A model generated the notes under the pieces. It was not told the origin of the DNA and did not search any database. It saw only the letters and a program-made list of their open reading frames with translations. A program made the translations under genes and the position numbers. This document shows, piece by piece, positions 1 through 64,000 of a stretch of 64,000 nucleotides of DNA; within the stretch, counting starts at the first letter, position 1; each line of letters begins with the position of its first letter. Source of the stretch: Muribaculaceae bacterium (GTDB taxonomy: Bacteria; Bacteroidota; Bacteroidia; Bacteroidales; Muribaculaceae); NCBI GenBank assembly GCA_029062005.1, contig JAIDQZ010000010.1, positions 1 through 64,000 on the forward strand, written 5' to 3'.

Positions 1-2
1 CA

Positions 3-797
3 GTAAGTAAGCCTTATTTATTCTTTGTATCTACATATCGAGAGGTAGCCGATCTGCCGGCCCCCTGGTGGGATTATGCCGCCTGGGGTGACATAGAAGA
101 ATCGTTTAGCAATTGGTTCTACATGGGAGTAGAGTTTGAATATGGAAAAAGTATGCTTGATCCATGTCCGCCCGGCTGGCAGGTGCCCGATATGAGCAAC
201 TTTGCAAGGTTTGAATATCAACCGGGGACGACTGCAAGAAAGGATCCCTGGATGAAACTTGAGAATTCAGCCGCTATAGCTGCCGGAAGAATGTTCGGAG
301 TCTACTTGGTAGACTGTGATGCAATCTTAAACGCCTTTGATGAAAGCACAGGATTTATATCCGGTGAAGAAAACACATATATATTTGATACGGACTATGT
401 AAAGGACCCCACCTTAGCAATATGGCTACCGGGACAGGGCACACGTTCCGGTGATCAAGGTGGGTGTCAAGTATTCGAGGACTATCCGGATTACCCGAAC
501 TTGAAATATGATGAAGCCGGAAATGTAGAAGGAGGAGAACCGCAAGATTTCGGAAACGGTCTCTGGACGAGAGATGGATATGCAGTAAAATACACATCGA
601 GCGATATCATCGTTCCCAGTGGCACGGAGTCAGAATCTTTATGCTCCGGGTTAGGAATAAGGTGCCAAAGAATAATTGACCCCTACAAGAGTACCCGATC
701 CGGTGAAAAAGTGTCGAGCCAACAAAAGAGGTCCGAGCTCCAACGAAAGGCAGCAGCACACCAACGAAAGGCCGCTGCACGCCAACGAAAAAAATAA
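3..797 (+). CDS. 3' part of a secreted/surface protein with a 'DPCPPGWQVPD' motif (Fibrobacter succinogenes major paralogous domain / fimbrillin-associated type); truncated by the window edge
   Basis: Frame 3 is open to the left edge (VSKPYLFFVSTYREVADLPAPWWDYAAWGDIEESFSNWFYMGVEF...). The CPPGW motif is followed by a GLGIRCQR motif and a K/R/Q-rich tail. Confidence 0.6.
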   Translation, partial: VSKPYLFFVSTYREVADLPAPWWDYAAWGDIEESFSNWFYMGVEFEYGKSMLDPCPPGWQVPDMSNFARFEYQPGTTARKDPWMKLENSAAIAAGRMFGVYLVDCDAILNAFDESTGFISGEENTYIFDTDYVKDPTLAIWLPGQGTRSGDQGGCQVFEDYPDYPNLKYDEAGNVEGGEPQDFGNGLWTRDGYAVKYTSSDIIVPSGTESESLCSGLGIRCQRIIDPYKSTRSGEKVSSQQKRSELQRKAAAHQRKAAARQRKK

Positions 798-802
798 TAT
801 CA

Positions 803-1654
803 ATGACACTGAAACATGCAGGCCTACTCCTGACGCTTCTTTTTGCAGCTGTGGGGTGTGCCGGAGAAAAAGGAAACAAGACAGCAACCGAGACAGGCGG
901 GGAGATATCTCCGCTTGTCTTGCTTTGCCGGGATATTGACTATTCAGACACAGCGAAGCTTCATAGCAAACCCTATATGGAAGAAACTATGAGTAAGATA
1001 GTGAAACTGATGCCTGCGACAGACTCCGCCTCGACACATCATGCTCTCTCTATTCTTTTCAACGGGATGAAGCATGACGGACGAGCCTTGAACGAAACGA
1101 CACGCCTTGCAAACCTATATCTCAATAATCCCGCCTCTCCCGCGAGGAACGAGAATCTCTACATCCGACTGCTGCGGACTCTTCTCTCAACCGATTCGCT
1201 GCCTGAGAGTCTTCATGAGCAGGCTTCGGAACGGCTCCGCATCGCTTTGCTTAACCGCCCCGGCAGTGTCGCCACAGACTTCCGCTATCTGGACCGAAAC
1301 GGAAGCAAGGGAAGCCTGCATCAGTTTGAGGCTCCTCGGACACTGCTTATCTTCTACGATCCGGAATGTCCCCATTGCCCGGAGATACTTAAGCAGATAG
1401 CATTGCATCGGGGCATCAACAGGGCAATTGATGAAGGTAAATTGGGAGTGCTTGCAATCTACACCGAAGGGAACAGAGACGTGTGGGAGAAGACGAAAGC
1501 GGAGATGCCCCGCAACTGGACTGTGGGATATGATCTCACCGATATTCTTGATGAAGAACTCTATGACCTTCCGGCGATGCCGACACTGTATCTTTTGGAT
1601 AGCGATAAGAGGGTAATATTGAAGGATCCGGACGTAAGGACATTGCTTCGATAA
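803..1654 (+). CDS. Lipoprotein with thioredoxin-like domain (DUF5106-type)
   Basis: Lipobox LLFAAVGC near the N-terminus; thioredoxin-like motif 'LLIFYDPECPHCPEILKQI'; C-terminal 'LYDLPAMPTLYLLDSDKRVILKD'. Confidence 0.7.
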   Translation: MTLKHAGLLLTLLFAAVGCAGEKGNKTATETGGEISPLVLLCRDIDYSDTAKLHSKPYMEETMSKIVKLMPATDSASTHHALSILFNGMKHDGRALNETTRLANLYLNNPASPARNENLYIRLLRTLLSTDSLPESLHEQASERLRIALLNRPGSVATDFRYLDRNGSKGSLHQFEAPRTLLIFYDPECPHCPEILKQIALHRGINRAIDEGKLGVLAIYTEGNRDVWEKTKAEMPRNWTVGYDLTDILDEELYDLPAMPTLYLLDSDKRVILKDPDVRTLLR

Positions 1655-1655
1655 T

Positions 1656-1762
1656 CTTGTAGGGACGCACGGCTCGTGCGTCCTTTTATGTAGACAATCA
1701 CGATTAGAAAGACGAAGGAACAGGCCTAGCTTGCGGACGCACGAGCCGTGCGTCCCTACAAG
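1656..1762. repeat. REPIN-like element, copy a: inverted pair of GGACGCACG-gct-CGTGCGTCC hairpins
   Basis: CTTGTAGGGACGCACGGCTCGTGCGTCC (1656-1683) is the reverse complement of GGACGCACGAGCCGTGCGTCCCTACAAG (1735-1762). Confidence 0.85.
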
Positions 1763-1857
1763 GTTATTAGTAATCAATTTGAAAAATTCTAAATTCTAAA
1801 TTCTAAATTGTCAATTTTTTTTGTAATTTTGTAGATTAAATGCAAAATTAGTGAATT

Positions 1858-2703
1858 TTGAGAAAGATAGGCATACAAGGAATACCCGGGTGTTTCCACG
1901 ACATAGCCGCGCATGAATGGTTTTCGGAGGAGGAAATAGAGACCATAGGTTTCGCTTCTTTCGACGACCTGTTTTCTGCCCTCGACGCGGACACAGAGAT
2001 GATGGCGGCAGTGGCAATAGAAAACACCATCGCCGGGGCACTACTCCAGAATTTCGAATATATACGCAAAAGCGGACGCAAGGTGATAGGGGAATGCAAG
2101 ATACGCGTTTCTCATTCTCTATGCGCCCTTCCCGGCACCAAGATATCAGAGATTAAGGAAGTAAGGTCGCACTATATGGCGCTTCTTCAATGCCGCCAGT
2201 ATCTCTCACATCATCCCCATATTAAGAAGGTAGAGGATTTTGACACTGCGGGATGTGCAAAAAAAGTGGCAGAGGAAAGAATGACTGCCACCGCAGCAAT
2301 TGCTCCGGCATATGCCGGAAGACTGTACGGACTCGATATTCTCGCAGAAGGAATAGAAGACGACAACCGCAACTTCACGAGATTCCTGATCATCGGACAG
2401 CTCGACTCCCCTACTCCACCGGATGCAGACAAGATATCCCTGGCTTTCACGGTGCCCCACGAAAAAGGAGCATTGTCGAAAGTGCTGACAATCCTTACAT
2501 TCTACGACATCAACCTCACGATGCTGCAGTCAATGCCGGTGGTGGGTCATGAATGGGAATACCGCTTCTATGCCGACCTGACCTTTGATGACTGCGAGCG
2601 ATGCGAGCAAGCCCTCGCAGCAGTGAAACCCCTCACCAGCGATTTCAGGATACTCGGCATATACAGATCGGCAAAAGATAAATTATTGAAGATTAAAGAT
2701 TAG
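1858..2703 (+). CDS. pheA: Prephenate dehydratase with ACT domain (TTG start)
   Basis: 'IGIQGIPGCFHDIAAHEWF', 'AVAIENTIAGALLQNFEYI', C-terminal ACT region 'EKGALSKVLTILTFYDINLTMLQSMP'. Confidence 0.85.
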   Translation: MRKIGIQGIPGCFHDIAAHEWFSEEEIETIGFASFDDLFSALDADTEMMAAVAIENTIAGALLQNFEYIRKSGRKVIGECKIRVSHSLCALPGTKISEIKEVRSHYMALLQCRQYLSHHPHIKKVEDFDTAGCAKKVAEERMTATAAIAPAYAGRLYGLDILAEGIEDDNRNFTRFLIIGQLDSPTPPDADKISLAFTVPHEKGALSKVLTILTFYDINLTMLQSMPVVGHEWEYRFYADLTFDDCERCEQALAAVKPLTSDFRILGIYRSAKDKLLKIKD

Positions 2704-2705
2704 TT

Positions 2706-2726
2706 ATCTTATAAATCTTATAAGAT
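2706..2726. terminator. AT-rich hairpin between pheA and the DAHP synthase gene
   Basis: Perfect 9-bp stem ATCTTATAA-ATC-TTATAAGAT. Confidence 0.35.
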
Positions 2727-2759
2727 CAACACCTGAAAACTGACAAATCAACAAAAACT

Positions 2760-3815
2760 ATGACAGATATAAAGCCACTATTCGACGAAGCTCCAATAAT
2801 GAAGGAGCCCATAATAATAGCCGGTCCATGTTCTGCCGAAAGCGAAAAGCAGGTGCTCGACACTGCAAAGGAACTCGCTGCCGGAGGCGTCAAGATATTT
2901 CGTGCCGGAATCTGGAAACCCCGCACTATGCCGGGATGTTTCGAGGGAGTAGGTATTGCAGGTCTACCATGGCTCATAAAAGTGAAGGAAGAGACCGGAA
3001 TGAAGGTCGGCACGGAAGTAGCAAGCAAAAGCCACGTGATAAGCGCACTTTCGGCAGGTGTGGATATCATATGGATCGGTGCTCGCACGTCGGCAAGTCC
3101 ATTTGCTATGCAGGAGATAGCCGACACCCTTCAGGAAATGGGCAGAGACATTCCGGTCCTGATCAAGAATCCGGTTAATCCCGATCTTGACCTATGGATC
3201 GGAGCGGTGACAAGAATATACAATGCCGGTATCCGCAGGATAGGCGTGATACACCGGGGGTTCAGCAGTTACGGCAAGCATATCTACCGCAACCAGCCCA
3301 TGTGGGCTCTTCCTTTCGAGTTTGCCCGCAGATTTCCAAATATTCCCGTCATCTGCGATCCAAGCCATATAAGCGGTGCTCATGATCTTGTAGCTCCTCT
3401 GAGCAGACATGCACTTGACATGGGATTCGACGGACTTATGATAGAGAGCCACTGCAATCCTGAATGCGCACTAAGTGATGCAAAACAACAATTATTGCCA
3501 TCAGAGCTTGTGGCTCTTGTCAAAGAACTGAAAGTCAGGGAAAAGCCGACAGGAACTCCTGAACTTGACGCATTGAGAAGTGAAATAGATCAGATAGACC
3601 ATGAGCTTCTTGAACTTCTCGCCAAGAGAATGGGGGTGTCGAAGAAAATAGGTGAATATAAAAAGGCGCACAACATGATGGTGGTGCAGCTCGGAAGACA
3701 CGATACAATCATGAAAGAGCGCACCGAAACCGGCGAAAAACTGGGGTTGCCGAAGGAATTCACCGGCAAGATCATGAGCTCAATCCATGAGGAAAGCGTG
3801 AAGAGGCAATTGTAA
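2760..3815 (+). CDS. Bifunctional 3-deoxy-7-phosphoheptulonate synthase / chorismate mutase
   Basis: DAHP synthase motifs 'IIAGPCSAES', 'FRAGIWKPRT', 'PVICDPSHISG'; C-terminal chorismate mutase 'ELDALRSEIDQIDHELLELLAKRMGVSKKIGEYK'. Confidence 0.9.
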   Translation: MTDIKPLFDEAPIMKEPIIIAGPCSAESEKQVLDTAKELAAGGVKIFRAGIWKPRTMPGCFEGVGIAGLPWLIKVKEETGMKVGTEVASKSHVISALSAGVDIIWIGARTSASPFAMQEIADTLQEMGRDIPVLIKNPVNPDLDLWIGAVTRIYNAGIRRIGVIHRGFSSYGKHIYRNQPMWALPFEFARRFPNIPVICDPSHISGAHDLVAPLSRHALDMGFDGLMIESHCNPECALSDAKQQLLPSELVALVKELKVREKPTGTPELDALRSEIDQIDHELLELLAKRMGVSKKIGEYKKAHNMMVVQLGRHDTIMKERTETGEKLGLPKEFTGKIMSSIHEESVKRQL

Positions 3816-3827
3816 TTATTCTTAATT

Positions 3828-3856
3828 GAGAATTGAGAATTGAGAATTGAGAATTA
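3828..3856. repeat. AATTGAG-type heptamer tandem repeat
   Basis: 'aattgagaattgagaattgagaattgagaatta' directly downstream of the DAHP synthase gene. Confidence 0.7.
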
Positions 3857-3937
3857 TATTTTAGGAATCATATAATTCTTAAATCATATAATTCTTATAA
3901 GTCTTATAAACTTGACAACGGAAAACTAAAATAAATC

Positions 3938-5902
3938 ATGAAAGAATCTGAAGAAAACTTGACGACAGGCACAGGATTGCCTGAAAATGCATTCAGGGAG
4001 CTTGCTGCCGACGAGCAGTTTACTCCGGTGATGCATCCTGCACATGACCAGCAGGAAGCCACTCCATATTCGGTAGGCATCGGACTCCTGATGGCTGTGA
4101 TATTCTCGGCTGCCGCTGCTTATCTGGGACTAAAAGTAGGTCAGGTGTTTGAAGCTGCGATTCCTATCGCCATCATAGCAGTAGGACTTTCCAATGCGCT
4201 TGGGAAAAAGCATGCACTCGGACAGAATGTGATCATACAGTCGATCGGGGCTTGCTCCGGAGTTATTGTGGCAGGTGCAATATTCACACTCCCGGCTCTT
4301 TTTATCCTTCAGGCTAAATATCCTGAAATCACTGTGCAATTCTATCAGATTTTCCTGAGCTCACTCTTAGGAGGCATTTTAGGTATTCTCTTTTTCATTC
4401 CTTTCCGCAAATATTTCGTTAAGGACATGCACGGCAAGTATCCCTTCCCGGAAGCAACCGCTACAACACAAGTGCTGATCTCAAGCCAACAGGCAGACAG
4501 CGAGGAAGGAGGTCAGGCAAAGACACTCATCATCGCCTCTCTCATAGGTGGCATCTACGACTATATCGTGGCAACATTCGGCTGGTGGGCGGAAACCGTG
4601 ACATCAGTAGCTTCCTCTGCAGGACACACCCTGATGGAGAAGACAAAGCTTGTGCTAAGCTGCAACACCGGCGCCGCACTGCTTGGTCTGGGCTATATAG
4701 TAGGACTAAAGTATGCCTTCGTGATCTTCGCCGGATCGATCTTCGTATGGTGGATCATAATTCCCCTCATGGGCACTTACGGCTCCGCGGAATTCCAGGC
4801 TATGGACCCTCAGGATATATTCAGCGGATATGCAAGAATGATCGGTATCGGCGGTATAGCCATGGCAGGCGTAATCGGCATCATCAAGTCATGGGGCATC
4901 ATTACCCAGGCTGTAGGTCTTGCAAGCCGCGAACTTAAGGGAAAATCATCTGCTGCTAAGGAAATAAGATGGCAGACAGATATCTCCATGAAGCACATAG
5001 TCCTTTTTATCGCTCTGGCTCTCGTGGCAGTGCTTCTCTTCTTCTGGTTTGGAGTGATCCATACATTCTGGCAGGCACTCGTAGCGTTTGCGGTAGTGGT
5101 CATCATAGCATTCCTATTCACCACAGTAGCAGCAAACGCCATCGCTATCGTGGGAAGCAATCCGGTGTCGGGCATGACGCTGATGACGCTTATAATCGCG
5201 TCAGCAATCTTCGTTGGAATAGGACTTAACGGCACAAGCGGCATTGTAGCTGCCATGGTGATCGGCGGTGTGGTCTGCACGGCACTCTCTATGGCAGGCG
5301 GTTTTGTCACTGACCTGAAGATAGGCTACTGGCTTGGTTCAACCCCAAAGAAGCAGGAAAGCTGGAAATTTCTCGGCACACTTGTATCGGCTGCCACTGT
5401 CGGAGGCGTGATCATGGTGCTCAATCAAGTATATGGATTCACCGGAGAGAATGCTCTCGTGGCACCGCAGGCAAATGCGATGGCAAAAGTGATCGAACCT
5501 CTCATGATGGGTGGTGACACACCATGGATTCTTTATATGGTTGGTGCTATCCTCGCATGCATTCTCAACTGGCTCGGAGTTCCGGCACTTGCCTTCTGCC
5601 TCGGAATGTTCATTCCGCTTTCGCTCAACACCCCTATGCTCGTAGGCGGAGCGATAGCATATTATGTCAGCAACTCCTCGAAGGATCAGAAAGTAAATGA
5701 TGCACGACGCGACAGGGGCACACTCCTATCGTCTGGTCTCATCGCCGGCGGCGCACTGTTTGGGGTATTTGCAGCCATCACCCGATTCTGCGGCTTCGAA
5801 TATGAGAACCCACTTGGCATGGAGACTACCCAGATCCTTGGCTGCGTGGCATATCTCGCTCTGATAGGCTATCTCATCTGGGACTCCCGACGCGCCAAAT
5901 AA
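3938..5902 (+). CDS. OPT family oligopeptide transporter
   Basis: 654 aa polytopic protein; 'TPYSVGIGLLMAVIFSAAAAYLGLKVGQVFEAAIPIAI', 'YPFPEATATTQVLIS', 'KIGYWLGSTPKKQE'. Confidence 0.85.
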   Translation: MKESEENLTTGTGLPENAFRELAADEQFTPVMHPAHDQQEATPYSVGIGLLMAVIFSAAAAYLGLKVGQVFEAAIPIAIIAVGLSNALGKKHALGQNVIIQSIGACSGVIVAGAIFTLPALFILQAKYPEITVQFYQIFLSSLLGGILGILFFIPFRKYFVKDMHGKYPFPEATATTQVLISSQQADSEEGGQAKTLIIASLIGGIYDYIVATFGWWAETVTSVASSAGHTLMEKTKLVLSCNTGAALLGLGYIVGLKYAFVIFAGSIFVWWIIIPLMGTYGSAEFQAMDPQDIFSGYARMIGIGGIAMAGVIGIIKSWGIITQAVGLASRELKGKSSAAKEIRWQTDISMKHIVLFIALALVAVLLFFWFGVIHTFWQALVAFAVVVIIAFLFTTVAANAIAIVGSNPVSGMTLMTLIIASAIFVGIGLNGTSGIVAAMVIGGVVCTALSMAGGFVTDLKIGYWLGSTPKKQESWKFLGTLVSAATVGGVIMVLNQVYGFTGENALVAPQANAMAKVIEPLMMGGDTPWILYMVGAILACILNWLGVPALAFCLGMFIPLSLNTPMLVGGAIAYYVSNSSKDQKVNDARRDRGTLLSSGLIAGGALFGVFAAITRFCGFEYENPLGMETTQILGCVAYLALIGYLIWDSRRAK

Positions 5903-5926
5903 TTTATAGTTAAATTATTGACTTTT

Positions 5927-6070
5927 TAGGGACGCACGGCTCGTGCGTCCTTTTTTTTCTCATGTATTACTACAATATGGCTAAGGACGGACGAGCCGTG
6001 CTATTTTCATTACAATTATGACATCCACTAATGCTTTCGGATGGCGGACGCACGCTCCGTGCGTCCCTAC
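5927..6070. repeat. REPIN-like element, copy b
   Basis: TAGGGACGCACGGCTCGTGCGTCC (5927-5950), degenerate internal copy GGACGGACGAGCCGTGC, and GCGGACGCACGCTCCGTGCGTCCCTAC (6044-6070). Confidence 0.8.
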
Positions 6071-6209
6071 ATAGTCAAAGGCGTTGCTTTTTAATAATAT
6101 CGTATTCGTTTCTTAATAAAATTGCAACACGCAACAGAATGCAAGGGTGTTATAATGGCATAGAAAGACACACAACACACTGAAAAACAGACTTAACACC
6201 TTAACCACT

Positions 6210-7013
6210 ATGAAAACACGTCGTAACTATATCATCATCGCCTCATGCATAGGCCTTTTCGCACTCTCTGCAGATGCACTAAGCATCAAAAGCGACCTCC
6301 CTGTAATGAATCAGGAAATAGAAGTTAAAGGTTTGACTCATAATGATTCAATTATGCCCGAGATCAAGCCATACTACACATTCACATCTCCTGCCGGTGC
6401 AATAAACTTCATGATGAATTCCGAGAACAGCGAAGAATATGCCCACGGCATACTACTCCAGATGGCAAATGAAGAACTCAGCTACGTAGAAAAACTCATC
6501 AATAACGACCATGATGGATTCGTAGTGGTAGACAAAAGCCGAATGAAAGTCATAAAATTCAACCGTTTTGGCGTTGAAAAGGAAAGTTTCGGAATGGCTT
6601 GCGCCAAAAACTACGGCACCAAGCATACTACAGGAGACTCACGCACACCGGAAGGATTCTTCACAGTGAAACAGATACAAAACAGCACAGACTGGCACTA
6701 TGTCGACGACAATGGGAATGTCAGCGAGAAGACCGGAGAATTCGGACCCAGATTCATACGTCTCAGTATTCCCGGAATAACAAGTATAGGCATCCATGGC
6801 ACTTCCGCTCCATGGAGCATCGGAGGACGCAGGAGTCATGGTTGCATTCGCCTCACTAACGAAAATATAATGAAGATGGTAGAGATGGTGGAACCCGGAA
6901 TGCCTGTCATCATCACTCCCGGAAAGAAAGATATGGCAGTTAACAAGAGCGAAGGGTATGATATCCCATCCATCTCCACAATTATTCACCTCACTCCCCT
7001 CGCCATGAACTAA
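6210..7013 (+). CDS. L,D-transpeptidase (YkuD) family secreted protein
   Basis: Signal peptide; catalytic signature 'SIGIHGTSAPWSIGGRRSHGCIRLTNENI'. Confidence 0.85.
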   Translation: MKTRRNYIIIASCIGLFALSADALSIKSDLPVMNQEIEVKGLTHNDSIMPEIKPYYTFTSPAGAINFMMNSENSEEYAHGILLQMANEELSYVEKLINNDHDGFVVVDKSRMKVIKFNRFGVEKESFGMACAKNYGTKHTTGDSRTPEGFFTVKQIQNSTDWHYVDDNGNVSEKTGEFGPRFIRLSIPGITSIGIHGTSAPWSIGGRRSHGCIRLTNENIMKMVEMVEPGMPVIITPGKKDMAVNKSEGYDIPSISTIIHLTPLAMN

Positions 7014-7024
7014 ATAATATTATC

Positions 7025-7058
7025 AAGCGTTGATAAGGTATGTTTATCAACGCTTTTT
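7025..7058 (+). terminator. Intrinsic terminator after the L,D-transpeptidase gene
   Basis: AAGCGTTGATAA (7025-7036) pairs with TTATCAACGCTT (7044-7055), followed by TTT. Confidence 0.75.
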
Positions 7059-7071
7059 AATATCTAAAAAT

Positions 7072-8073
7072 ATGAATTACCTTACTGACGAAAAACTCGT
7101 CATCATCGGTGCAGCCGGCATGATCGGCAGCAACATGGCGCAGACAGCCATAATGAAGAAACTAACTCCTAATATCTGTCTCTACGACCCTTATGGTCCG
7201 GGACTTGAAGGAGTGGCGGAAGAGTTAAAACAATGTGGATTTGAAGGACTTAACCTTACGTACACCACAGATGTAGCAGAAGCGCTCAAGGATGCAAAAT
7301 ACATAGTAAACTCAGGCGGAGCTGCCCGTAAAGCAGGCATGACACGTGAGGATCTTCTAAAAGGCAACGCGGAAATAGCTGAGGAATTCGGCAAGAATGT
7401 GAAGAAATATTGCCCGGATGTGAAACATATTGTTGTGATCTTCAACCCGGCGGACATCACAGGACTCATCACTCTTCTTTACAGCGGTCTTAAACCAAGT
7501 CAAGTATCCACACTTGCAGCGCTTGACAGCACCCGTTTACGCAATGAACTTTCTAAACAACTCAATGTGGCTCCAGACAATATAGTGAACTGCCGTACTT
7601 ACGGAGGACATGGAGAGCAGATGGCTGTGTTCGCATCAACTGCCAAAGTCAACGGCAAACCTCTTGTGGATTTCATCGGGACCGAACCTCTCACAAAGGA
7701 TGCATGGGAGGATCTTAAACAGAGAGTGATCCAGGGAGGAAAGAGAATAATCGAACTCCGTGGCAGAAGCTCATTCCAGAGTCCGGCATATCTTTCTATA
7801 GAGATGATCGAAGCAGCAATGGGGGGAGCTATGTTCCGTTGGCCGGTAGGAACATATGTAAACAACGACCGATTCAATCATATCATGATGGCTATGGAGA
7901 CCACAATTGATAAGGAAGGCGTGACCGTACAGCCGATGAGCGGCACTCCGGAAGAGGAAAAAGAACTTGAACAGAGCTACAAACACCTCTGTGCACTTCG
8001 CGACGAAGTGATTGAGCTCGGCATCATGCCTCCCATCTCTGAATGGAGCAAGATCAACCCGAACCTGGGATAA
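7072..8073 (+). CDS. mdh: Malate dehydrogenase
   Basis: NAD-binding 'KLVIIGAAGMIGSNMAQ', 'NSGGAARKAGMTREDLLKGN'. ATG at 7072 is preferred over the ORF-track start at 7030, which lies inside the upstream terminator. Confidence 0.85.
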   Translation: MNYLTDEKLVIIGAAGMIGSNMAQTAIMKKLTPNICLYDPYGPGLEGVAEELKQCGFEGLNLTYTTDVAEALKDAKYIVNSGGAARKAGMTREDLLKGNAEIAEEFGKNVKKYCPDVKHIVVIFNPADITGLITLLYSGLKPSQVSTLAALDSTRLRNELSKQLNVAPDNIVNCRTYGGHGEQMAVFASTAKVNGKPLVDFIGTEPLTKDAWEDLKQRVIQGGKRIIELRGRSSFQSPAYLSIEMIEAAMGGAMFRWPVGTYVNNDRFNHIMMAMETTIDKEGVTVQPMSGTPEEEKELEQSYKHLCALRDEVIELGIMPPISEWSKINPNLG

Positions 8074-8222
8074 TGATAAATCATCAATGATCAATGATAA
8101 ATTTTTATTACAAATTGAACATCTTCATTGATTATAAAGTTATAATGACAAATATCAATATGTGGATGCCGTGAAACGCATCCACATAACCAGAAAACAC
8201 ACATCCACTAAAGACGAAGACT

Positions 8223-8780
8223 ATGAAAGCACACAGAATCTTATCAATGGCAGCAGCCATCATCTTTGCCATCGGCACTATATCAGCACAAAACAGCGCT
8301 CCGGCTCCCGGCTCGGGAGGAGCGTTCACACCAAATACCGGCAACAGCGCGCCGGCTCCGGGGGCAGGCGGAGCATTCACACCCAACGTGCCTCAGGGAT
8401 CAGGTCCCGGAGCAGGATTCGGACCAAACGTACCGATGTGGGGGACAAGCAATTCCATGATGAACGGAGGTCCATGGGGACCGGGTGCATTCTCAGGTCC
8501 TTACAACAACAGTCCCGGATATAATTACGGTCAATCCAAAGTCATTGCCGTCGGATATGACTCTCAAGGAGTATGGGAAACAATTCCTATGGTAGTAAGC
8601 TGGGAATGGAATGGCTTCTTCTATGACGTAAACGTGGAGAACGCATGGAATCCCTGGACCCAGATGTGGGAAGGAGGCAATCTCGACATACCCGCCTTCC
8701 AGACATCTTACACGCTTCGCGGAGTGCCATATTCATGGTATGCCAACCTGTCAACCGGCACTTATTATTTCAACTTATAA
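8223..8780 (+). CDS. Small secreted protein with Gly/Pro/Ala tandem repeats, unknown function
   Basis: Signal peptide 'MKAHRILSMAAAIIFAIGTISAQ' followed by NSAPAPGSGGAFTPNTG / NSAPAPGAGGAFTPNVP repeats and a Trp/Tyr-rich C-terminus. Confidence 0.6.
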   Translation: MKAHRILSMAAAIIFAIGTISAQNSAPAPGSGGAFTPNTGNSAPAPGAGGAFTPNVPQGSGPGAGFGPNVPMWGTSNSMMNGGPWGPGAFSGPYNNSPGYNYGQSKVIAVGYDSQGVWETIPMVVSWEWNGFFYDVNVENAWNPWTQMWEGGNLDIPAFQTSYTLRGVPYSWYANLSTGTYYFNL

Positions 8781-8819
8781 TCAAGATTGAGAATTGAGGA
8801 TAATTTTTCAAACAAACAG

Positions 8820-8846
8820 GTAGGGACGCACGGCTCGTGCGTCCGC
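8820..8846. repeat. Solo REP hairpin, copy c
   Basis: gTAGGGACGCACGGCTCGTGCGTCCgc followed by TTTTTT; single hairpin without a partner. Confidence 0.8.
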
Positions 8847-8865
8847 TTTTTTGTATACGATTTTT

Positions 8866-8897
8866 TTTGCAAATCTCCATAATTATCACTAAATTTG
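8866..8897 (+). promoter_or_regulatory. Bacteroidetes-type promoter for trpS
   Basis: TTTG (8866-8869)-N20-TAAATTTG (8890-8897). Confidence 0.7.
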
Positions 8898-8931
8898 CAT
8901 AAAATATAACAATAATATCTTATTTCATCTT

Positions 8932-10044
8932 ATGAATTCAGAAAATCCGGCTGCACAGGCTGAACAGAATAGCAATCTCCGTCCCGACGGAAGCAAAAAG
9001 ATCGTACTTAGCGGCATCCGCTCTACCGGCAACCTCCACTTGGGCAACTACTATGGAGCTCTCCAGAAATTCGTGAAAATGCAGGATGACTACGACAGCC
9101 GCTATTTCATCGCCGATCTACATGCACTTACCACAAATCCGGATCCCAAAGCCCTTCACGAAAGCGTGAAGCAGATCCTCGCCGAGTACCTTGCAGCTGG
9201 TCTTGACCCTGACAAGAATATTCTATATGTACAGAGTGACATACCTGAAATATCAGAGATGTATCTTCTTATGAACATGCACGTGGGCATAGGAGAACTT
9301 ATGAGAACGGCATCATTCAAGGATAAGGCTCGCAAAGCCCTCGGCATCACCTCAGAGAATGACGAGATTGAGAAGGAAATCATAGGCAACCAGAACAATA
9401 ATGCCAGGGTCAATGCCGGACTTCTCACCTATCCTACCCTCATGGCTGTCGATATACTCATACATCATGCCGACTACGTGCCTGTAGGCAAAGATCAGGA
9501 GCAGCATCTTGAACTTACACGCCGCTTCGGGCGCCGCTTCAACTCATTCTATGGAGTGGACTATTTCAAAGAACCGGTGAATTTCAATTTCGGGGGAGAA
9601 GCTATCAAGGTTCCAGGTCTTGACGGAAGCGGCAAGATGGGCAAAAGCGAAGGCAACTGCATCTATCTTATTGATGATGAAAAGACTCTCCGTAAGAAAG
9701 TGATGAGAGCTGTGACAGATGCAGGTCCTACTGAACCGAACTCACCCGTCTCGCAACCAGTAGAAAATCTTTTCACCCTCATGGATCTCGTGAGCGGTAA
9801 GGATACGACAGATCACTTCCGTGAGAAATATGCAGACTGCAGTATCCGCTACGGAGACCTAAAGAAGCAACTTGCCGAAGACTTGCTGAAGGTGACGCTT
9901 CCTATCCGCCAGCGCATTCTTGACATCCGCGATAATGACGAATATCTGTCGAAGATAGTAAAACAGGGTGCGGAGCGCACACGCGAATATGCAGCCAAGA
10001 CACTCAAGGACGTACGTGAGATAATGGGTATCAGAAAAATATGA
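8932..10044 (+). CDS. trpS: Tryptophan--tRNA ligase
   Basis: 'IVLSGIRSTGNLHLGNYYGAL' (HIGH-like), 'DGSGKMGKSEGN' (KMSKS-like), 'VGKDQEQHLELTR'. Confidence 0.9.
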   Translation: MNSENPAAQAEQNSNLRPDGSKKIVLSGIRSTGNLHLGNYYGALQKFVKMQDDYDSRYFIADLHALTTNPDPKALHESVKQILAEYLAAGLDPDKNILYVQSDIPEISEMYLLMNMHVGIGELMRTASFKDKARKALGITSENDEIEKEIIGNQNNNARVNAGLLTYPTLMAVDILIHHADYVPVGKDQEQHLELTRRFGRRFNSFYGVDYFKEPVNFNFGGEAIKVPGLDGSGKMGKSEGNCIYLIDDEKTLRKKVMRAVTDAGPTEPNSPVSQPVENLFTLMDLVSGKDTTDHFREKYADCSIRYGDLKKQLAEDLLKVTLPIRQRILDIRDNDEYLSKIVKQGAERTREYAAKTLKDVREIMGIRKI

Positions 10045-10904
10045 GATTCATTTCCATTTTCAGTCTATTGATGATGATATTGAGCGGTTGCGCCAGCGGT
10101 CAGAAAGAAGACCGCGATGCAATCGCTGTCAGTTTTGATCCCCAGGCATGGATGATCAAGCAGATATCAGGTGATGATTTCGATATCATTACTCTCCTGC
10201 CACCGGGAACTGATCCGGAAACTTACCAACCATCGATAGGCACTATGAAAAGTCTTGGAAACGCAAAGGTCTTCTTTTCTCTCGGCACATCGGGCTTTGA
10301 ACACAGGATCAGCGACAATATTCACTCTAATTTCCCCGAGCTGAAGATTGCAGACTGTGCCGACGGTATTGAAAAAATCACAGGCACCCACGAATATCAT
10401 TCAGGGACAAACGGTCATGACCATCAGGAGGACTTCGACCCGCATATGCTTTCATCCATCCGCAACTGCATAATCATAGCCGAAAACATGACTCAGACGC
10501 TTATGCGGGTAAGACCGGATAAAGCCGCACAATACCGCACAGCCGGAAATGATCTGAAAGAAAAGCTGATGGCAATGGATGACTCAATTGTCTCCATGGA
10601 CATAAAAGGGAAAGCATTTGCAATCAGGCATCCGTCACTCTCCTATTTCGCCCGAGACTACGGACTTATCCAGATAAATCTTCAAGCCGACGGAAAGGAA
10701 GCATCCCCGCTTCAACTCAGGAAACGCATGGAAGAAATGAAAGGATCAGATACAAAAGTATTCATTATTGAGAAGGAACATTCATCTGCAGGAGATAAGG
10801 AAACGGCACGTCAATTAGATCTCAAGACAATAGATGTCTCTCTCAACTCTTCATCCTGGCTCGACAATCTAATGGAAACAGCAAATGAAATTAATAGGGA
10901 TTGA
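10041..10904 (+). CDS. Zinc/manganese ABC transporter substrate-binding lipoprotein (ZnuA-like)
   Basis: Lipobox 'LSGC'; 'LPPGTDPETYQPSIGTMKSL'; His-rich 'HEYHSGTNGHDHQEDFDPHMLSS'. ATGA overlap with the trpS stop. Confidence 0.8.
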   Translation: MRFISIFSLLMMILSGCASGQKEDRDAIAVSFDPQAWMIKQISGDDFDIITLLPPGTDPETYQPSIGTMKSLGNAKVFFSLGTSGFEHRISDNIHSNFPELKIADCADGIEKITGTHEYHSGTNGHDHQEDFDPHMLSSIRNCIIIAENMTQTLMRVRPDKAAQYRTAGNDLKEKLMAMDDSIVSMDIKGKAFAIRHPSLSYFARDYGLIQINLQADGKEASPLQLRKRMEEMKGSDTKVFIIEKEHSSAGDKETARQLDLKTIDVSLNSSSWLDNLMETANEINRD

Positions 10905-11568
10905 CGATATATCGGTAAGGTTTGACAGCAAGACGATACTCGATCATGTCTCCCTGAGTGTTGATAAGGGGGACTTCATGGCTATCACGGGTCCAAACGG
11001 CGGAGGAAAGACAACGCTTCTCAGAGTAATGCTGCGCCTTTTACGTCCAAATTCGGGGTCTGTGACATATTATGCCGATGGAGCGGAAGCCAAAAGGCTG
11101 CGAATAGGCTATCTTCCTCAAAAAAGCAATATCGACACGCGCTTTCCTATCACTGTGGAGGAAGCTATAAAATCAGGACAGATAAAGGGGATTTTCAAAC
11201 GCAGGACTTCCAAAGATGATGATGACTTCCACAGAGTCGCCGGAATGTGCGGAGTAAGCGAATATCTTGACAGTACAGTGGGTGCTTTGTCTGGCGGACA
11301 GCTTCAACGCACTTTGCTGGCGAGAGCCCTCGTCTCGAATCCTGAAGTAATAGTGCTCGATGAACCACTAAGTTATGTAGACAAGGCTTTCGAACGTCAG
11401 ATATATTCAATGATGGAGGAACTTGCAAAAGAGCATACCATTGTTCTTGTAAGTCACGAAATGTCGGTCATCTCAGGCATGGCAAACCGACATATCATAA
11501 TAGACAGGGGAATTCACGAATGCTGTGCGCATCATCACTCATTTACGGAATGCTGTGATAATTTTTAA
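10885..11568 (+). CDS. Metal ABC transporter ATP-binding protein (ZnuC-like) with Cys/His-rich C-terminus
   Basis: Walker A 'GPNGGGKTT', signature 'LSGGQLQR', Walker B 'VIVLDEP'; C-terminal 'HECCAHHHSFTECCDNF'. Confidence 0.85.
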   Translation: MKLIGIDDISVRFDSKTILDHVSLSVDKGDFMAITGPNGGGKTTLLRVMLRLLRPNSGSVTYYADGAEAKRLRIGYLPQKSNIDTRFPITVEEAIKSGQIKGIFKRRTSKDDDDFHRVAGMCGVSEYLDSTVGALSGGQLQRTLLARALVSNPEVIVLDEPLSYVDKAFERQIYSMMEELAKEHTIVLVSHEMSVISGMANRHIIIDRGIHECCAHHHSFTECCDNF

Positions 11569-11583
11569 TTGAGAACTAATATT

Positions 11584-11722
11584 AATTGAGAATTGAGAAT
11601 TGAGAATTGAGAATTGAGTTTCTGCTTTGCAGCAAAAGAACCAAGAGTCAAGAGTCAAGGGTCAAGAATCAAGGGTCAAGCAAATTCTAAATTCTAAATT
11701 CTCAATTCTCAATTCTAAATTA
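11584..11722. repeat. Inverted pair of AATTGAG/CTCAATT tandem repeats enclosing AGTCAAG heptamer repeats
   Basis: Left arm 11584-11618 (aattgag)n; right arm 11681-11722 (aattctaaattctcaattct...); middle 'agtcaagagtcaagggtcaagaatcaagggtcaag'. Confidence 0.7.
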
Positions 11723-11799
11723 CAAAATGGGTGGGGAGCAACCTGCGGGCGCAACTGGAGTAACGGAATTATAACTAAGAATTTGAATATAGCTGAAAG

Positions 11800-13029
11800 A
11801 TGATACTGAATTATATCTGGATAGGATTCCTGCTCATAGCATTTCTTATGGCTGTCGGAACATCCCTCGCCACAGGAGTCACAACAATCTGGAGCGACAT
11901 CATGAATGCTTCTTTTACACAGGCGGCATTCGCTTTTGAGATATCGCTGGGGCTCACCGGTGTGCTGTCGCTATGGATGGGAATAATGAAAATAGGAGAA
12001 AAGGGAGGAGTAACCACAGGTATGGCACGTCTCGTCAGTCCATTTTTCTCCCGTCTTTTTCCCGGCATCCCCAAGGATCATCCCGCAATGGGTGCCATAT
12101 TCATGAATCTCTCCGCCAACATGCTCGGGCTCGATAACGCAGCAACTCCAATGGGTCTGCGTGCCATGCAGGAGATGCAGACACTCAATAAGCAAAAGGA
12201 TACGGCAACCGACGCCATGATAATGTTCTTGGTACTCAACAGCAGCGGACTTTGCCTTATCCCGGTCAGCATAATGATGTATCGCGCACAAGGAGGAGCC
12301 GCTAATCCCACCGATGTATTCATTCCTATACTTCTCGCCACGGCAATAGCCACACTTGTCGGTCTGATTGCATTATGCCTTAAGCAGCGCATTCGCATGG
12401 ATGCCGTGTTATGGAGCTGGCTTGGAGGAATAGCTGCAGTAGTGGGAGGTGTTGCCTGGTGGTTTTCGACTCTGCCCGCCAATAAAGTTGAGCACTACTC
12501 CACGTTTGCTGCTAATTTTCTTCTTTTCAGTGTGATAATAATTTTTATATTGGCAGGTCTACGGAAGAAAGTCAATGTTTATGACTGCTTCATTGAAGGA
12601 GCAAAAGAAGGATTCAAAACTGCAGTCGGAATCATTCCATATCTTGTGGCAATTTTGGTAGCCATAGGAATGTTCAGGGCATCAGGAGCCCTTGATGCAG
12701 CAACAGGAGCTGTAGAATCAGCTCTTGCATCCTGTGGGTTAGACACACAATGGGTAGGAGCCCTGCCCACAATGCTGATGAAGCCACTGAGCGGAAGCGG
12801 AAGCTGCGCCATGATGCTTGATGTCATGAAAGCAGAGGGCGCGGATGCGTTCGTAAGCCGACTCTCCGCCGTAGTCAGAGGAAGTACTGACACCACATTC
12901 TACATCCTCGCTGTCTATTTCGGCTCTGTAGGAGTAATGAAGACCCGCTACGCAGCCGGCTACGCCCTTCTCGCCGACATCACCGGCGCCATAGCCGCAG
13001 TCTTCATCGCATACTTGTTCTGGGGATAA
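11800..13029 (+). CDS. Nucleoside recognition (Gate) domain protein resembling fused spore maturation proteins SpmA-SpmB
   Basis: 'NLSANMLGLDNAATPMGLRAMQEMQ' (SpmA type) and 'MLMKPLSGSGSCAMMLDVM...DTTFYILAVYFGSVGVMKTRYA' (SpmB type) in one 409 aa ORF. Confidence 0.8.
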   Translation: MILNYIWIGFLLIAFLMAVGTSLATGVTTIWSDIMNASFTQAAFAFEISLGLTGVLSLWMGIMKIGEKGGVTTGMARLVSPFFSRLFPGIPKDHPAMGAIFMNLSANMLGLDNAATPMGLRAMQEMQTLNKQKDTATDAMIMFLVLNSSGLCLIPVSIMMYRAQGGAANPTDVFIPILLATAIATLVGLIALCLKQRIRMDAVLWSWLGGIAAVVGGVAWWFSTLPANKVEHYSTFAANFLLFSVIIIFILAGLRKKVNVYDCFIEGAKEGFKTAVGIIPYLVAILVAIGMFRASGALDAATGAVESALASCGLDTQWVGALPTMLMKPLSGSGSCAMMLDVMKAEGADAFVSRLSAVVRGSTDTTFYILAVYFGSVGVMKTRYAAGYALLADITGAIAAVFIAYLFWG

Positions 13030-13185
13030 CCCGCTACTAAGCAGAGCCTCGAACGGAAACGACTGCACCTCGCTGAAACCAAGGCTCCATCTCAGAAAAA
13101 AGCATGATATCTTCTCATCGAAAATAACATTGCACTTTTTATGGGATTACGGTATGCTCGATGTTTAATAATTATACAAGAAAAG

Positions 13186-13216
13186 TTGTAAGTACGGAAA
13201 AAAGGTATTACATTTG
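13186..13216 (+). promoter_or_regulatory. Bacteroidetes-type promoter for the GH30 gene
   Basis: TTG (13186-13188)-N20-TACATTTG (13209-13216). Confidence 0.65.
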
Positions 13217-13246
13217 TAAAATCAATAACAACTTAACACATTTACC

Positions 13247-15742
13247 ATGAAAAAGCAACTGACCTTGTGCTTACTGTTGCTGACATTATGCCTGCCCTTC
13301 ACAGTTAAATCACAGTATGCCGGCAAGCATTATATCATGCATGGCAGCGGTCTGCATCTCGCCAAATCGGCAAAAAGCGGAATCATAGAGTCTGCTTCTG
13401 CTGCTGATCCACAAATAATGAATATCACTGATGCCGGCAACGGATACTTCCGTATCCAGGCACCAGATGGAACCTACATGGCAAAAAGCGGCGCTAATGC
13501 CTGGAACACCGGGTTCATATCCGACAGTGGCAGCGATGCTGTATTATTTCAGTTTGAAGAAAACGGGAAATTCCTAAAAATCAAGAACAAAGCTTCCGGC
13601 AAATATCTTGGAGTGGATGACATCACCGACGGAAGCTCTGTCTATTGCGACAAAGATGGCAGTAATACAAAACATCTGTGGTATCTGGCAGATGAGGTGA
13701 ATGGTGAAATACCTGAAACGAAATACGATGTGCTGGTAAATCCGGGAGCACCACGTCAGGTGTTCGACGGCTGGGGAATATCCCTGTGCTGGTGGGCGCA
13801 CATGTGCGGCAGCTGGCCTGAAGACAAAATCGACACTATAATTGACTGGCTCGTACTGCCTGAGAATTTGAATTACAGTGTATTTCGCTATAACATAGGA
13901 GGAGGAGACGACCCTAATAACACCAATTGCGAGCTGCATCACATGGGCAAAGGCAAAGGACTTAGAGCCGAAATGCCGGGATTCAAACTTTATGAAAATT
14001 CGGAATATGACTGGACAGCAGACGAAGCCCAGATCAAAATAATGCGTAAGATCAAGGAAAGAAGACCTGATGCAATATTCGAGGCGTTCAGCAATTCCGC
14101 GCCATGGTGGATGACTAACAGCGGATGCTGCTCCGGTGCGAAAGAAGCAGGGAAAGACAACCTGAAACCGGGCTACTACGGAGCATTTGCCGACTACCTT
14201 ATTGACGTTATGGTGCATTTCAAAGAAGTCGAAGGCATAGAATTCGCCACTATCGCTCCGTTCAATGAGCCAATGACCAATTTCTGGGGATGCAGCGGAG
14301 TGCAGGAAGGATGCCATTTTGACATGCAGTCGATGTCAGACTTCATAAAAGTGATGTACCCGAAACTGAAGGCTTCCGGTCTGAAGACAGTGATCTCCGG
14401 TTGCGACGAAACAGCTGTAGGTCAGCAGATCGCAGACGTAAAACATTTTAAGAAGGACGGTTCTCTTGGCTTTGTCGGACAGATCAACACCCACACATAT
14501 CAGGGTAGCGTGCAGGACTGCTGCAACCTGAGTGCTTTATGTGCTGCAGAAGGAATTCCATTATGGATGAGCGAGGTAGGCTCGGGAGGAAATGGCATTC
14601 AAGGAAATCTAAATATGGCAAACCGTCTTATCAGGGACATGCGCTATATAGAACCGATCGTATGGTGTGACTGGCAATACTTCGAGGAAGCAAACGACCA
14701 GTGGTGTCTGCTTCAGGGGAACTTTGCCAAAGCGACTGTGAAGCGCGTCAACAACTATTATGTACGCCAGCATTTCACTCAATTCATAAAACCCGGGTAC
14801 ACAATATTGACCTCGACCAACGACAACACCCTTGCTGCCATAAATCCTGACAGAACTGAATTAGTCCTTGTCGTAGTCAATCCCGATGCTGTCAGCAATA
14901 AATATACCGTTGACCTCGGACTATTCGATAATATCGGTCTGCCGGTCACAGCCATTAAGAGCCAGGACAATAGCTACAATAAGGATATGGCTTATGAAAT
15001 CAAGGACAGCTACCTGACATTCGATATCGAAGGTCTGACCATAGCCACTTTTGTAATCCCGGTAGAAAGCACACTCTCAAGCGAACTGACTGACGGAGGA
15101 GAATACTATATACTGCCCCGCCGCTCTGCGACATGTGTAGTCACATCAACAGACGGCACGGTAAGCCTGCAACCGGCAACAATGGACGACAGCCAGATCT
15201 GGAAGGCATCAATCAACGATGGAAAAGTTAAATTCACTAACAGAAACGGTGAGACAATAAACTCCGGCAGCGGTTATGCTTTGTCATGCTCAACGGATCC
15301 GAAAGGCACGGCTGATTTTACGTTGACATCTGTCGGTCAGCAGTATTTCAAGATTGAAACTGCAGGAAAAGCTTTCGATCTTGAAAATGAAAGCAGCAAT
15401 CCCGGCGCTAAGGTAGGAATGTGGGCTTACGGCTCAGATCCGGCAAGCGCGACTCACCGTCAATGGCGTTTTCTTCCTATAGCCACACGCAGCAACATAA
15501 CTCCCGGAGAAGACGGAATAGCCGCTATAAGCACTGATTCCGACATCAATATCGAAGTGTCGAAAGGCATGATCCAGGTATCCGCGCCCATGGCAGGAAA
15601 GATTGTCGTAGCCTCAATTGACGGCAGGATACTCCACACATCGATCACAGACCAAGCCAGCATAGAGCTTTCAAGCGGAATATATGCTGTCACTTATGCG
15701 GGAACTTCGGGTCGAACCTCACACCTTGTTCACGTTCCTTAA
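13247..15742 (+). CDS. Secreted glycoside hydrolase family 30-like enzyme (possibly endo-beta-1,6-galactanase) with RICIN-type modules and Por/T9SS-like C-terminal region
   Basis: 'RQVFDGWGISLCWWAHMCGSWP', 'TIAPFNEPMTNFWG', 'GIPLWMSEVGSGGNG'; ricin-like 'GKFLKIKNKASGKYLGVDD'; C-terminal 'GKIVVASIDGRILHTSI...LSSGIYAVTY'. Confidence 0.75.
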   Translation: MKKQLTLCLLLLTLCLPFTVKSQYAGKHYIMHGSGLHLAKSAKSGIIESASAADPQIMNITDAGNGYFRIQAPDGTYMAKSGANAWNTGFISDSGSDAVLFQFEENGKFLKIKNKASGKYLGVDDITDGSSVYCDKDGSNTKHLWYLADEVNGEIPETKYDVLVNPGAPRQVFDGWGISLCWWAHMCGSWPEDKIDTIIDWLVLPENLNYSVFRYNIGGGDDPNNTNCELHHMGKGKGLRAEMPGFKLYENSEYDWTADEAQIKIMRKIKERRPDAIFEAFSNSAPWWMTNSGCCSGAKEAGKDNLKPGYYGAFADYLIDVMVHFKEVEGIEFATIAPFNEPMTNFWGCSGVQEGCHFDMQSMSDFIKVMYPKLKASGLKTVISGCDETAVGQQIADVKHFKKDGSLGFVGQINTHTYQGSVQDCCNLSALCAAEGIPLWMSEVGSGGNGIQGNLNMANRLIRDMRYIEPIVWCDWQYFEEANDQWCLLQGNFAKATVKRVNNYYVRQHFTQFIKPGYTILTSTNDNTLAAINPDRTELVLVVVNPDAVSNKYTVDLGLFDNIGLPVTAIKSQDNSYNKDMAYEIKDSYLTFDIEGLTIATFVIPVESTLSSELTDGGEYYILPRRSATCVVTSTDGTVSLQPATMDDSQIWKASINDGKVKFTNRNGETINSGSGYALSCSTDPKGTADFTLTSVGQQYFKIETAGKAFDLENESSNPGAKVGMWAYGSDPASATHRQWRFLPIATRSNITPGEDGIAAISTDSDINIEVSKGMIQVSAPMAGKIVVASIDGRILHTSITDQASIELSSGIYAVTYAGTSGRTSHLVHVP

Positions 15743-15781
15743 TGAGTATCCGGGACGTTGAAAAAACATTTCCCGGATTTC

Positions 15782-15812
15782 TTGACTATGTCAAAATATT
15801 TTTGTAATTTTG
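15782..15812 (+). promoter_or_regulatory. Bacteroidetes-type promoter of the pyrimidine operon
   Basis: TTG (15782-15784)-N20-TAATTTTG (15805-15812). Confidence 0.65.
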
Positions 15813-15878
15813 CATTCCGAAATGACACGGAATATGATACATAAAAAATATCAACATACGGCATACTGACTGTAGAGG

Positions 15879-15912
15879 ACACGCACCCCCCTAAGGGTTG
15901 CGTGTTTTTTTT
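15879..15912 (+). terminator. Intrinsic terminator in the pyr operon leader (candidate attenuator)
   Basis: ACACGCA (15879-15885) pairs with TGCGTGT (15899-15905), with inner CCC/GGG pairing, followed by a run of T; lies between the promoter and pyrC. Confidence 0.75.
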
Positions 15913-15945
15913 ATGTTAACAATTAAATATAAATAAAATAAAGAA

Positions 15946-17226
15946 ATGAAAGGTTCGGAGATTCTTCCAAGACATTACATATTGAGTGGCTGCAGCTGGG
16001 CTTTCGAAGACGGCATCCACAATGCCGATATCGAGGTAACAGACGGCAAAATCAAGGAAATCAGACGAAACGGTACAATTGAAATGACTGATACCAATAC
16101 CCACGTATTTTTTATGGAGGGGAAATTAGTCACATATGGTCTTTGTGATGTCCATGTCCACCTACGCCAACCTGGCTATGAAGCAAAGGAAACCATAAAG
16201 ACAGGATCGGCAGCCGCCCTCAACGGAGGATTCACTGCTGTCTGTGCCATGCCGAACCTCAATCCTACTCCAGATAGCGTGGAGCACATAGGCTCGGAAC
16301 TACACCACATTAAGGAAGATGCCGCAGTAGATGTTTTCCCTTATGCCTCAATTACCATAGACCGTAAAGGAAGACAATTGGTCGACATGGAGGCATTGAA
16401 GCAATATGCTGTAGCATTCTCAGACGACGGGAGCGGCGTGCAGGATGAAGAAATGATGAAAAATGCAATGCAGGAAGCAGCCCGTCTGGATGTCATAATA
16501 GCTGCCCACTGCGAAGTGAACGACCTGCTGAAGGGTGGATACATACACGATGGAGAATACTGCAAGACAAACGGACATAAAGGGATATGCTCGGAAAGCG
16601 AATGGGGGCAGATAGCACGCGACCTCAGACTTGCGAAGGAAACCGGCTGCCGGTACCATGTCTGCCATATTTCCACTAAAGAAAGCGTCGAGCTGATACG
16701 TCAGGCTAAAAAACGGGGGGTAAAGGTTACATGCGAGACAGGTCCGCATTACCTCGTCTTCTGCGACGAAGACCTTCAGGATGAAGGTCGCTTCAAGATG
16801 AATCCCCCGATCAGAAGCCGTGAAGACAGGGATGCGCTGATAGAAGGCATCAAAGACGGAACCATCGACTGTATCGCCACCGACCATGCACCGCACACCG
16901 CTGATGAAAAAAGCCGAGGACTCAGAGGAAGCGCGATGGGTGTCGTCGGACTGGAGACCGCATTCGGAGTATGCCACACCTATCTTGTAAAGACAGGAAT
17001 AATAAGCCTTCAAAGACTTATCGAGCTAATGACGCTGAATCCAAGACGAATCTTCAATCTGGAAGTGGATGGAGACGCCAACTTCACTGTATTCGACCTG
17101 AATCATGAATGGACAGTGGATCCAAGACAGTTCGCTTCGATGGGAAAAGCCACTCCATTTGAAGGGATGAAACTCACAGGAAAGCCGGAAACAGTCATAT
17201 TCAAAGGCAAAAAAATTGATTTATAA
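15946..17226 (+). CDS. pyrC: Dihydroorotase
   Basis: 'DVHVHLRQPGYEAKETIKTGSAAALNGGFT', 'CIATDHAPHTADEKS'. Confidence 0.9.
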   Translation: MKGSEILPRHYILSGCSWAFEDGIHNADIEVTDGKIKEIRRNGTIEMTDTNTHVFFMEGKLVTYGLCDVHVHLRQPGYEAKETIKTGSAAALNGGFTAVCAMPNLNPTPDSVEHIGSELHHIKEDAAVDVFPYASITIDRKGRQLVDMEALKQYAVAFSDDGSGVQDEEMMKNAMQEAARLDVIIAAHCEVNDLLKGGYIHDGEYCKTNGHKGICSESEWGQIARDLRLAKETGCRYHVCHISTKESVELIRQAKKRGVKVTCETGPHYLVFCDEDLQDEGRFKMNPPIRSREDRDALIEGIKDGTIDCIATDHAPHTADEKSRGLRGSAMGVVGLETAFGVCHTYLVKTGIISLQRLIELMTLNPRRIFNLEVDGDANFTVFDLNHEWTVDPRQFASMGKATPFEGMKLTGKPETVIFKGKKIDL

Positions 17227-17255
17227 GCTAATCAAGTTTCTACAGACTATATAAA

Positions 17256-18365
17256 ATGAAAGACGCAGACGTAAAACTCGTATTGGAAAACGGACTTGAA
17301 TTTTCAGGTCAGAGTTGCGGTGCCAGACGCAGCATCGTGGGAGAAGTTGTCTTCAACACATCTATGGTGGGATATCAGGAGATTCTTTCCGATCCGTCAT
17401 ACACCAATCAGATAGTCGTGATGACATATCCTCTTATCGGCAACTACGGAATCACTGACGATGACTTCGAGACAAAAGCCCCTACCATCGGGGGCATGGT
17501 GATGCGCGAATGCTGCGAGTCCCCTTCAAACTTCCGATACACAAAGACTATGACCGAAACCCTTGAAGAGGCGAACATTCCCGCCATATCCGGAATCGAC
17601 ACGCGACGGCTCGCACGTATCATCCGTGACGAAGGGTGTATGCGAGCCGCAATTGTCCCTATCCACACTCCTGCGGAAGAAGCTCTGAAGCTTATTTCCG
17701 ACACTCCTGTCGATAAAAAGGTAGTGGCTAAAGTGAGCTGCAAAAAGCGCTGGTTCTCCCGCACACCAAATCAAAAATTCAATGTGGTTGCGATCGACTG
17801 CGGAATAAAGTTCAACATAATCCGCTCGCTCAACAAGCGAGGATGCAATGTCATAATTGTTCCTTACAACATGGATGCCGAACAGATTCTGGCATTCAAG
17901 CCCGACGGCATATTCATATCTAACGGACCGGGTGACCCTGAAGACGTGCCGGAAGTAAGGAATCTCGTTAAAAAGTTGCGCGGCAAACTCCCTATATTCG
18001 GTATATGTCTCGGACATCAGATCATCTCCCTGGCATTCGGAGCAAAGACATACAAGCTTAAATTCGGACATCGAGGTGCAAACCATCCGGTGAAGAATAT
18101 GCTTACCGGGAAAATCGAGATCACTTCACAAAACCACAACTATGCGGTGCGTCCCGAAAGCGTGAGAGACACCGATCTTGAGATAACGCATCTGAATCTG
18201 CTGGACGGAACGGTAGAGGGCGTAAGAAACAAGGAAGAACACATATTCTCTGTCCAGTATCATCCGGAGAGCGCGCCGGGACCGCAGGACAGCGGCTATC
18301 TTTTTGATATTTTCATCCGCGAGATGGAAGAACATAAGAAAGAAACGGAGGTGAAAAATGCCTAA
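17256..18365 (+). CDS. carA: Carbamoyl-phosphate synthase small subunit
   Basis: '[37 protein letters not shown]', GATase '[17 protein letters not shown]'. Confidence 0.95.
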
Positions 18366-21300
18366 GAGAAAAGATATAAAGAAAGTAATGGTGATCGGAT
18401 CAGGCCCCATCATCATCGGACAGGCGGCAGAATTCGACTATGCAGGCACACAAGCATGCCTCGCCCTCAAGGAAGAAGGATATGAGGTGATTCTTGTAAA
18501 TTCAAATCCTGCCACCATCATGACGGATACCGGAATCGCCGATAAGGTATATATGGAGCCGTTGAAACTGGAATATGTGGCAAAGATAATACGCTTCGAG
18601 CGTCCTGATGCCATAGTCCCGGGTCTCGGCGGCCAGACAGGTCTCAATCTTGCTGTGCAGCTTGCAAAAAAAGGGATCCTTGAAGAATGCGGAGTGGAGA
18701 TACTCGGCACTTCATTTAAAAGCATAGAGCAGGCCGAAGACCGCGAGCTCTTCAAAGAGCTTTGCCTCAGTCTCGGCGAACCCGTACTGCCCTCGGAAAT
18801 AGTCAACAGCATAGAAGAGGGCGTGAAGGTAGCGGAAAAGATCGGATACCCTGTAGTGTTGCGCCCGGCATTCACACTCGGAGGCACCGGCGGAGGTTTT
18901 GCCGACAATGAGGAAGAGCTGCGCGAACTGATGAGAAACGCGATCGCACTATCGCCTGTGCACCAGGTACTTGTAGAAAAATCCATAAAGGGCTACAAGG
19001 AAATTGAGTATGAGGTGATGCGCGACAGCAATGATACAGCAATCACGATATGCAATATGGAGAATGTGGATCCGGTTGGAGTCCATACAGGCGATTCAGT
19101 CGTAGTGGCTCCGAGCCAGACCCTCACCAACAAGGAATACCAACTGCTCCGCGATTCCGCACTCCGGCTTATACGAGCACTTGAAATCGAGGGAGGATGC
19201 AACGTGCAGTTCGCTCTCGATCCTCTTTCATTCAACTACTATATAATCGAAGTCAATCCACGAGTATCGCGCAGTTCCGCACTTGCATCCAAAGCCACCG
19301 GATATCCCATAGCAAGGGTAAGCGCTAAGATCGCCGTCGGACTGACACTCGATGAAATACAGATTGCCAACACTCCTGCGAGCTTCGAGCCGGCCCTTGA
19401 CTATGTGGTTACGAAAATTGCAAGATTTCCGTTTGACAAATTCAGCGAGGCATCCAACAAACTCGGCACTCAGATGAAGGCGACGGGTGAAATCATGAGT
19501 GTGGGCAGGACATTTGAAGAGTCTCTGCTCAAAGGCATTCGTTCGCTTGAGACCGGTCTTGACCATCTATATGCAAAAAAATTCGAGGAAATGCCTACAG
19601 AAGCAATCCTCGAATATATAAAGGAAGGCAGAGACGACAGACTGCCAGCCATAGCCCAGCTTCTCAGAAGAAAAGTCGCACTCTGGCACATATATGAAAA
19701 AACCGGCATCGACCTGTTTTTCCTGGAGAAACTCAACAACATCATAAAGCTGGAATGGGAAATACGCGATGCCGAAACCCTTGATGCCGAACTGCTTAGA
19801 GAGGCTAAACGAATGGGCTTCAGCGACCGTCACATAGCCACCCTTCGAAAACGAAGCGAAGAAGACATATGCGAGATGAGGGAATCGCTCGGCATTCTCC
19901 CTGTCTATAAAATGATAGACACCTGCTCGGGAGAATTCGATTCATATGTGCCTTATTTCTACTCCACCTACGAAGATGAGAACGAATCGGTAGTGAGCGA
20001 CAGGAAGAAGATCCTTGTACTCGGCAGCGGTCCTATAAGGATAGGACAAGGAGTGGAATTCGACTATTCTACGGTACACGCCATACAGACCATCCGCGAA
20101 CAAGGCTACGAAGCAATCATAATCAATAATAATCCGGAAACAGTATCGACTGACTACAGCATATCTGACAAGCTCTACTTCGAACCACTGACAGTAGAGG
20201 ATGTAATGAACGTGATACGTCTTGAGAAACCGGATGGAGTGATCGTAACCCTCGGAGGACAGACAGCAATCAACCTCGCAGCTCCTCTTGCAGAGAGAGG
20301 AGTGCCGATAATCGGCACCGGTCTTGAGGCGATTGACAAGGCTGAGGACAGGAAGCATTTCGAACGCATAATGCGTGAGACCGGAATCCCTCAGCCTGAC
20401 GCGGAAGCCGTAACCGACATCGAGAGTGGAGTGAAGGCTGCGGAAAGAATCGGATATCCTGTTCTGGTGCGTCCGAGTTTCGTACTCGGCGGAAGAGCGA
20501 TGCAGATAGTTGGAAACGAGCAGGCACTGCGCCACTACCTGCAGAATGCGGTAGATATCTCGGATCACAGTCCGGTTCTTGTAGATAAATACATCATGGG
20601 CAAGGAACTCGAAGTTGACGCGATATGCGACGGAACGGATGTATTGATCCCGGGCATAATGGAACATGTGGAGAAAACCGGCATTCATTCCGGCGACTCA
20701 ATATCAGTGTATCCGACATTCAGCGTCAGCGAAAAGGTTAGGGAGACGATCGTAGACTATACAGTCCGCTTAGGTAAAGCAATCGGAATAATCGGTCTAT
20801 ACAACATTCAGTTTATTGTGGACAAGAACGACAATGTCTACGTAATAGAAGTTAATCCGCGAAGCTCGCGCACGGTACCGTTCCTGTCAAAATCCACAGG
20901 GGTGCCTATGGCAAAGATCGCCTCAAGAGTTATGCTCGGGGAGAGCCTCAAGAGCCAGGGTTATGAAATGACTCTATATCCAGACCGCAAGCGATGGTTT
21001 GTGAAGACTCCTGCTTTCTCTTTTTCGAAAATCAAGGGGGTTGACTCGTATCTTTCTCCGGAGATGAAATCGACAGGAGAAGCGATCGGTTATGACGACA
21101 TGCTGACCCGCGCACTCTACAAGTCGCTGCAGGCGTCAGGCATGCAGGTGCTGAACTACGGCACACTTCTCGTGACAGTATCTGACGCTGACAAAGAACG
21201 CGCATTGCCGCTCATACGCCGATTCTATGACCTTGGATTCAACGTGGAGGCGACCAGAGGAACTGCCAAATTCCTTAAAGACCATGGCATACGATGCCGC

Positions 21301-21576
21301 ACTATGGGTAAATTCGGTGAGGGAAGCAATGATATCGAACGTTCACTGCGCCAAGGACACGTAAGCTATGTGATCAATACAATAGATGTGAATCAGCATA
21401 ATACGCGTCTTGACGGATATGATATCAGACGAATCGCCATAGAAAACAATGTGACCATATTCACAGCTCTTGAGACAGTAAGAGTCCTCCTTGACGTGCT
21501 TGAGGAAATCACATTGGGAGTATCGACAATAGATGCAGAATATGGAAGAAAAGGAAACGGAATGATATCTCGGTAA
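18358..21576 (+). CDS. carB: Carbamoyl-phosphate synthase large subunit
   Basis: 1072 aa with duplicated ATP-grasp halves '[33 protein letters not shown]' and '[22 protein letters not shown]'; overlaps carA by 8 bp. Confidence 0.95.
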
Positions 21577-21702
21577 TTGAGAATATTGAATTGAGAATTG
21601 AGGGATACTGGAATTAGGATGATGTGAATCACTTTTCTGCAAAAAGCCATATCATACTCCTGAAGATGTTTTTCTCAATTCTCTATTAACAATTCTCAAT
21701 TA
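21577..21702. repeat. Inverted AATTGAG/CTCAATT repeat pair between carB and pyrKD
   Basis: 'ttgagaatattgaattgagaattgag' on the left; 'ctcaattctctattaacaattctcaatt' on the right. Confidence 0.6.
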
Positions 21703-21758
21703 AAAAATTGGAAATTCGGATTAATTCAACTAATTTTGAAGTCAGAACGCTTATTTTT

Positions 21759-23468
21759 ATGAAATTCGAGATAACAAGCATTACAAGACTTACAGAAACC
21801 GTCTTTGAGATGACTCTTCGAGGCGACTGCTCGGCATTCAGAATGCCCGGACAATTCGTAGAGATATCAATTCCCGGTCTTTATCTTCGTCGTCCTATTT
21901 CAGTGTGTGACATAGAAGGCAACCGCCTCACACTCGTATTCAAGACAGTCGGGAAAGGCACAGACGAGATGGCAAAAATGACCCCCGGAACGGAACTTGA
22001 CCTTTTGATCGGACTCGGCAAGGGATTCGATACCGAACGATGCAAGCAAACAGCCCTTCTGGCCGGAGGCGGTGTCGGTGTACCTCCCCTCTATCTGCTT
22101 GCACGCAGGCTGCTTGCAGAAGGAAAGAAGGTGAAAGTGGCTTTAGGGTTCAACACGGCTGACGAAATATTTTATGCGGACAGATTTCGCGAGCTCGGAG
22201 CCGACCTTGAAGTTGCCACAATCGACGGATCAGCCGGAGTCAAGGGTTTCGTGACGGATGCGATCCGGAAGCCGGAGATGCAGGATTACGACTTCTGGTA
22301 TGCATGCGGTCCTCTCCCGATGCTTTCCGCACTCGGCAGGGAACTTGATTGCGAAAAAGGGGAAGTAAGCATGGAGGAACGCATGGGATGCGGATTCGGT
22401 GCCTGCATGGGATGCACTATAGAGACACCATGGGGACCTAAACGAGTATGCAAGGATGGTCCCGTCTTCGATGCCGTACTCATGAAAGACTTCAAAGGGA
22501 ACGGTACGCCGGCTCCTACACTACCACACGATAGAAAACTTGAAGGAGAACCGAAAATAGACACGGAACTATGCGGAATAAAGCTGATCAATCCGATAGT
22601 ACCGGCAAGCGGCACTTTTGGATTCGGCAAAGAATTTTCTGAGATTTACGACCTTAACATTCTGGGTGGGATTTCCATAAAAGGCACTACACTCAATCCG
22701 CGCTTCGGCAATATCACCCCCCGAATAGCCGAGACCCCCGACGGAATGATAAATAGCGTGGGGCTTCAGAATCCGGGTGCGGACATTGTCTACAACCAGG
22801 AGGTGCCTGAACTGAGAAATATTTATGACGGATGTGTGATTGCCAACGTAAGCGGTTTCTCCATTGAAGAGTATGTGGAAGCATGCCGCAAGGCGGATGC
22901 TTGCCAAGGTGTGGATATAATCGAGGTAAATGTAAGCTGCCCCAACGTACACAATGGAGGCATGGCTTTCGGAACATCTGCGGAACAGGCTGCCGAAGTG
23001 ACGCGCTCCGTCAAAGCTGCCGTAAGCAAACCGGTATTCATAAAGCTTTCTCCCAATGTGACGGATATCGTAAAGATAGCGAAAGCATGCGAGAAGGCGG
23101 GTGCCGACGGTCTGACACTCATCAATACACTTCTGGGAATGCGCATAAACATAAACACGGGAAGTCCGGTCATCGCCAACCGCATGGGAGGATTCTCCGG
23201 ACCTGCGGTATTCCCTGTCGCTGTCAGGATGGTGTATCAGGTGGCACAAGCCGTCAACATTCCAGTCATGGGCTGCGGAGGAGTATCTACAGCCGAAGAT
23301 GTAGTGGAGATGATGATGGCAGGCGCAAGCGCTGTGCAGGTCGGATCGGCAAATCTTGTAGACCCCCTGACATGCCATAACATAGCGTCAGAACTGCCAA
23401 ATGTTTTGAAGAGACTTAGAATCAATAACATAAAAGACATAATAGGAATATCATGGCGAAAGATGTGA
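21759..23468 (+). CDS. Fused dihydroorotate dehydrogenase electron-transfer subunit (PyrK) + catalytic subunit (PyrD, class 1B)
   Basis: PyrK half with FAD/NAD and 2Fe-2S motifs '[29 protein letters not shown]', then PyrD half '[20 protein letters not shown]...[16 protein letters not shown]...[27 protein letters not shown]' in one uninterrupted ORF. Confidence 0.9.
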
Positions 23469-24151
23469 TTATAGCGTGCGACTTCCCTTCCATGGAGGCG
23501 ACACTGGAATTTCTTGACCGTTTCGGCGACACGAAGCCTTACGTAAAGATAGGCATGGAACTCTTCTATGCTGCCGGTCCGGAAATCATCAGGGAAATCA
23601 AGAAAAGAGGACACAAGATCTTCCTTGATCTTAAGCTCTGCGACATACCCAACACGGTGAAGAGCGCAATGTCAGTGCTCTCCCACCTTGACGTGGACAT
23701 GACCAACCTTCACGCATTTGGCGGTCACAAGATGATGGAAGCTGCCATAGAGGGTCTGACTCGTCCTGACGGCACACGTCCGCTTCTTATCGCCGTGACC
23801 ATGCTCACGTCCACGAGCAAGGAACTGATGAATGAAGATCTCCTTATTCCCGGTGAAGTGGATGCTGTGGTGGCAAGTTATGCAAAAAATGCCCAGATGT
23901 CAGGTCTCGATGGAGTGGTATGCTCACCGAGAGAGGCGTCAATAGTGAAAATCGCATGCGGCGACAAGTTTGTGACCGTTACTCCGGGAATTCGTTTTGC
24001 AGATTCTGCAGCCGACGATCAGGTGAGGGTAATGACCCCGGCTATGGCTCGCGAGATCGGCTCTGACTATATAGTGGTGGGACGTCCGATCACTAAAGCC
24101 GAGGATCCGCTTGCCGCCTACGAGCGCTGCTGCCGCGAATTCCTTGGATAA
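23453..24151 (+). CDS. pyrF: Orotidine-5'-phosphate decarboxylase
   Basis: '[35 protein letters not shown]', '[20 protein letters not shown]', 'VTPGIRF', 'DYIVVGRPI'. Confidence 0.93.
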
Positions 24152-24198
24152 TAATTTGAATTTAGTATTGAGTATTTAGAATTTAGAATTTTCATATC

Positions 24199-24831
24199 AT
24201 GGAAAAGAAAATAGCCAAGGATCTTCTGAGCGTAGGCGCTGTATTCCTGCGTCCGGAGGAACTTTTCACATGGGCATCGGGAATCAAAAGCCCAATGTAT
24301 TGCGACAACCGCCTTACACTCTCCTATCCCAAAGTGCGTAAAGACATAGAAGAGGGTCTTGCCGAACTCATAACAAAATATTATCCGGAAGCGGAATCAC
24401 TCATGGGTACCTCCACAGCCGGAATCGCCCATGCCGCCATCACGGCATGGCTTCTTGACAAACCTATGGGCTACGTCAGAGGAGGCGCCAAGGATCACGG
24501 CAGGGGCAACCGCATCGAAGGGAAATGCGAGCCGGGCACCAAGGTGGTGGTAGTAGAAGATCTGATCTCGACCGGAGGCAGCTGCATCGAAGTGGTAGAG
24601 GCTCTTCGCGAAGAGGGCGCGGAAGTGCTCGGCATCGTATCGATCTTTACCTACGGAATGAAGAAAGCCACCGACAGGCTGGCAGCCGCAAACGTCACCA
24701 ACCATTCATTGTCAAACCTTGACACTCTCGTGGAAGTCGCAGCCGAGGAGGGATATATCGAACCTGTATGGAAAAGCCGCATCCTCAAATTCCGTGATAA
24801 CCCAAGCGATACCTCTTGGATGGACGCCTGA
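24199..24831 (+). CDS. pyrE: Orotate phosphoribosyltransferase
   Basis: 'FTWASGIKSPMYCDNRLTLSYPKVR', PRPP motif 'KVVVVEDLISTGGSCIEVVEALREEGAEV'. Confidence 0.93.
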   Translation: MEKKIAKDLLSVGAVFLRPEELFTWASGIKSPMYCDNRLTLSYPKVRKDIEEGLAELITKYYPEAESLMGTSTAGIAHAAITAWLLDKPMGYVRGGAKDHGRGNRIEGKCEPGTKVVVVEDLISTGGSCIEVVEALREEGAEVLGIVSIFTYGMKKATDRLAAANVTNHSLSNLDTLVEVAAEEGYIEPVWKSRILKFRDNPSDTSWMDA

Positions 24832-24867
24832 TCATTCAACTTTCGCAAGCTACTTAAATGATTTAAA

Positions 24868-25947
24868 ATGAAACATCTCATCGATCCTACCGACCTCACG
24901 GTAGAAGAAACCAAAGAGATAATCGACCTTGCTCTCGACATCATCGCCAACCGTGCGAAATATTCAGAAAAATGCAAGGGAAAGAAGCTCGCAACCCTAT
25001 TTTATGAACCCTCCACAAGAACACGACTGAGCTTCACCGCAGCAATGATGGAGCTCGGAGGAAATGTTCTCGGATTCGCAGATGCAGCCAGCAGCTCAGT
25101 CAGCAAGGGTGAGACAGTGAGAGACACCGTGCGTGTTGTGGAGAACTTCGCTGACATCATCGCCATGCGCCATCATATAGAGGGAGCGCAGCTTGCGGCT
25201 ACCGAAGTGAGCCGTGTGCCGGTGATCAACGCCGGCGACGGAAGCCATGCCCATCCTACGCAGACCCTCACAGACCTTCTTACTATAACCAGAGAGCTCG
25301 GAAGACTCGACAACCTTACAATCGGCTTCTGCGGAGACCTAAGGTTCGGACGCACTGTCCACAGCCTTATCAAAGCACTGTCACGCCAGAAAGGAATTAG
25401 AATTGTACTCATTGCTCCCCCACAGCTGCGTCTTCCCGATTACATCAAGCAGGATGTGTGCGACCGGCTCGGACTCGAATACAAAGAAGTGGATACTATT
25501 GAGGAAGCGATACCGGAACTTGACGTGCTATACATGACAAGAGTACAGAAAGAACGCTTTCTGGATGAAGACGAATATGAGGCTGTCAAGGATTCATTCG
25601 TGCTCGACAGCGAAAAGATGAAGCTTGCAAAGGAAAAGATGGCAGTCCTGCATCCTCTCCCCAGAGTGAATGAAATACTTGAAGAAGTAGATTCTGATCC
25701 GAGGGCCGCCTACTTCCGACAAGTTGAAAATGGCAAATTCGTACGCATGGCGCTCATCTCAAGCCTTCTTGACTGGAAAGATGATCCGAGACATGAGATG
25801 CCTGAACAGGAAGAGGTGGAGGTTCCTGACAATCTCCGCTGTGAGAATAAAAAGTGCATAACACGCAATGAGAAGTCACCGCGACGGGCATACAGGGCAT
25901 CTGACGGTTCGTTGCGTTGCCGCTATTGCGACCATAAGTTTAAATGA
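24868..25947 (+). CDS. pyrB: Aspartate carbamoyltransferase catalytic chain with C-terminal PyrI-type zinc domain
   Basis: Catalytic motifs 'FYEPSTRTRLSF', 'DGSHAHPTQTL', 'VLHPLPRVNEI'; C-terminal tail 'NLRCENKKCITRNEKSPRRAYRASDGSLRCRYCDHKFK' (C-x4-C-x20-C-x2-C). Confidence 0.92.
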   Translation: MKHLIDPTDLTVEETKEIIDLALDIIANRAKYSEKCKGKKLATLFYEPSTRTRLSFTAAMMELGGNVLGFADAASSSVSKGETVRDTVRVVENFADIIAMRHHIEGAQLAATEVSRVPVINAGDGSHAHPTQTLTDLLTITRELGRLDNLTIGFCGDLRFGRTVHSLIKALSRQKGIRIVLIAPPQLRLPDYIKQDVCDRLGLEYKEVDTIEEAIPELDVLYMTRVQKERFLDEDEYEAVKDSFVLDSEKMKLAKEKMAVLHPLPRVNEILEEVDSDPRAAYFRQVENGKFVRMALISSLLDWKDDPRHEMPEQEEVEVPDNLRCENKKCITRNEKSPRRAYRASDGSLRCRYCDHKFK

Positions 25948-25954
25948 GATTGTG

Positions 25955-26146
25955 GAGTTTTGGGGTTGTTAAGTTGTGAGGTTGTGGGGTTGTGAGGTTT
26001 GGATATGTATGGATTTGCGGGCTTGATGTTCCGGACTACTGAAATCTAAAACACAACTCCTCTACGACCAAACAACCAAACAACCACAAAACCCCAAAAC
26101 CCCAACAACTCCACAACCCAACAACCTCAAAACCCCACAACTACAG
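25955..26146. repeat. G/T-rich then A/C-rich low-complexity inverted repeat (GTTGTGAGG / CAACCTCAAAACC families)
   Basis: Left 'gttgttaagttgtgaggttgtggggttgtgaggtt'; right 'aaacaaccaaacaaccacaaaaccccaaaaccccaacaactccacaacccaacaacctcaaaaccccacaac'. Confidence 0.7.
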
Positions 26147-26155
26147 GTAAAAATT

Positions 26156-28054
26156 TTGGAACCACTTAAACATGAATGCGGTATCGCAATGATACGCCTT
26201 CGTAAGCCTATCAGCTATTATAAAGAGAAGTACGGAAGCTATGCCTATGCCCTCAATAAGCTTTACCTCCTTATGGAGAAACAGCACAACAGAGGACAGG
26301 AAGGAGCAGGCGTCGGAGTGGTCAACCTCAAGTCTCTACCGGGACATGAGTACGTCTGGCGCGAACGGGAACTCGGACCTCAGGCTATACAGGAGATATT
26401 CAACCGCATCGGCAGGAGACTTTCTGAAGCTGGTCTTGAAGAAATGACTCCTCAGGAGGCGGAGACAGAGGCTCCGATGATAGGAGAGATATATCTCGGA
26501 CACCTGAGATATTCCACTACCGGAAAAAGCGGCATGTCGTATGTCCATCCCTTTCTGAGGCGCAATAACTGGAGAAGCCGGAATCTTCTGATGTGCGGCA
26601 ACTTCAACATGACCAATGTCGACGCTCTCTTCGAGTCTGTTGTGAGCAGAGGACAGCATCCACGCCTGCACAGCGATACAATCATTCTGCTTGAGATGCT
26701 CGGATATGCACTCGACAAGGAAAATCATAGATTATACCGACTTCACCGCGACAATGACGCAGAAAACTTCGTAGACCGCAATCTTGAAGAAATCATAGAA
26801 GAGGAGCTTGACATACGCAATGTACTCAAGGCTTCCGCTCCGGAATGGGATGGAGGTTACGTGATATGCGGAGCCACCGGGTCAGGCAACGTATTCGTAT
26901 TCCGCGATCCTAACGGCATACGTCCCGCCTATTATTATATAGACGATGAGATAATAATAGCCACTTCCGAGCGTCCGCAGATACAGACTGTGTTCGGGGT
27001 GCCACAGGACAGCATCAGGGAACTTCAACCGGGAGAAGCGTTGCTCGTATCAATCGACGGGACTCCTACAGTGGAGAGCATACTGCCACAGCAATCAAAT
27101 TCAAGATGCAGTTTTGAGCGTATATATTTCTCGCGGGGAAGTGACTCGGACATATACAACGAACGCAAGGAATTGGGACGTCTTCTCGTCCCTAAGATAG
27201 TGGAGTCAGTAGACGGAAACATCGCAAGTACCGTCTTCTCCTACATCCCAAATACTGCCGAAGTAGCATTCTACGGGCTTGTGGAAGGTCTTGAAGAATA
27301 CCTTAACGACTACAAGACAGAGCGAATCCTGGCTCTTCAAAGCGACGGGAAACTAAACCGGGACTCAATCCGAAAGGTAATGGAGGCGGAGGTAAGGATT
27401 GAAAAAGCGGCGATCAAGGATATCAAGCTCCGCACCTTCATAGCTGAAGGTGATGTCCGCAACGAACTTGCAGCACACGTCTATGACATTTCCTACGGGT
27501 GCCTTCGACCGGGTATTGACTCTCTTGTGGTGATCGATGACTCCATTGTAAGAGGCACCACACTCAAACAGTCTATATTGAATATGCTTGCCAGGCTGAA
27601 TCCCAAGAAGATAGTGGTGGTCTCCTCATCTCCTCAAGTGAGATATCCCGACTATTACGGCATTGACATGAGCCGTATGGACGAATTTATCGCATTCAAG
27701 GCGGCAGTCAGTCTTCTAAAGGAAAGAGGAATGGAATATGTGCTTGCTTCCACCTATGCCGCATGCAGGAGAGAGATCGAAAAAAAAGATGGCGAGACAA
27801 TAACAAACCATGTGAAGAATATATATGCACATTTCACTGATGACGAGATATCACGGAAAATAGCAAAGATGGTAAAGCCTGAAGATATGGAAGTGGAAAT
27901 AGTCTACCAGACAGTAGCAGGACTGCACAAGGCATGTCCCGATCATCCCGGTGACTGGTACTTCTCAGGCGACTATCCTACTCCCGGAGGAACACGACGT
28001 GTGAATCAGGCATATATCGACTGGTATGAAGGAAACACGTCAAAACGAAACTGA
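26156..28054 (+). CDS. Amidophosphoribosyltransferase-like protein (long PurF homologue, TTG start)
   Basis: Ntn Cys 'HECGIAMIRL', 'LMEKQHNRGQEGAGVGVV', PRT motif 'SLVVIDDSIVRGTTLKQSILNML'. Confidence 0.8.
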   Translation: MEPLKHECGIAMIRLRKPISYYKEKYGSYAYALNKLYLLMEKQHNRGQEGAGVGVVNLKSLPGHEYVWRERELGPQAIQEIFNRIGRRLSEAGLEEMTPQEAETEAPMIGEIYLGHLRYSTTGKSGMSYVHPFLRRNNWRSRNLLMCGNFNMTNVDALFESVVSRGQHPRLHSDTIILLEMLGYALDKENHRLYRLHRDNDAENFVDRNLEEIIEEELDIRNVLKASAPEWDGGYVICGATGSGNVFVFRDPNGIRPAYYYIDDEIIIATSERPQIQTVFGVPQDSIRELQPGEALLVSIDGTPTVESILPQQSNSRCSFERIYFSRGSDSDIYNERKELGRLLVPKIVESVDGNIASTVFSYIPNTAEVAFYGLVEGLEEYLNDYKTERILALQSDGKLNRDSIRKVMEAEVRIEKAAIKDIKLRTFIAEGDVRNELAAHVYDISYGCLRPGIDSLVVIDDSIVRGTTLKQSILNMLARLNPKKIVVVSSSPQVRYPDYYGIDMSRMDEFIAFKAAVSLLKERGMEYVLASTYAACRREIEKKDGETITNHVKNIYAHFTDDEISRKIAKMVKPEDMEVEIVYQTVAGLHKACPDHPGDWYFSGDYPTPGGTRRVNQAYIDWYEGNTSKRN

Positions 28055-28090
28055 AAGGGATTTAAGGTAATGTTTTTTTTAGTTAAATCA

Positions 28091-28121
28091 TTGCATGAAT
28101 CGATTGAAATTTGTAATTTTG
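28091..28121 (+). promoter_or_regulatory. Bacteroidetes-type promoter upstream of the 28147 ORF
   Basis: TTG (28091-28093)-N20-TAATTTTG (28114-28121). Confidence 0.55.
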
Positions 28122-28146
28122 TATTAAGATTTTAGTTTCGAACGAT

Positions 28147-28704
28147 TTGAAAAGTCTGACAAAAGAAATAATCCTGATATTCATTATAAGCCTGGTCATA
28201 ATACTTGCATTAGGTTTCTCCATGGGGTTGCATTCTTTCACCATCGTGGAATGGTGGAAACCGGTGGCAGTATGCTCACTGCCAGCTTTGGCGATTACGT
28301 TTTTGCTTGCAGGAATCGTGAGACACGTCACAGGACCGCTGATGAAATATGTTGAGTATCCGCTGGCATTCATTCTGTCTTTCTCCACCTTTCTTTTGGC
28401 GTTCTATACACTCAACTATTACAAATCCGATCCGTCGACGGCACATGAGTATATGGCTCCGGTGGTAAGGAAATACAGTGAGGAGCGAACAAGATCACGG
28501 AGAATAAGCCGCCACTCTTACAGATCGGAAAAATATACAGTATATTTCATCGAGCTCGAAATGAGCGACGGGAAGATTAAAAAGCAGGAGAAGACCTTAA
28601 GGCAGTATAACAATATAAAGACAGGCAGCAAGATGAGATTGATCTTGGAAAACGGACTTTTCGACATACCTGTGATAAAGAAAAGACATACAAAATCTAA
28701 ATGA
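28147..28704 (+). CDS. Membrane protein of unknown function (TTG start)
   Basis: Several N-terminal hydrophobic segments, then a basic C-terminal domain; upstream promoter; overlaps the start of the M48 gene. Confidence 0.55.
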   Translation: MKSLTKEIILIFIISLVIILALGFSMGLHSFTIVEWWKPVAVCSLPALAITFLLAGIVRHVTGPLMKYVEYPLAFILSFSTFLLAFYTLNYYKSDPSTAHEYMAPVVRKYSEERTRSRRISRHSYRSEKYTVYFIELEMSDGKIKKQEKTLRQYNNIKTGSKMRLILENGLFDIPVIKKRHTKSK

Positions 28705-29510
28705 TATATATGATGAGAACACATTTGATCAAAGCTCTTATCGCCATTGCAATAATGGCTTTTTCGAACCAGGCGCAAGCTCAGTTCAACCTCAAGAAAG
28801 CCGTAGGAAGCGCTGCCAAGGCTGCGCAGGCTTTCACTCTGACCGACCAGCAGATGGCAGCCTACGTGAAGGAATCCGTAGACTGGATGGACAAACACAA
28901 TCCGGTGCTCCCGGAAGACGATCCCTACACACAGAGACTCAGGAAGCTCGTGGAAGGAATCACGGATGCCGATGGAATTCCCTTGAATTTCAAAGTATAC
29001 AATGTGGTTGACGTAAATGCATTCGCATGCCCGGACGGAAGTGTACGCGTATTCGCCGCCCTGATGGATATCATGGACGACGACGAACTTGTAGGCATCA
29101 TAGGTCATGAGATAGGACATGTAGTGAAGCGTCACTCCAAGAACGCATTCAAGACCGAATTACTGACCGGTGCAGTAAAGGACGCGGTGTCGGCAACCGG
29201 AGGAAAGATAGCAGCCCTTACTGACTCCCAGCTCGGAGCGCTCGGCGAATCACTCATCAATGCCAAATATTCCCAGAAGCAGGAGAAGGAAGCAGATGAC
29301 TGCGGCTATGATTTCCTTGTTGCCAACGGTCGCAATCCCTGGGGAATGGTCAAATCTTTCGAAAAGCTCCAGAATCTTGAAGGGGGCACAAAATCCACTA
29401 CCGTTCAGAAAATGTTCTCTTCACATCCTGAGACAAAAGAACGTATTGAAAGAATGACCAAAAGATGCGAGAAAGACGGATATGAACGTCCGGCTTCCGC
29501 AGAAAAATGA
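28701..29510 (+). CDS. M48 family metalloprotease, secreted
   Basis: Signal peptide; 'DDDELVGIIGHEIGHVVKRHSKNAF' (HExxH). Confidence 0.85.
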   Translation: MIYMMRTHLIKALIAIAIMAFSNQAQAQFNLKKAVGSAAKAAQAFTLTDQQMAAYVKESVDWMDKHNPVLPEDDPYTQRLRKLVEGITDADGIPLNFKVYNVVDVNAFACPDGSVRVFAALMDIMDDDELVGIIGHEIGHVVKRHSKNAFKTELLTGAVKDAVSATGGKIAALTDSQLGALGESLINAKYSQKQEKEADDCGYDFLVANGRNPWGMVKSFEKLQNLEGGTKSTTVQKMFSSHPETKERIERMTKRCEKDGYERPASAEK

Positions 29511-29526
29511 TACTTTAAATCCAACG

Positions 29527-29562
29527 AAAGAAAGGCTTCCATGATTGGGAGCCTTTCTTTTT
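29527..29562 (+). terminator. Intrinsic terminator after the M48 gene
   Basis: AAAGAAAGGCT (29527-29537) pairs with AGCCTTTCTTT (29550-29560), then TT. Confidence 0.8.
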
Positions 29563-29671
29563 GCAATATAAAACCTTGCACATACACCGGATTTCATATA
29601 AGTTTACTATTCATTAAACAAAATATCCTGCTTTTTAAGGAATTTTAAATATTTTTTCGTAATTTTGCATC

Positions 29672-30652
29672 ATGAAAACCATATTTGGATTTAGCATTTC
29701 ACGTAAAAGCCTGATAATAGACTATATAATGATTATAGTCGGCATTTTCATGTATGCTTTCGGCTTCTGTGCGTTTATCCTGCCTCATAAAATCGTCATG
29801 GGCGGACTCTCAGGCGTAGGAACACTTGTATACTTCGCCACAAACGAGACCATTCCCGTTGCCGTCACCCAATATGTGCTTAACCTTGTCCTCCTTGCCT
29901 TTGCATTCAGAATAGTAGGCAAGACCTTTGTAGTGAGGACAATATTCGGAGCCACCGTAGTTTCCCTATCCATAGGTGTAGGCGAGGCATTCTTCATGGG
30001 TCTCGGACATCCGATACTCCCTGACATGTCACTAAGTGCGATACTCGGAGCCATCATCTGCGGACTTGGCGTAGGCACTGTCCTTATACACAACGGATCT
30101 ACGGGGGGAACTGACATCGTGGCTTCCATGGTAAGCAAAGTGAGCAATGTAAGCATAGGCAGGTCGATGGTGGTATGTGATATAATCATAGTGTCAAGCA
30201 GTATATTCCTTCCGTTTGACGGCAGTTTCGGCGAACGCCTTGAAGCGCGGATACCACTCATCGTTTATGGATATGTAGTGACATTCGTGGCGTCGTATTG
30301 TGCTGACATGATTGTGGTAGGCAACCGGCAGGCTGTCCAGTTTATCATCTTCAGCCGACAGTGGCAGATCATAGCCGATGCCATCAATAATGACGCCAAG
30401 CGCGGAGTGACGGTGCTCGACGGGGAGGGATGGTACAGCAAGAAGCCTATAAAGATTCTTATGGTCTGGTGCCGCAAGATAGAGGCTCCTGGCATCATGC
30501 GTCTGGTAAAAAGCATAGACGACGATGCCTTCATCACCCAAGGCGCCGTCAACGGTGTGTTTGGAAAAGGTTTTGATATGTATAAGGTAAAAATCAAGTC
30601 TAAAAAGCAACAGACTTTTAAAATACCTGATAATTCCCGGCAAACTCAATAA
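29672..30652 (+). CDS. YitT family membrane protein
   Basis: Polytopic; 'GFCAFILPHKIVMGGLSGVGTLVYFA', 'LIHNGSTGGTDIVASMVSK'; C-terminal DUF2179-like region. Confidence 0.8.
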   Translation: MKTIFGFSISRKSLIIDYIMIIVGIFMYAFGFCAFILPHKIVMGGLSGVGTLVYFATNETIPVAVTQYVLNLVLLAFAFRIVGKTFVVRTIFGATVVSLSIGVGEAFFMGLGHPILPDMSLSAILGAIICGLGVGTVLIHNGSTGGTDIVASMVSKVSNVSIGRSMVVCDIIIVSSSIFLPFDGSFGERLEARIPLIVYGYVVTFVASYCADMIVVGNRQAVQFIIFSRQWQIIADAINNDAKRGVTVLDGEGWYSKKPIKILMVWCRKIEAPGIMRLVKSIDDDAFITQGAVNGVFGKGFDMYKVKIKSKKQQTFKIPDNSRQTQ

Positions 30653-30703
30653 CCCAAAATAGAGCATAAATTAATCAAACTATCAACCAACAACTAAAAA
30701 ACT

Positions 30704-33427
30704 ATGAAGAGACTGTTTCTCTTATCCGCCCTCATGTTGTTGTGCTCAGCTGCCTGGGCAAACTACGTATGCCGCGGATCTGTTTTTGACAAGCAGGGCG
30801 AACCCCTGATCGGAGCGACCGTCACGGTGCCTGGCACAACCACGGCAACCGCCGCTGACATCGACGGTAATTTCTCGCTCTCAGTTCCGGACAATACAAA
30901 GGAGATCAGAATTTCCTATGTAGGATTTCAGGAAAAGACAGTAAAAGCACAGCCTGAAGTAGGACGCATCGTTCTTGATGCAGAAACCACTATGCTTCAG
31001 GACGTGGTAGTGACTTCTTCCAAGGCTCGTACCCGCGAGACTCCTATCGCCATGTCTGAACTTACTGCAGGTCAGATCGAAGCAAAACTTGGCAATAAGG
31101 AATTTCCGGAAGTCTTGAAAATGACCCCCGGCGTTTGGGCTACCCCTGACGGTGGCGGCTATGGCGACGCGAAGATCAACATGCGAGGTTTCAAGGCTCC
31201 CAATGTAGCAGTTCTTGTAAACGGTATTCCAATGAACGACATGGAATGGGGAGGAATCTACTGGTCAAATTTCGCAGGGCTCGGAGGAGTTACAACCAGT
31301 CTCCAGTCTCAGCGCGGTCTGGGAGCAGCGATCATTTCGTCTCCTTCAATCGGCGGTACGATCAACATCACCACCAAAGGACTTGATGCGAAAAGAGGAG
31401 GATCTATCTGGTATGGTACAGGCAACGACGGTCTGAACGACGTAGGATTCAACGTTTCTACCGGATTAATGAAAAATGGCTGGGCCATAAGTGTACTCGG
31501 TAGCCGCAAATGGGGCAACGGATATATCCAGGGAACAGAATTCGAGGCTTGGAACTATTTCGTGAATGTTTCAAAGAAAATCAGAGACAACCAACAGCTG
31601 TCACTTACCGCATTCGGTGCGCCACAGTGGCACAACCAGCGTAACAACGTATACGGCGTATTGAATATTCAGGAATGGCAGAACGCCAAGAACTACATGA
31701 ACGGCGGAAGCATGTACAGCTATAACCCGGGTTATGGTTTTGACAACGAAGGACGTCAGCGTACCGCATACCGCAACCAGTATCACAAACCCATCATCTC
31801 ACTCAATCACATCTGGCAGATCAACGAAAGATCATCATTGTCATCCGCTATATATGTATCACTTGCTTCCGGAGGAGGCTACTCAGGACAAGGACGCACA
31901 TCGACTGACCGCAATAACTGGCGAGGTGCAGACAACGGTTTCATCACCACCAACTTCCGTCGTCCCGACGGCACATATGATTTTGGCGCGGTGCAGGATC
32001 TGAACGCAGCATCTACCACAGGCTCTCTCATGGCGATGTCAAGAAGCATCAACAGCCACGAATGGTATGGTCTTGTTTCAACCTATAAGAATGAAGTAAT
32101 TCCCAACCAGCTGTATCTTACAGGCGGTATTGATGTAAGATATTACGTAGGTCACCACAAAAATGAGCTTATCGACCTCTATTCAGGAGAATACTTCATC
32201 GATGACTCTGACAGAAAGAACGTTCAGGTAGCCAACAACTCAGCAGCCGCCGATCCAAACTGGGTATATCAGAAACTTGGTGTAGGAGATGTGGTATACC
32301 GTAATTACGACGGCTTCACCCACCAGGAAGGTGTCTACGGACAAGCTGAATACAAACTGCTTGACGGAGCAGTCACTACTTTCGTGGCAGGATCACTCAA
32401 CGTGACAAGCTACCGTAAGAAAGACATGTTCTATTACGATGCAGAACATGGCACCACCAAATGGCATTCATTCCTTGGAGGCACAGCCAAGGGAGGTGCA
32501 AACTGGAACATCGACAGCCATAACAACATCTTTGTCAACGGTGGCTTCATCTCGAAGGCTCCGTTCCTCTCCCGTGGCGTGTTCCTGAGCCCGGAGACAA
32601 GCAATGCTGTAAACCCCAATCCGAGAAACGAAAAGATTGGTTCAGTTGAAATCGGATATGGATACCACTCCCCTAAATTCTCAGCGACAGTCAACGGATA
32701 TTTCACAAAATGGATGGATCGTTGCGACCGCGATACTCAGGCAAAAGGTCAGATCAAAGCCGGTCCTGATGCAGGATCATATTACACTCTGAACCTGGAG
32801 AATGTATCAGCACAGCACATAGGAGTAGAGGTAGACTTCGCCTTTAAACCCACCAAGTGGTTTGAGCTGCAGGGAATGTTCTCTTTCGGAGACTGGAACT
32901 GGAGCAACAATCCCAAAGGATATTTCTACAACGAACAGGGAATGCCGCTGGCAGACACTTATAACGGCACGCTTGCATCCGGAATCAAAGCACCCGACCA
33001 TGCATGGGCCGTGCTGAATCAGAAAGGACACAAGGTGTGCGGATCAGCTCAGACCACTGGTGGTCTTGGCGTAGAGTTCAAGCCATTCAAAGGATTCCGC
33101 ATCGGTGCAGACTGGACTTTCAGTGCACGCAACTATTCAGACTTCTACCTCAGTGGAGACTCAGCATTCGGACTTAACAGCGAGGTTACACTTGCTGATC
33201 CATGGGAAATCCCATTTGGCAATGAACTTGATCTTTCCGCAAGCTATAGCTTCAAGATCGGAGGTCTAAACGCTACCCTTTACGGAAACGTCTACAACCT
33301 TTGCAACAATTTCTATGTAAAGGATGCCCAGACTCCTTATAATGAGAATGGAGCCTGGAACAACGTCACTTATGCCATTTACTCATTTGGACGTACATAC
33401 TCACTGAGATTAAAAATCAATTTCTAA
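30704..33427 (+). CDS. TonB-dependent receptor with N-terminal carboxypeptidase-regulatory-like domain
   Basis: 'GSVFDKQGEPLIGATVTVPGTTTATAADIDGNFSLSVP', plug 'LQDVVVTSSKARTRETPIAMSELTAGQIE', 'INMRGFKAPNVAVLVNGIPMNDMEWG', C-terminal aromatic strand 'YSLRLKINF'. Confidence 0.88.
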   Translation: MKRLFLLSALMLLCSAAWANYVCRGSVFDKQGEPLIGATVTVPGTTTATAADIDGNFSLSVPDNTKEIRISYVGFQEKTVKAQPEVGRIVLDAETTMLQDVVVTSSKARTRETPIAMSELTAGQIEAKLGNKEFPEVLKMTPGVWATPDGGGYGDAKINMRGFKAPNVAVLVNGIPMNDMEWGGIYWSNFAGLGGVTTSLQSQRGLGAAIISSPSIGGTINITTKGLDAKRGGSIWYGTGNDGLNDVGFNVSTGLMKNGWAISVLGSRKWGNGYIQGTEFEAWNYFVNVSKKIRDNQQLSLTAFGAPQWHNQRNNVYGVLNIQEWQNAKNYMNGGSMYSYNPGYGFDNEGRQRTAYRNQYHKPIISLNHIWQINERSSLSSAIYVSLASGGGYSGQGRTSTDRNNWRGADNGFITTNFRRPDGTYDFGAVQDLNAASTTGSLMAMSRSINSHEWYGLVSTYKNEVIPNQLYLTGGIDVRYYVGHHKNELIDLYSGEYFIDDSDRKNVQVANNSAAADPNWVYQKLGVGDVVYRNYDGFTHQEGVYGQAEYKLLDGAVTTFVAGSLNVTSYRKKDMFYYDAEHGTTKWHSFLGGTAKGGANWNIDSHNNIFVNGGFISKAPFLSRGVFLSPETSNAVNPNPRNEKIGSVEIGYGYHSPKFSATVNGYFTKWMDRCDRDTQAKGQIKAGPDAGSYYTLNLENVSAQHIGVEVDFAFKPTKWFELQGMFSFGDWNWSNNPKGYFYNEQGMPLADTYNGTLASGIKAPDHAWAVLNQKGHKVCGSAQTTGGLGVEFKPFKGFRIGADWTFSARNYSDFYLSGDSAFGLNSEVTLADPWEIPFGNELDLSASYSFKIGGLNATLYGNVYNLCNNFYVKDAQTPYNENGAWNNVTYAIYSFGRTYSLRLKINF

Positions 33428-33438
33428 TATTGCACGCA

Positions 33439-35463
33439 ATGAAAACAATCATAAAAAATTCAATTATCTTCAGTGCAGTAGTTTTCGGACTTGCGTCTTG
33501 CGGAGAAAACAGTTGGAACGATACCTATCTGAAGGGTTTCGAAGGAGGGGCTGATCTTTCCAACGTGCAGAATCTCGAATATACACTGACAGCCGATGAC
33601 TACAAAAATCTTGCCAGCAATTCAGCTAACGTTGAAAGAGCAAAGGCTGACAACGTATCAGAAGAACTCGAAAGCGTTGCCACTCTGCATTATTTCAACT
33701 CTGCAATCTCACCGGCAGACTACATCCCTTCTTTCCTGAGTGACCCCAAATTCCAGTATTTTACTCTTTCAGAAGGATCAGCTATTAATGTAACCTACAA
33801 AATAGCAAAGAATCTTCCTGAAGAGTTAGTAGGTCTCAATGCCGCAAAGCAATGGAGCCTGTCAGAGGAAGACTATCAGGGAGTATATGGAAGCGACGAA
33901 AACTATGCTCCCGCTTTCTCGCCATCTCACTCGGCAAGTAAAAATCTTCCGAATATGCTTTCTCAAAAATATCCGGATGCAGTATCAGGAGATTATGTTG
34001 TAGTGAACTATAGCAGCACAAACACAGACCCAAACTTCGGTGCTTCGGATGAGAAAGATGAATTTGTGGAGTCAGACGTTCTCGGAGCGATTGCATCAGG
34101 CGATAATATCCAGGTAAATGGAATCGTCACCGGTATCTGCAATCAGGGATTCATCCTGACAGATAAAGGAGGATCAATCCTTGTGTACATAGGAAAATCT
34201 TTCGACAAGAATTCTTATGCTCTCGGAGACCAACTGGAAGTCAGCGGTGCAGTATCCTCATACAACAAAGGATTCCAGCTGCCTGCAACCAGCATCATCA
34301 ACCAGGTTGGAACTTCCACTGTCTCATATCCTGCTCCTAAGGTTGTCACAGGTGCCGACATGGATCAGGCGATCACACGTACTGACGATGCCACTGCAGA
34401 ATATGTACAGTTTACGGGCAAACTCTCCATCTCCGGCAATTACTACAATATCACGGTGGCTGGTGCCACCACTGCAATAGGAAGTCTATATCAATTCCCG
34501 GCTGATTTATTCCCCGCTCTTGAAAACGATGGCGAATATGTCTTTACCGGTTATTTCACGAGCATCAGCAGTGGCAAATACTATAACATCCTTGCCACAG
34601 ACATCACTCCCGCCACTGCCAAGAGTTCAGCTCCGAAGAAAGTGGTAAATGTTGAGGCAACCAGCCACTATGCAGTCTACAAATACGACGGATCCACATG
34701 GAGTGTTCCATCAAATGTTGATGTGCTTCAACCCGAGGATTATACTGAGATGGGATCCAAATACGGTAATCTGCAAGATGACCAGCCGGACAGTTATCTG
34801 CCGCTCTATCTTTCCAAGAAGTATCCATATGCAGCCGCCGACGACTCCAAGATTATACTCTATCGCTATTACACCGGTGGCAAGACCGTGCTCAGAAGTT
34901 CAGAATATACATTCGATGGAATGGCGTGGGTAAATTCAATTACTGACGGCGGTGTCGTATCAGAGACAAATCAGTTTGTATATCGCAATGGCGAATGGAA
35001 GATGGATCCTTCGATTATCCTCGTGCTTCCAGTAGGCAAGAATCAGGCTACCAGCACATGGTTCTATCAGGCAGTGGTAGACTGGGTGAAAGAGAATGTA
35101 GAGAATGCATCAAACTTCGTGGATAGCTATGGCACGGCTGAGTATTATTCCGGATGTTCTTCTTACCAAGGCAATGTCAATATCAACACAACGTACGCCG
35201 CAATCAGTGGCAATTCTGATTACAGTGGTATGACTCAGGAAGAAATTGAGACCGTAATGAAGAAACGTTTCGAAACAGAAACAGCCCCGGGCGCCCTGTC
35301 AAACCTATATCCCAATATGGCGCCTCTCGGAGATCTTCAACCTACTGTCACAATTGAATTCACCGCATGGTGCACAGGTGGCGTAAACAATGTCTACACA
35401 ATCGTATTCAAATGCGTATCAAAAGGTGAATTTGAATTTGTTTCCTGCACATGGAACGACTAA
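33439..35463 (+). CDS. Lipoprotein with OB-fold-like domain, partner of the upstream TonB receptor
   Basis: Lipobox 'FGLASCGE'; 'IQVNGIVTGICNQGFILTDKGGSILVYIGKSFDKNSYALGDQLEVSGAVSSYNKGFQL' OB-fold-like; starts 11 bp after the TonB receptor stop. Confidence 0.65.
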   Translation: MKTIIKNSIIFSAVVFGLASCGENSWNDTYLKGFEGGADLSNVQNLEYTLTADDYKNLASNSANVERAKADNVSEELESVATLHYFNSAISPADYIPSFLSDPKFQYFTLSEGSAINVTYKIAKNLPEELVGLNAAKQWSLSEEDYQGVYGSDENYAPAFSPSHSASKNLPNMLSQKYPDAVSGDYVVVNYSSTNTDPNFGASDEKDEFVESDVLGAIASGDNIQVNGIVTGICNQGFILTDKGGSILVYIGKSFDKNSYALGDQLEVSGAVSSYNKGFQLPATSIINQVGTSTVSYPAPKVVTGADMDQAITRTDDATAEYVQFTGKLSISGNYYNITVAGATTAIGSLYQFPADLFPALENDGEYVFTGYFTSISSGKYYNILATDITPATAKSSAPKKVVNVEATSHYAVYKYDGSTWSVPSNVDVLQPEDYTEMGSKYGNLQDDQPDSYLPLYLSKKYPYAAADDSKIILYRYYTGGKTVLRSSEYTFDGMAWVNSITDGGVVSETNQFVYRNGEWKMDPSIILVLPVGKNQATSTWFYQAVVDWVKENVENASNFVDSYGTAEYYSGCSSYQGNVNINTTYAAISGNSDYSGMTQEEIETVMKKRFETETAPGALSNLYPNMAPLGDLQPTVTIEFTAWCTGGVNNVYTIVFKCVSKGEFEFVSCTWND

Positions 35464-35485
35464 TGTAATTCATCATTAATAACTA

Positions 35486-35523
35486 TGAGGGTGCATCATA
35501 AGTGTAATTATGATGCACCCTCA
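35486..35523. terminator. Strong hairpin (likely terminator) after the TonB/lipoprotein pair
   Basis: Perfect 16-bp stem TGAGGGTGCATCATAA-gtgtaa-TTATGATGCACCCTCA. Confidence 0.7.
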
Positions 35524-35574
35524 TCATATTTAAGGCTCAAAATATTACACAATTTAAATTAATTGTGCAAATTA

Positions 35575-35605
35575 TTGCCTATTTTAAAAAAAATGCATAC
35601 TTTTG
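35575..35605 (+). promoter_or_regulatory. Bacteroidetes-type promoter for the XRE-cupin gene
   Basis: TTG (35575-35577)-N20-TACTTTTG (35598-35605). Confidence 0.6.
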
Positions 35606-35643
35606 CAAACAAAGTAAAATAAATTTATTATACAGGTAAATAT

Positions 35644-36198
35644 ATGAACGAACTCATCCAACTTGCACAGCGTCTTAAAGGGCTCCGCGATTCACTCGAC
35701 CTCTCGGTAGAGGAAATGGCAGCCGATTGCGGAGTGACTCCGGAGACTTTGCTGAAATATGAAAGCGGGGATTACGATATTCCTGTAAGCTTCCTGCAGA
35801 GGCTTGCCAGCCGTAACGGGGTTGAGCTTGCCGTACTCCTGTTTGGCGAGGAGCCGAAGATGAACACCTATTACGTCAACCGCAAGGGAAAGGGAGTCAA
35901 GGTTGAGAGGCGTGCAGCCTACTCATATGAGGATCTCGCTTCCGGTTTCCGCCAGAGAAACATGATCCCTTTTCTCGTAACCATATCACCAGACCATACG
36001 GCAGGCACGATACATGCGCCCAATACCCATGAAGGACAGGAATTCAACTATGTCCTGGAAGGAGAGGTGGAAGTCTGCATAGGTAAAAAATCCACAATAT
36101 TGAGAGCAGGCGACAGCGTGATGTTTGACTCCACAATGCCACATGCCTTACGCGCTATCGGCGACACCGATGCGAAGATAATCGCAATTATAAATTGA
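35644..36198 (+). CDS. XRE-family transcriptional regulator with C-terminal cupin domain
   Basis: HTH 'LRDSLDLSVEEMAADCGVTPETLLKYESGDYDIP'; cupin 'HTHEGQ'-like 'NTHEGQEFNYVLEGEVEVCIGKKSTILRAGDSVMFDSTMPHAL'. Confidence 0.85.
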   Translation: MNELIQLAQRLKGLRDSLDLSVEEMAADCGVTPETLLKYESGDYDIPVSFLQRLASRNGVELAVLLFGEEPKMNTYYVNRKGKGVKVERRAAYSYEDLASGFRQRNMIPFLVTISPDHTAGTIHAPNTHEGQEFNYVLEGEVEVCIGKKSTILRAGDSVMFDSTMPHALRAIGDTDAKIIAIIN

Positions 36199-36264
36199 GA
36201 AGTATGAATTTTGAATTTCCATTTAAAATTCAAAATTTATCATTGGAATAATTGCTGTCCCGAC

Positions 36265-36399
36265 AGGGACGCACATCATGCGTCCGCCATCCTTAGCATA
36301 AAAAAATGCTGTGTATTATGTCGATAGCAAAACGGACGCTCAAAATTGCTGTGCATAATGCCGAATGCTAAAACGGACGCACGAGCCGTGCGTCCCTAC
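36265..36399. repeat. REPIN-like element, copy d, with repeated internal TGCTGTGYATWATGYCGAWTGCTAAAACGGACGC unit
   Basis: Degenerate left hairpin AGGGACGCACATCATGCGTCC; two internal units; right hairpin CGGACGCACGAGCCGTGCGTCCCTAC. Confidence 0.75.
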
Positions 36400-36447
36400 C
36401 ATGCTATCGAAATAATTCAGAATTAAAACTGTTTTAGGTAAAAAGAT

Positions 36448-38097
36448 ATGTTAGAGAAATTTCTTGATAAGACGGAATTCACGTCTTACGATGACTTTAT
36501 GGCAAATTTCAAAGTAAAAGTGCCTGAAAATTTCAATTTTGGCTATGATGTAGTAGATGCTTGGGCGGAAAAGACACCTGAAAAAGAGGCTCTTCTATGG
36601 ACCAACGACAAAGGAGAAGTGCGTCATTTCACATTTGCCGACATCAAGCGTGAATCGGACAAGACAGCATCTTTCTTCCAGTCTCTTGGCATCGGAAGAG
36701 GCGACAGAGTGATGCTGATACTGAAGCGCCACTATCAGTTCTGGTTTTCAATAATCGCTCTCCACAAGTTAGGAGCGACCGTAATCCCTGCCACCCATCT
36801 GCTGACACCGAAAGATATCAAATACCGCTGTGAGATGGCAGACATAAAGGCGATAGTGTGCGCAGGAGATAAGGTGATAGTAGACCACATCGAGAAAGCC
36901 CTCCCCCAGTGCCCGACAGTAAAGGCAGTAGTCTCTACAGGTCCTGTAGTTCCGGAGGGCTGGTATGATTTCAATTCATCTATTGAGAAAGCCGCACCAT
37001 TTCACCGTCCGGAATTCGCCAACACCAACGATGACGTAAGCCTCCTTTATTTCACGTCAGGAACCACAGGAGAACCAAAGATGGTAGCACACGACTTCAC
37101 ATACCCTCTCGGACACATCATAACCGCAAGCTACTGGCACAATCTCAGTGAAGACAGTCTTCATCTGACTCTCGCAGATACAGGCTGGGGAAAAGCCGTA
37201 TGGGGAAAACTCTACGGACAGTGGATAGCAGGTGCAGATGTCTTCGTATATGATTTTGACAAATTCGAGCCGGTGGATGTGCTTCACATGATCCAGAACT
37301 ACAACATCACTTCACTCTGCGCCCCCCCGACGATCTTCCGCTTCCTGATCCGCGAAGATCTTACGAAATTCAACCTTTCCACTCTTAAATACTGCACAAT
37401 AGCAGGAGAAGCCCTGAATCCAAGCGTGTTTGACGAATGGAAAAAGCTTACCGGCATCAAGCTCATGGAGGGATTCGGACAGACCGAGACGACCCTTACA
37501 GTCGCCACTTATCCATGGTGCGAGCCGAAACCCGGATCTATGGGACTTAAAGGTCCTGAATATGACATAGACCTTGTAGACGACAACGATGATCCGGTAG
37601 AGGACGGCGTACATGGAGAGATAGTGGTGCGTCTTAATCCTGCCAAGAAGCCTCTCGGACTCTTTAAAGAATATCTCAACGATCCTGATCTCACAGAAGA
37701 AGCCATGCACGACGGTCTTTACCACACCGGCGACGTGGCATGGCGCGACGAGGACGGTTACTACTGGTTTGTCGGGCGTAAGGATGATGTTATAAAGTCA
37801 TCCGGCTATCGGATTGGTCCGTTTGAAGTGGAAAGCGCATTAATGACTCATCCTGCGGTTGTGGAATGCGCTATCACAGGCGTTCCTGACGAAGTCAGGG
37901 GGCAAGTGGTCAAGGCTACGGTAGTACTTGCCGCCGATTACAAGGGAAAAGAGGGACCGGAACTGATAAAGGACATTCAGAACCATGTGAAGCGAGTGAC
38001 CGCCCCCTACAAGTATCCGCGCATCGTGGAGTTTGTGGAAGAACTTCCAAAGACCATCTCCGGCAAGATCCGGCGTGCCGCCATCCGCAAGGATTAA
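36448..38097 (+). CDS. AMP-dependent acyl-CoA synthetase (acetyl/medium-chain acyl-CoA ligase type)
   Basis: 'LLYFTSGTTGEPKMVAHDF', 'EGFGQTETT', 'YHTGDVAWRDEDGYYWFVGRKDDVIKSSGYRIGPFEVESAL', 'PKTISGKIRRAAIR'. Confidence 0.88.
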   Translation: MLEKFLDKTEFTSYDDFMANFKVKVPENFNFGYDVVDAWAEKTPEKEALLWTNDKGEVRHFTFADIKRESDKTASFFQSLGIGRGDRVMLILKRHYQFWFSIIALHKLGATVIPATHLLTPKDIKYRCEMADIKAIVCAGDKVIVDHIEKALPQCPTVKAVVSTGPVVPEGWYDFNSSIEKAAPFHRPEFANTNDDVSLLYFTSGTTGEPKMVAHDFTYPLGHIITASYWHNLSEDSLHLTLADTGWGKAVWGKLYGQWIAGADVFVYDFDKFEPVDVLHMIQNYNITSLCAPPTIFRFLIREDLTKFNLSTLKYCTIAGEALNPSVFDEWKKLTGIKLMEGFGQTETTLTVATYPWCEPKPGSMGLKGPEYDIDLVDDNDDPVEDGVHGEIVVRLNPAKKPLGLFKEYLNDPDLTEEAMHDGLYHTGDVAWRDEDGYYWFVGRKDDVIKSSGYRIGPFEVESALMTHPAVVECAITGVPDEVRGQVVKATVVLAADYKGKEGPELIKDIQNHVKRVTAPYKYPRIVEFVEELPKTISGKIRRAAIRKD

Positions 38098-38131
38098 GAC
38101 CCAGTTTTTTATGAGTGAAGTGACCTCAAAA

Positions 38132-38163
38132 TTTGGAAAGTTCAAAGTTTTTGATTAACTTTG
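38132..38163 (+). promoter_or_regulatory. Bacteroidetes-type promoter of the smORF-purE unit
   Basis: TTTG (38132-38135)-N20-TAACTTTG (38156-38163). Confidence 0.7.
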
Positions 38164-38199
38164 CATCAAGTTTTCACATTTAGAGACCAACACCGGAAC

Positions 38200-38337
38200 A
38201 TGCTCATCTCACGAAAGCAAAGACGCCGCTATAAACACCAGTCATTCCGCCGATTGCTGCTTGGCAAGAAGGCAATCCAACAGGTGTGCGGACTTGATGC
38301 TGACATGTGTCGTGCAGTTTCGGATAATTACGCATAG
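38200..38337 (+). CDS. Small basic ORF (45 aa) upstream of purE, absent from the supplied ORF track
   Basis: ATG...TAG: MLISRKQRRRYKHQSFRRLLLGKKAIQQVCGLDADMCRAVSDNYA*; about 30 nt downstream of the predicted TSS and followed directly by a hairpin. Confidence 0.45.
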   Translation: MLISRKQRRRYKHQSFRRLLLGKKAIQQVCGLDADMCRAVSDNYA

Positions 38338-38339
38338 GA

Positions 38340-38373
38340 AAGACCGCGTTCCGACCGATCGGAATGCGGTCTT
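38340..38373 (+). terminator. Hairpin between the smORF and purE (terminator or attenuator candidate)
   Basis: AAGACCGC-G-TTCCGA-CCGA-TCGGAA-T-GCGGTCTT, 14 paired bases with one internal G/T mismatch; weak U-tract. Confidence 0.6.
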
Positions 38374-38390
38374 GCATTTATAAAAACTTA

Positions 38391-38870
38391 ATGACAGCAA
38401 TGAAAATCGGTATTGTAATGGGTTCTGCTTCCGATTGGCCCGTAATGAAAGGAAGTGCTGAGATTCTTGATGAATTCGGCGTGGAATACGACAAGAAAGT
38501 ACTTAGTGCCCACCGCACTCCCCATGAACTTGAGGCATGGGTAAGCGGTGCCCGCGAGGCAGGATATGCCGCCATAATAGCAGCTGCCGGAGGTGCAGCC
38601 CACCTTGCCGGCGTGTGCGCAGCGTTCACCACACTCCCTGTGATTGGAGTTCCAATCAAGGCACGTACGCTCGACGGTCTTGACTCACTGCTATCGATGG
38701 TACAGATGCCCTCAGGAATTCCTGTGGCCACCGTCAGCATCGACGGAGCAAAGAATGCGGCTCTTCTTGCTGTTGAAATCATGGCAGTCACCGACAAGGG
38801 GCTTGAAGAGAAGATGGCATCTTTCCGTAAGAAACAAGCCGAAAAAGTGCTTGCAAGCGAACTGAATTAA
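38391..38870 (+). CDS. purE: 5-(carboxyamino)imidazole ribonucleotide mutase
   Basis: 'KIGIVMGSASDWPVMKGSAEILDEFGVEYDKKVLSAHRTPHEL', 'AGGAAHLAGVCAAFTTLPVIGVPI'. Confidence 0.92.
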   Translation: MTAMKIGIVMGSASDWPVMKGSAEILDEFGVEYDKKVLSAHRTPHELEAWVSGAREAGYAAIIAAAGGAAHLAGVCAAFTTLPVIGVPIKARTLDGLDSLLSMVQMPSGIPVATVSIDGAKNAALLAVEIMAVTDKGLEEKMASFRKKQAEKVLASELN

Positions 38871-38874
38871 AATT

Positions 38875-39398
38875 GTTTAATCGTTTAATTGTTTAACTGT
38901 TTAGTTCGGACTCTTTGTTTAATTGTTTAGTTCAATAAGAGATTGACCATGAATTTATTCTCATTTGAAAAGCTTGACGCTTACCAAGAATCTCGTAAAC
39001 TTGCAGTGGAAGTTTATAGGATAATACAGGAATTACCAAGCTATGAAAGATTCGATCTTGGATCTCAGTTAAGAAGATCTATCATATCAGTTTCTTCTAA
39101 TATAGCTGAAGGCTGTGGTAGAGTATCTTTACGGGAAAAGATTCATTTTTTAGAAATCGCTTATGGATCTATGCTTGAAGCATACAGTCAAATCCAATTG
39201 AGTGTGGATTTAAACTATACACATCCAGAAAGAATGACTATGCTTCAGCCTAAATTTTCGTATGTGGCTAATCTTATAAACTCGTTGAGAAAATCATATA
39301 TGATAAAATTAGAAAATAATAATCAAAAATCCACTCCAAATCAAAATTCTCAGTCAAATTCAAATAAACTAAACGATTAAACAATTAAACGATTAAAC
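38875..39398. mobile_element. Candidate four-helix-bundle (S23/IVP-like) element bounded by a 30-bp inverted repeat
   Basis: GTTTAATCGTTTAATTGTTTAACTGTTTAG (38875-38904) vs CTAAACGATTAAACAATTAAACGATTAAAC (39369-39398); reverse complements with 28/30 identity. Confidence 0.55.
38949..39380 (+). CDS. Four helix bundle protein (23S rRNA intervening-sequence protein / S23 family)
   Basis: 'FSFEKLDAYQESRKLAVEVYRIIQELPSYERFDLGSQLRRSIISVSSNIAEGCGRVSLREKIHFLEIAYGSMLEAYSQIQLS'. Confidence 0.85.
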   Translation: MNLFSFEKLDAYQESRKLAVEVYRIIQELPSYERFDLGSQLRRSIISVSSNIAEGCGRVSLREKIHFLEIAYGSMLEAYSQIQLSVDLNYTHPERMTMLQPKFSYVANLINSLRKSYMIKLENNNQKSTPNQNSQSNSNKLND

Positions 39399-39412
39399 TT
39401 AAAATACGATAT

Positions 39413-42400
39413 ATGAACAAGAATAAACGAATTTTCGTGGAGAAAAGCGGCGCCTACAGGGTTGAAGCCGACAGTCTCCGTCGGGAACTCAATGAAAATC
39501 TCGGTCTTGACATCAAGGATCTGCGTCTGATCTGCGTCTATGATGTATTCAATGCCGATCCGGCACTCGTGGAAGAAGCAAAATACCGTGTCTTCGGCGA
39601 ACCCGCCACCGACACTGTATGCGAGGATTTTGACCTTGACGGAAAGAAATATCTCGCCGTTGAGTGCCTTCCGGGTCAGTTTGACCAGAGGGCTTCGTCT
39701 GCCGAAGACTGCGTAAAGCTTATCGATCCGACTTCGCAGGCTGAGATCAGAAGTGCAAGACTTATGATATTTGACGACGGCGTCAGCGATGAGGATCTTG
39801 AAAAGATAGCTCACTACACCATCAACGCTGTCGAATCGCGCAAAAAGGACATGACAGTGCTTTGTCCCCCCGAGCGTGCCACTGCATCACCGGTAAAAGA
39901 ACTTACAGGATTCCGCGACATAACTCCCGATAAGGCTTCCGCCTACATCAAGGAGATGGGATTGGCGATGAACGATGCCGACCTTATGACAGTAGTGGAC
40001 TACTTCAAGAACGAAGGCAGGGACCCGAAGGAGACCGAACTGAGGATTCTTGATACATACTGGAGCGACCACTGCCGCCACACCACATTCATGACAGAGC
40101 TCACCGACATCGAGGTTGAAGACAGTCCGGTGGCAGATGATATAAGGACTACACTCGAACTTTACCGTCAGATGCGCAAGGACCTCGGTCGCGAAGAAAA
40201 ACGCCTTTGCCTCATGGATCTCGCATGCATCGGCGCACGCTGGCTTAAAAAGCAAGGCATACTCGACGATCAGGAGGAGAGCGAGGAAAATAATGCCTGC
40301 TCCATCGTGATAGATGTGGATACAGAAAACGGAGGTTCAGAGAAGTGGCTTCTGATGTTTAAGAACGAGACTCACAACCATCCTACAGAAATTGAACCTT
40401 TCGGTGGGGCATCCACGTGTCTGGGCGGAGCGATCCGCGATCCGCTGAGCGGTCGCAGCTACGTATATCAGGCAATGCGAGTGACAGGTGCCGGCGATAT
40501 CTACAAGCCTGTGAGCGAGACCATGCAGGGCAAGCTTCCACAGCGCGTCATATCCAAACGTGCGGCAGCGGGCTACAGCAGCTATGGCAACCAGATCGGA
40601 CTTGCCACCACACATGTACGGGAGATATTCCATCCCAACTACGTTGCCAAGCGTCTCGAAGTAGGGGCTGTCGTTGGCGCAGTGAAGCAGGCAGACGTTC
40701 GCCGCGAGCGACCGGCCGCCGGTGATGTAATACTGATGTTTGGCGGACGCACAGGTCGCGACGGCATCGGGGGTGCAACCGGTTCGAGCAAGGAACACAA
40801 TGTAAGTTCTCTTGAGCAGTGCGGCAGTGAAGTGCAGAAGGGCAATGCTCCCGAAGAGCGCAAGATAGAGCGGCTTTTCCATCGTCCGGAAGTGACACGC
40901 CTCATCAAGAAATCAAACGACTTCGGTGCCGGCGGCGTGAGCGTGGCTATCGGAGAACTTGCAGACGGTCTCGACATATACCTTGACCGGGTACCAGTGA
41001 AATACAGCGGACTTAACGCTACAGAGCTTGCCATAAGCGAGAGCCAGGAGCGCATGAGCGTTGTTGTGGAAAAGAAGGATATGGATGAATTCATCAAATA
41101 TTGCCATGAGGAAAACCTCGAAGTCACACACGTGGCAGATGTCACAGACAGAGGCCGCATGCGCATGATGATGAACGGAGAGGTCGTGGCAGACCTGAGC
41201 CGTGAATTCATCGATTCTGCCGGCGCCACCCGCAAGGCTTGCGTAAGAATAAGCGCCGTCACACCGGAAATGCCGCACAAGACACCGGCTTCATTTGAAG
41301 AGATGCTTTCCGACGACAACGTGACTTCCCAGAAAGGACTTATCGAGATGTTTGACTCCACCATAGGTGCTTCCACCGTGCTGATGCCATTTGGCGGCAA
41401 GACCCAGGGCACGGAGACTCAGGTCAGCGTCCAGAAACTTCCCACCGGCGGATACACCAACACTGCAAGCATGATGGCATATGGCTTCAACCCGTTCATC
41501 AGCGAATGGAGTCCCTATCACGGTGCAGCCTACGCCGTGGTAGAAGCAGTAGCAAAAGTTGCTGCAGCCGGCGGCGACACCACTCGCATGCGCTTCTCAT
41601 ATCAGGAATATTTCGAGCGCATGCATTCCGACAAGTCATGGGGAAAACCTGCGGCAGCGCTTCTCGGTGCGCTAAAGATGCAGAAGGAGTTCGGTCTTCC
41701 GTCGATCGGCGGCAAAGACTCGATGAGCGGTACGTTTGCCGATATTTCGGTCCCTCCGACACTTATAGCATTCGGCATAGTGCCCGTAGATGCAAGAGAC
41801 GTGATAAGCCCGGAATTCAAAGAAGCCGGCGACACTCTGTATCTGCTTGAGGCGAAACCACTTGCCAACGGAATGCCGGACACAGACAGGCTGAAGGAGA
41901 ATTTTGCCACCATACATGAAGACATAAAGTCAGGACGTATCAAGGCTGCATATGCCCTCGGATTCGGAGGTCTCGGCGAAGCTGTGGCAAAAATGAGCTT
42001 CGGAAATGAAATAGGAGCAGTAGTAGAATATCCGGAAAATGATCTCTATAAGTGGAACTATGGAGCGATACTTGTCGAAAGTGCTGAAAAGCTCGGCGAC
42101 GCATATCTTCCGATAGGAGCCACAATTGCCGATCCTATTCTCGACATCAACGGTGTCCGCAAAGAAATATCTGTGCTTAAGGAAGCCAACAGCGCACGCT
42201 TCAACGAAATCTATCCCGATCATGCCGATACGAAGGGAACTGCAGAAAACGCCACTTCGGGTGAGAACAAAACCGTGTGGAAAGGTGAGCCTGTAGAGCA
42301 TCCCGTAGTGTACCTTCCGGTATTCCCCGGCACAAACTGCGACTACGACATGATCCGCGCCTTCAGCCGTGAAGGTGCAGAATGCACCACAAGTGTATTC

Positions 42401-43096
42401 TGCAATCTCACTCCGGAACAGACACGTGAATCCGTAGCTACAATGGCACACATGATCGACGAGTGCCACGTGCTTGCATTCAGCGGCGGCTTCTCACTTG
42501 GCGACGAACCAGACGGAAGCGGTAAGTTTATAGCAAGCGTCATCATGAACGAAGCTGTGAAAGAAGCAATCGAGCGACTGCTGAAACGTGGCGGTCTCGT
42601 GATCGGTATCTGCAACGGTTTCCAGGCTCTCGTAAAGTCAGGACTTCTCCCCTTCGGCAAGATAGGCGAACTCTCGGCAGAAAGCCCGACACTCTTCCGA
42701 AACGACATCAACCGCCACATATCTCAGATAGCCGTCACACGCGTCGGAAGCATCGCCTCCCCATGGCTCGACGGCTTCTCTATAGGTCAGCTCCATTCCA
42801 TCGCCGTATCGCATGGCGAGGGTAAGTTTACAGCGAGTGCGGAGCTTGTTAAGCAGCTTTCAGAAGCCGGTCAGATAGCGTTCCAGTATGCCGATGCCGA
42901 CGGCAATGCCACAATGACGAGTCCATTCAACCCTAACGGATCAACCGACGCGATAGAAGGCATCATCAGCCCCTGCGGTCAGATTCTCGGCAAGATGGGA
43001 CACTCGGAGAGATATGATGAAGGTCTGATGAAAAACATCTCAGGCGACAAACGTCAGAATCTCTTTGCTAACGCAGTTAAATACTTCAAAAAATAA
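39413..43096 (+). CDS. purL: Phosphoribosylformylglycinamidine synthase
   Basis: 1227 aa large type; 'DTYWSDHCRHTTF', 'FKNETHNHPTEIEPFGGASTCLGGAIRDPLSGR', C-terminal GATase 'GLVIGICNGFQALVKSGLLP'. Confidence 0.95.
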   Translation: MNKNKRIFVEKSGAYRVEADSLRRELNENLGLDIKDLRLICVYDVFNADPALVEEAKYRVFGEPATDTVCEDFDLDGKKYLAVECLPGQFDQRASSAEDCVKLIDPTSQAEIRSARLMIFDDGVSDEDLEKIAHYTINAVESRKKDMTVLCPPERATASPVKELTGFRDITPDKASAYIKEMGLAMNDADLMTVVDYFKNEGRDPKETELRILDTYWSDHCRHTTFMTELTDIEVEDSPVADDIRTTLELYRQMRKDLGREEKRLCLMDLACIGARWLKKQGILDDQEESEENNACSIVIDVDTENGGSEKWLLMFKNETHNHPTEIEPFGGASTCLGGAIRDPLSGRSYVYQAMRVTGAGDIYKPVSETMQGKLPQRVISKRAAAGYSSYGNQIGLATTHVREIFHPNYVAKRLEVGAVVGAVKQADVRRERPAAGDVILMFGGRTGRDGIGGATGSSKEHNVSSLEQCGSEVQKGNAPEERKIERLFHRPEVTRLIKKSNDFGAGGVSVAIGELADGLDIYLDRVPVKYSGLNATELAISESQERMSVVVEKKDMDEFIKYCHEENLEVTHVADVTDRGRMRMMMNGEVVADLSREFIDSAGATRKACVRISAVTPEMPHKTPASFEEMLSDDNVTSQKGLIEMFDSTIGASTVLMPFGGKTQGTETQVSVQKLPTGGYTNTASMMAYGFNPFISEWSPYHGAAYAVVEAVAKVAAAGGDTTRMRFSYQEYFERMHSDKSWGKPAAALLGALKMQKEFGLPSIGGKDSMSGTFADISVPPTLIAFGIVPVDARDVISPEFKEAGDTLYLLEAKPLANGMPDTDRLKENFATIHEDIKSGRIKAAYALGFGGLGEAVAKMSFGNEIGAVVEYPENDLYKWNYGAILVESAEKLGDAYLPIGATIADPILDINGVRKEISVLKEANSARFNEIYPDHADTKGTAENATSGENKTVWKGEPVEHPVVYLPVFPGTNCDYDMIRAFSREGAECTTSVFCNLTPEQTRESVATMAHMIDECHVLAFSGGFSLGDEPDGSGKFIASVIMNEAVKEAIERLLKRGGLVIGICNGFQALVKSGLLPFGKIGELSAESPTLFRNDINRHISQIAVTRVGSIASPWLDGFSIGQLHSIAVSHGEGKFTASAELVKQLSEAGQIAFQYADADGNATMTSPFNPNGSTDAIEGIISPCGQILGKMGHSERYDEGLMKNISGDKRQNLFANAVKYFKK

Positions 43097-43097
43097 T

Positions 43098-43195
43098 TTA
43101 GAATTTAGAATTGAGAATTACCCGGCTCGAAAGAATTTTCAACTTTCAATTCTCCACTCAAAAATTCTCAATTCTCAATTCACAATTCTCAATAA
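43098..43195. repeat. Inverted AATTTAGAATT/AATTCTCAATTCTC repeat pair between purL and purM
   Basis: 'aatttagaatttagaattgagaatt' on the left; 'aattctcaattctcaattcacaattctcaat' on the right. Confidence 0.6.
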
Positions 43196-43203
43196 ATAGT
43201 AAG

Positions 43204-44229
43204 ATGGCTAAATCATATGAAGCCTCCGGCGTGAATCTTGAAGCCGGATATGAAGTGGTAAGCCGCATCAAGAAGCATGTGGCAAGCACAAACCGACCGG
43301 GCGTAATGGGAAATATCGGAGCCTTCGGCGGAATGTTCGATCTCGCAAGCCTCGGCTATAAGGAACCGATTCTGGTGAGCGGCACAGACGGTGTCGGTAC
43401 TAAACTTAAAATCGCATTTGCCGTAGACAAACACGATACAATTGGCATCGATGCAGTAGCGATGTGCGTCAACGACGTTCTTGCTCAGGGTGCCGAACCC
43501 CTTTTCTTCCTTGATTATGTTGCGGTAGGCAAAAACGAGCCGGCGGTAGTGGAAGCTATCGTTTCAGGTGTCGCAGAAGGATGCCGACAGGCAGGATGCG
43601 CCCTTATCGGAGGCGAGACAGCTGAAATGCCGGGCATGTACCAGCCGGGTGACTACGATATCGCAGGATTTACGGTTGGAGCTGTCGACCGTTGCAATCT
43701 TATCGACGGAAGCAAGGTGAAGACAGGCGATGTGCTCGTAGGAATAGCATCTTCAGGCGTACATTCCAATGGATTCTCGCTCGTACGCAAGATCGTCGCA
43801 GACGCAGGACTTGAATTTGACAAGAAATACGAGGAAACAGGCGACCTGACTCTTGGAGAAATACTTCTGACCCCGACACGGATATATGTGAAACCGGTGC
43901 TTGACGTAATCCGCAACGTAGACGTTCACGGAGTGGCACACATCACCGGAGGAGGCTTCGACGAGAATATACCGCGCATACTCCACGACGGTCAGGGTAT
44001 AGAAGTGAAGGAAGGTTCATGGGAAATACTTCCGGTCTTCAGGCTTCTTGAGAAATACGGCAACGTGCCACACCGCGAGATGTTCAACATCTTCAACATG
44101 GGTATCGGCATGGTTCTTGCCGTTGACGAAAAGGATGCCGAAAAAGCCATAGAAATCCTTGAGAAACATGGAGAGAAAGCAAGCGTAATCGGAAAGATCA
44201 CAGACAAACCGGGAGTGGAAATCGTTTAA
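43204..44229 (+). CDS. purM: Phosphoribosylformylglycinamidine cyclo-ligase (AIR synthase)
   Basis: '[51 protein letters not shown]', '[14 protein letters not shown]', '[15 protein letters not shown]'. ATG at 43204 is preferred over the ORF-track start at 43111, which runs through the repeat. Confidence 0.93.
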
Positions 44230-44396
44230 TAAGTTTAAAAGGTTTAGAAGGTTTAATTGGTTTAATTGGTTTAGGTTGTTTAGGTAGTTTAGACCTCATA
44301 AACAACTCCAACTACTCAACAACCCAACAACCTCAAAACTCAACAACCTCAAAACTCAAAAACCCAATAACTCAACAACTCAACAACCCCAATATA
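44229..44396. repeat. GTTTAATTG-type repeats followed by CAACAACCTCAAAACTC-type repeats between purM and purH
   Basis: 'ggtttagaaggtttaattggtttaattggtttaggttgtttagg' then 'aacaacccaacaacctcaaaactcaacaacctcaaaactc...'. Confidence 0.7.
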
Positions 44397-44398
44397 TA

Positions 44399-45928
44399 AT
44401 GAGAGCATTAATTAGCGTAAGCGACAAGCGTGGCGTAGTTGATTTCGCCCGCGAGCTTCAGGCAATGGGCTGGGACATCATAGCCACCGGAGGCACAATG
44501 AAGGCACTCCGCGACGCCGGTCTGAAGATTATCAATATCAGCGATGTGACAGGATTCCCTGAAATATGCGAAGGTCGCGTCAAGACCCTTCACCCGAAGG
44601 TACATGGCGGTCTTCTCGCACGCCGTGACGTTCCGGAACATATGGCTGAGATCGCAGCCAATGGAATCGAGACAATCGACATGGTATGTGTCAACCTTTA
44701 CCCGTTTGAGGCAACAATCGCAAAAGAGGGAGTGACACTTGCCGATGCGGTTGAGAATATCGACATAGGCGGTCCGTCAATGCTCCGCAGTGCGGCGAAG
44801 AACTTCGCTTCCGTCACTGTAGTCTGCGATCCTGACGACTACGGCAAGATAATCGAGGAAATCCGCTCCACAGGCGACACAACATTGGAGACACGCTTCA
44901 AGCTTTCTGCAAAGGCATATACCCACACAGCACTCTATGACAGCCATATCGCGACCTACATGCGCGAGAAAGCCGGTCTTGAAGAGAAGCTTTTCCTATC
45001 TTTCGACCGCGTGCAGACACTGCGCTACGGCGAGAACCCGCACCAGCAGGCGGCGCTCTATAAAGCTCCTGAGGAGGAATCATATTCTCTGCTCAGCGCC
45101 AAGCAGCTCAATGGCAAGGAACTCAGCTACAACAACATTCAGGATGCCAACGCCGCACTGAATATTGTAAGGGAGTTCGACGAGCCATTCTGCGTCGGCC
45201 TGAAGCATATGAATCCTTGCGGAGCAGCTGTTGGAGCCACCATCGAGGAGGCATGGACCAAGGCTTACGAAGCCGACAAGGTCAGCATCTATGGAGGCAT
45301 TGTGGCTATGAACCGTCCACTTACAATTGATGTGGCAAAATCCATGAAGCCTATCTTCCTTGAGATAGTCATGGCTCCGGCTTTTGATGAAGACGCTCTC
45401 GAACTCTTGAAGACAAAGAAAAACCTCCGTATCCTTGAAGTGAAAATGGATGGATCAAAAGAGGCACAGCGCCAGTATGTAGGTATCAACGGCGGACTTC
45501 TCGTGCAGGATGCCGACACGACTACAAAAGATGTGACTGCAGACATGACTGTGACCGAAAAGAAGCCTACCGAACAGGAACTGAAGGATATGAACTTCGC
45601 ATGGCGTATAGTGAAGCATGTGAAGAGCAATGCCATAGTGATAGTCAAGGGGGGCATGACACTGGGTGTAGGTGCCGGACAGATGAATCGTGTAGGCTCA
45701 GCCGACATCGCCCTTGAGCAGGCTCTTGCCTCAGGCAATACAGAAGGTCTCGTGCTCGGCAGCGACGGATTCCTGCCTTTCGGCGACACAGTGGAGCTCG
45801 TGGCAGACAAAGGAGTCACAGCAATCGTGCAGCCCGGCGGTTCTATCCGTGATCAGGAATCAATTGATAAGGCAAACGAGAAGGGACTGACAATGCTTTT
45901 CACCGGAATGCGCCACTTCAAACACTGA
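44399..45928 (+). CDS. purH: Bifunctional AICAR transformylase / IMP cyclohydrolase
   Basis: 'RALISVSDKRGVVDFARELQAMGWDIIATGGT', 'EGRVKTLHPKVHGGLLARRD', 'LRYGENPHQQAAL'. Confidence 0.95.
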   Translation: MRALISVSDKRGVVDFARELQAMGWDIIATGGTMKALRDAGLKIINISDVTGFPEICEGRVKTLHPKVHGGLLARRDVPEHMAEIAANGIETIDMVCVNLYPFEATIAKEGVTLADAVENIDIGGPSMLRSAAKNFASVTVVCDPDDYGKIIEEIRSTGDTTLETRFKLSAKAYTHTALYDSHIATYMREKAGLEEKLFLSFDRVQTLRYGENPHQQAALYKAPEEESYSLLSAKQLNGKELSYNNIQDANAALNIVREFDEPFCVGLKHMNPCGAAVGATIEEAWTKAYEADKVSIYGGIVAMNRPLTIDVAKSMKPIFLEIVMAPAFDEDALELLKTKKNLRILEVKMDGSKEAQRQYVGINGGLLVQDADTTTKDVTADMTVTEKKPTEQELKDMNFAWRIVKHVKSNAIVIVKGGMTLGVGAGQMNRVGSADIALEQALASGNTEGLVLGSDGFLPFGDTVELVADKGVTAIVQPGGSIRDQESIDKANEKGLTMLFTGMRHFKH

Positions 45929-45934
45929 TCTTTT

Positions 45935-47272
45935 ATGGAAATTCATCATTTGAACAGCGAAGCCCTTCCTCCACAGGAAAATCCGCTCCAGTTCCCGAAA
46001 ATGCAGTCGGGACGTGAGGAAGAGGTGCGTCCCGGCAAGACTGTGCTTGTGATCGGCAGCGGCGGCAGGGAACATGCTATCGTAGATGCCCTCTCGCGAA
46101 GCGCCCGCGTGCAGAAGATCTACGCGTGTCCCGGCAATCCGGGAATGGCTAAACATGCCACATGCGTTCCTATCGGTGTCACCGATGTCAATGACCTCGT
46201 GGAATTTGCCAAGGAAAAGAAGGTTGATCTTACTGTAGTGGGTCCTGAGGCATCATTGGCTGCGGGAGTTTCCGATGCGTTCAAGGCTGAGGGGCTGCGT
46301 ATCTTCGGTCCCACAAAGGCAGGTGCCCGCATCGAGTCAAGCAAGGAATTTGCCAAGGAGATAATGGAGAAATACGGTGTTCCCACAGGCTTCTACAAAA
46401 GTTTTGACAATTACGAAGAGGCAAAGGCATATGCCGAGTCCCTACCTCTTCCTACCGTAATAAAGTATGACGGACTTGCTGCAGGCAAGGGAGTTGTTGT
46501 AGCTGCTACTCGTGAGGAAGCAGATGCCGCCCTGCGCGACATGCTTCTCGACTCCGCTTTCGGACAGGGACGCGTGCTAATCGAGGAGTTTCTTGACGGT
46601 CCTGAATTCTCATTCATGTGCGCTGTTGGGGGCAGGAAGGTATATCCCCTTGCTCTGGCGCAGGATCACAAACGTGCATACGACGGCGACAAAGGTCCCA
46701 ACACAGGTGGCATGGGGGCATATTCGCCGCTTCCCTTCATTACTGACGAAGTGCGGGAAAGGGCTCTTAAGGAAATTCTTCAGCGCACAGCCGACGGACT
46801 TGCTGACGAAGGCATCGACTATACAGGTATCCTTTACGGCGGACTAATCCTGACAAAGGATGGACCGAAAGTGATAGAGTTCAACGCTCGTTTCGGCGAC
46901 CCGGAGACAGAAGTAGTGCTACCTCGACTCGAAAGCGACATCTATGATCTCTTCGATGCTGCAATAGACTCGGCCGATCATGAGACCAAATGGAGCGACG
47001 ATGCATGTCTCGGAGTGGTTCTTGCTTCCGACGGATACCCGGGTTCCTATAAAAAAGGAGTTGAACTTGACTTCAGCGGCTGCTCAAAAGTCTACCACAT
47101 GGGCACTGCCATGAAAGACGGCAAACTCCTGACAGCCGGGGGTAGAGTAGCAATGGTGACCGGAAAAGGTAAGACACTTGAGGAAGCCGCTGCCAACGCC
47201 TATGCCGACGTAAGGAAAGCTGCCAGAGAAGGACTTTTCTATCGCTCTGACATCGGCAAGCAAGTTTTATAA
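45935..47272 (+). CDS. purD: Phosphoribosylamine--glycine ligase
   Basis: 'VLVIGSGGREHAIVDAL', 'VVGPEASLAAGVSDAFKAEGLRIFGPTKAGARIESSKEFAKEIM', 'GGMGAYSPLPF'. Confidence 0.93.
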   Translation: MEIHHLNSEALPPQENPLQFPKMQSGREEEVRPGKTVLVIGSGGREHAIVDALSRSARVQKIYACPGNPGMAKHATCVPIGVTDVNDLVEFAKEKKVDLTVVGPEASLAAGVSDAFKAEGLRIFGPTKAGARIESSKEFAKEIMEKYGVPTGFYKSFDNYEEAKAYAESLPLPTVIKYDGLAAGKGVVVAATREEADAALRDMLLDSAFGQGRVLIEEFLDGPEFSFMCAVGGRKVYPLALAQDHKRAYDGDKGPNTGGMGAYSPLPFITDEVRERALKEILQRTADGLADEGIDYTGILYGGLILTKDGPKVIEFNARFGDPETEVVLPRLESDIYDLFDAAIDSADHETKWSDDACLGVVLASDGYPGSYKKGVELDFSGCSKVYHMGTAMKDGKLLTAGGRVAMVTGKGKTLEEAAANAYADVRKAAREGLFYRSDIGKQVL

Positions 47273-47342
47273 ATCATAAAAAATAATTGAGAATTGAGAA
47301 TTTTGAATCTATCATACATCTTTGCAAATAATTACGGTCTCG

Positions 47343-47438
47343 GTAGGGACGTACGGCTCGTGCGTCCGCGATCCGAAATATGCAAATGCTGTGTATAATG
47401 CCAATTGCTATGCGGACGCACGGGCCGTGCGTCCCTAC
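47343..47438. repeat. REPIN-like element, copy e (compact, 96 bp)
   Basis: 27-bp ends GTAGGGACGTACGGCTCGTGCGTCCGC and GCGGACGCACGGGCCGTGCGTCCCTAC; internal ATGCTGTGTATAATGCCAATTGCTA. Confidence 0.85.
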
Positions 47439-47516
47439 CCGGCTATTGAAATAATTCTCAATTCAAAACTACTTTAGATTCTCAATTATTCAAAATTCTT
47501 AATTATAAATTGCAAT

Positions 47517-48812
47517 ATGACTGACAGATACGGAAGAGACGTGATGCGTCGCGTCTGGACTGAAAAGAATAAATTTGACGCCTATCTCAAGGTGGAGATC
47601 CTTGCCGCAGAGGCGTGGAGCAAACTTGGTGTCATTCCGGAGGAAGATGTGAAAAAACTCTGGGACAAAGCCACCTTCGACATCGACAGGATTAAGGAAA
47701 TCGAGCTTCAGACCCGGCACGATGTAGTGGCATTCACCCGTGCCGTCAGCGAGAGTCTCGGCGAGGAACGCAAGTGGGTGCACTACGGACTGACTTCCAC
47801 CGATGTGGTGGACACGGCAAACGGATACCTCTTCAAGCAGGCTGATGAAATAATCCGTGAAGACCTTGAGAAATTCTGCGAGATGCTTAAGAAACAGGCA
47901 ATACGCTTCAAAAATCTCCCTTGCATCGGACGTACCCACGGCATACATGCCGACATCACGAGCTTCGGCTTGAAATGGGTGCTATGGCTCGCTGAGATGA
48001 AACGCAACGTGGAGCGATTCAATCTCGCTGCCGCAGGGGTTGAGGTAGGCAAACTGAGCGGTGCCGTTGGTAACTTCGCAAACATCCCTCCGTTTATTCA
48101 GGATTATGTATGCGAACACCTCGGCATCAACTCCGCTGACGTTTCCACACAGGTGATACAGCGCGACCGCCATGCCTACTATATGGCTACACTCGCCGTG
48201 ATAGCATCCTCGCTTGAACAGATGGCAATGGAAGTGCGCAACCTTCAGCGCACCGAGGTGCATGAAGTGGAAGAGGCATTCGGCAAAGGACAGAAGGGAT
48301 CGAGTGCCATGCCCCATAAGCGCAATCCGATCGGCAGCGAGAATATATGCGGCTGTGCCCGCGTGATGCGCGGATATATGGCAACTGCATATGAAAACGT
48401 CGCACTCTGGCATGAGCGTGACATTTCCCACTCAGCCACCGAACGCATCATCATGCCAGACGCCACGATCCTTCTCGACTATATGCTCAACCGCATGATG
48501 GGTATTCTTGAAAATCTGACCATCTTCGAAGACAAGATGAAGGCGGATATCTATATGACCAATGGCGTCATCTTCGCCCAGCGCGTCATGAACGCCCTGA
48601 TCGGCAAAGGTTGGGTTCGCGAACAGGCTTATGACACCGTGCAACCGGTAGCCATGAAAGCAATGGCAACCGGAAGCAACTACCAAGACCTCCTTCTCCA
48701 GACCCCGGCAGTCATGGAAATGCTGACTCCCGAAGAACTCGAAGCATGCTTCACTCTCGATTACTATCTCAAGAACGTCGATTACATCTACAAAAGAAAC
48801 AAAGTTGAATAA
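47517..48812 (+). CDS. purB: Adenylosuccinate lyase
   Basis: '[36 protein letters not shown]', '[20 protein letters not shown]'. Confidence 0.95.
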
Positions 48813-48842
48813 TTTTGAATTTTGAATTTTGAATTTAGAATT

Positions 48843-49232
48843 ATGGGAAAGAGAGAAGACAATGTTGTTCTTACAAAAGCAATGGATTTCGCTGTGAGGA
48901 TTGTAAAACTTTGCAAATATCTTTCTACTGAAAAGAAAGAATATGTACTTTCCAAACAACTCTTAAGATGTGGAACATCCATTGGAGCAAATCTTTATGA
49001 AGCAAACGAAGGCTTCTCTGATAAGGATTTCCAATACAAGATATATATATCTTTAAAAGAAGCAAGAGAAACTGAATATTGGCTGGAACTTATGTTTCGG
49101 ACTGACTATATAAGTCACAAGGAATATGAGAGCATAAATGCAGACTGCGTAGAATTGCTCAAACTTCTTGTAAGCATAACTAAAACTTTGAATAGTAAGA
49201 CATCTGACCCGGAAACAAATTATTTATTCTGA
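48843..49232 (+). CDS. Second four helix bundle protein (S23/IVP-like), divergent from the first
   Basis: 'LTKAMDFAVRIVKLCKYLSTEKKEYVLSKQLLRCGTSIGANLYEANEGFSDKDFQYKIYISLKEARETEYWLELMFRTDYI'; flanked by inverted TTGAATTT/AAATTC repeats (48805-48842 and 49249-49303). Confidence 0.83.
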   Translation: MGKREDNVVLTKAMDFAVRIVKLCKYLSTEKKEYVLSKQLLRCGTSIGANLYEANEGFSDKDFQYKIYISLKEARETEYWLELMFRTDYISHKEYESINADCVELLKLLVSITKTLNSKTSDPETNYLF

Positions 49233-49305
49233 ATTCAATCAACACGTGATTCAAAATATTCAATTAGAATAATTCAAAATTCTAAATTAAAAATTCTAAA
49301 TTATC

Positions 49306-50598
49306 ATGAGCGAACGATTAGTTGTCACCGGCTCACAGTGGGGAGACGAGGGCAAAGGAAAGATTACCGACTATTTCGCATGCCGCGCCGACATGGTGGT
49401 ACGCTATCAGGGCGGCAACAACGCCGGACATTCCGTAATGTTCGACGGTCATAAATACTCTCTCCAGAGTATTCCCTCCGGCATCTTCAACCCTAAGACC
49501 GTCAATGTAATGGCAAACGGCATGGTGGTGAATCCCGTCTCAGTGATAGCTGAGCTGGAAAAACTCCATAATCAGGGTATCACTGATTATCAGCTATATA
49601 TATCTGATCGGGCAGCCATGGTGATGCCGTGGCACAGCATGCTTGACGGAGCAAGCGAAAGCCTGAAGGGAGACGCGAAGATAGGCACTACAAAGAAAGG
49701 TATCGGTCCGGCTTATACCGACAAATATTCACGTCTCGGACTCCGGATGGGCGATCTTCTTGATCCCGAATACTTTGCAGAACGCCTCAAAGCTGCGCTC
49801 GAAGTGAAGAATATGGAACTCAAGATGTACGGTCTCGAACCTCTCGACTATCAGCAGGTCTACGATCAATATATGGAGATAGCGAAAGTGCTCGGACCTC
49901 GCATCTGCGACACAAGCCTTCTTATCGACGATGCGATCCACACCGATGCGAAGATCCTTTTCGAAGGAGCACAGGGCATGATGCTCTGCATCGACCATGG
50001 CACATATCCTTATGTCACATCATCATGTCCTTCAGCCGCCAGCATCTCTCAGGGCGCAGGAATCGCACCTAAATGGATCGAGAACGTTGTCGGTGTCGCC
50101 AAGGCATACTGCACGCGTGTGGGAGAAGGACCATTTCCCACGGAGCTCTTTGATGAAACGGCACATGAGATACGCGAACGTGGTCATGAATACGGTACTG
50201 TCACCGGACGTCCTCGCCGTATCGGATGGTTTGATGCTGTTGTGGCGCGCTACACTGCCCGGCTTGCAGGTATCGACTATTGGGCACTTATGCTTTTCGA
50301 TGTCCTCTCAGGTCTCGACAAGGTAAAGATATGCGTGGGCTACGAACTCGAAGGCAAGGAAGTAATGGCTCCCCCTTCCACCATCCACAAGCTTGCACAG
50401 TGCAAACCCGTCTACATTGAGATGGAAGGCTGGAAGGAAGATATCACCGGTTGTAAAAGCTATGACGAGCTCCCTGAGGCAGCGAAGGCATATGTAAGAA
50501 AGATCGAGGAACTCACCGGCACAAAGGTAGGCATCATTTCCGTCGGACCCGACCGTTCCCAGACCATCATGATCTCCGAAAAGCTAAAAGCATTTTAA
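49306..50598 (+). CDS. purA: Adenylosuccinate synthase
   Basis: 'VVTGSQWGDEGKGKITDYFACRADMVVRYQGGNNAGHSV', 'IGTTKKGIGPAYTDK', 'YGTVTGRPRRIGWFD'. Confidence 0.95.
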   Translation: MSERLVVTGSQWGDEGKGKITDYFACRADMVVRYQGGNNAGHSVMFDGHKYSLQSIPSGIFNPKTVNVMANGMVVNPVSVIAELEKLHNQGITDYQLYISDRAAMVMPWHSMLDGASESLKGDAKIGTTKKGIGPAYTDKYSRLGLRMGDLLDPEYFAERLKAALEVKNMELKMYGLEPLDYQQVYDQYMEIAKVLGPRICDTSLLIDDAIHTDAKILFEGAQGMMLCIDHGTYPYVTSSCPSAASISQGAGIAPKWIENVVGVAKAYCTRVGEGPFPTELFDETAHEIRERGHEYGTVTGRPRRIGWFDAVVARYTARLAGIDYWALMLFDVLSGLDKVKICVGYELEGKEVMAPPSTIHKLAQCKPVYIEMEGWKEDITGCKSYDELPEAAKAYVRKIEELTGTKVGIISVGPDRSQTIMISEKLKAF

Positions 50599-50719
50599 TT
50601 TCTAATTTCAAATTTTGAATTTAGAAAAAAAGATTGTATATAAATTTCGCTGAGTAATCGAAGAAATAACATTCTTAATTTTAAATTCAAAATTAGCCAA
50701 AATTCTCAATTGATAAACT

Positions 50720-52192
50720 ATGGGTTTTTTAGATGAAAAAATAGCATTGGAAGGCTTTACATTCGATGATGTCCTGCTCATTCCGGCATACTCGGAGGTG
50801 ATTCCGAGCGAGGTTAAGCTCGGTTCCCGCTTCTCACGCAATATTCCCCTCAATATTCCTTTTGTCTCGGCAGCCATGGACACCGTGACGGAATCAGATA
50901 TGGCTATCGCCATCGCCCGCCAGGGAGGTATCGGAGTGATCCATAAAAACATGAGCATTCAGGCTCAGGCAGATCAGGTGCGCCGTGTGAAGCGTGCCGA
51001 ATCAGGCATGATCTATGATCCGGTGACCATTCATGGCGACAAGACCGTAGGCGATGCGCTCAAGCTGATGCATGATAATCACATCGGAGGTATTCCGGTC
51101 GTTGACAAAGATGGAAAACTCGAAGGAATCGTGACAAACCGCGACCTCCGATTCCAGAAAGACATGGGAATCCTCATAAAGGATGTGATGACAAAGGAAA
51201 ACCTTATCACCACTACCAATCCGAGTCTCTCGGAAGCTTCAGATATCCTTCTGAAACATAAGATCGAGAAACTCCCGGTAGTAGATGCCGACGGAAAGCT
51301 TGAAGGTCTCATCACATACCGCGACATAACGAAAATCAAGGATTATCCCAATGCGGCAAAAGACAGCAAGGGTCGTCTTCGTGTGGCAGCCGGAGTCGGT
51401 GTCACCTCCGACACTCTCGACCGTGTGAAGGCTCTCGTGGAGGCAGGAGCGGATGCCGTTGTGATCGATACTGCACACGGTCACAGCCAGAATGTTGTCA
51501 ACACCCTGAAGAAAGTCAAGGCTGCTTATCCTGCACTTGACGTAGTCGTAGGCAATATCGCGACGGCAGACGCTGCGAGATTCCTCATAGAGGCAGGTGC
51601 CGACGGCATCAAGGTAGGCATTGGTCCCGGCTCCATATGCACCACTCGCATTGTAGCGGGTGTGGGCGTTCCGCAGCTGACAGCAATCTTCGAGGCAGCC
51701 AAGGCAGCACATGAGCTGGGCGTGCCGGTGATAGCCGACGGTGGTCTCCGCTATTCAGGCGACGTTGTGAAGGCACTTGCAGCAGGTGGCGACAGCGTAA
51801 TGATGGGATCAATGTTTGCAGGCACCGAAGAGTCTCCGGGTGAGACAATTATCTATAACGGACGTAAGTTCAAGTCATACCGTGGCATGGGTAGCATCTC
51901 CGCAATGCAGGCAGGATCGAAAGACCGCTACTTCCAGAGCGAGAAGACCGACAGCAGCAAGTTCGTGCCGGAAGGTATCGAAGCACGTGTACCCTATAAG
52001 GGAACCCTCAGCGAGACTATCTATCAGCTCGTAGGCGGACTTAGAAGCGGCATGGGTTATGTAGGTGCACCCGACATCGATCACCTGCACAATGCGAAGT
52101 TCGTGAAGATCACATCTGCGGCAGTCATCGAAAACCACCCCCACGATGTGACCATCACCAAAGAAGCCCCCAACTATACACGTGGTAATTAA
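50720..52192 (+). CDS. guaB: IMP dehydrogenase
   Basis: '[14 protein letters not shown]', CBS pair, '[24 protein letters not shown]', '[10 protein letters not shown]'. Confidence 0.95.
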
Positions 52193-52193
52193 T

Positions 52194-53720
52194 ATGGAAA
52201 AGATATTAATAATTGATTTTGGATCGCAGTATACTCAGCTTATCGCAAGAAGAGTGCGTGAGCTCAACGTGTATTGTGAGATCCATCCCTTCCACAAGGT
52301 GCCGGAGATTGACTCCGATGTGAAAGGTGTGATTCTGTCAGGTAGTCCTTACTCTGTCAATGACCCGGAGGCTCCCAAGCCTTCGCTCGATGCTTTCAAG
52401 GGCAAGCTTCCGCTGTTAGGAGTCTGCTATGGCGCCCAGCTTCTCGCCCAGATGGCAGGAGGAACAGTGAAAGGAGCGCCGAGCCGTGAATACGGTCGCG
52501 CTATGCTCACTGTAGTCGATGACAATGATCCCCTCATGCATGGTCTCCCCTCACCCACCCAGGTGTGGATGAGCCATGGAGACACTATCACTGACATTCC
52601 CGCATCATTCCATATCATTGGAAGCACCGAGAATGTGCGTGTGGCAGCTTATCATATCGAGGGAGAACAGACCTGGGGAATCCAGTTCCACCCCGAGGTA
52701 TATCATTCCACCGACGGCACACAGCTTCTGCGCAACTATGTGATAGGCATCTGCGGATGCTCGGGCACATGGAGTCCCGATTCCTTCATCGAGACCACAG
52801 TGGCTGAGCTGAAGGAAAAGATCGGTGATGATCAGGTGATCCTCGGTCTTTCAGGAGGTGTCGACTCGACAGTGGCAGCAGTACTTCTCAACAAGGCAAT
52901 CGGACACAACCTGCAATGTATCTTCGTAAACAACGGTCTTCTCCGTCTCAATGAGTTTGAGGGCGTTCTTGAGCAATACAAGGGAATGGGACTTAACGTC
53001 AAGGGTGTAGATGCCAGCGAACGTTTCTATACCGACCTCGCAGGCGTTACTGATCCGGAGCAGAAGCGCAAGATAATAGGAAGGGACTTCGTCGAGGTAT
53101 TCAACGAAGAGGCACAGAAATTCAATGGTGCCCGCTGGCTCGCACAAGGCACTATCTATCCTGACGTGATCGAGAGCGTGAGTGTCAACGGACCATCGTG
53201 CACCATCAAGTCACACCATAATGTAGGCGGACTTCCCGAAAAGATGAATCTCAAGGTAGTGGAGCCGCTGCGCCTGCTTTTCAAAGATGAGGTGCGTCGC
53301 GTGGGCAAAGCACTTGGTATCGACCCGCAGCTTCTTGGTCGCCATCCATTCCCGGGTCCCGGTCTTGGTATCCGTATCCTTGGAGAAGTGACTGCAGAGA
53401 AAGTGCATGTGCTTCAGCAAGCCGACGACATCTTCATCAGCAATCTCCGTGAGGCTGGTCTTTATGATCAGGTTTGGCAAGCAGGAGCAATCTTGCTCCC
53501 GGTGCAGAGTGTAGGCGTAATGGGCGATGAGCGCACATACGAACGCTGCTGTGCGCTGAGAGCGGTAATCTCTACCGATGGCATGACAGCCGACTGGGTA
53601 CATCTCCCCTATGAATTCCTTGCCAAAGTCAGCAACGAAATCATCAACAAAGTCCGTGGCATCAACCGCGTAGTCTACGACATCTCTTCAAAACCGCCAG
53701 CCACAATCGAGTGGGAATAA
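52194..53720 (+). CDS. guaA: GMP synthase (glutamine-hydrolysing)
   Basis: '[21 protein letters not shown]', '[17 protein letters not shown]', '[16 protein letters not shown]', C-terminal '[13 protein letters not shown]'. Confidence 0.95.
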
Positions 53721-53783
53721 GACCCCATCTCATAAAATATTTTTTAATTTTGAAATCTAAGTTCAAAATAAATGACCTAAAAA

Positions 53784-53810
53784 GGACGCACGGCTCGTGC
53801 GTCCTTTTTA
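53784..53810. terminator. Solo REP hairpin (copy f) acting as a bidirectional terminator between convergent guaA and GH2 genes
   Basis: AAAAAGGACGCACGGCTCGTGCGTCCTTTTTA: the REP hairpin flanked by A-run and T-run between convergent genes. Confidence 0.75.
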
Positions 53811-53825
53811 ATGTTCCTAATTATA

Positions 53826-56651
53826 TTAGAATCTAAAGCGGAGAGAGAGGCGAATTCCTTCATCTCCCGGCTTGATACGCACCTTGGTAGGCTGCGACAA
53901 TGGTCCATGCTCAGAAATGGGCTTGAAGGAACGCATCGCATTAATATCGATAAGAAATGAGATATCTCCTTCCGGAAATGCCTGCATTTTATCCTCTCCT
54001 TTGATGCCATCCGGCTCCTGTGGCGTAAACACCCTTAGAAACACACCATCCGTAGCTGAAGAAACTGTAATGCTTGTATTATCACCCTCCAGAATAGCCC
54101 AGTAAAGCGAACCATGATATCCTTTGAATTCCGGATATACAAGCGATTCAAATGAGTTGCCGGTGATGGTATTGTTATAATCCTTATGCCAACGTCCGAA
54201 ATTGGCACCTCGTTGACGGTTTTTCCACACCCTATAAGGACCGGCACCAAGCCATGTCATTCCTTTCACTTCCGATTCAGGATATGAGAAAGTGATTCCT
54301 ATATCACTTATCTTATCGCTATATATAGGTTCTCCATCAATTTTCCCACCTGCACGATTGAGCATGACAACATCCATAGTCAAAACTCCCTCGCCGTTCA
54401 TCCTCCACACAATACTGTCTATTCCTCCATCATACTTCACCACAAACACAGCGTCATTACCATCCTTATAGACGGTAGATTTTCTTGCCTTTGCTTTCAT
54501 GCCTACAGCTACCGGACCATTTCCAAATGCCACTTTCTTGCCTTCAGACTCTATATCCTTGATGATTCCTGTGTTCCTGTCAAAACTTACCGAGACCGTA
54601 GGAGAAACCAATGTCACAATCCCTTCAGTATCTTTTATCCCGACATTGCCTGAGACGCTTTCTACCGCGTTATTTGCAAGATAATCTGATGCGAACTTCA
54701 CAGGCCAAGTTCGAGTGACTACAGAACGACCCGCAGTATCAAACATTTCGACTTCCAGTATATCCGCGTCAAAAAAATTATCCGGCAGCGAGAAACGTGC
54801 TCGCCCTGTCTCATTCGGTCCGATTGAAGGAAGCGTCACATCTCCTGATTCCATCAAAGACATTTCTCCGCCATTATCCGGTGACTCTACCCTATAGGTG
54901 CACCATTTCATGCTGCACTCATCAAAATTCGTGAAAAGGTATTCATTAGAGACAAGCATAGAGCCGTCAAACGACGTGGTTATATTCAGGGGGGCAAACT
55001 GAATAGGAGCCCAGACATCTCTTATGGTGTAGAAACTACCCTCTTTCTCACGATAAGGACCGACTACACCGTCGCATCCATTTGAGCCGTCGCTGTCAAG
55101 CCAATTATCCTTATCCCTTCTTGCAATAGCTTCGTCGACAAATGCCCAGATAAATCCTCCGGCAAACATAGGGTTGTGCCGATACATACTCCAGAAATCT
55201 TCAAGACCGGCTCCTCCTCCTTTATCGTAGCGCGAATGAAGGAACTCTGTAGGCATAAACACCTTCCATCCATTTCCTAATTTTCCCGGCCCGGTCTGAT
55301 ACGAAGGATAATGATGAGTGTCAATACCATTGAAATCAGCCCATGGGTGCACCACATGCCTGCCTTGCGGATCAAGCAAAGCAAACATGCCGTCAAGAGC
55401 CTTGTTCCAACCGCCCTCATTGCCGTTGCTCCAGAGGATGACACACGGATGATTGACATCTCTGGCTAAGAACTCACGTAAAATACTGAGACCGACCTCA
55501 GTGTCGTAGGCATCGTGCCATCCGGGGAGTTCATCAAGATAAAGCAATCCTATCGAATCGCATATATCAAGAAAATGACTGTCAGGTGGATAATGCGATC
55601 TCACTGCATTCATATTCATTTCCTTGATCAGCATGGCATCAGATATGCTAAGGTTCCTGTCAAGGGCTCTGCCAGTCTCAGGATGGAAAGAATGGCGGTT
55701 GATGCCTTTCAATAATAGTTTTACACCATTTAGATACAATCCATCCTTTTCACGGAACTCGATATCGCGAAATCCTATTCGCTTATTAATAGTGTGGGCA
55801 GGATTTCCCTTTTCATCAATCAAAGAATAAGAAACATCATATAGATGCGGATGCTCGCAATCCCATGGTTTAATGCCATTCCATTCCGTCAAGAACACAG
55901 TGCTATCGCCTGACAGTTTTACACGTTGCTTTCCAAGTGATTCCCCATCTGGCAATGATTTTACTTCTACCTCAACAGAAGAACCTTTTTTAAGCCCTGA
56001 AGTAAAAACAGTGCTTGTCAGCTGCCCGGCAGCACTGGCATCTAAAGCAACGCGCTCTATATGAGTCTTTGGCATAATTTCGAGATATACCGGACGATAA
56101 ATGCCTCCGAAAAGCCACCAGTCAGCTCTTCGCTCAGCTGCATTTACAGAAGGATCAGCCGATTCTTTGCTCACCTCGACTTCAAGCACATTTGAGTCAC
56201 TACCATAATTCAAAAGGTCAGTGATATTGTATGAAAACTCAGTGAATCCACCTTGATGTACCTTTCCTGCTGATTTTCCATTGACCTTAACCGCAGTGTC
56301 GGTCATGGATCCTTCAAACACAATTTTTACATTCTGACCTTTCCATTCTTTCGGAACCTCAAAAACATAGCGATACGTGCCTACTTCACTACTTGGCTTC
56401 GCATTCTTGTCGAGATAGAAACGCCCGTATGTATAAGAACCGAAACCCTGCTGCTCCCATTGTGATGGCACCTCAATTTTTGTCCATTTTCCGGAATTCA
56501 TTCCATCTGAACATATAAAGTCCCATGTGCGGGTATCTGAAGGACCGGTTCCAGACAGATATACACGCTCGGTCTCGACTCCGGAAGAAAAAGTTGAAAA
56601 GAATACAGATAATGTGGCTATCGAGACAAATGATTTTCTTTTTAGATTCAT
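53826..56651 (-). CDS. Glycoside hydrolase family 2 (beta-galactosidase-like)
   Basis: 'WTKIEVPSQWEQQGFGSYTYGRFYLD', 'LLLKGINRHSFHPETGRALD', 'ILWSNGNEGGWNKALDGMFALLD', 'AGGFIWAFVDEAI'. Confidence 0.85.
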   Translation of the reverse strand: MNLKRKSFVSIATLSVFFSTFSSGVETERVYLSGTGPSDTRTWDFICSDGMNSGKWTKIEVPSQWEQQGFGSYTYGRFYLDKNAKPSSEVGTYRYVFEVPKEWKGQNVKIVFEGSMTDTAVKVNGKSAGKVHQGGFTEFSYNITDLLNYGSDSNVLEVEVSKESADPSVNAAERRADWWLFGGIYRPVYLEIMPKTHIERVALDASAAGQLTSTVFTSGLKKGSSVEVEVKSLPDGESLGKQRVKLSGDSTVFLTEWNGIKPWDCEHPHLYDVSYSLIDEKGNPAHTINKRIGFRDIEFREKDGLYLNGVKLLLKGINRHSFHPETGRALDRNLSISDAMLIKEMNMNAVRSHYPPDSHFLDICDSIGLLYLDELPGWHDAYDTEVGLSILREFLARDVNHPCVILWSNGNEGGWNKALDGMFALLDPQGRHVVHPWADFNGIDTHHYPSYQTGPGKLGNGWKVFMPTEFLHSRYDKGGGAGLEDFWSMYRHNPMFAGGFIWAFVDEAIARRDKDNWLDSDGSNGCDGVVGPYREKEGSFYTIRDVWAPIQFAPLNITTSFDGSMLVSNEYLFTNFDECSMKWCTYRVESPDNGGEMSLMESGDVTLPSIGPNETGRARFSLPDNFFDADILEVEMFDTAGRSVVTRTWPVKFASDYLANNAVESVSGNVGIKDTEGIVTLVSPTVSVSFDRNTGIIKDIESEGKKVAFGNGPVAVGMKAKARKSTVYKDGNDAVFVVKYDGGIDSIVWRMNGEGVLTMDVVMLNRAGGKIDGEPIYSDKISDIGITFSYPESEVKGMTWLGAGPYRVWKNRQRGANFGRWHKDYNNTITGNSFESLVYPEFKGYHGSLYWAILEGDNTSITVSSATDGVFLRVFTPQEPDGIKGEDKMQAFPEGDISFLIDINAMRSFKPISEHGPLSQPTKVRIKPGDEGIRLSLRFRF

Positions 56652-56667
56652 AATTTTTTTATATAAA

Positions 56668-58815
56668 TCATTCTACCTTACGGTATACAAGGTCGATAGC
56701 TTCATAATGACGATCTTTCGCATTGTTCCAATGTTCCATAAGCCCAAGGGGCTCAGCCAAAGGTTTTCCATCCGCCATATATACAGTGCCACTGGGTGAA
56801 TTTGGAATTGAGGCAGCCTCACGCAGATATTCATCGCAATAGTTGAGGCTTCCAAATTCGGGCCATTCACCAATTATCATATCCATGCCTACAGCATCTG
56901 CTGCAAGAGGGTCTTGTGAGGCTATGACAGAGCATGCCCAGTCATTGTTGAATGGTTCATTTTGCCATTTCGGATAAGGAGCCCCGTTCACATCACGCGA
57001 CCCATACGTTCCGTCAATCAGAAACAGAAGGCAATTACCACCAAGATGCGGATTTGAGATGAAATCTACAAATGTCTTATAGCCCGGTTTCCCGTTTCGC
57101 TTGTCTTGGCTCACATTATTGTGTGCATTCTTTCGCCATTGAAGTGCAATGTCGGTGGCTCCATACCAGTTTTTCCCTGTTAGAGTCACGCCGGGACCGG
57201 AATGCGTCTTCAACAGAGCACTATTGATTACATAATCAGCATCAACAATGCATTTGGCAAGCCCCCGAGCCATTTTCCCATTGTCGATAGAATAAGTCAA
57301 AGCCTCAGGATAATATTCACATTTCCGGCGTCCTTCTCCTCCGATATTGTCGACAAAAGTCACTTCAGGAAATTCACGATAGATCTTATAATATATACTG
57401 TCGGTAATAGCGCGGCTTGGCTCGCAGATGATGATATCGGAGGGGCGCACACCGCCATCATTGACAAGTGAACGCACTAAAGCAAGAGTCACAAACGGAG
57501 ATGAGTTTAGTTCAATGGTATCTCTATGGGTGATTGCATTATTTAGATTTAACTTCACCGCAATCTTCTCCCCTTTCTTATATCCTTTGTCACCCTTGGC
57601 ATGCCTTGTATTGAAATTTCTGAACATTGCATCCCAACCTTTCTTGGCATTATCCTTTCCTCCTACTATGGCAATTGTCTCTCTTATCATATCGTCGGCA
57701 AGCTTTTGATCGTTCCATCGATCCTCGACCCAAAGGCCTGTCCTGCCATCCCATTTGGCTACTCCGGGTGCATGAACCCACGCCACTCTGCCAGGGACAG
57801 CACCAACAGCCTTCCCGATAGGCTCGTTTGGACCGACAAACAGACGTGGAGCAACCGGATTGAACTCTCCGAAGAACATACGTTTTCGATTGACAGCCTG
57901 ATCAAGTGGCTGAATTGTGGTGGAAGGTCCAAGATCGGGATCTTTCCATGCACACATAGACCACACCATCTCTCCCCCTGGAGTAATCTCTATTGCCTGA
58001 ACAGGAGCATTCAGGGTATCCATTGGTGTCTTGCTCCACTCATTATACCAGTTATTGACGATAGTATTGCCATTTTTGAGTCGTACGGCTTTTTGTGGTG
58101 ATGTGACGCCATAATCCGAAAGATGTTTTTCCCATATCGTATTTCCGCGCCGGTCTATTTCTTTGACAATACTGCCTTTCCCTATGATCAGAAGATTGTT
58201 GGCTTTTCCCACTTCTGCTACAGACCAAGGACCGGGTATATTCCAACGGTCGATTTCCCTTCCGTCGCTATTATATTCCGCTACGAATCCAAGTCCCATA
58301 TTTGCCACCAAGAGAGTTCCTCGTGATGTAAGACGTGCATTTCGGAATTGACCGTGAACCGAACCTTTTTCTGACACAGGAAGAGTAAACTCTTTAAGTA
58401 TTTTCAAGGATGGAATTTCCATCACTACGACCTTGGCAGGCATTCCATTCTGAATGAAAAGCACCTTATCCTCTCCTATTGGCTGTATGGTATGAATCTC
58501 ACAGCCTTCCGGTGCATCATAGCTCCATACTGTAGAATGATCCGGGGCAATTTCAGCAATACCATATTGATGGGCGATCAACATATTTCCATCAGTCATG
58601 AGTACGGCATCGCTGATTTCACCTTCACGTTCAGAGGCAAGATGTTCCCATTCAATCCCTCCATTTTTTACGATGTACATTCGAGGTTGTTTACTTTCTC
58701 CGGCATAGAAAAAGTCATGTTTAAAAAGATCGGTTGATACTGAGGCAAAAACGTGAGTAGATGTCAATAGGGAAAAAGCCATTATAGCTTTACAGATTAG
58801 ATTATTTTGTCTCAT
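56668..58815 (-). CDS. Secreted two-domain protein: N-terminal PQQ/arylsulfotransferase-like beta-propeller + C-terminal DUF362
   Basis: Signal peptide from ATG 58815; propeller repeats 'IAEIAPDHSTVWSYDAPEG', 'VKEIDRRGNTIWEKHLS'; DUF362 'IAVKLNLNNAI...ICEPSRAITDSIYYKIYREFPEVTFVDN...YVINSALLKTHSGPGVTLTGKNWYG'. Confidence 0.75.
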   Translation of the reverse strand: MRQNNLICKAIMAFSLLTSTHVFASVSTDLFKHDFFYAGESKQPRMYIVKNGGIEWEHLASEREGEISDAVLMTDGNMLIAHQYGIAEIAPDHSTVWSYDAPEGCEIHTIQPIGEDKVLFIQNGMPAKVVVMEIPSLKILKEFTLPVSEKGSVHGQFRNARLTSRGTLLVANMGLGFVAEYNSDGREIDRWNIPGPWSVAEVGKANNLLIIGKGSIVKEIDRRGNTIWEKHLSDYGVTSPQKAVRLKNGNTIVNNWYNEWSKTPMDTLNAPVQAIEITPGGEMVWSMCAWKDPDLGPSTTIQPLDQAVNRKRMFFGEFNPVAPRLFVGPNEPIGKAVGAVPGRVAWVHAPGVAKWDGRTGLWVEDRWNDQKLADDMIRETIAIVGGKDNAKKGWDAMFRNFNTRHAKGDKGYKKGEKIAVKLNLNNAITHRDTIELNSSPFVTLALVRSLVNDGGVRPSDIIICEPSRAITDSIYYKIYREFPEVTFVDNIGGEGRRKCEYYPEALTYSIDNGKMARGLAKCIVDADYVINSALLKTHSGPGVTLTGKNWYGATDIALQWRKNAHNNVSQDKRNGKPGYKTFVDFISNPHLGGNCLLFLIDGTYGSRDVNGAPYPKWQNEPFNNDWACSVIASQDPLAADAVGMDMIIGEWPEFGSLNYCDEYLREAASIPNSPSGTVYMADGKPLAEPLGLMEHWNNAKDRHYEAIDLVYRKVE

Positions 58816-58882
58816 GATTATAGGTATGATTTTGTCTTGCAAAGATAATAAATCTATTCGATTATGAAAATTTTTGTATGGC

Positions 58883-61048
58883 TTAGAATATCAATTTTTT
58901 CTTTTTGGCTTTTTCTGTCCAAAGGTTTGCAATCAGTTGATGCCCGGCAGGCGTAGGATGTATTCCGTCCCAAAGCCATCTTTTTGAATCAGGATTGCCG
59001 GAAGTTAAAGAATTAAACAGATTGTTGGTATCGATATATTCGGCTCCGAAATCCTTGGCAAGTTTCTTCAATCTATCTGCAAACAGATCAATTGATTTTT
59101 TCACTTGGGGGTAAATACTACTGTCTACTGCTCTCCCTTCTGCTACGAATGGTGACATCAATATTATCTTTACAGTTGGATTAGCATCTTTTGCCAGAGT
59201 AAGAATATCTGTAAAATCTGCAGTCCAATTGTTTACATCGAATTCCTCAGTTCCTCCATCCCTATAGTACTTATATACATCGTTAATCCCAACCATCACA
59301 GTAAGTACATCAGGATCTTCATCAATCACATCTTCTTTCCAACGCTTCTTGAGTTCCTTTATGGTGTTACCGGATATACCACGGTTGAGCCAGTTGCATT
59401 TCAGTTTAGGATCTTCCGCCATCATCTTTGCGGCAGAAAGCATCACATAGCTGTGTCCCAAATTATGGTTCTGGTCTGTCTTATTGCGATTAGATGAAGG
59501 AAGCGCCTTACCGGCGCTTCTTCCCCAGCCTCCATCAGTGATTGAATCACCGATGAAGAGAGCTGTCAAGTCTGATTTTAGTTTGATTTTGATTACGGTA
59601 GCCGGTCCGTCGTCAGCCGGAGTGACTGTTTCTACAAAAACTTTGCCGTTCTTATCATTCCATTTTAGCTTTCCGCCTCCAATCATTGATATCTCTTCAA
59701 TATCTGAAGCTTTAATTCCCGGAAGTTCTGCAGACTTTCCATCCCATTTAAGAAGGAAAGCATAGAGATTTCTACGTCCTTTTGATGTGTATCTTACATC
59801 GCCGTCCTTGTTTTCTCCGAATGCTCTTGTTCCATAGACAGCTTCACCATATTTTGACAGCCATTTGCCGACAGCATACAATTCCTTTTTCTGGTCGTCG
59901 GGAATAGTCCCGTCTGATTTAGGAGATACATTCAGGCAAAGGTTTCCGTTGCGGGAAATATTATTAATGAGGCTTCGAATTATTCCGTCGGCATTTTGCA
60001 ACTTTAGTCCCTCCACATATCCGAACTTGTGTCCGATCGGATCATCTACCTGCCAATAATATGAAGTCTTTTCCTTTGGTGCCCTTGACTCTCTTTCAAA
60101 ATCCCTGATAGAACCTGCCTTATATGCATCGCTTTTTGATTGCAAAGAAACCTCTTTCCCCCATTTATCTGCACTATTGTAATAATAGCGGGCTATATTC
60201 AACTTCCAAGGATCCATCGAACGATAGTTGATTCCATTGTCGAAATAAATCAAGTCAGGCTGGTATTTGTCGATAATCTCCATCACGCGATATTGCCATT
60301 CATTCATGAATGCATCGTTCTGAGGATGAGGGCCGGGATGCTCTTCAGATGGACCCATCCCGGAGTTTTCTGTCGGTTTTTGAGGAGGACCATATAATGA
60401 TGCATATTTAGGGTCGAAGAGGTCGGTGGAATCCGGATCGAGACTCGGATACATGAAATCCCAGTTTTCAACACGATGGTTGCTGATGCCAAATCTCATT
60501 CCTTTATCGCGAACAGCCTTGGAAAGCTCACCTATTACGTCGCGTTTTGGTCCATGCTTTACAGATGTCCATTCAGTAAGATCGCTGTCGTACATTGCGA
60601 ACCCGTCATGGTGTTCCGCAGTTGGTATCACGTACTGCGCCCCACTTGCCCTAAACAGTTCTGCCCATTCATCGGCATTGAATTTTTCAGCTTTGAAAAG
60701 AGGTATGAAATCCTTGTAGCCGAATTCGTTCTGTGGTCCCCACTTTTCACGATGAGCCTTACTGATGCCATTATACATGTGCTTAGGATACCATTCGCTG
60801 CCGGCAGCCGGGACGGTATAGGGACCCCAATGAATGAAGATACCGAATTTTGCATCCTTGAACCATTCCGGGACGCTATAGTTTGATTCGAGAGATTCCC
60901 AAGTGGCGACATATTTGCCTTCAGGATAGGCTTCGAGTTGCTCCTGAGTCACTTCTATAGTCTGGCGAGGAGCCTGAGCAAACGCAGTGGAAACAGCTAT
61001 CATTGCGCTGACTGCAGCCAAAGCGTAAAGTTTGCTTGTATTTCGCAT
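58883..61048 (-). CDS. Secreted GH29 alpha-L-fucosidase-like domain fused to a C-terminal SGNH/GDSL hydrolase
   Basis: GH29 'VPEWFKDAKFGIFIHWGPYTVPAAGSEWYPKHMY', 'YVIPTAEHHDGFAMYDSDLTEWTS'; SGNH 'ALFIGDSITDGGWG', 'NRGISGNT', 'VMVGINDVYKYY', 'WDGIHPTPAGHQLIA'. Confidence 0.82.
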   Translation of the reverse strand: MRNTSKLYALAAVSAMIAVSTAFAQAPRQTIEVTQEQLEAYPEGKYVATWESLESNYSVPEWFKDAKFGIFIHWGPYTVPAAGSEWYPKHMYNGISKAHREKWGPQNEFGYKDFIPLFKAEKFNADEWAELFRASGAQYVIPTAEHHDGFAMYDSDLTEWTSVKHGPKRDVIGELSKAVRDKGMRFGISNHRVENWDFMYPSLDPDSTDLFDPKYASLYGPPQKPTENSGMGPSEEHPGPHPQNDAFMNEWQYRVMEIIDKYQPDLIYFDNGINYRSMDPWKLNIARYYYNSADKWGKEVSLQSKSDAYKAGSIRDFERESRAPKEKTSYYWQVDDPIGHKFGYVEGLKLQNADGIIRSLINNISRNGNLCLNVSPKSDGTIPDDQKKELYAVGKWLSKYGEAVYGTRAFGENKDGDVRYTSKGRRNLYAFLLKWDGKSAELPGIKASDIEEISMIGGGKLKWNDKNGKVFVETVTPADDGPATVIKIKLKSDLTALFIGDSITDGGWGRSAGKALPSSNRNKTDQNHNLGHSYVMLSAAKMMAEDPKLKCNWLNRGISGNTIKELKKRWKEDVIDEDPDVLTVMVGINDVYKYYRDGGTEEFDVNNWTADFTDILTLAKDANPTVKIILMSPFVAEGRAVDSSIYPQVKKSIDLFADRLKKLAKDFGAEYIDTNNLFNSLTSGNPDSKRWLWDGIHPTPAGHQLIANLWTEKAKKKKLIF

Positions 61049-61119
61049 TTCTTTAATCGATTATAGGTTCTTAGAATAGGTAGATTATATTGAAATTCTC
61101 TTTTGTAATTCTATTGTCG

Positions 61120-61150
61120 CAAATTTACAAAATCTTAGCGATATATACAA
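61120..61150 (-). promoter_or_regulatory. Bacteroidetes-type promoter of the minus-strand glycan locus
   Basis: On the minus strand TTG-N20-TAAATTTG (61150 to 61120). Confidence 0.6.
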
Positions 61151-61182
61151 CCTATTTTTTTTAATTATAATATAATAAAAAT

Positions 61183-61332
61183 AAGGACACACGCGCCGTG
61201 CGAAGCAAGAAATTGTCGTGTATAATGCCGATTGTAAAACCATGTATAATGCCGATTGCGAATGCGGACGCACGAAATTGCCGTGGATATTGTCGATAAA
61301 AAAAATCGGACGCACGAGCCGTGCGTCCCTAC
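61183..61332. repeat. REPIN-like element, copy g
   Basis: Degenerate left half GGACACACGCGCCGTGCG; internal GTGTATAATGCCGATTG units; right GGACGCACGAGCCGTGCGTCCCTAC. Confidence 0.75.
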
Positions 61333-61450
61333 CGAGACAATATCAATGATAAAACTGACATCACCCAAGCCAAATCAAATTCTCAATTCTAAATTCTCAA
61401 TTCTCAATTAAAATAAGTTCTAAATTCAAAATTCTCAATTACCGCGAAAG

Positions 61451-61572
61451 GTAGGGACGCACGGCTCGTGCGTCCGCCCTCCGAAGCACGAAATTGTCGT
61501 GTATAATGCCGATTGTAAAACCGTGTATAATGCCGATTGTAAAAGCGGACGCACGCGCCGTGCGTCCCTACC
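61451..61572. repeat. REPIN-like element, copy h, with two tandem CCGTGTATAATGCCGATTGTAAAA-type units
   Basis: GTAGGGACGCACGGCTCGTGCGTCCGC ... GCGGACGCACGCGCCGTGCGTCCCTAC; internal 'gtcgtgtataatgccgattgtaaaaccgtgtataatgccgattgtaaaa'. Confidence 0.85.
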
Positions 61573-61590
61573 AAGCTATTGAAATAATTT

Positions 61591-61620
61591 ATCAATGATA
61601 ATTTATAATTTATCATTGAT
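61591..61620. repeat. AT-rich palindrome
   Basis: ATCAATGATAA (61591-61601) pairs with TTATCATTGAT (61610-61620). Confidence 0.6.
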
Positions 61621-61639
61621 TAAAAGGATTTTACACAAA

Positions 61640-61667
61640 AGAAGGGCGCACCGGAGTACGTCCTTCT
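61640..61667 (-). terminator. Hairpin downstream of the minus-strand 61749 gene (diverged REP-like)
   Basis: AGAAGGGCGCAC-cgga-GTACGTCCTTCT with one G-U and one mismatch; resembles the GGGACGCACG family. Confidence 0.5.
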
Positions 61668-61748
61668 GAGGTATTCAGTCCAAATCAGGAATTAAGAAAT
61701 TCAAAATTCGAAATTCAAAATTCTAAATTCTCAATTCTTAATTCTCAA

Positions 61749-63959
61749 TTATTTCACGATGTACTTCTTGCCGTTGTGGATGTAGAGACCCGGCTGAGTG
61801 GGCTCTGCAACGCGTACGCCTGCGATTGTGTACCAGTTGTTGTCGCCTGCTGCTTCAGCCTCGATACCTTCGACTGCGTCCTCGATCGGACCACCTATCT
61901 GAGAATAGATAGTAAGCTTGGTGAGAGCGGTGTCGATACGGTAAAGACCATAGTGAATATCATATTTACCTGTTTCCTCATTCAAGAGAGAATAGCTTGT
62001 GCCCTCTTTCTTAAGATTAGGAAGTGATGTCGGATCCAATTGGAGAAGATCAGCTGCATTCAATACTGCGTCATCACCTGCCATAGCGGCATAATATTCT
62101 TCAACAGATGCCACAATCGGATGACATGAGTTGCTGCCATAAGAATTGATGGTATTTACAACGACGAAGTCAGAAGACTCGACATCTTTGATAGTAACAT
62201 CATTGTAGTTATTTGCAGTCTCATCATTATAAAGACCGATGTGATGTATGATACCTACATTGCGAGCATTGTCAAAGATTGCAAGACCTTCGAAATATTT
62301 GGTATTATCTGAATTGTCTGTAATGAGAGTTGACTGGATTACATTTGTCTCGTTATCTTCTGAAATAAATCCGAAAGGATAAACTGTATCGTAAACTGTT
62401 TCTACTTTACCATCAGTTTCAACTTCTCTTCCGGTAGTGCTGTCATAGTAGTACATACGCTTACGGGCTGTCCAGTTATTGAAACCGCTTGTAGCCGAGC
62501 TGTTGGTGATTGTCCAATTAAGGTCGAAACCTGCCTCTGTGAGCTGCGCGTCGGTGAGGCGTGCGAAGTCATATACTTTCTTAGCGGCAAACTCGAGATT
62601 GTTGTCAATAGTAGTTTCTGCAGACTTGTAACCGAATGCCTTTGTCGTAACTTTCATGCTACCTTTCTGTTCAACAGAAACTTTGTCGCCACTATACAGA
62701 TTTTGTCCGTCGGAGTTTTCACCCTGTTCACCGACATATGTGTAGTCCATTACGATTGTCGGACGAAGAGGAACATCAGCATTGTCTACCGTGAGGACAT
62801 ATGTCTTCACGAAACCGTCAGACACAGATGTGATGTTGGCTGCAGCCGCAGGAAGTACGATCGGAGTGCAATCTACATCCATTTCAACTATGTCAGACTT
62901 GGCATCTTCACAAGTGGTCCATGCGATAATCTTACCGCTTACCTTAGTTTCATATTCGAGTATGCCGTCATTGTCAGCCCAATCGTAAGTTTGCTCTTGG
63001 TTGTCAGTGCCGATAAAGTGAAGAGTTTCTTCCATTCCGTAGCTGATCTTGTAACCGCGAACTTCGAGATCTTCCACTTTCTCATCCTCAGTACCGGTCC
63101 AACCGATTTTTGAGAGAGCTACTGTCGGAGGAGCTGCAACAGCTTTTTCTGATTCACAAGTGATCAAGATGTTGTCGATATAGATTCTTGTCTGATAGCG
63201 GGCAGTCAATACATACATACCTTCAGCAAACATATTGACTTCCGAACCGTCGGGGTTGATCTCGGGAACCTCTCTTGTGCCTGAAATGCTATTGCTGTCA
63301 TCACTGAGGTTTTCAATCGAGTAATCGACAGTGTGGTCATCTACGTTGACAGTCAAAGTCACGCTATACCAGTCACCTGCTTTCATTTCAAAAGCATTCT
63401 CAGCAGGGATCGAATAAGAAACAGTCTCTTCATTAGTTTCTTCATTCACAGTGACAGACTTCTGAGTGGGAGCATTCACAAAGAAAGTGTTAGGAGACTT
63501 ATTGGCTTCGTCCTGAGTCATGTCAAGAAGGAAGTTCTCCCAAACTCCGCCGTTGCCGGCAGAAGTCCATGGCATACGGTAGGCCTGGTTTGCTACACCC
63601 GGGGTATGATTTGTGAAGATATCCAGACAGCCATTATACTGATTGTTGGAGAAAGTAGCATAGCAGATTTCGAAAGAAACTGTGTATGTACCATCTTCAA
63701 TCACCGGGTTACCTTGATTATCAAGATAAATCTCCTGGCCCCAGACGCATTGGCCTGAACGGCCATTGTTGGCATTCACATAAAGGTCGAGGAATTTACC
63801 GTCAGCATCGCTGCCGATCGAGCCTTCAGCACCATATGACCAACCGGCTTCCTCGATAGTGGTGACTCCTTCGAAATTCTGCTGATACAGAACCCTGGTG
63901 AAGCCAAATGAAGAGAGGCACATCGCTGCCGCTCCAAAGGTTAATAAAAGTTTTTTCAT
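61749..63959 (-). CDS. Large secreted protein of unknown function with Bacteroidales-type C-terminal sorting-like motif
   Basis: Signal peptide 'MKKLLLTFGAAAMCLSSFGF'; C-terminal 'NNWYTIAGVRVAEPTQPGLYIHNGKKYIVK' as in many Bacteroidales secreted proteins. Confidence 0.65.
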   Translation of the reverse strand: MKKLLLTFGAAAMCLSSFGFTRVLYQQNFEGVTTIEEAGWSYGAEGSIGSDADGKFLDLYVNANNGRSGQCVWGQEIYLDNQGNPVIEDGTYTVSFEICYATFSNNQYNGCLDIFTNHTPGVANQAYRMPWTSAGNGGVWENFLLDMTQDEANKSPNTFFVNAPTQKSVTVNEETNEETVSYSIPAENAFEMKAGDWYSVTLTVNVDDHTVDYSIENLSDDSNSISGTREVPEINPDGSEVNMFAEGMYVLTARYQTRIYIDNILITCESEKAVAAPPTVALSKIGWTGTEDEKVEDLEVRGYKISYGMEETLHFIGTDNQEQTYDWADNDGILEYETKVSGKIIAWTTCEDAKSDIVEMDVDCTPIVLPAAAANITSVSDGFVKTYVLTVDNADVPLRPTIVMDYTYVGEQGENSDGQNLYSGDKVSVEQKGSMKVTTKAFGYKSAETTIDNNLEFAAKKVYDFARLTDAQLTEAGFDLNWTITNSSATSGFNNWTARKRMYYYDSTTGREVETDGKVETVYDTVYPFGFISEDNETNVIQSTLITDNSDNTKYFEGLAIFDNARNVGIIHHIGLYNDETANNYNDVTIKDVESSDFVVVNTINSYGSNSCHPIVASVEEYYAAMAGDDAVLNAADLLQLDPTSLPNLKKEGTSYSLLNEETGKYDIHYGLYRIDTALTKLTIYSQIGGPIEDAVEGIEAEAAGDNNWYTIAGVRVAEPTQPGLYIHNGKKYIVK

Positions 63960-64000
63960 AAGGAAAAATGTTAGTTAATAAATGTTGATGAAAAATAGTA

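What the first reader, a model, noticed from the sequence alone, without database searches (positions are those of the whole stretch)
38875..39398. Four-helix-bundle gene exactly bracketed by a 30-bp inverted repeat: candidate IVS-like mobile cassette in the purine cluster
Directly seen: GTTTAATCGTTTAATTGTTTAACTGTTTAG (38875-38904) and CTAAACGATTAAACAATTAAACGATTAAAC (39369-39398) are inverted copies (28/30). The right arm encodes the last codons (..LND) and the stop of the gene, so gene and repeat behave as one unit of about 524 bp between purE and purL. Established: S23/IVP four-helix-bundle proteins are encoded by intervening sequences in 23S rRNA genes, where an RNA stem brackets the ORF, and DGR Avd proteins share this fold. 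Inference: this is a protein-coding-locus version of such an element. Its RNA stem could be cut by RNase III, splitting the purE-purL transcript.
Basis: partly seen in the sequence, partly recalled or inferred. Interest (0 to 1): 0.78.

Follow-up and report, generated by a model that had tools for sequence, protein, structure and literature searches.

The report
Four-helix gene cassettes bracketed by repeats
A small gene of unknown function (the "23S intervening-sequence protein") sits here between two purine genes, enclosed by mirror-image runs of a short repeated DNA word, and the same arrangement, each time with a different word, recurs in gut bacteria, cyanobacteria, planctomycetes and other phyla, which points to an overlooked kind of mobile or hairpin-dwelling DNA cassette.

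Summary
A 32-nt inverted repeat (38875-38906 / 39367-39398, 94%) brackets an intact PF05635/TIGR02436 four-helix gene (38949-39380) between purE and purL. Each arm is itself a tandem octamer array. All five PF05635 genes in this genome are bracketed this way, each with its own unit, including a second one in this window between purB and purA. Among 63 testable genes in this and related genomes, 40 are tightly bracketed (score >=17), against 3 of 94 control genes. The pattern recurs in Clostridia, Proteobacteria, Planctomycetota, Kiritimatiellota, Ignavibacteria, Acidobacteriota and 5 of 5 cyanobacterial plasmid copies. Arms have period 7 (88 of 112), are G-rich on the 5' side, and abut stop and start codons; genes read with the host operon. 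At a shared site the unit changes in both arms together. The protein is under strong purifying selection. Both purine sites lack the gene in all relatives whose spacer could be read. The cassette idea is thus strongly supported and far more general than proposed. RNase III splitting is untested, and mismatches show no G.U excess, which favours DNA-level copying of the arms. Mobility is inferred. No paper found in the held library links this family to inverted short-repeat arrays.

The parts
38875..38906 (+). left (5') arm: tandem octamers GTTTAATC GTTTAATT GTTTAACT GTTTAG
   Evidence: 94% complementary to 39367-39398
38915..38933 (+). further partial copy of the left array between arm and gene
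   Evidence: family D1, inverted pair I4
38949..39380 (+). IVP1: four-helix-bundle gene (PF05635 / TIGR02436), 143 aa; its last codons and stop lie in the right arm
   Evidence: AlphaFold pLDDT 94.3; Foldseek 2gsc, 2rld, 4dwl
39367..39398 (+). right (3') arm: inverted octamer array
48809..48844 (+). left arm of the second cassette (TTTTGAA heptamers), starting at the purB stop codon
   Evidence: score 26, shuffle maximum 10
48843..49232 (+). IVP2: second four-helix-bundle gene, 129 aa, about 18% identical to IVP1
49269..49304 (+). right arm of the second cassette, ending just before the purA start
11583..11722 (+). gene-less inverted heptamer array (GAGAATT ... AATTCTC), possible non-autonomous form
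21574..21702 (+). gene-less inverted heptamer array
25950..26140 (+). gene-less inverted array (GTTGTGGG type)
43095..43187 (+). gene-less inverted heptamer array in the purL-purM spacer
44224..44391 (+). gene-less inverted array in the purM-purH spacer

Best explanation
38875-39398 is one copy of a widespread cassette: an IVP (S23) gene, apparently without a promoter of its own, carried in the loop of a long hairpin whose arms are inverted arrays of a 7-8 nt unit. Shown: the architecture, its recurrence with a different unit at each locus, the sense orientation in spacers of co-directional genes, the presence/absence at syntenic sites, joint in-place change of both arms at one shared site, and purifying selection on the protein. 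Inferred: the cassette spreads between spacers. The arms are not fixed transposon ends but are generated and kept complementary by DNA-level copying between arms (slippage plus fold-back template switching). The gene is expressed by read-through from the host operon. IVP, an Avd-like nucleic-acid-binding oligomer, acts on such hairpins or arrays. Gene-less arrays are non-autonomous relatives or vacant landing sites. It works like the S23 intervening sequences of 23S rRNA (an ORF in a hairpin loop), but with a stem that it makes or finds in protein-gene spacers.
For:: structure here; all five PF05635 genes of the genome are bracketed, each by a different unit; relatives, inverted score >=17 in 40/63, direct-orientation score in 9/63, control genes 3/94 (p 3e-19); other phyla, inverted 53/110 vs direct 15/110 (p 9e-9), including L222 (Planctomycetota) with arms over 200 nt; 5/5 cyanobacterial plasmid copies; period 7 in 88 and 8 in 14 of 112; left arm G>C in 97, G<C in 7; arms end a median 28 nt before the ATG and start 6 nt after the stop. 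Orientation with both neighbours 50 vs 2 against and 53 vs 3; empty syntenic sites; at gltD-ychF, G005 arms are identical to each other (27/27) but unlike those of G012; dN/dS 0.04-0.10; array counts track IVP counts (Spearman 0.60, n=147; 0.56, n=60); 0 arrays in 280 kb of IVP-less genomes vs 9 in 360 kb of IVP-rich ones.
Against: No transposition, excision or target-site duplication was seen. About a third of IVP genes in relatives and about half in the cross-phylum set lack a clear bracket. Gene-less arrays are scattered over relatives at the purE-purL site, so arrays can exist without the gene. Some same-site cassettes have persisted through substantial divergence (dS about 1-2), more like a resident gene than a hopping one. 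Concerted change of the arms was clear at one shared site and not at G027/G029. The genome-level correlation is not corrected for phylogeny.
Confidence: 0.6

Rival explanations
1. RNA-level intervening sequence: selection keeps the arms complementary because the RNA stem must form and be cut by RNase III, releasing the IVP mRNA and splitting the purE-purL transcript, as in 23S rRNA IVSs.
For: The Coxiella IVS (428 nt, S23p ORF, 28-bp terminal inverted repeat) is cut by RNase III (PMC4990558). The RNA here folds with the arms as the outer stem, z -5.5 and -3.8. Sense orientation in operons is strong. Both arms change together at one shared site.
Against: Mismatches in 112 cassettes show no excess of G.U over A.C (186 vs 255). 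The insert lies between genes, so the host does not need its removal. Orientation bias is equally explained by the need for a host promoter.
Confidence: 0.25
2. Ordinary resident gene in array-rich spacers: the arrays are host hairpins produced by slippage and fold-back synthesis, and the IVP gene is a host gene that happens to sit among them.
For: Gene-less inverted arrays are common in this genome and in relatives at the same sites. The gene is under strong purifying selection.
Against: Control genes in the same loci are bracketed in 3/94 against 40/63. Inverted far exceeds direct orientation. The association recurs across phyla and on cyanobacterial plasmids. IVP-less genomes have few or no arrays.
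Confidence: 0.12
3. Non-autonomous or composite transposon: the arms are terminal inverted repeats moved in trans by a transposase or reverse transcriptase, and IVP is cargo or an accessory factor as Avd is in DGRs.
For: Terminal inverted repeats, patchy occupancy and a second 74%-identical copy in a neighbouring spacer of G005. The fold matches Avd and the DGR ribonucleoprotein.
Against: Arm sequences differ between cassettes in one genome and change in place, so they are not fixed ends. No target-site duplication was seen. This genome has no RVT_1 reverse transcriptase yet carries 5 cassettes and many arrays.
Confidence: 0.13

Closest known systems
S23/IVP-encoding intervening sequences of 23S rRNA (e.g. 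the Coxiella burnetii IVS, PMC4990558)
   Same: an ORF of the same family enclosed by a terminal inverted repeat of about 28-30 bp; about 430-530 nt in all; ORF in the loop of a predicted RNA hairpin
   Different: here the site is a spacer between protein genes, not rRNA; the arms are tandem 7-8-mer arrays with a locus-specific unit; several copies per genome; RNase III cleavage unknown; protein under strong purifying selection, whereas the Coxiella ORF is reported to be undergoing reductive evolution
Avd accessory protein of diversity-generating retroelements (PDB 4dwl; RNP 8ub7)
   Same: same fold, Foldseek TM (target) 0.82-0.85; PF05635-Avd homology also noted in PMC10053308
   Different: no reverse transcriptase in this genome and no TR/VR pair looked for or seen; sequence identity only 9%
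Intergenic heptamer repeats: TAACTGA arrays of Beggiatoaceae, cyanobacteria and Bacteroidetes (PMC4679880); cyanobacterial STRRs (from memory)
   Same: period 7, tandem, intergenic, high turnover, often next to start or stop codons
   Different: described there as direct repeats without any mention of the four-helix family and essentially not as inverted pairs; here they come as inverted arms around IVP genes
MITEs / REP-type palindromes
   Same: small intergenic inverted-repeat elements with patchy occupancy
   Different: no fixed terminal sequence and no parental transposase; arm sequence differs at each locus

Membership tests
23S_rRNA_IVP / four helix bundle protein (PF05635, TIGR02436) | profile score over the curated cut-off | tested here: met
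   103.6 bits vs 33.8 (Pfam) and 103.6 vs 24 (TIGR02436)
23S_rRNA_IVP / four helix bundle protein (PF05635, TIGR02436) | four-helix-bundle fold of 2gsc/2rld | tested here: met
   AlphaFold pLDDT 94.3; Foldseek 2gsc TM 0.94 (target)
23S rRNA intervening sequence (IVS) | located inside a 23S rRNA gene | tested here: not met
   lies between purE and purL; no rRNA family in the window
23S rRNA intervening sequence (IVS) | terminal inverted repeats forming a stem around an S23 ORF | tested here: met
23S rRNA intervening sequence (IVS) | excised by RNase III | not testable with these tools
   needs RNA; the lack of G.U excess gives no support
Diversity-generating retroelement (Avd) | reverse transcriptase encoded with the Avd protein | tested here: not met
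   no RVT_1 in the genome; a TR/VR pair was not searched for
IS element / MITE | fixed terminal inverted repeats shared between copies | tested here: not met
   five cassettes in one genome have five different units; unit differs at shared sites
IS element / MITE | target-site duplication | tested here: inconclusive
   none visible in occupied/empty comparisons, but relatives are too divergent
Heptamer (TAACTGA / STRR-type) repeat arrays | tandem units of 7 nt in intergenic DNA | tested here: met
   period 7 in 88/112 arms, 8 in 14/112; the purE-purL copy itself has period 8

The most novel reading that the evidence does not exclude
IVP genes with inverted heptamer arrays are a new class of mobile element, found in many phyla, in which a small Avd-like protein generates, copies or spreads hairpin arrays whose sequence is not fixed. 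The heptamer repeats of cyanobacteria, Beggiatoaceae and Bacteroidota are its footprints, and the 23S rRNA IVSs are the special case in which the hairpin is an rRNA helix.
Probability: 0.3. Interest if true: 0.92.

Novelty: new variant of a known kind. Interest (0 to 1): 0.76.

Why it matters
The S23/IVP family has been known for decades only as an enigmatic passenger of 23S rRNA or as 'four helix bundle protein' in many genomes. Linking it to inverted short-repeat arrays in many phyla gives it a defined genomic context, ties together three separate curiosities (rRNA IVSs, DGR Avd proteins, heptamer repeats), and makes direct tests possible: does IVP bind the arrays, and do arrays appear, spread or stay symmetric only when IVP is present? 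It would also explain a source of spacer turnover in Bacteroidota and cyanobacteria.

Tried and rejected
(1) Chance repeat: rejected. (2) A general feature of all spacer genes: rejected by controls (3/94 vs 40/63) and by the direct-orientation control. (3) RNA-pairing selection shown by G.U wobble: not found (186 G.U vs 255 A.C). (4) Reverse-transcriptase dependence: the genome has no RVT_1. (5) Fixed transposon ends: rejected, units differ between copies and change in place. (6) Known RNA family: no Rfam match in the window. (7) Phage origin: no match to IVP1 in 50,697 phage records. (8) Other cargo between inverted arrays: in 0.58 Mb, 25 bracketed IVP genes plus one broken copy; the other enclosed ORFs were mostly ordinary genes flanked by arrays in both spacers, with one RhuM-like gene next to an IVP. 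(9) The reversed pattern is not a true control, because TTAA units are themselves array units; both counts were summed. (11) Paper searches found no description of the association; only open-licence papers are held, so this is not proof of absence.

Full report
OBSERVATION. Each arm is an array of near-identical octamers (GTTTAATC, GTTTAATT, GTTTAACT). Its score (27) exceeds anything in 20 shuffles (maximum 11.5), and the core occurs nowhere else in the genome. Between the arms lies one intact ORF, ATG at 38949, stop at 39380, whose last three codons and stop are in the right arm. It is a PF05635/TIGR02436 protein predicted with high confidence (pLDDT 94.3) to have the fold of 2gsc and 2rld and, more distantly, of the DGR protein Avd. 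Flanks are purE and purL.

THE SAME GENOME. The genome has five PF05635 genes. All five are bracketed by inverted short-repeat arrays, each with a different unit: ACGTTTT/ACGTTGG, GTCTTTA, TTTTGAA, GTTTAATC and an AATGATC type. Two are in this window; the second sits between purB and purA at 48809-49304.

RELATIVES. I fetched loci of 68 PF05635 genes from this and 60 related genomes. In the 63 with enough flank, an inverted pair of score 17 or more brackets 40. Only 3 of 94 non-adjacent control genes in the same loci are so bracketed (p 3e-19). The same flanks compared in direct orientation reach that score in 9 of 63. In 50 cases the gene reads with both neighbours and in 2 against both; among control genes the figures were 56 with, 7 against and 33 mixed.

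OTHER PHYLA. From GTDB genomes and further Bacteroidota, 53 of 110 loci have an inverted bracket of score 17 or more against 15 in direct orientation (p 9e-9). Among them are Clostridia, Selenomonadales, Betaproteobacteria, Thiohalocapsa, Desulfobacteraceae, Planctomycetota (L222, arms over 200 nt), Gemmataceae, Kiritimatiellae, Ignavibacteriae and Acidobacteriales. Five of five cyanobacterial plasmid copies, found by an independent search, have heptamer arms. In 112 cassettes the arm period is 7 in 88 and 8 in 14. The 5' arm has more G than C in 97 and fewer in 7. The arms end a median 28 nt before the start codon and begin 6 nt after the stop.

SITE COMPARISON. The pur cluster is syntenic in nine close relatives, though two contigs end early. 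Neither IVP gene occurs at its site in any relative where the spacer could be read. The purE-purL spacer is 16-25 nt in four of them (59 nt in a fifth) and holds gene-less inverted GTTTAA-type arrays in four others. Those arrays are scattered on the tree, and a single gain of the gene in this lineage is the simplest reading. Conversely G005 carries a cassette before gltD where this genome has a short plain spacer. Spacers in these species therefore turn over fast, with and without the gene.

ARMS EVOLVE TOGETHER. At the gltD-ychF site three species share the gene (77-81% protein identity). In G005 both arms use TGATTAA and are identical to each other over 27 nt. In G012 both use TGATCAA. At another shared site (G000:C90 / G005:C273, 85% identity) the unit differs altogether; the G005 right flank runs into Ns, so its symmetry could not be scored. 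At G027/G029 concerted change was not seen. So the unit can change in place in both arms while the protein is conserved (dN/dS 0.04-0.10). This rules out fixed transposon ends. It needs either selection for pairing or copying between arms. RNA selection should leave G.U mismatches in excess of A.C; there are 186 and 255. DNA-level copying is therefore favoured, although slippage and register shifts blur this test.

GENOME-LEVEL LINK. Counts of AATTN3 and TTAAN3 arrays track the number of IVP genes over 147 Bacteroidota genomes (Spearman 0.60, p 1e-15) and 60 relatives (0.56). In sampled stretches scored without regard to unit, IVP-less genomes had 0 arrays in 280 kb, IVP-rich genomes 9 in 360 kb, and this window 21 in 64 kb. 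These figures are not corrected for shared ancestry or base composition, and a few IVP-less genomes do have arrays.

HOW IT MOST LIKELY WORKS. Shown: a gene in a hairpin-forming cassette, in sense orientation in operon spacers. Inferred: it has no promoter of its own and is read through from the host operon; the protein, an Avd-like oligomer, acts on the hairpins or arrays; arms are renewed by slippage and fold-back copying; gene-less arrays are relatives or vacant sites. Whether RNase III cuts the stem, as in Coxiella (PMC4990558), is unknown, although the cassettes fold with the arms as outer stem (z -5.5 and -3.8). An RT-driven mechanism is unlikely here because the genome has no RVT_1 gene.

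KNOWN OR NEW. The protein family, the rRNA intervening sequences and the heptamer repeats (PMC4679880) are each known. I found no paper that joins them; the library holds only open-licence papers. It is not an rRNA IVS by position, not a DGR, and not an IS element or MITE by its ends. I file it as a new variant of the IVS kind, with a fair chance that it is a class of its own.

Noticed in passing
1651-1767, 5918-6078, 47342-47439, 53778-53810, 61307-61476: A second dispersed palindrome family, GTAGGGACGCACGGCTCGTGCGTCC...GGACGCACGAGCCGTGCGTCCCTAC, REP- or MITE-like; also at purL-purM and purD-purB of relatives G055 and G005.
   Followed up: no
43111-43190: The listed purM ORF has an N-terminal extension ([23 protein letters not shown]) that is only translated array; the true start is probably the ATG just after it.
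   Followed up: partly
L009:1400-1440 (G000:C119): The C-terminus and stop codon of a gltD-like gene are encoded by the left array (IHDSMINDKL*), so arrays can overwrite gene ends.
   Followed up: partly
L283, L284, L285: Cyanobacterial plasmid IVP cassettes sit between cas6 and cas4 of CRISPR loci (type I-D in L284) and between nrdB- and nrdA-like genes.
   Followed up: no
G072:C250, C23, C646: Weak PF05635 hits next to reverse transcriptases look like true DGR Avd proteins, distinct from the array-bracketed IVPs.
   Followed up: no
G005:C228:1118-1414 and G012:C52:1557-1853: An orthologous IVP pair bracketed by a different, GC-rich non-heptamer inverted repeat family (gcagtatcgg ... ccgatactgc).
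   Followed up: no
L121:3125-4294: A RhuM-like gene beside an IVP gene is also bracketed by inverted arrays (family named from the sequence, not tested).
   Followed up: no
all 112 cassettes with arm score 18 or more: Strong strand asymmetry: the 5' arm is G-rich and C-poor (97 vs 7), also in gene-less arrays of the window; unexplained.
   Followed up: partly
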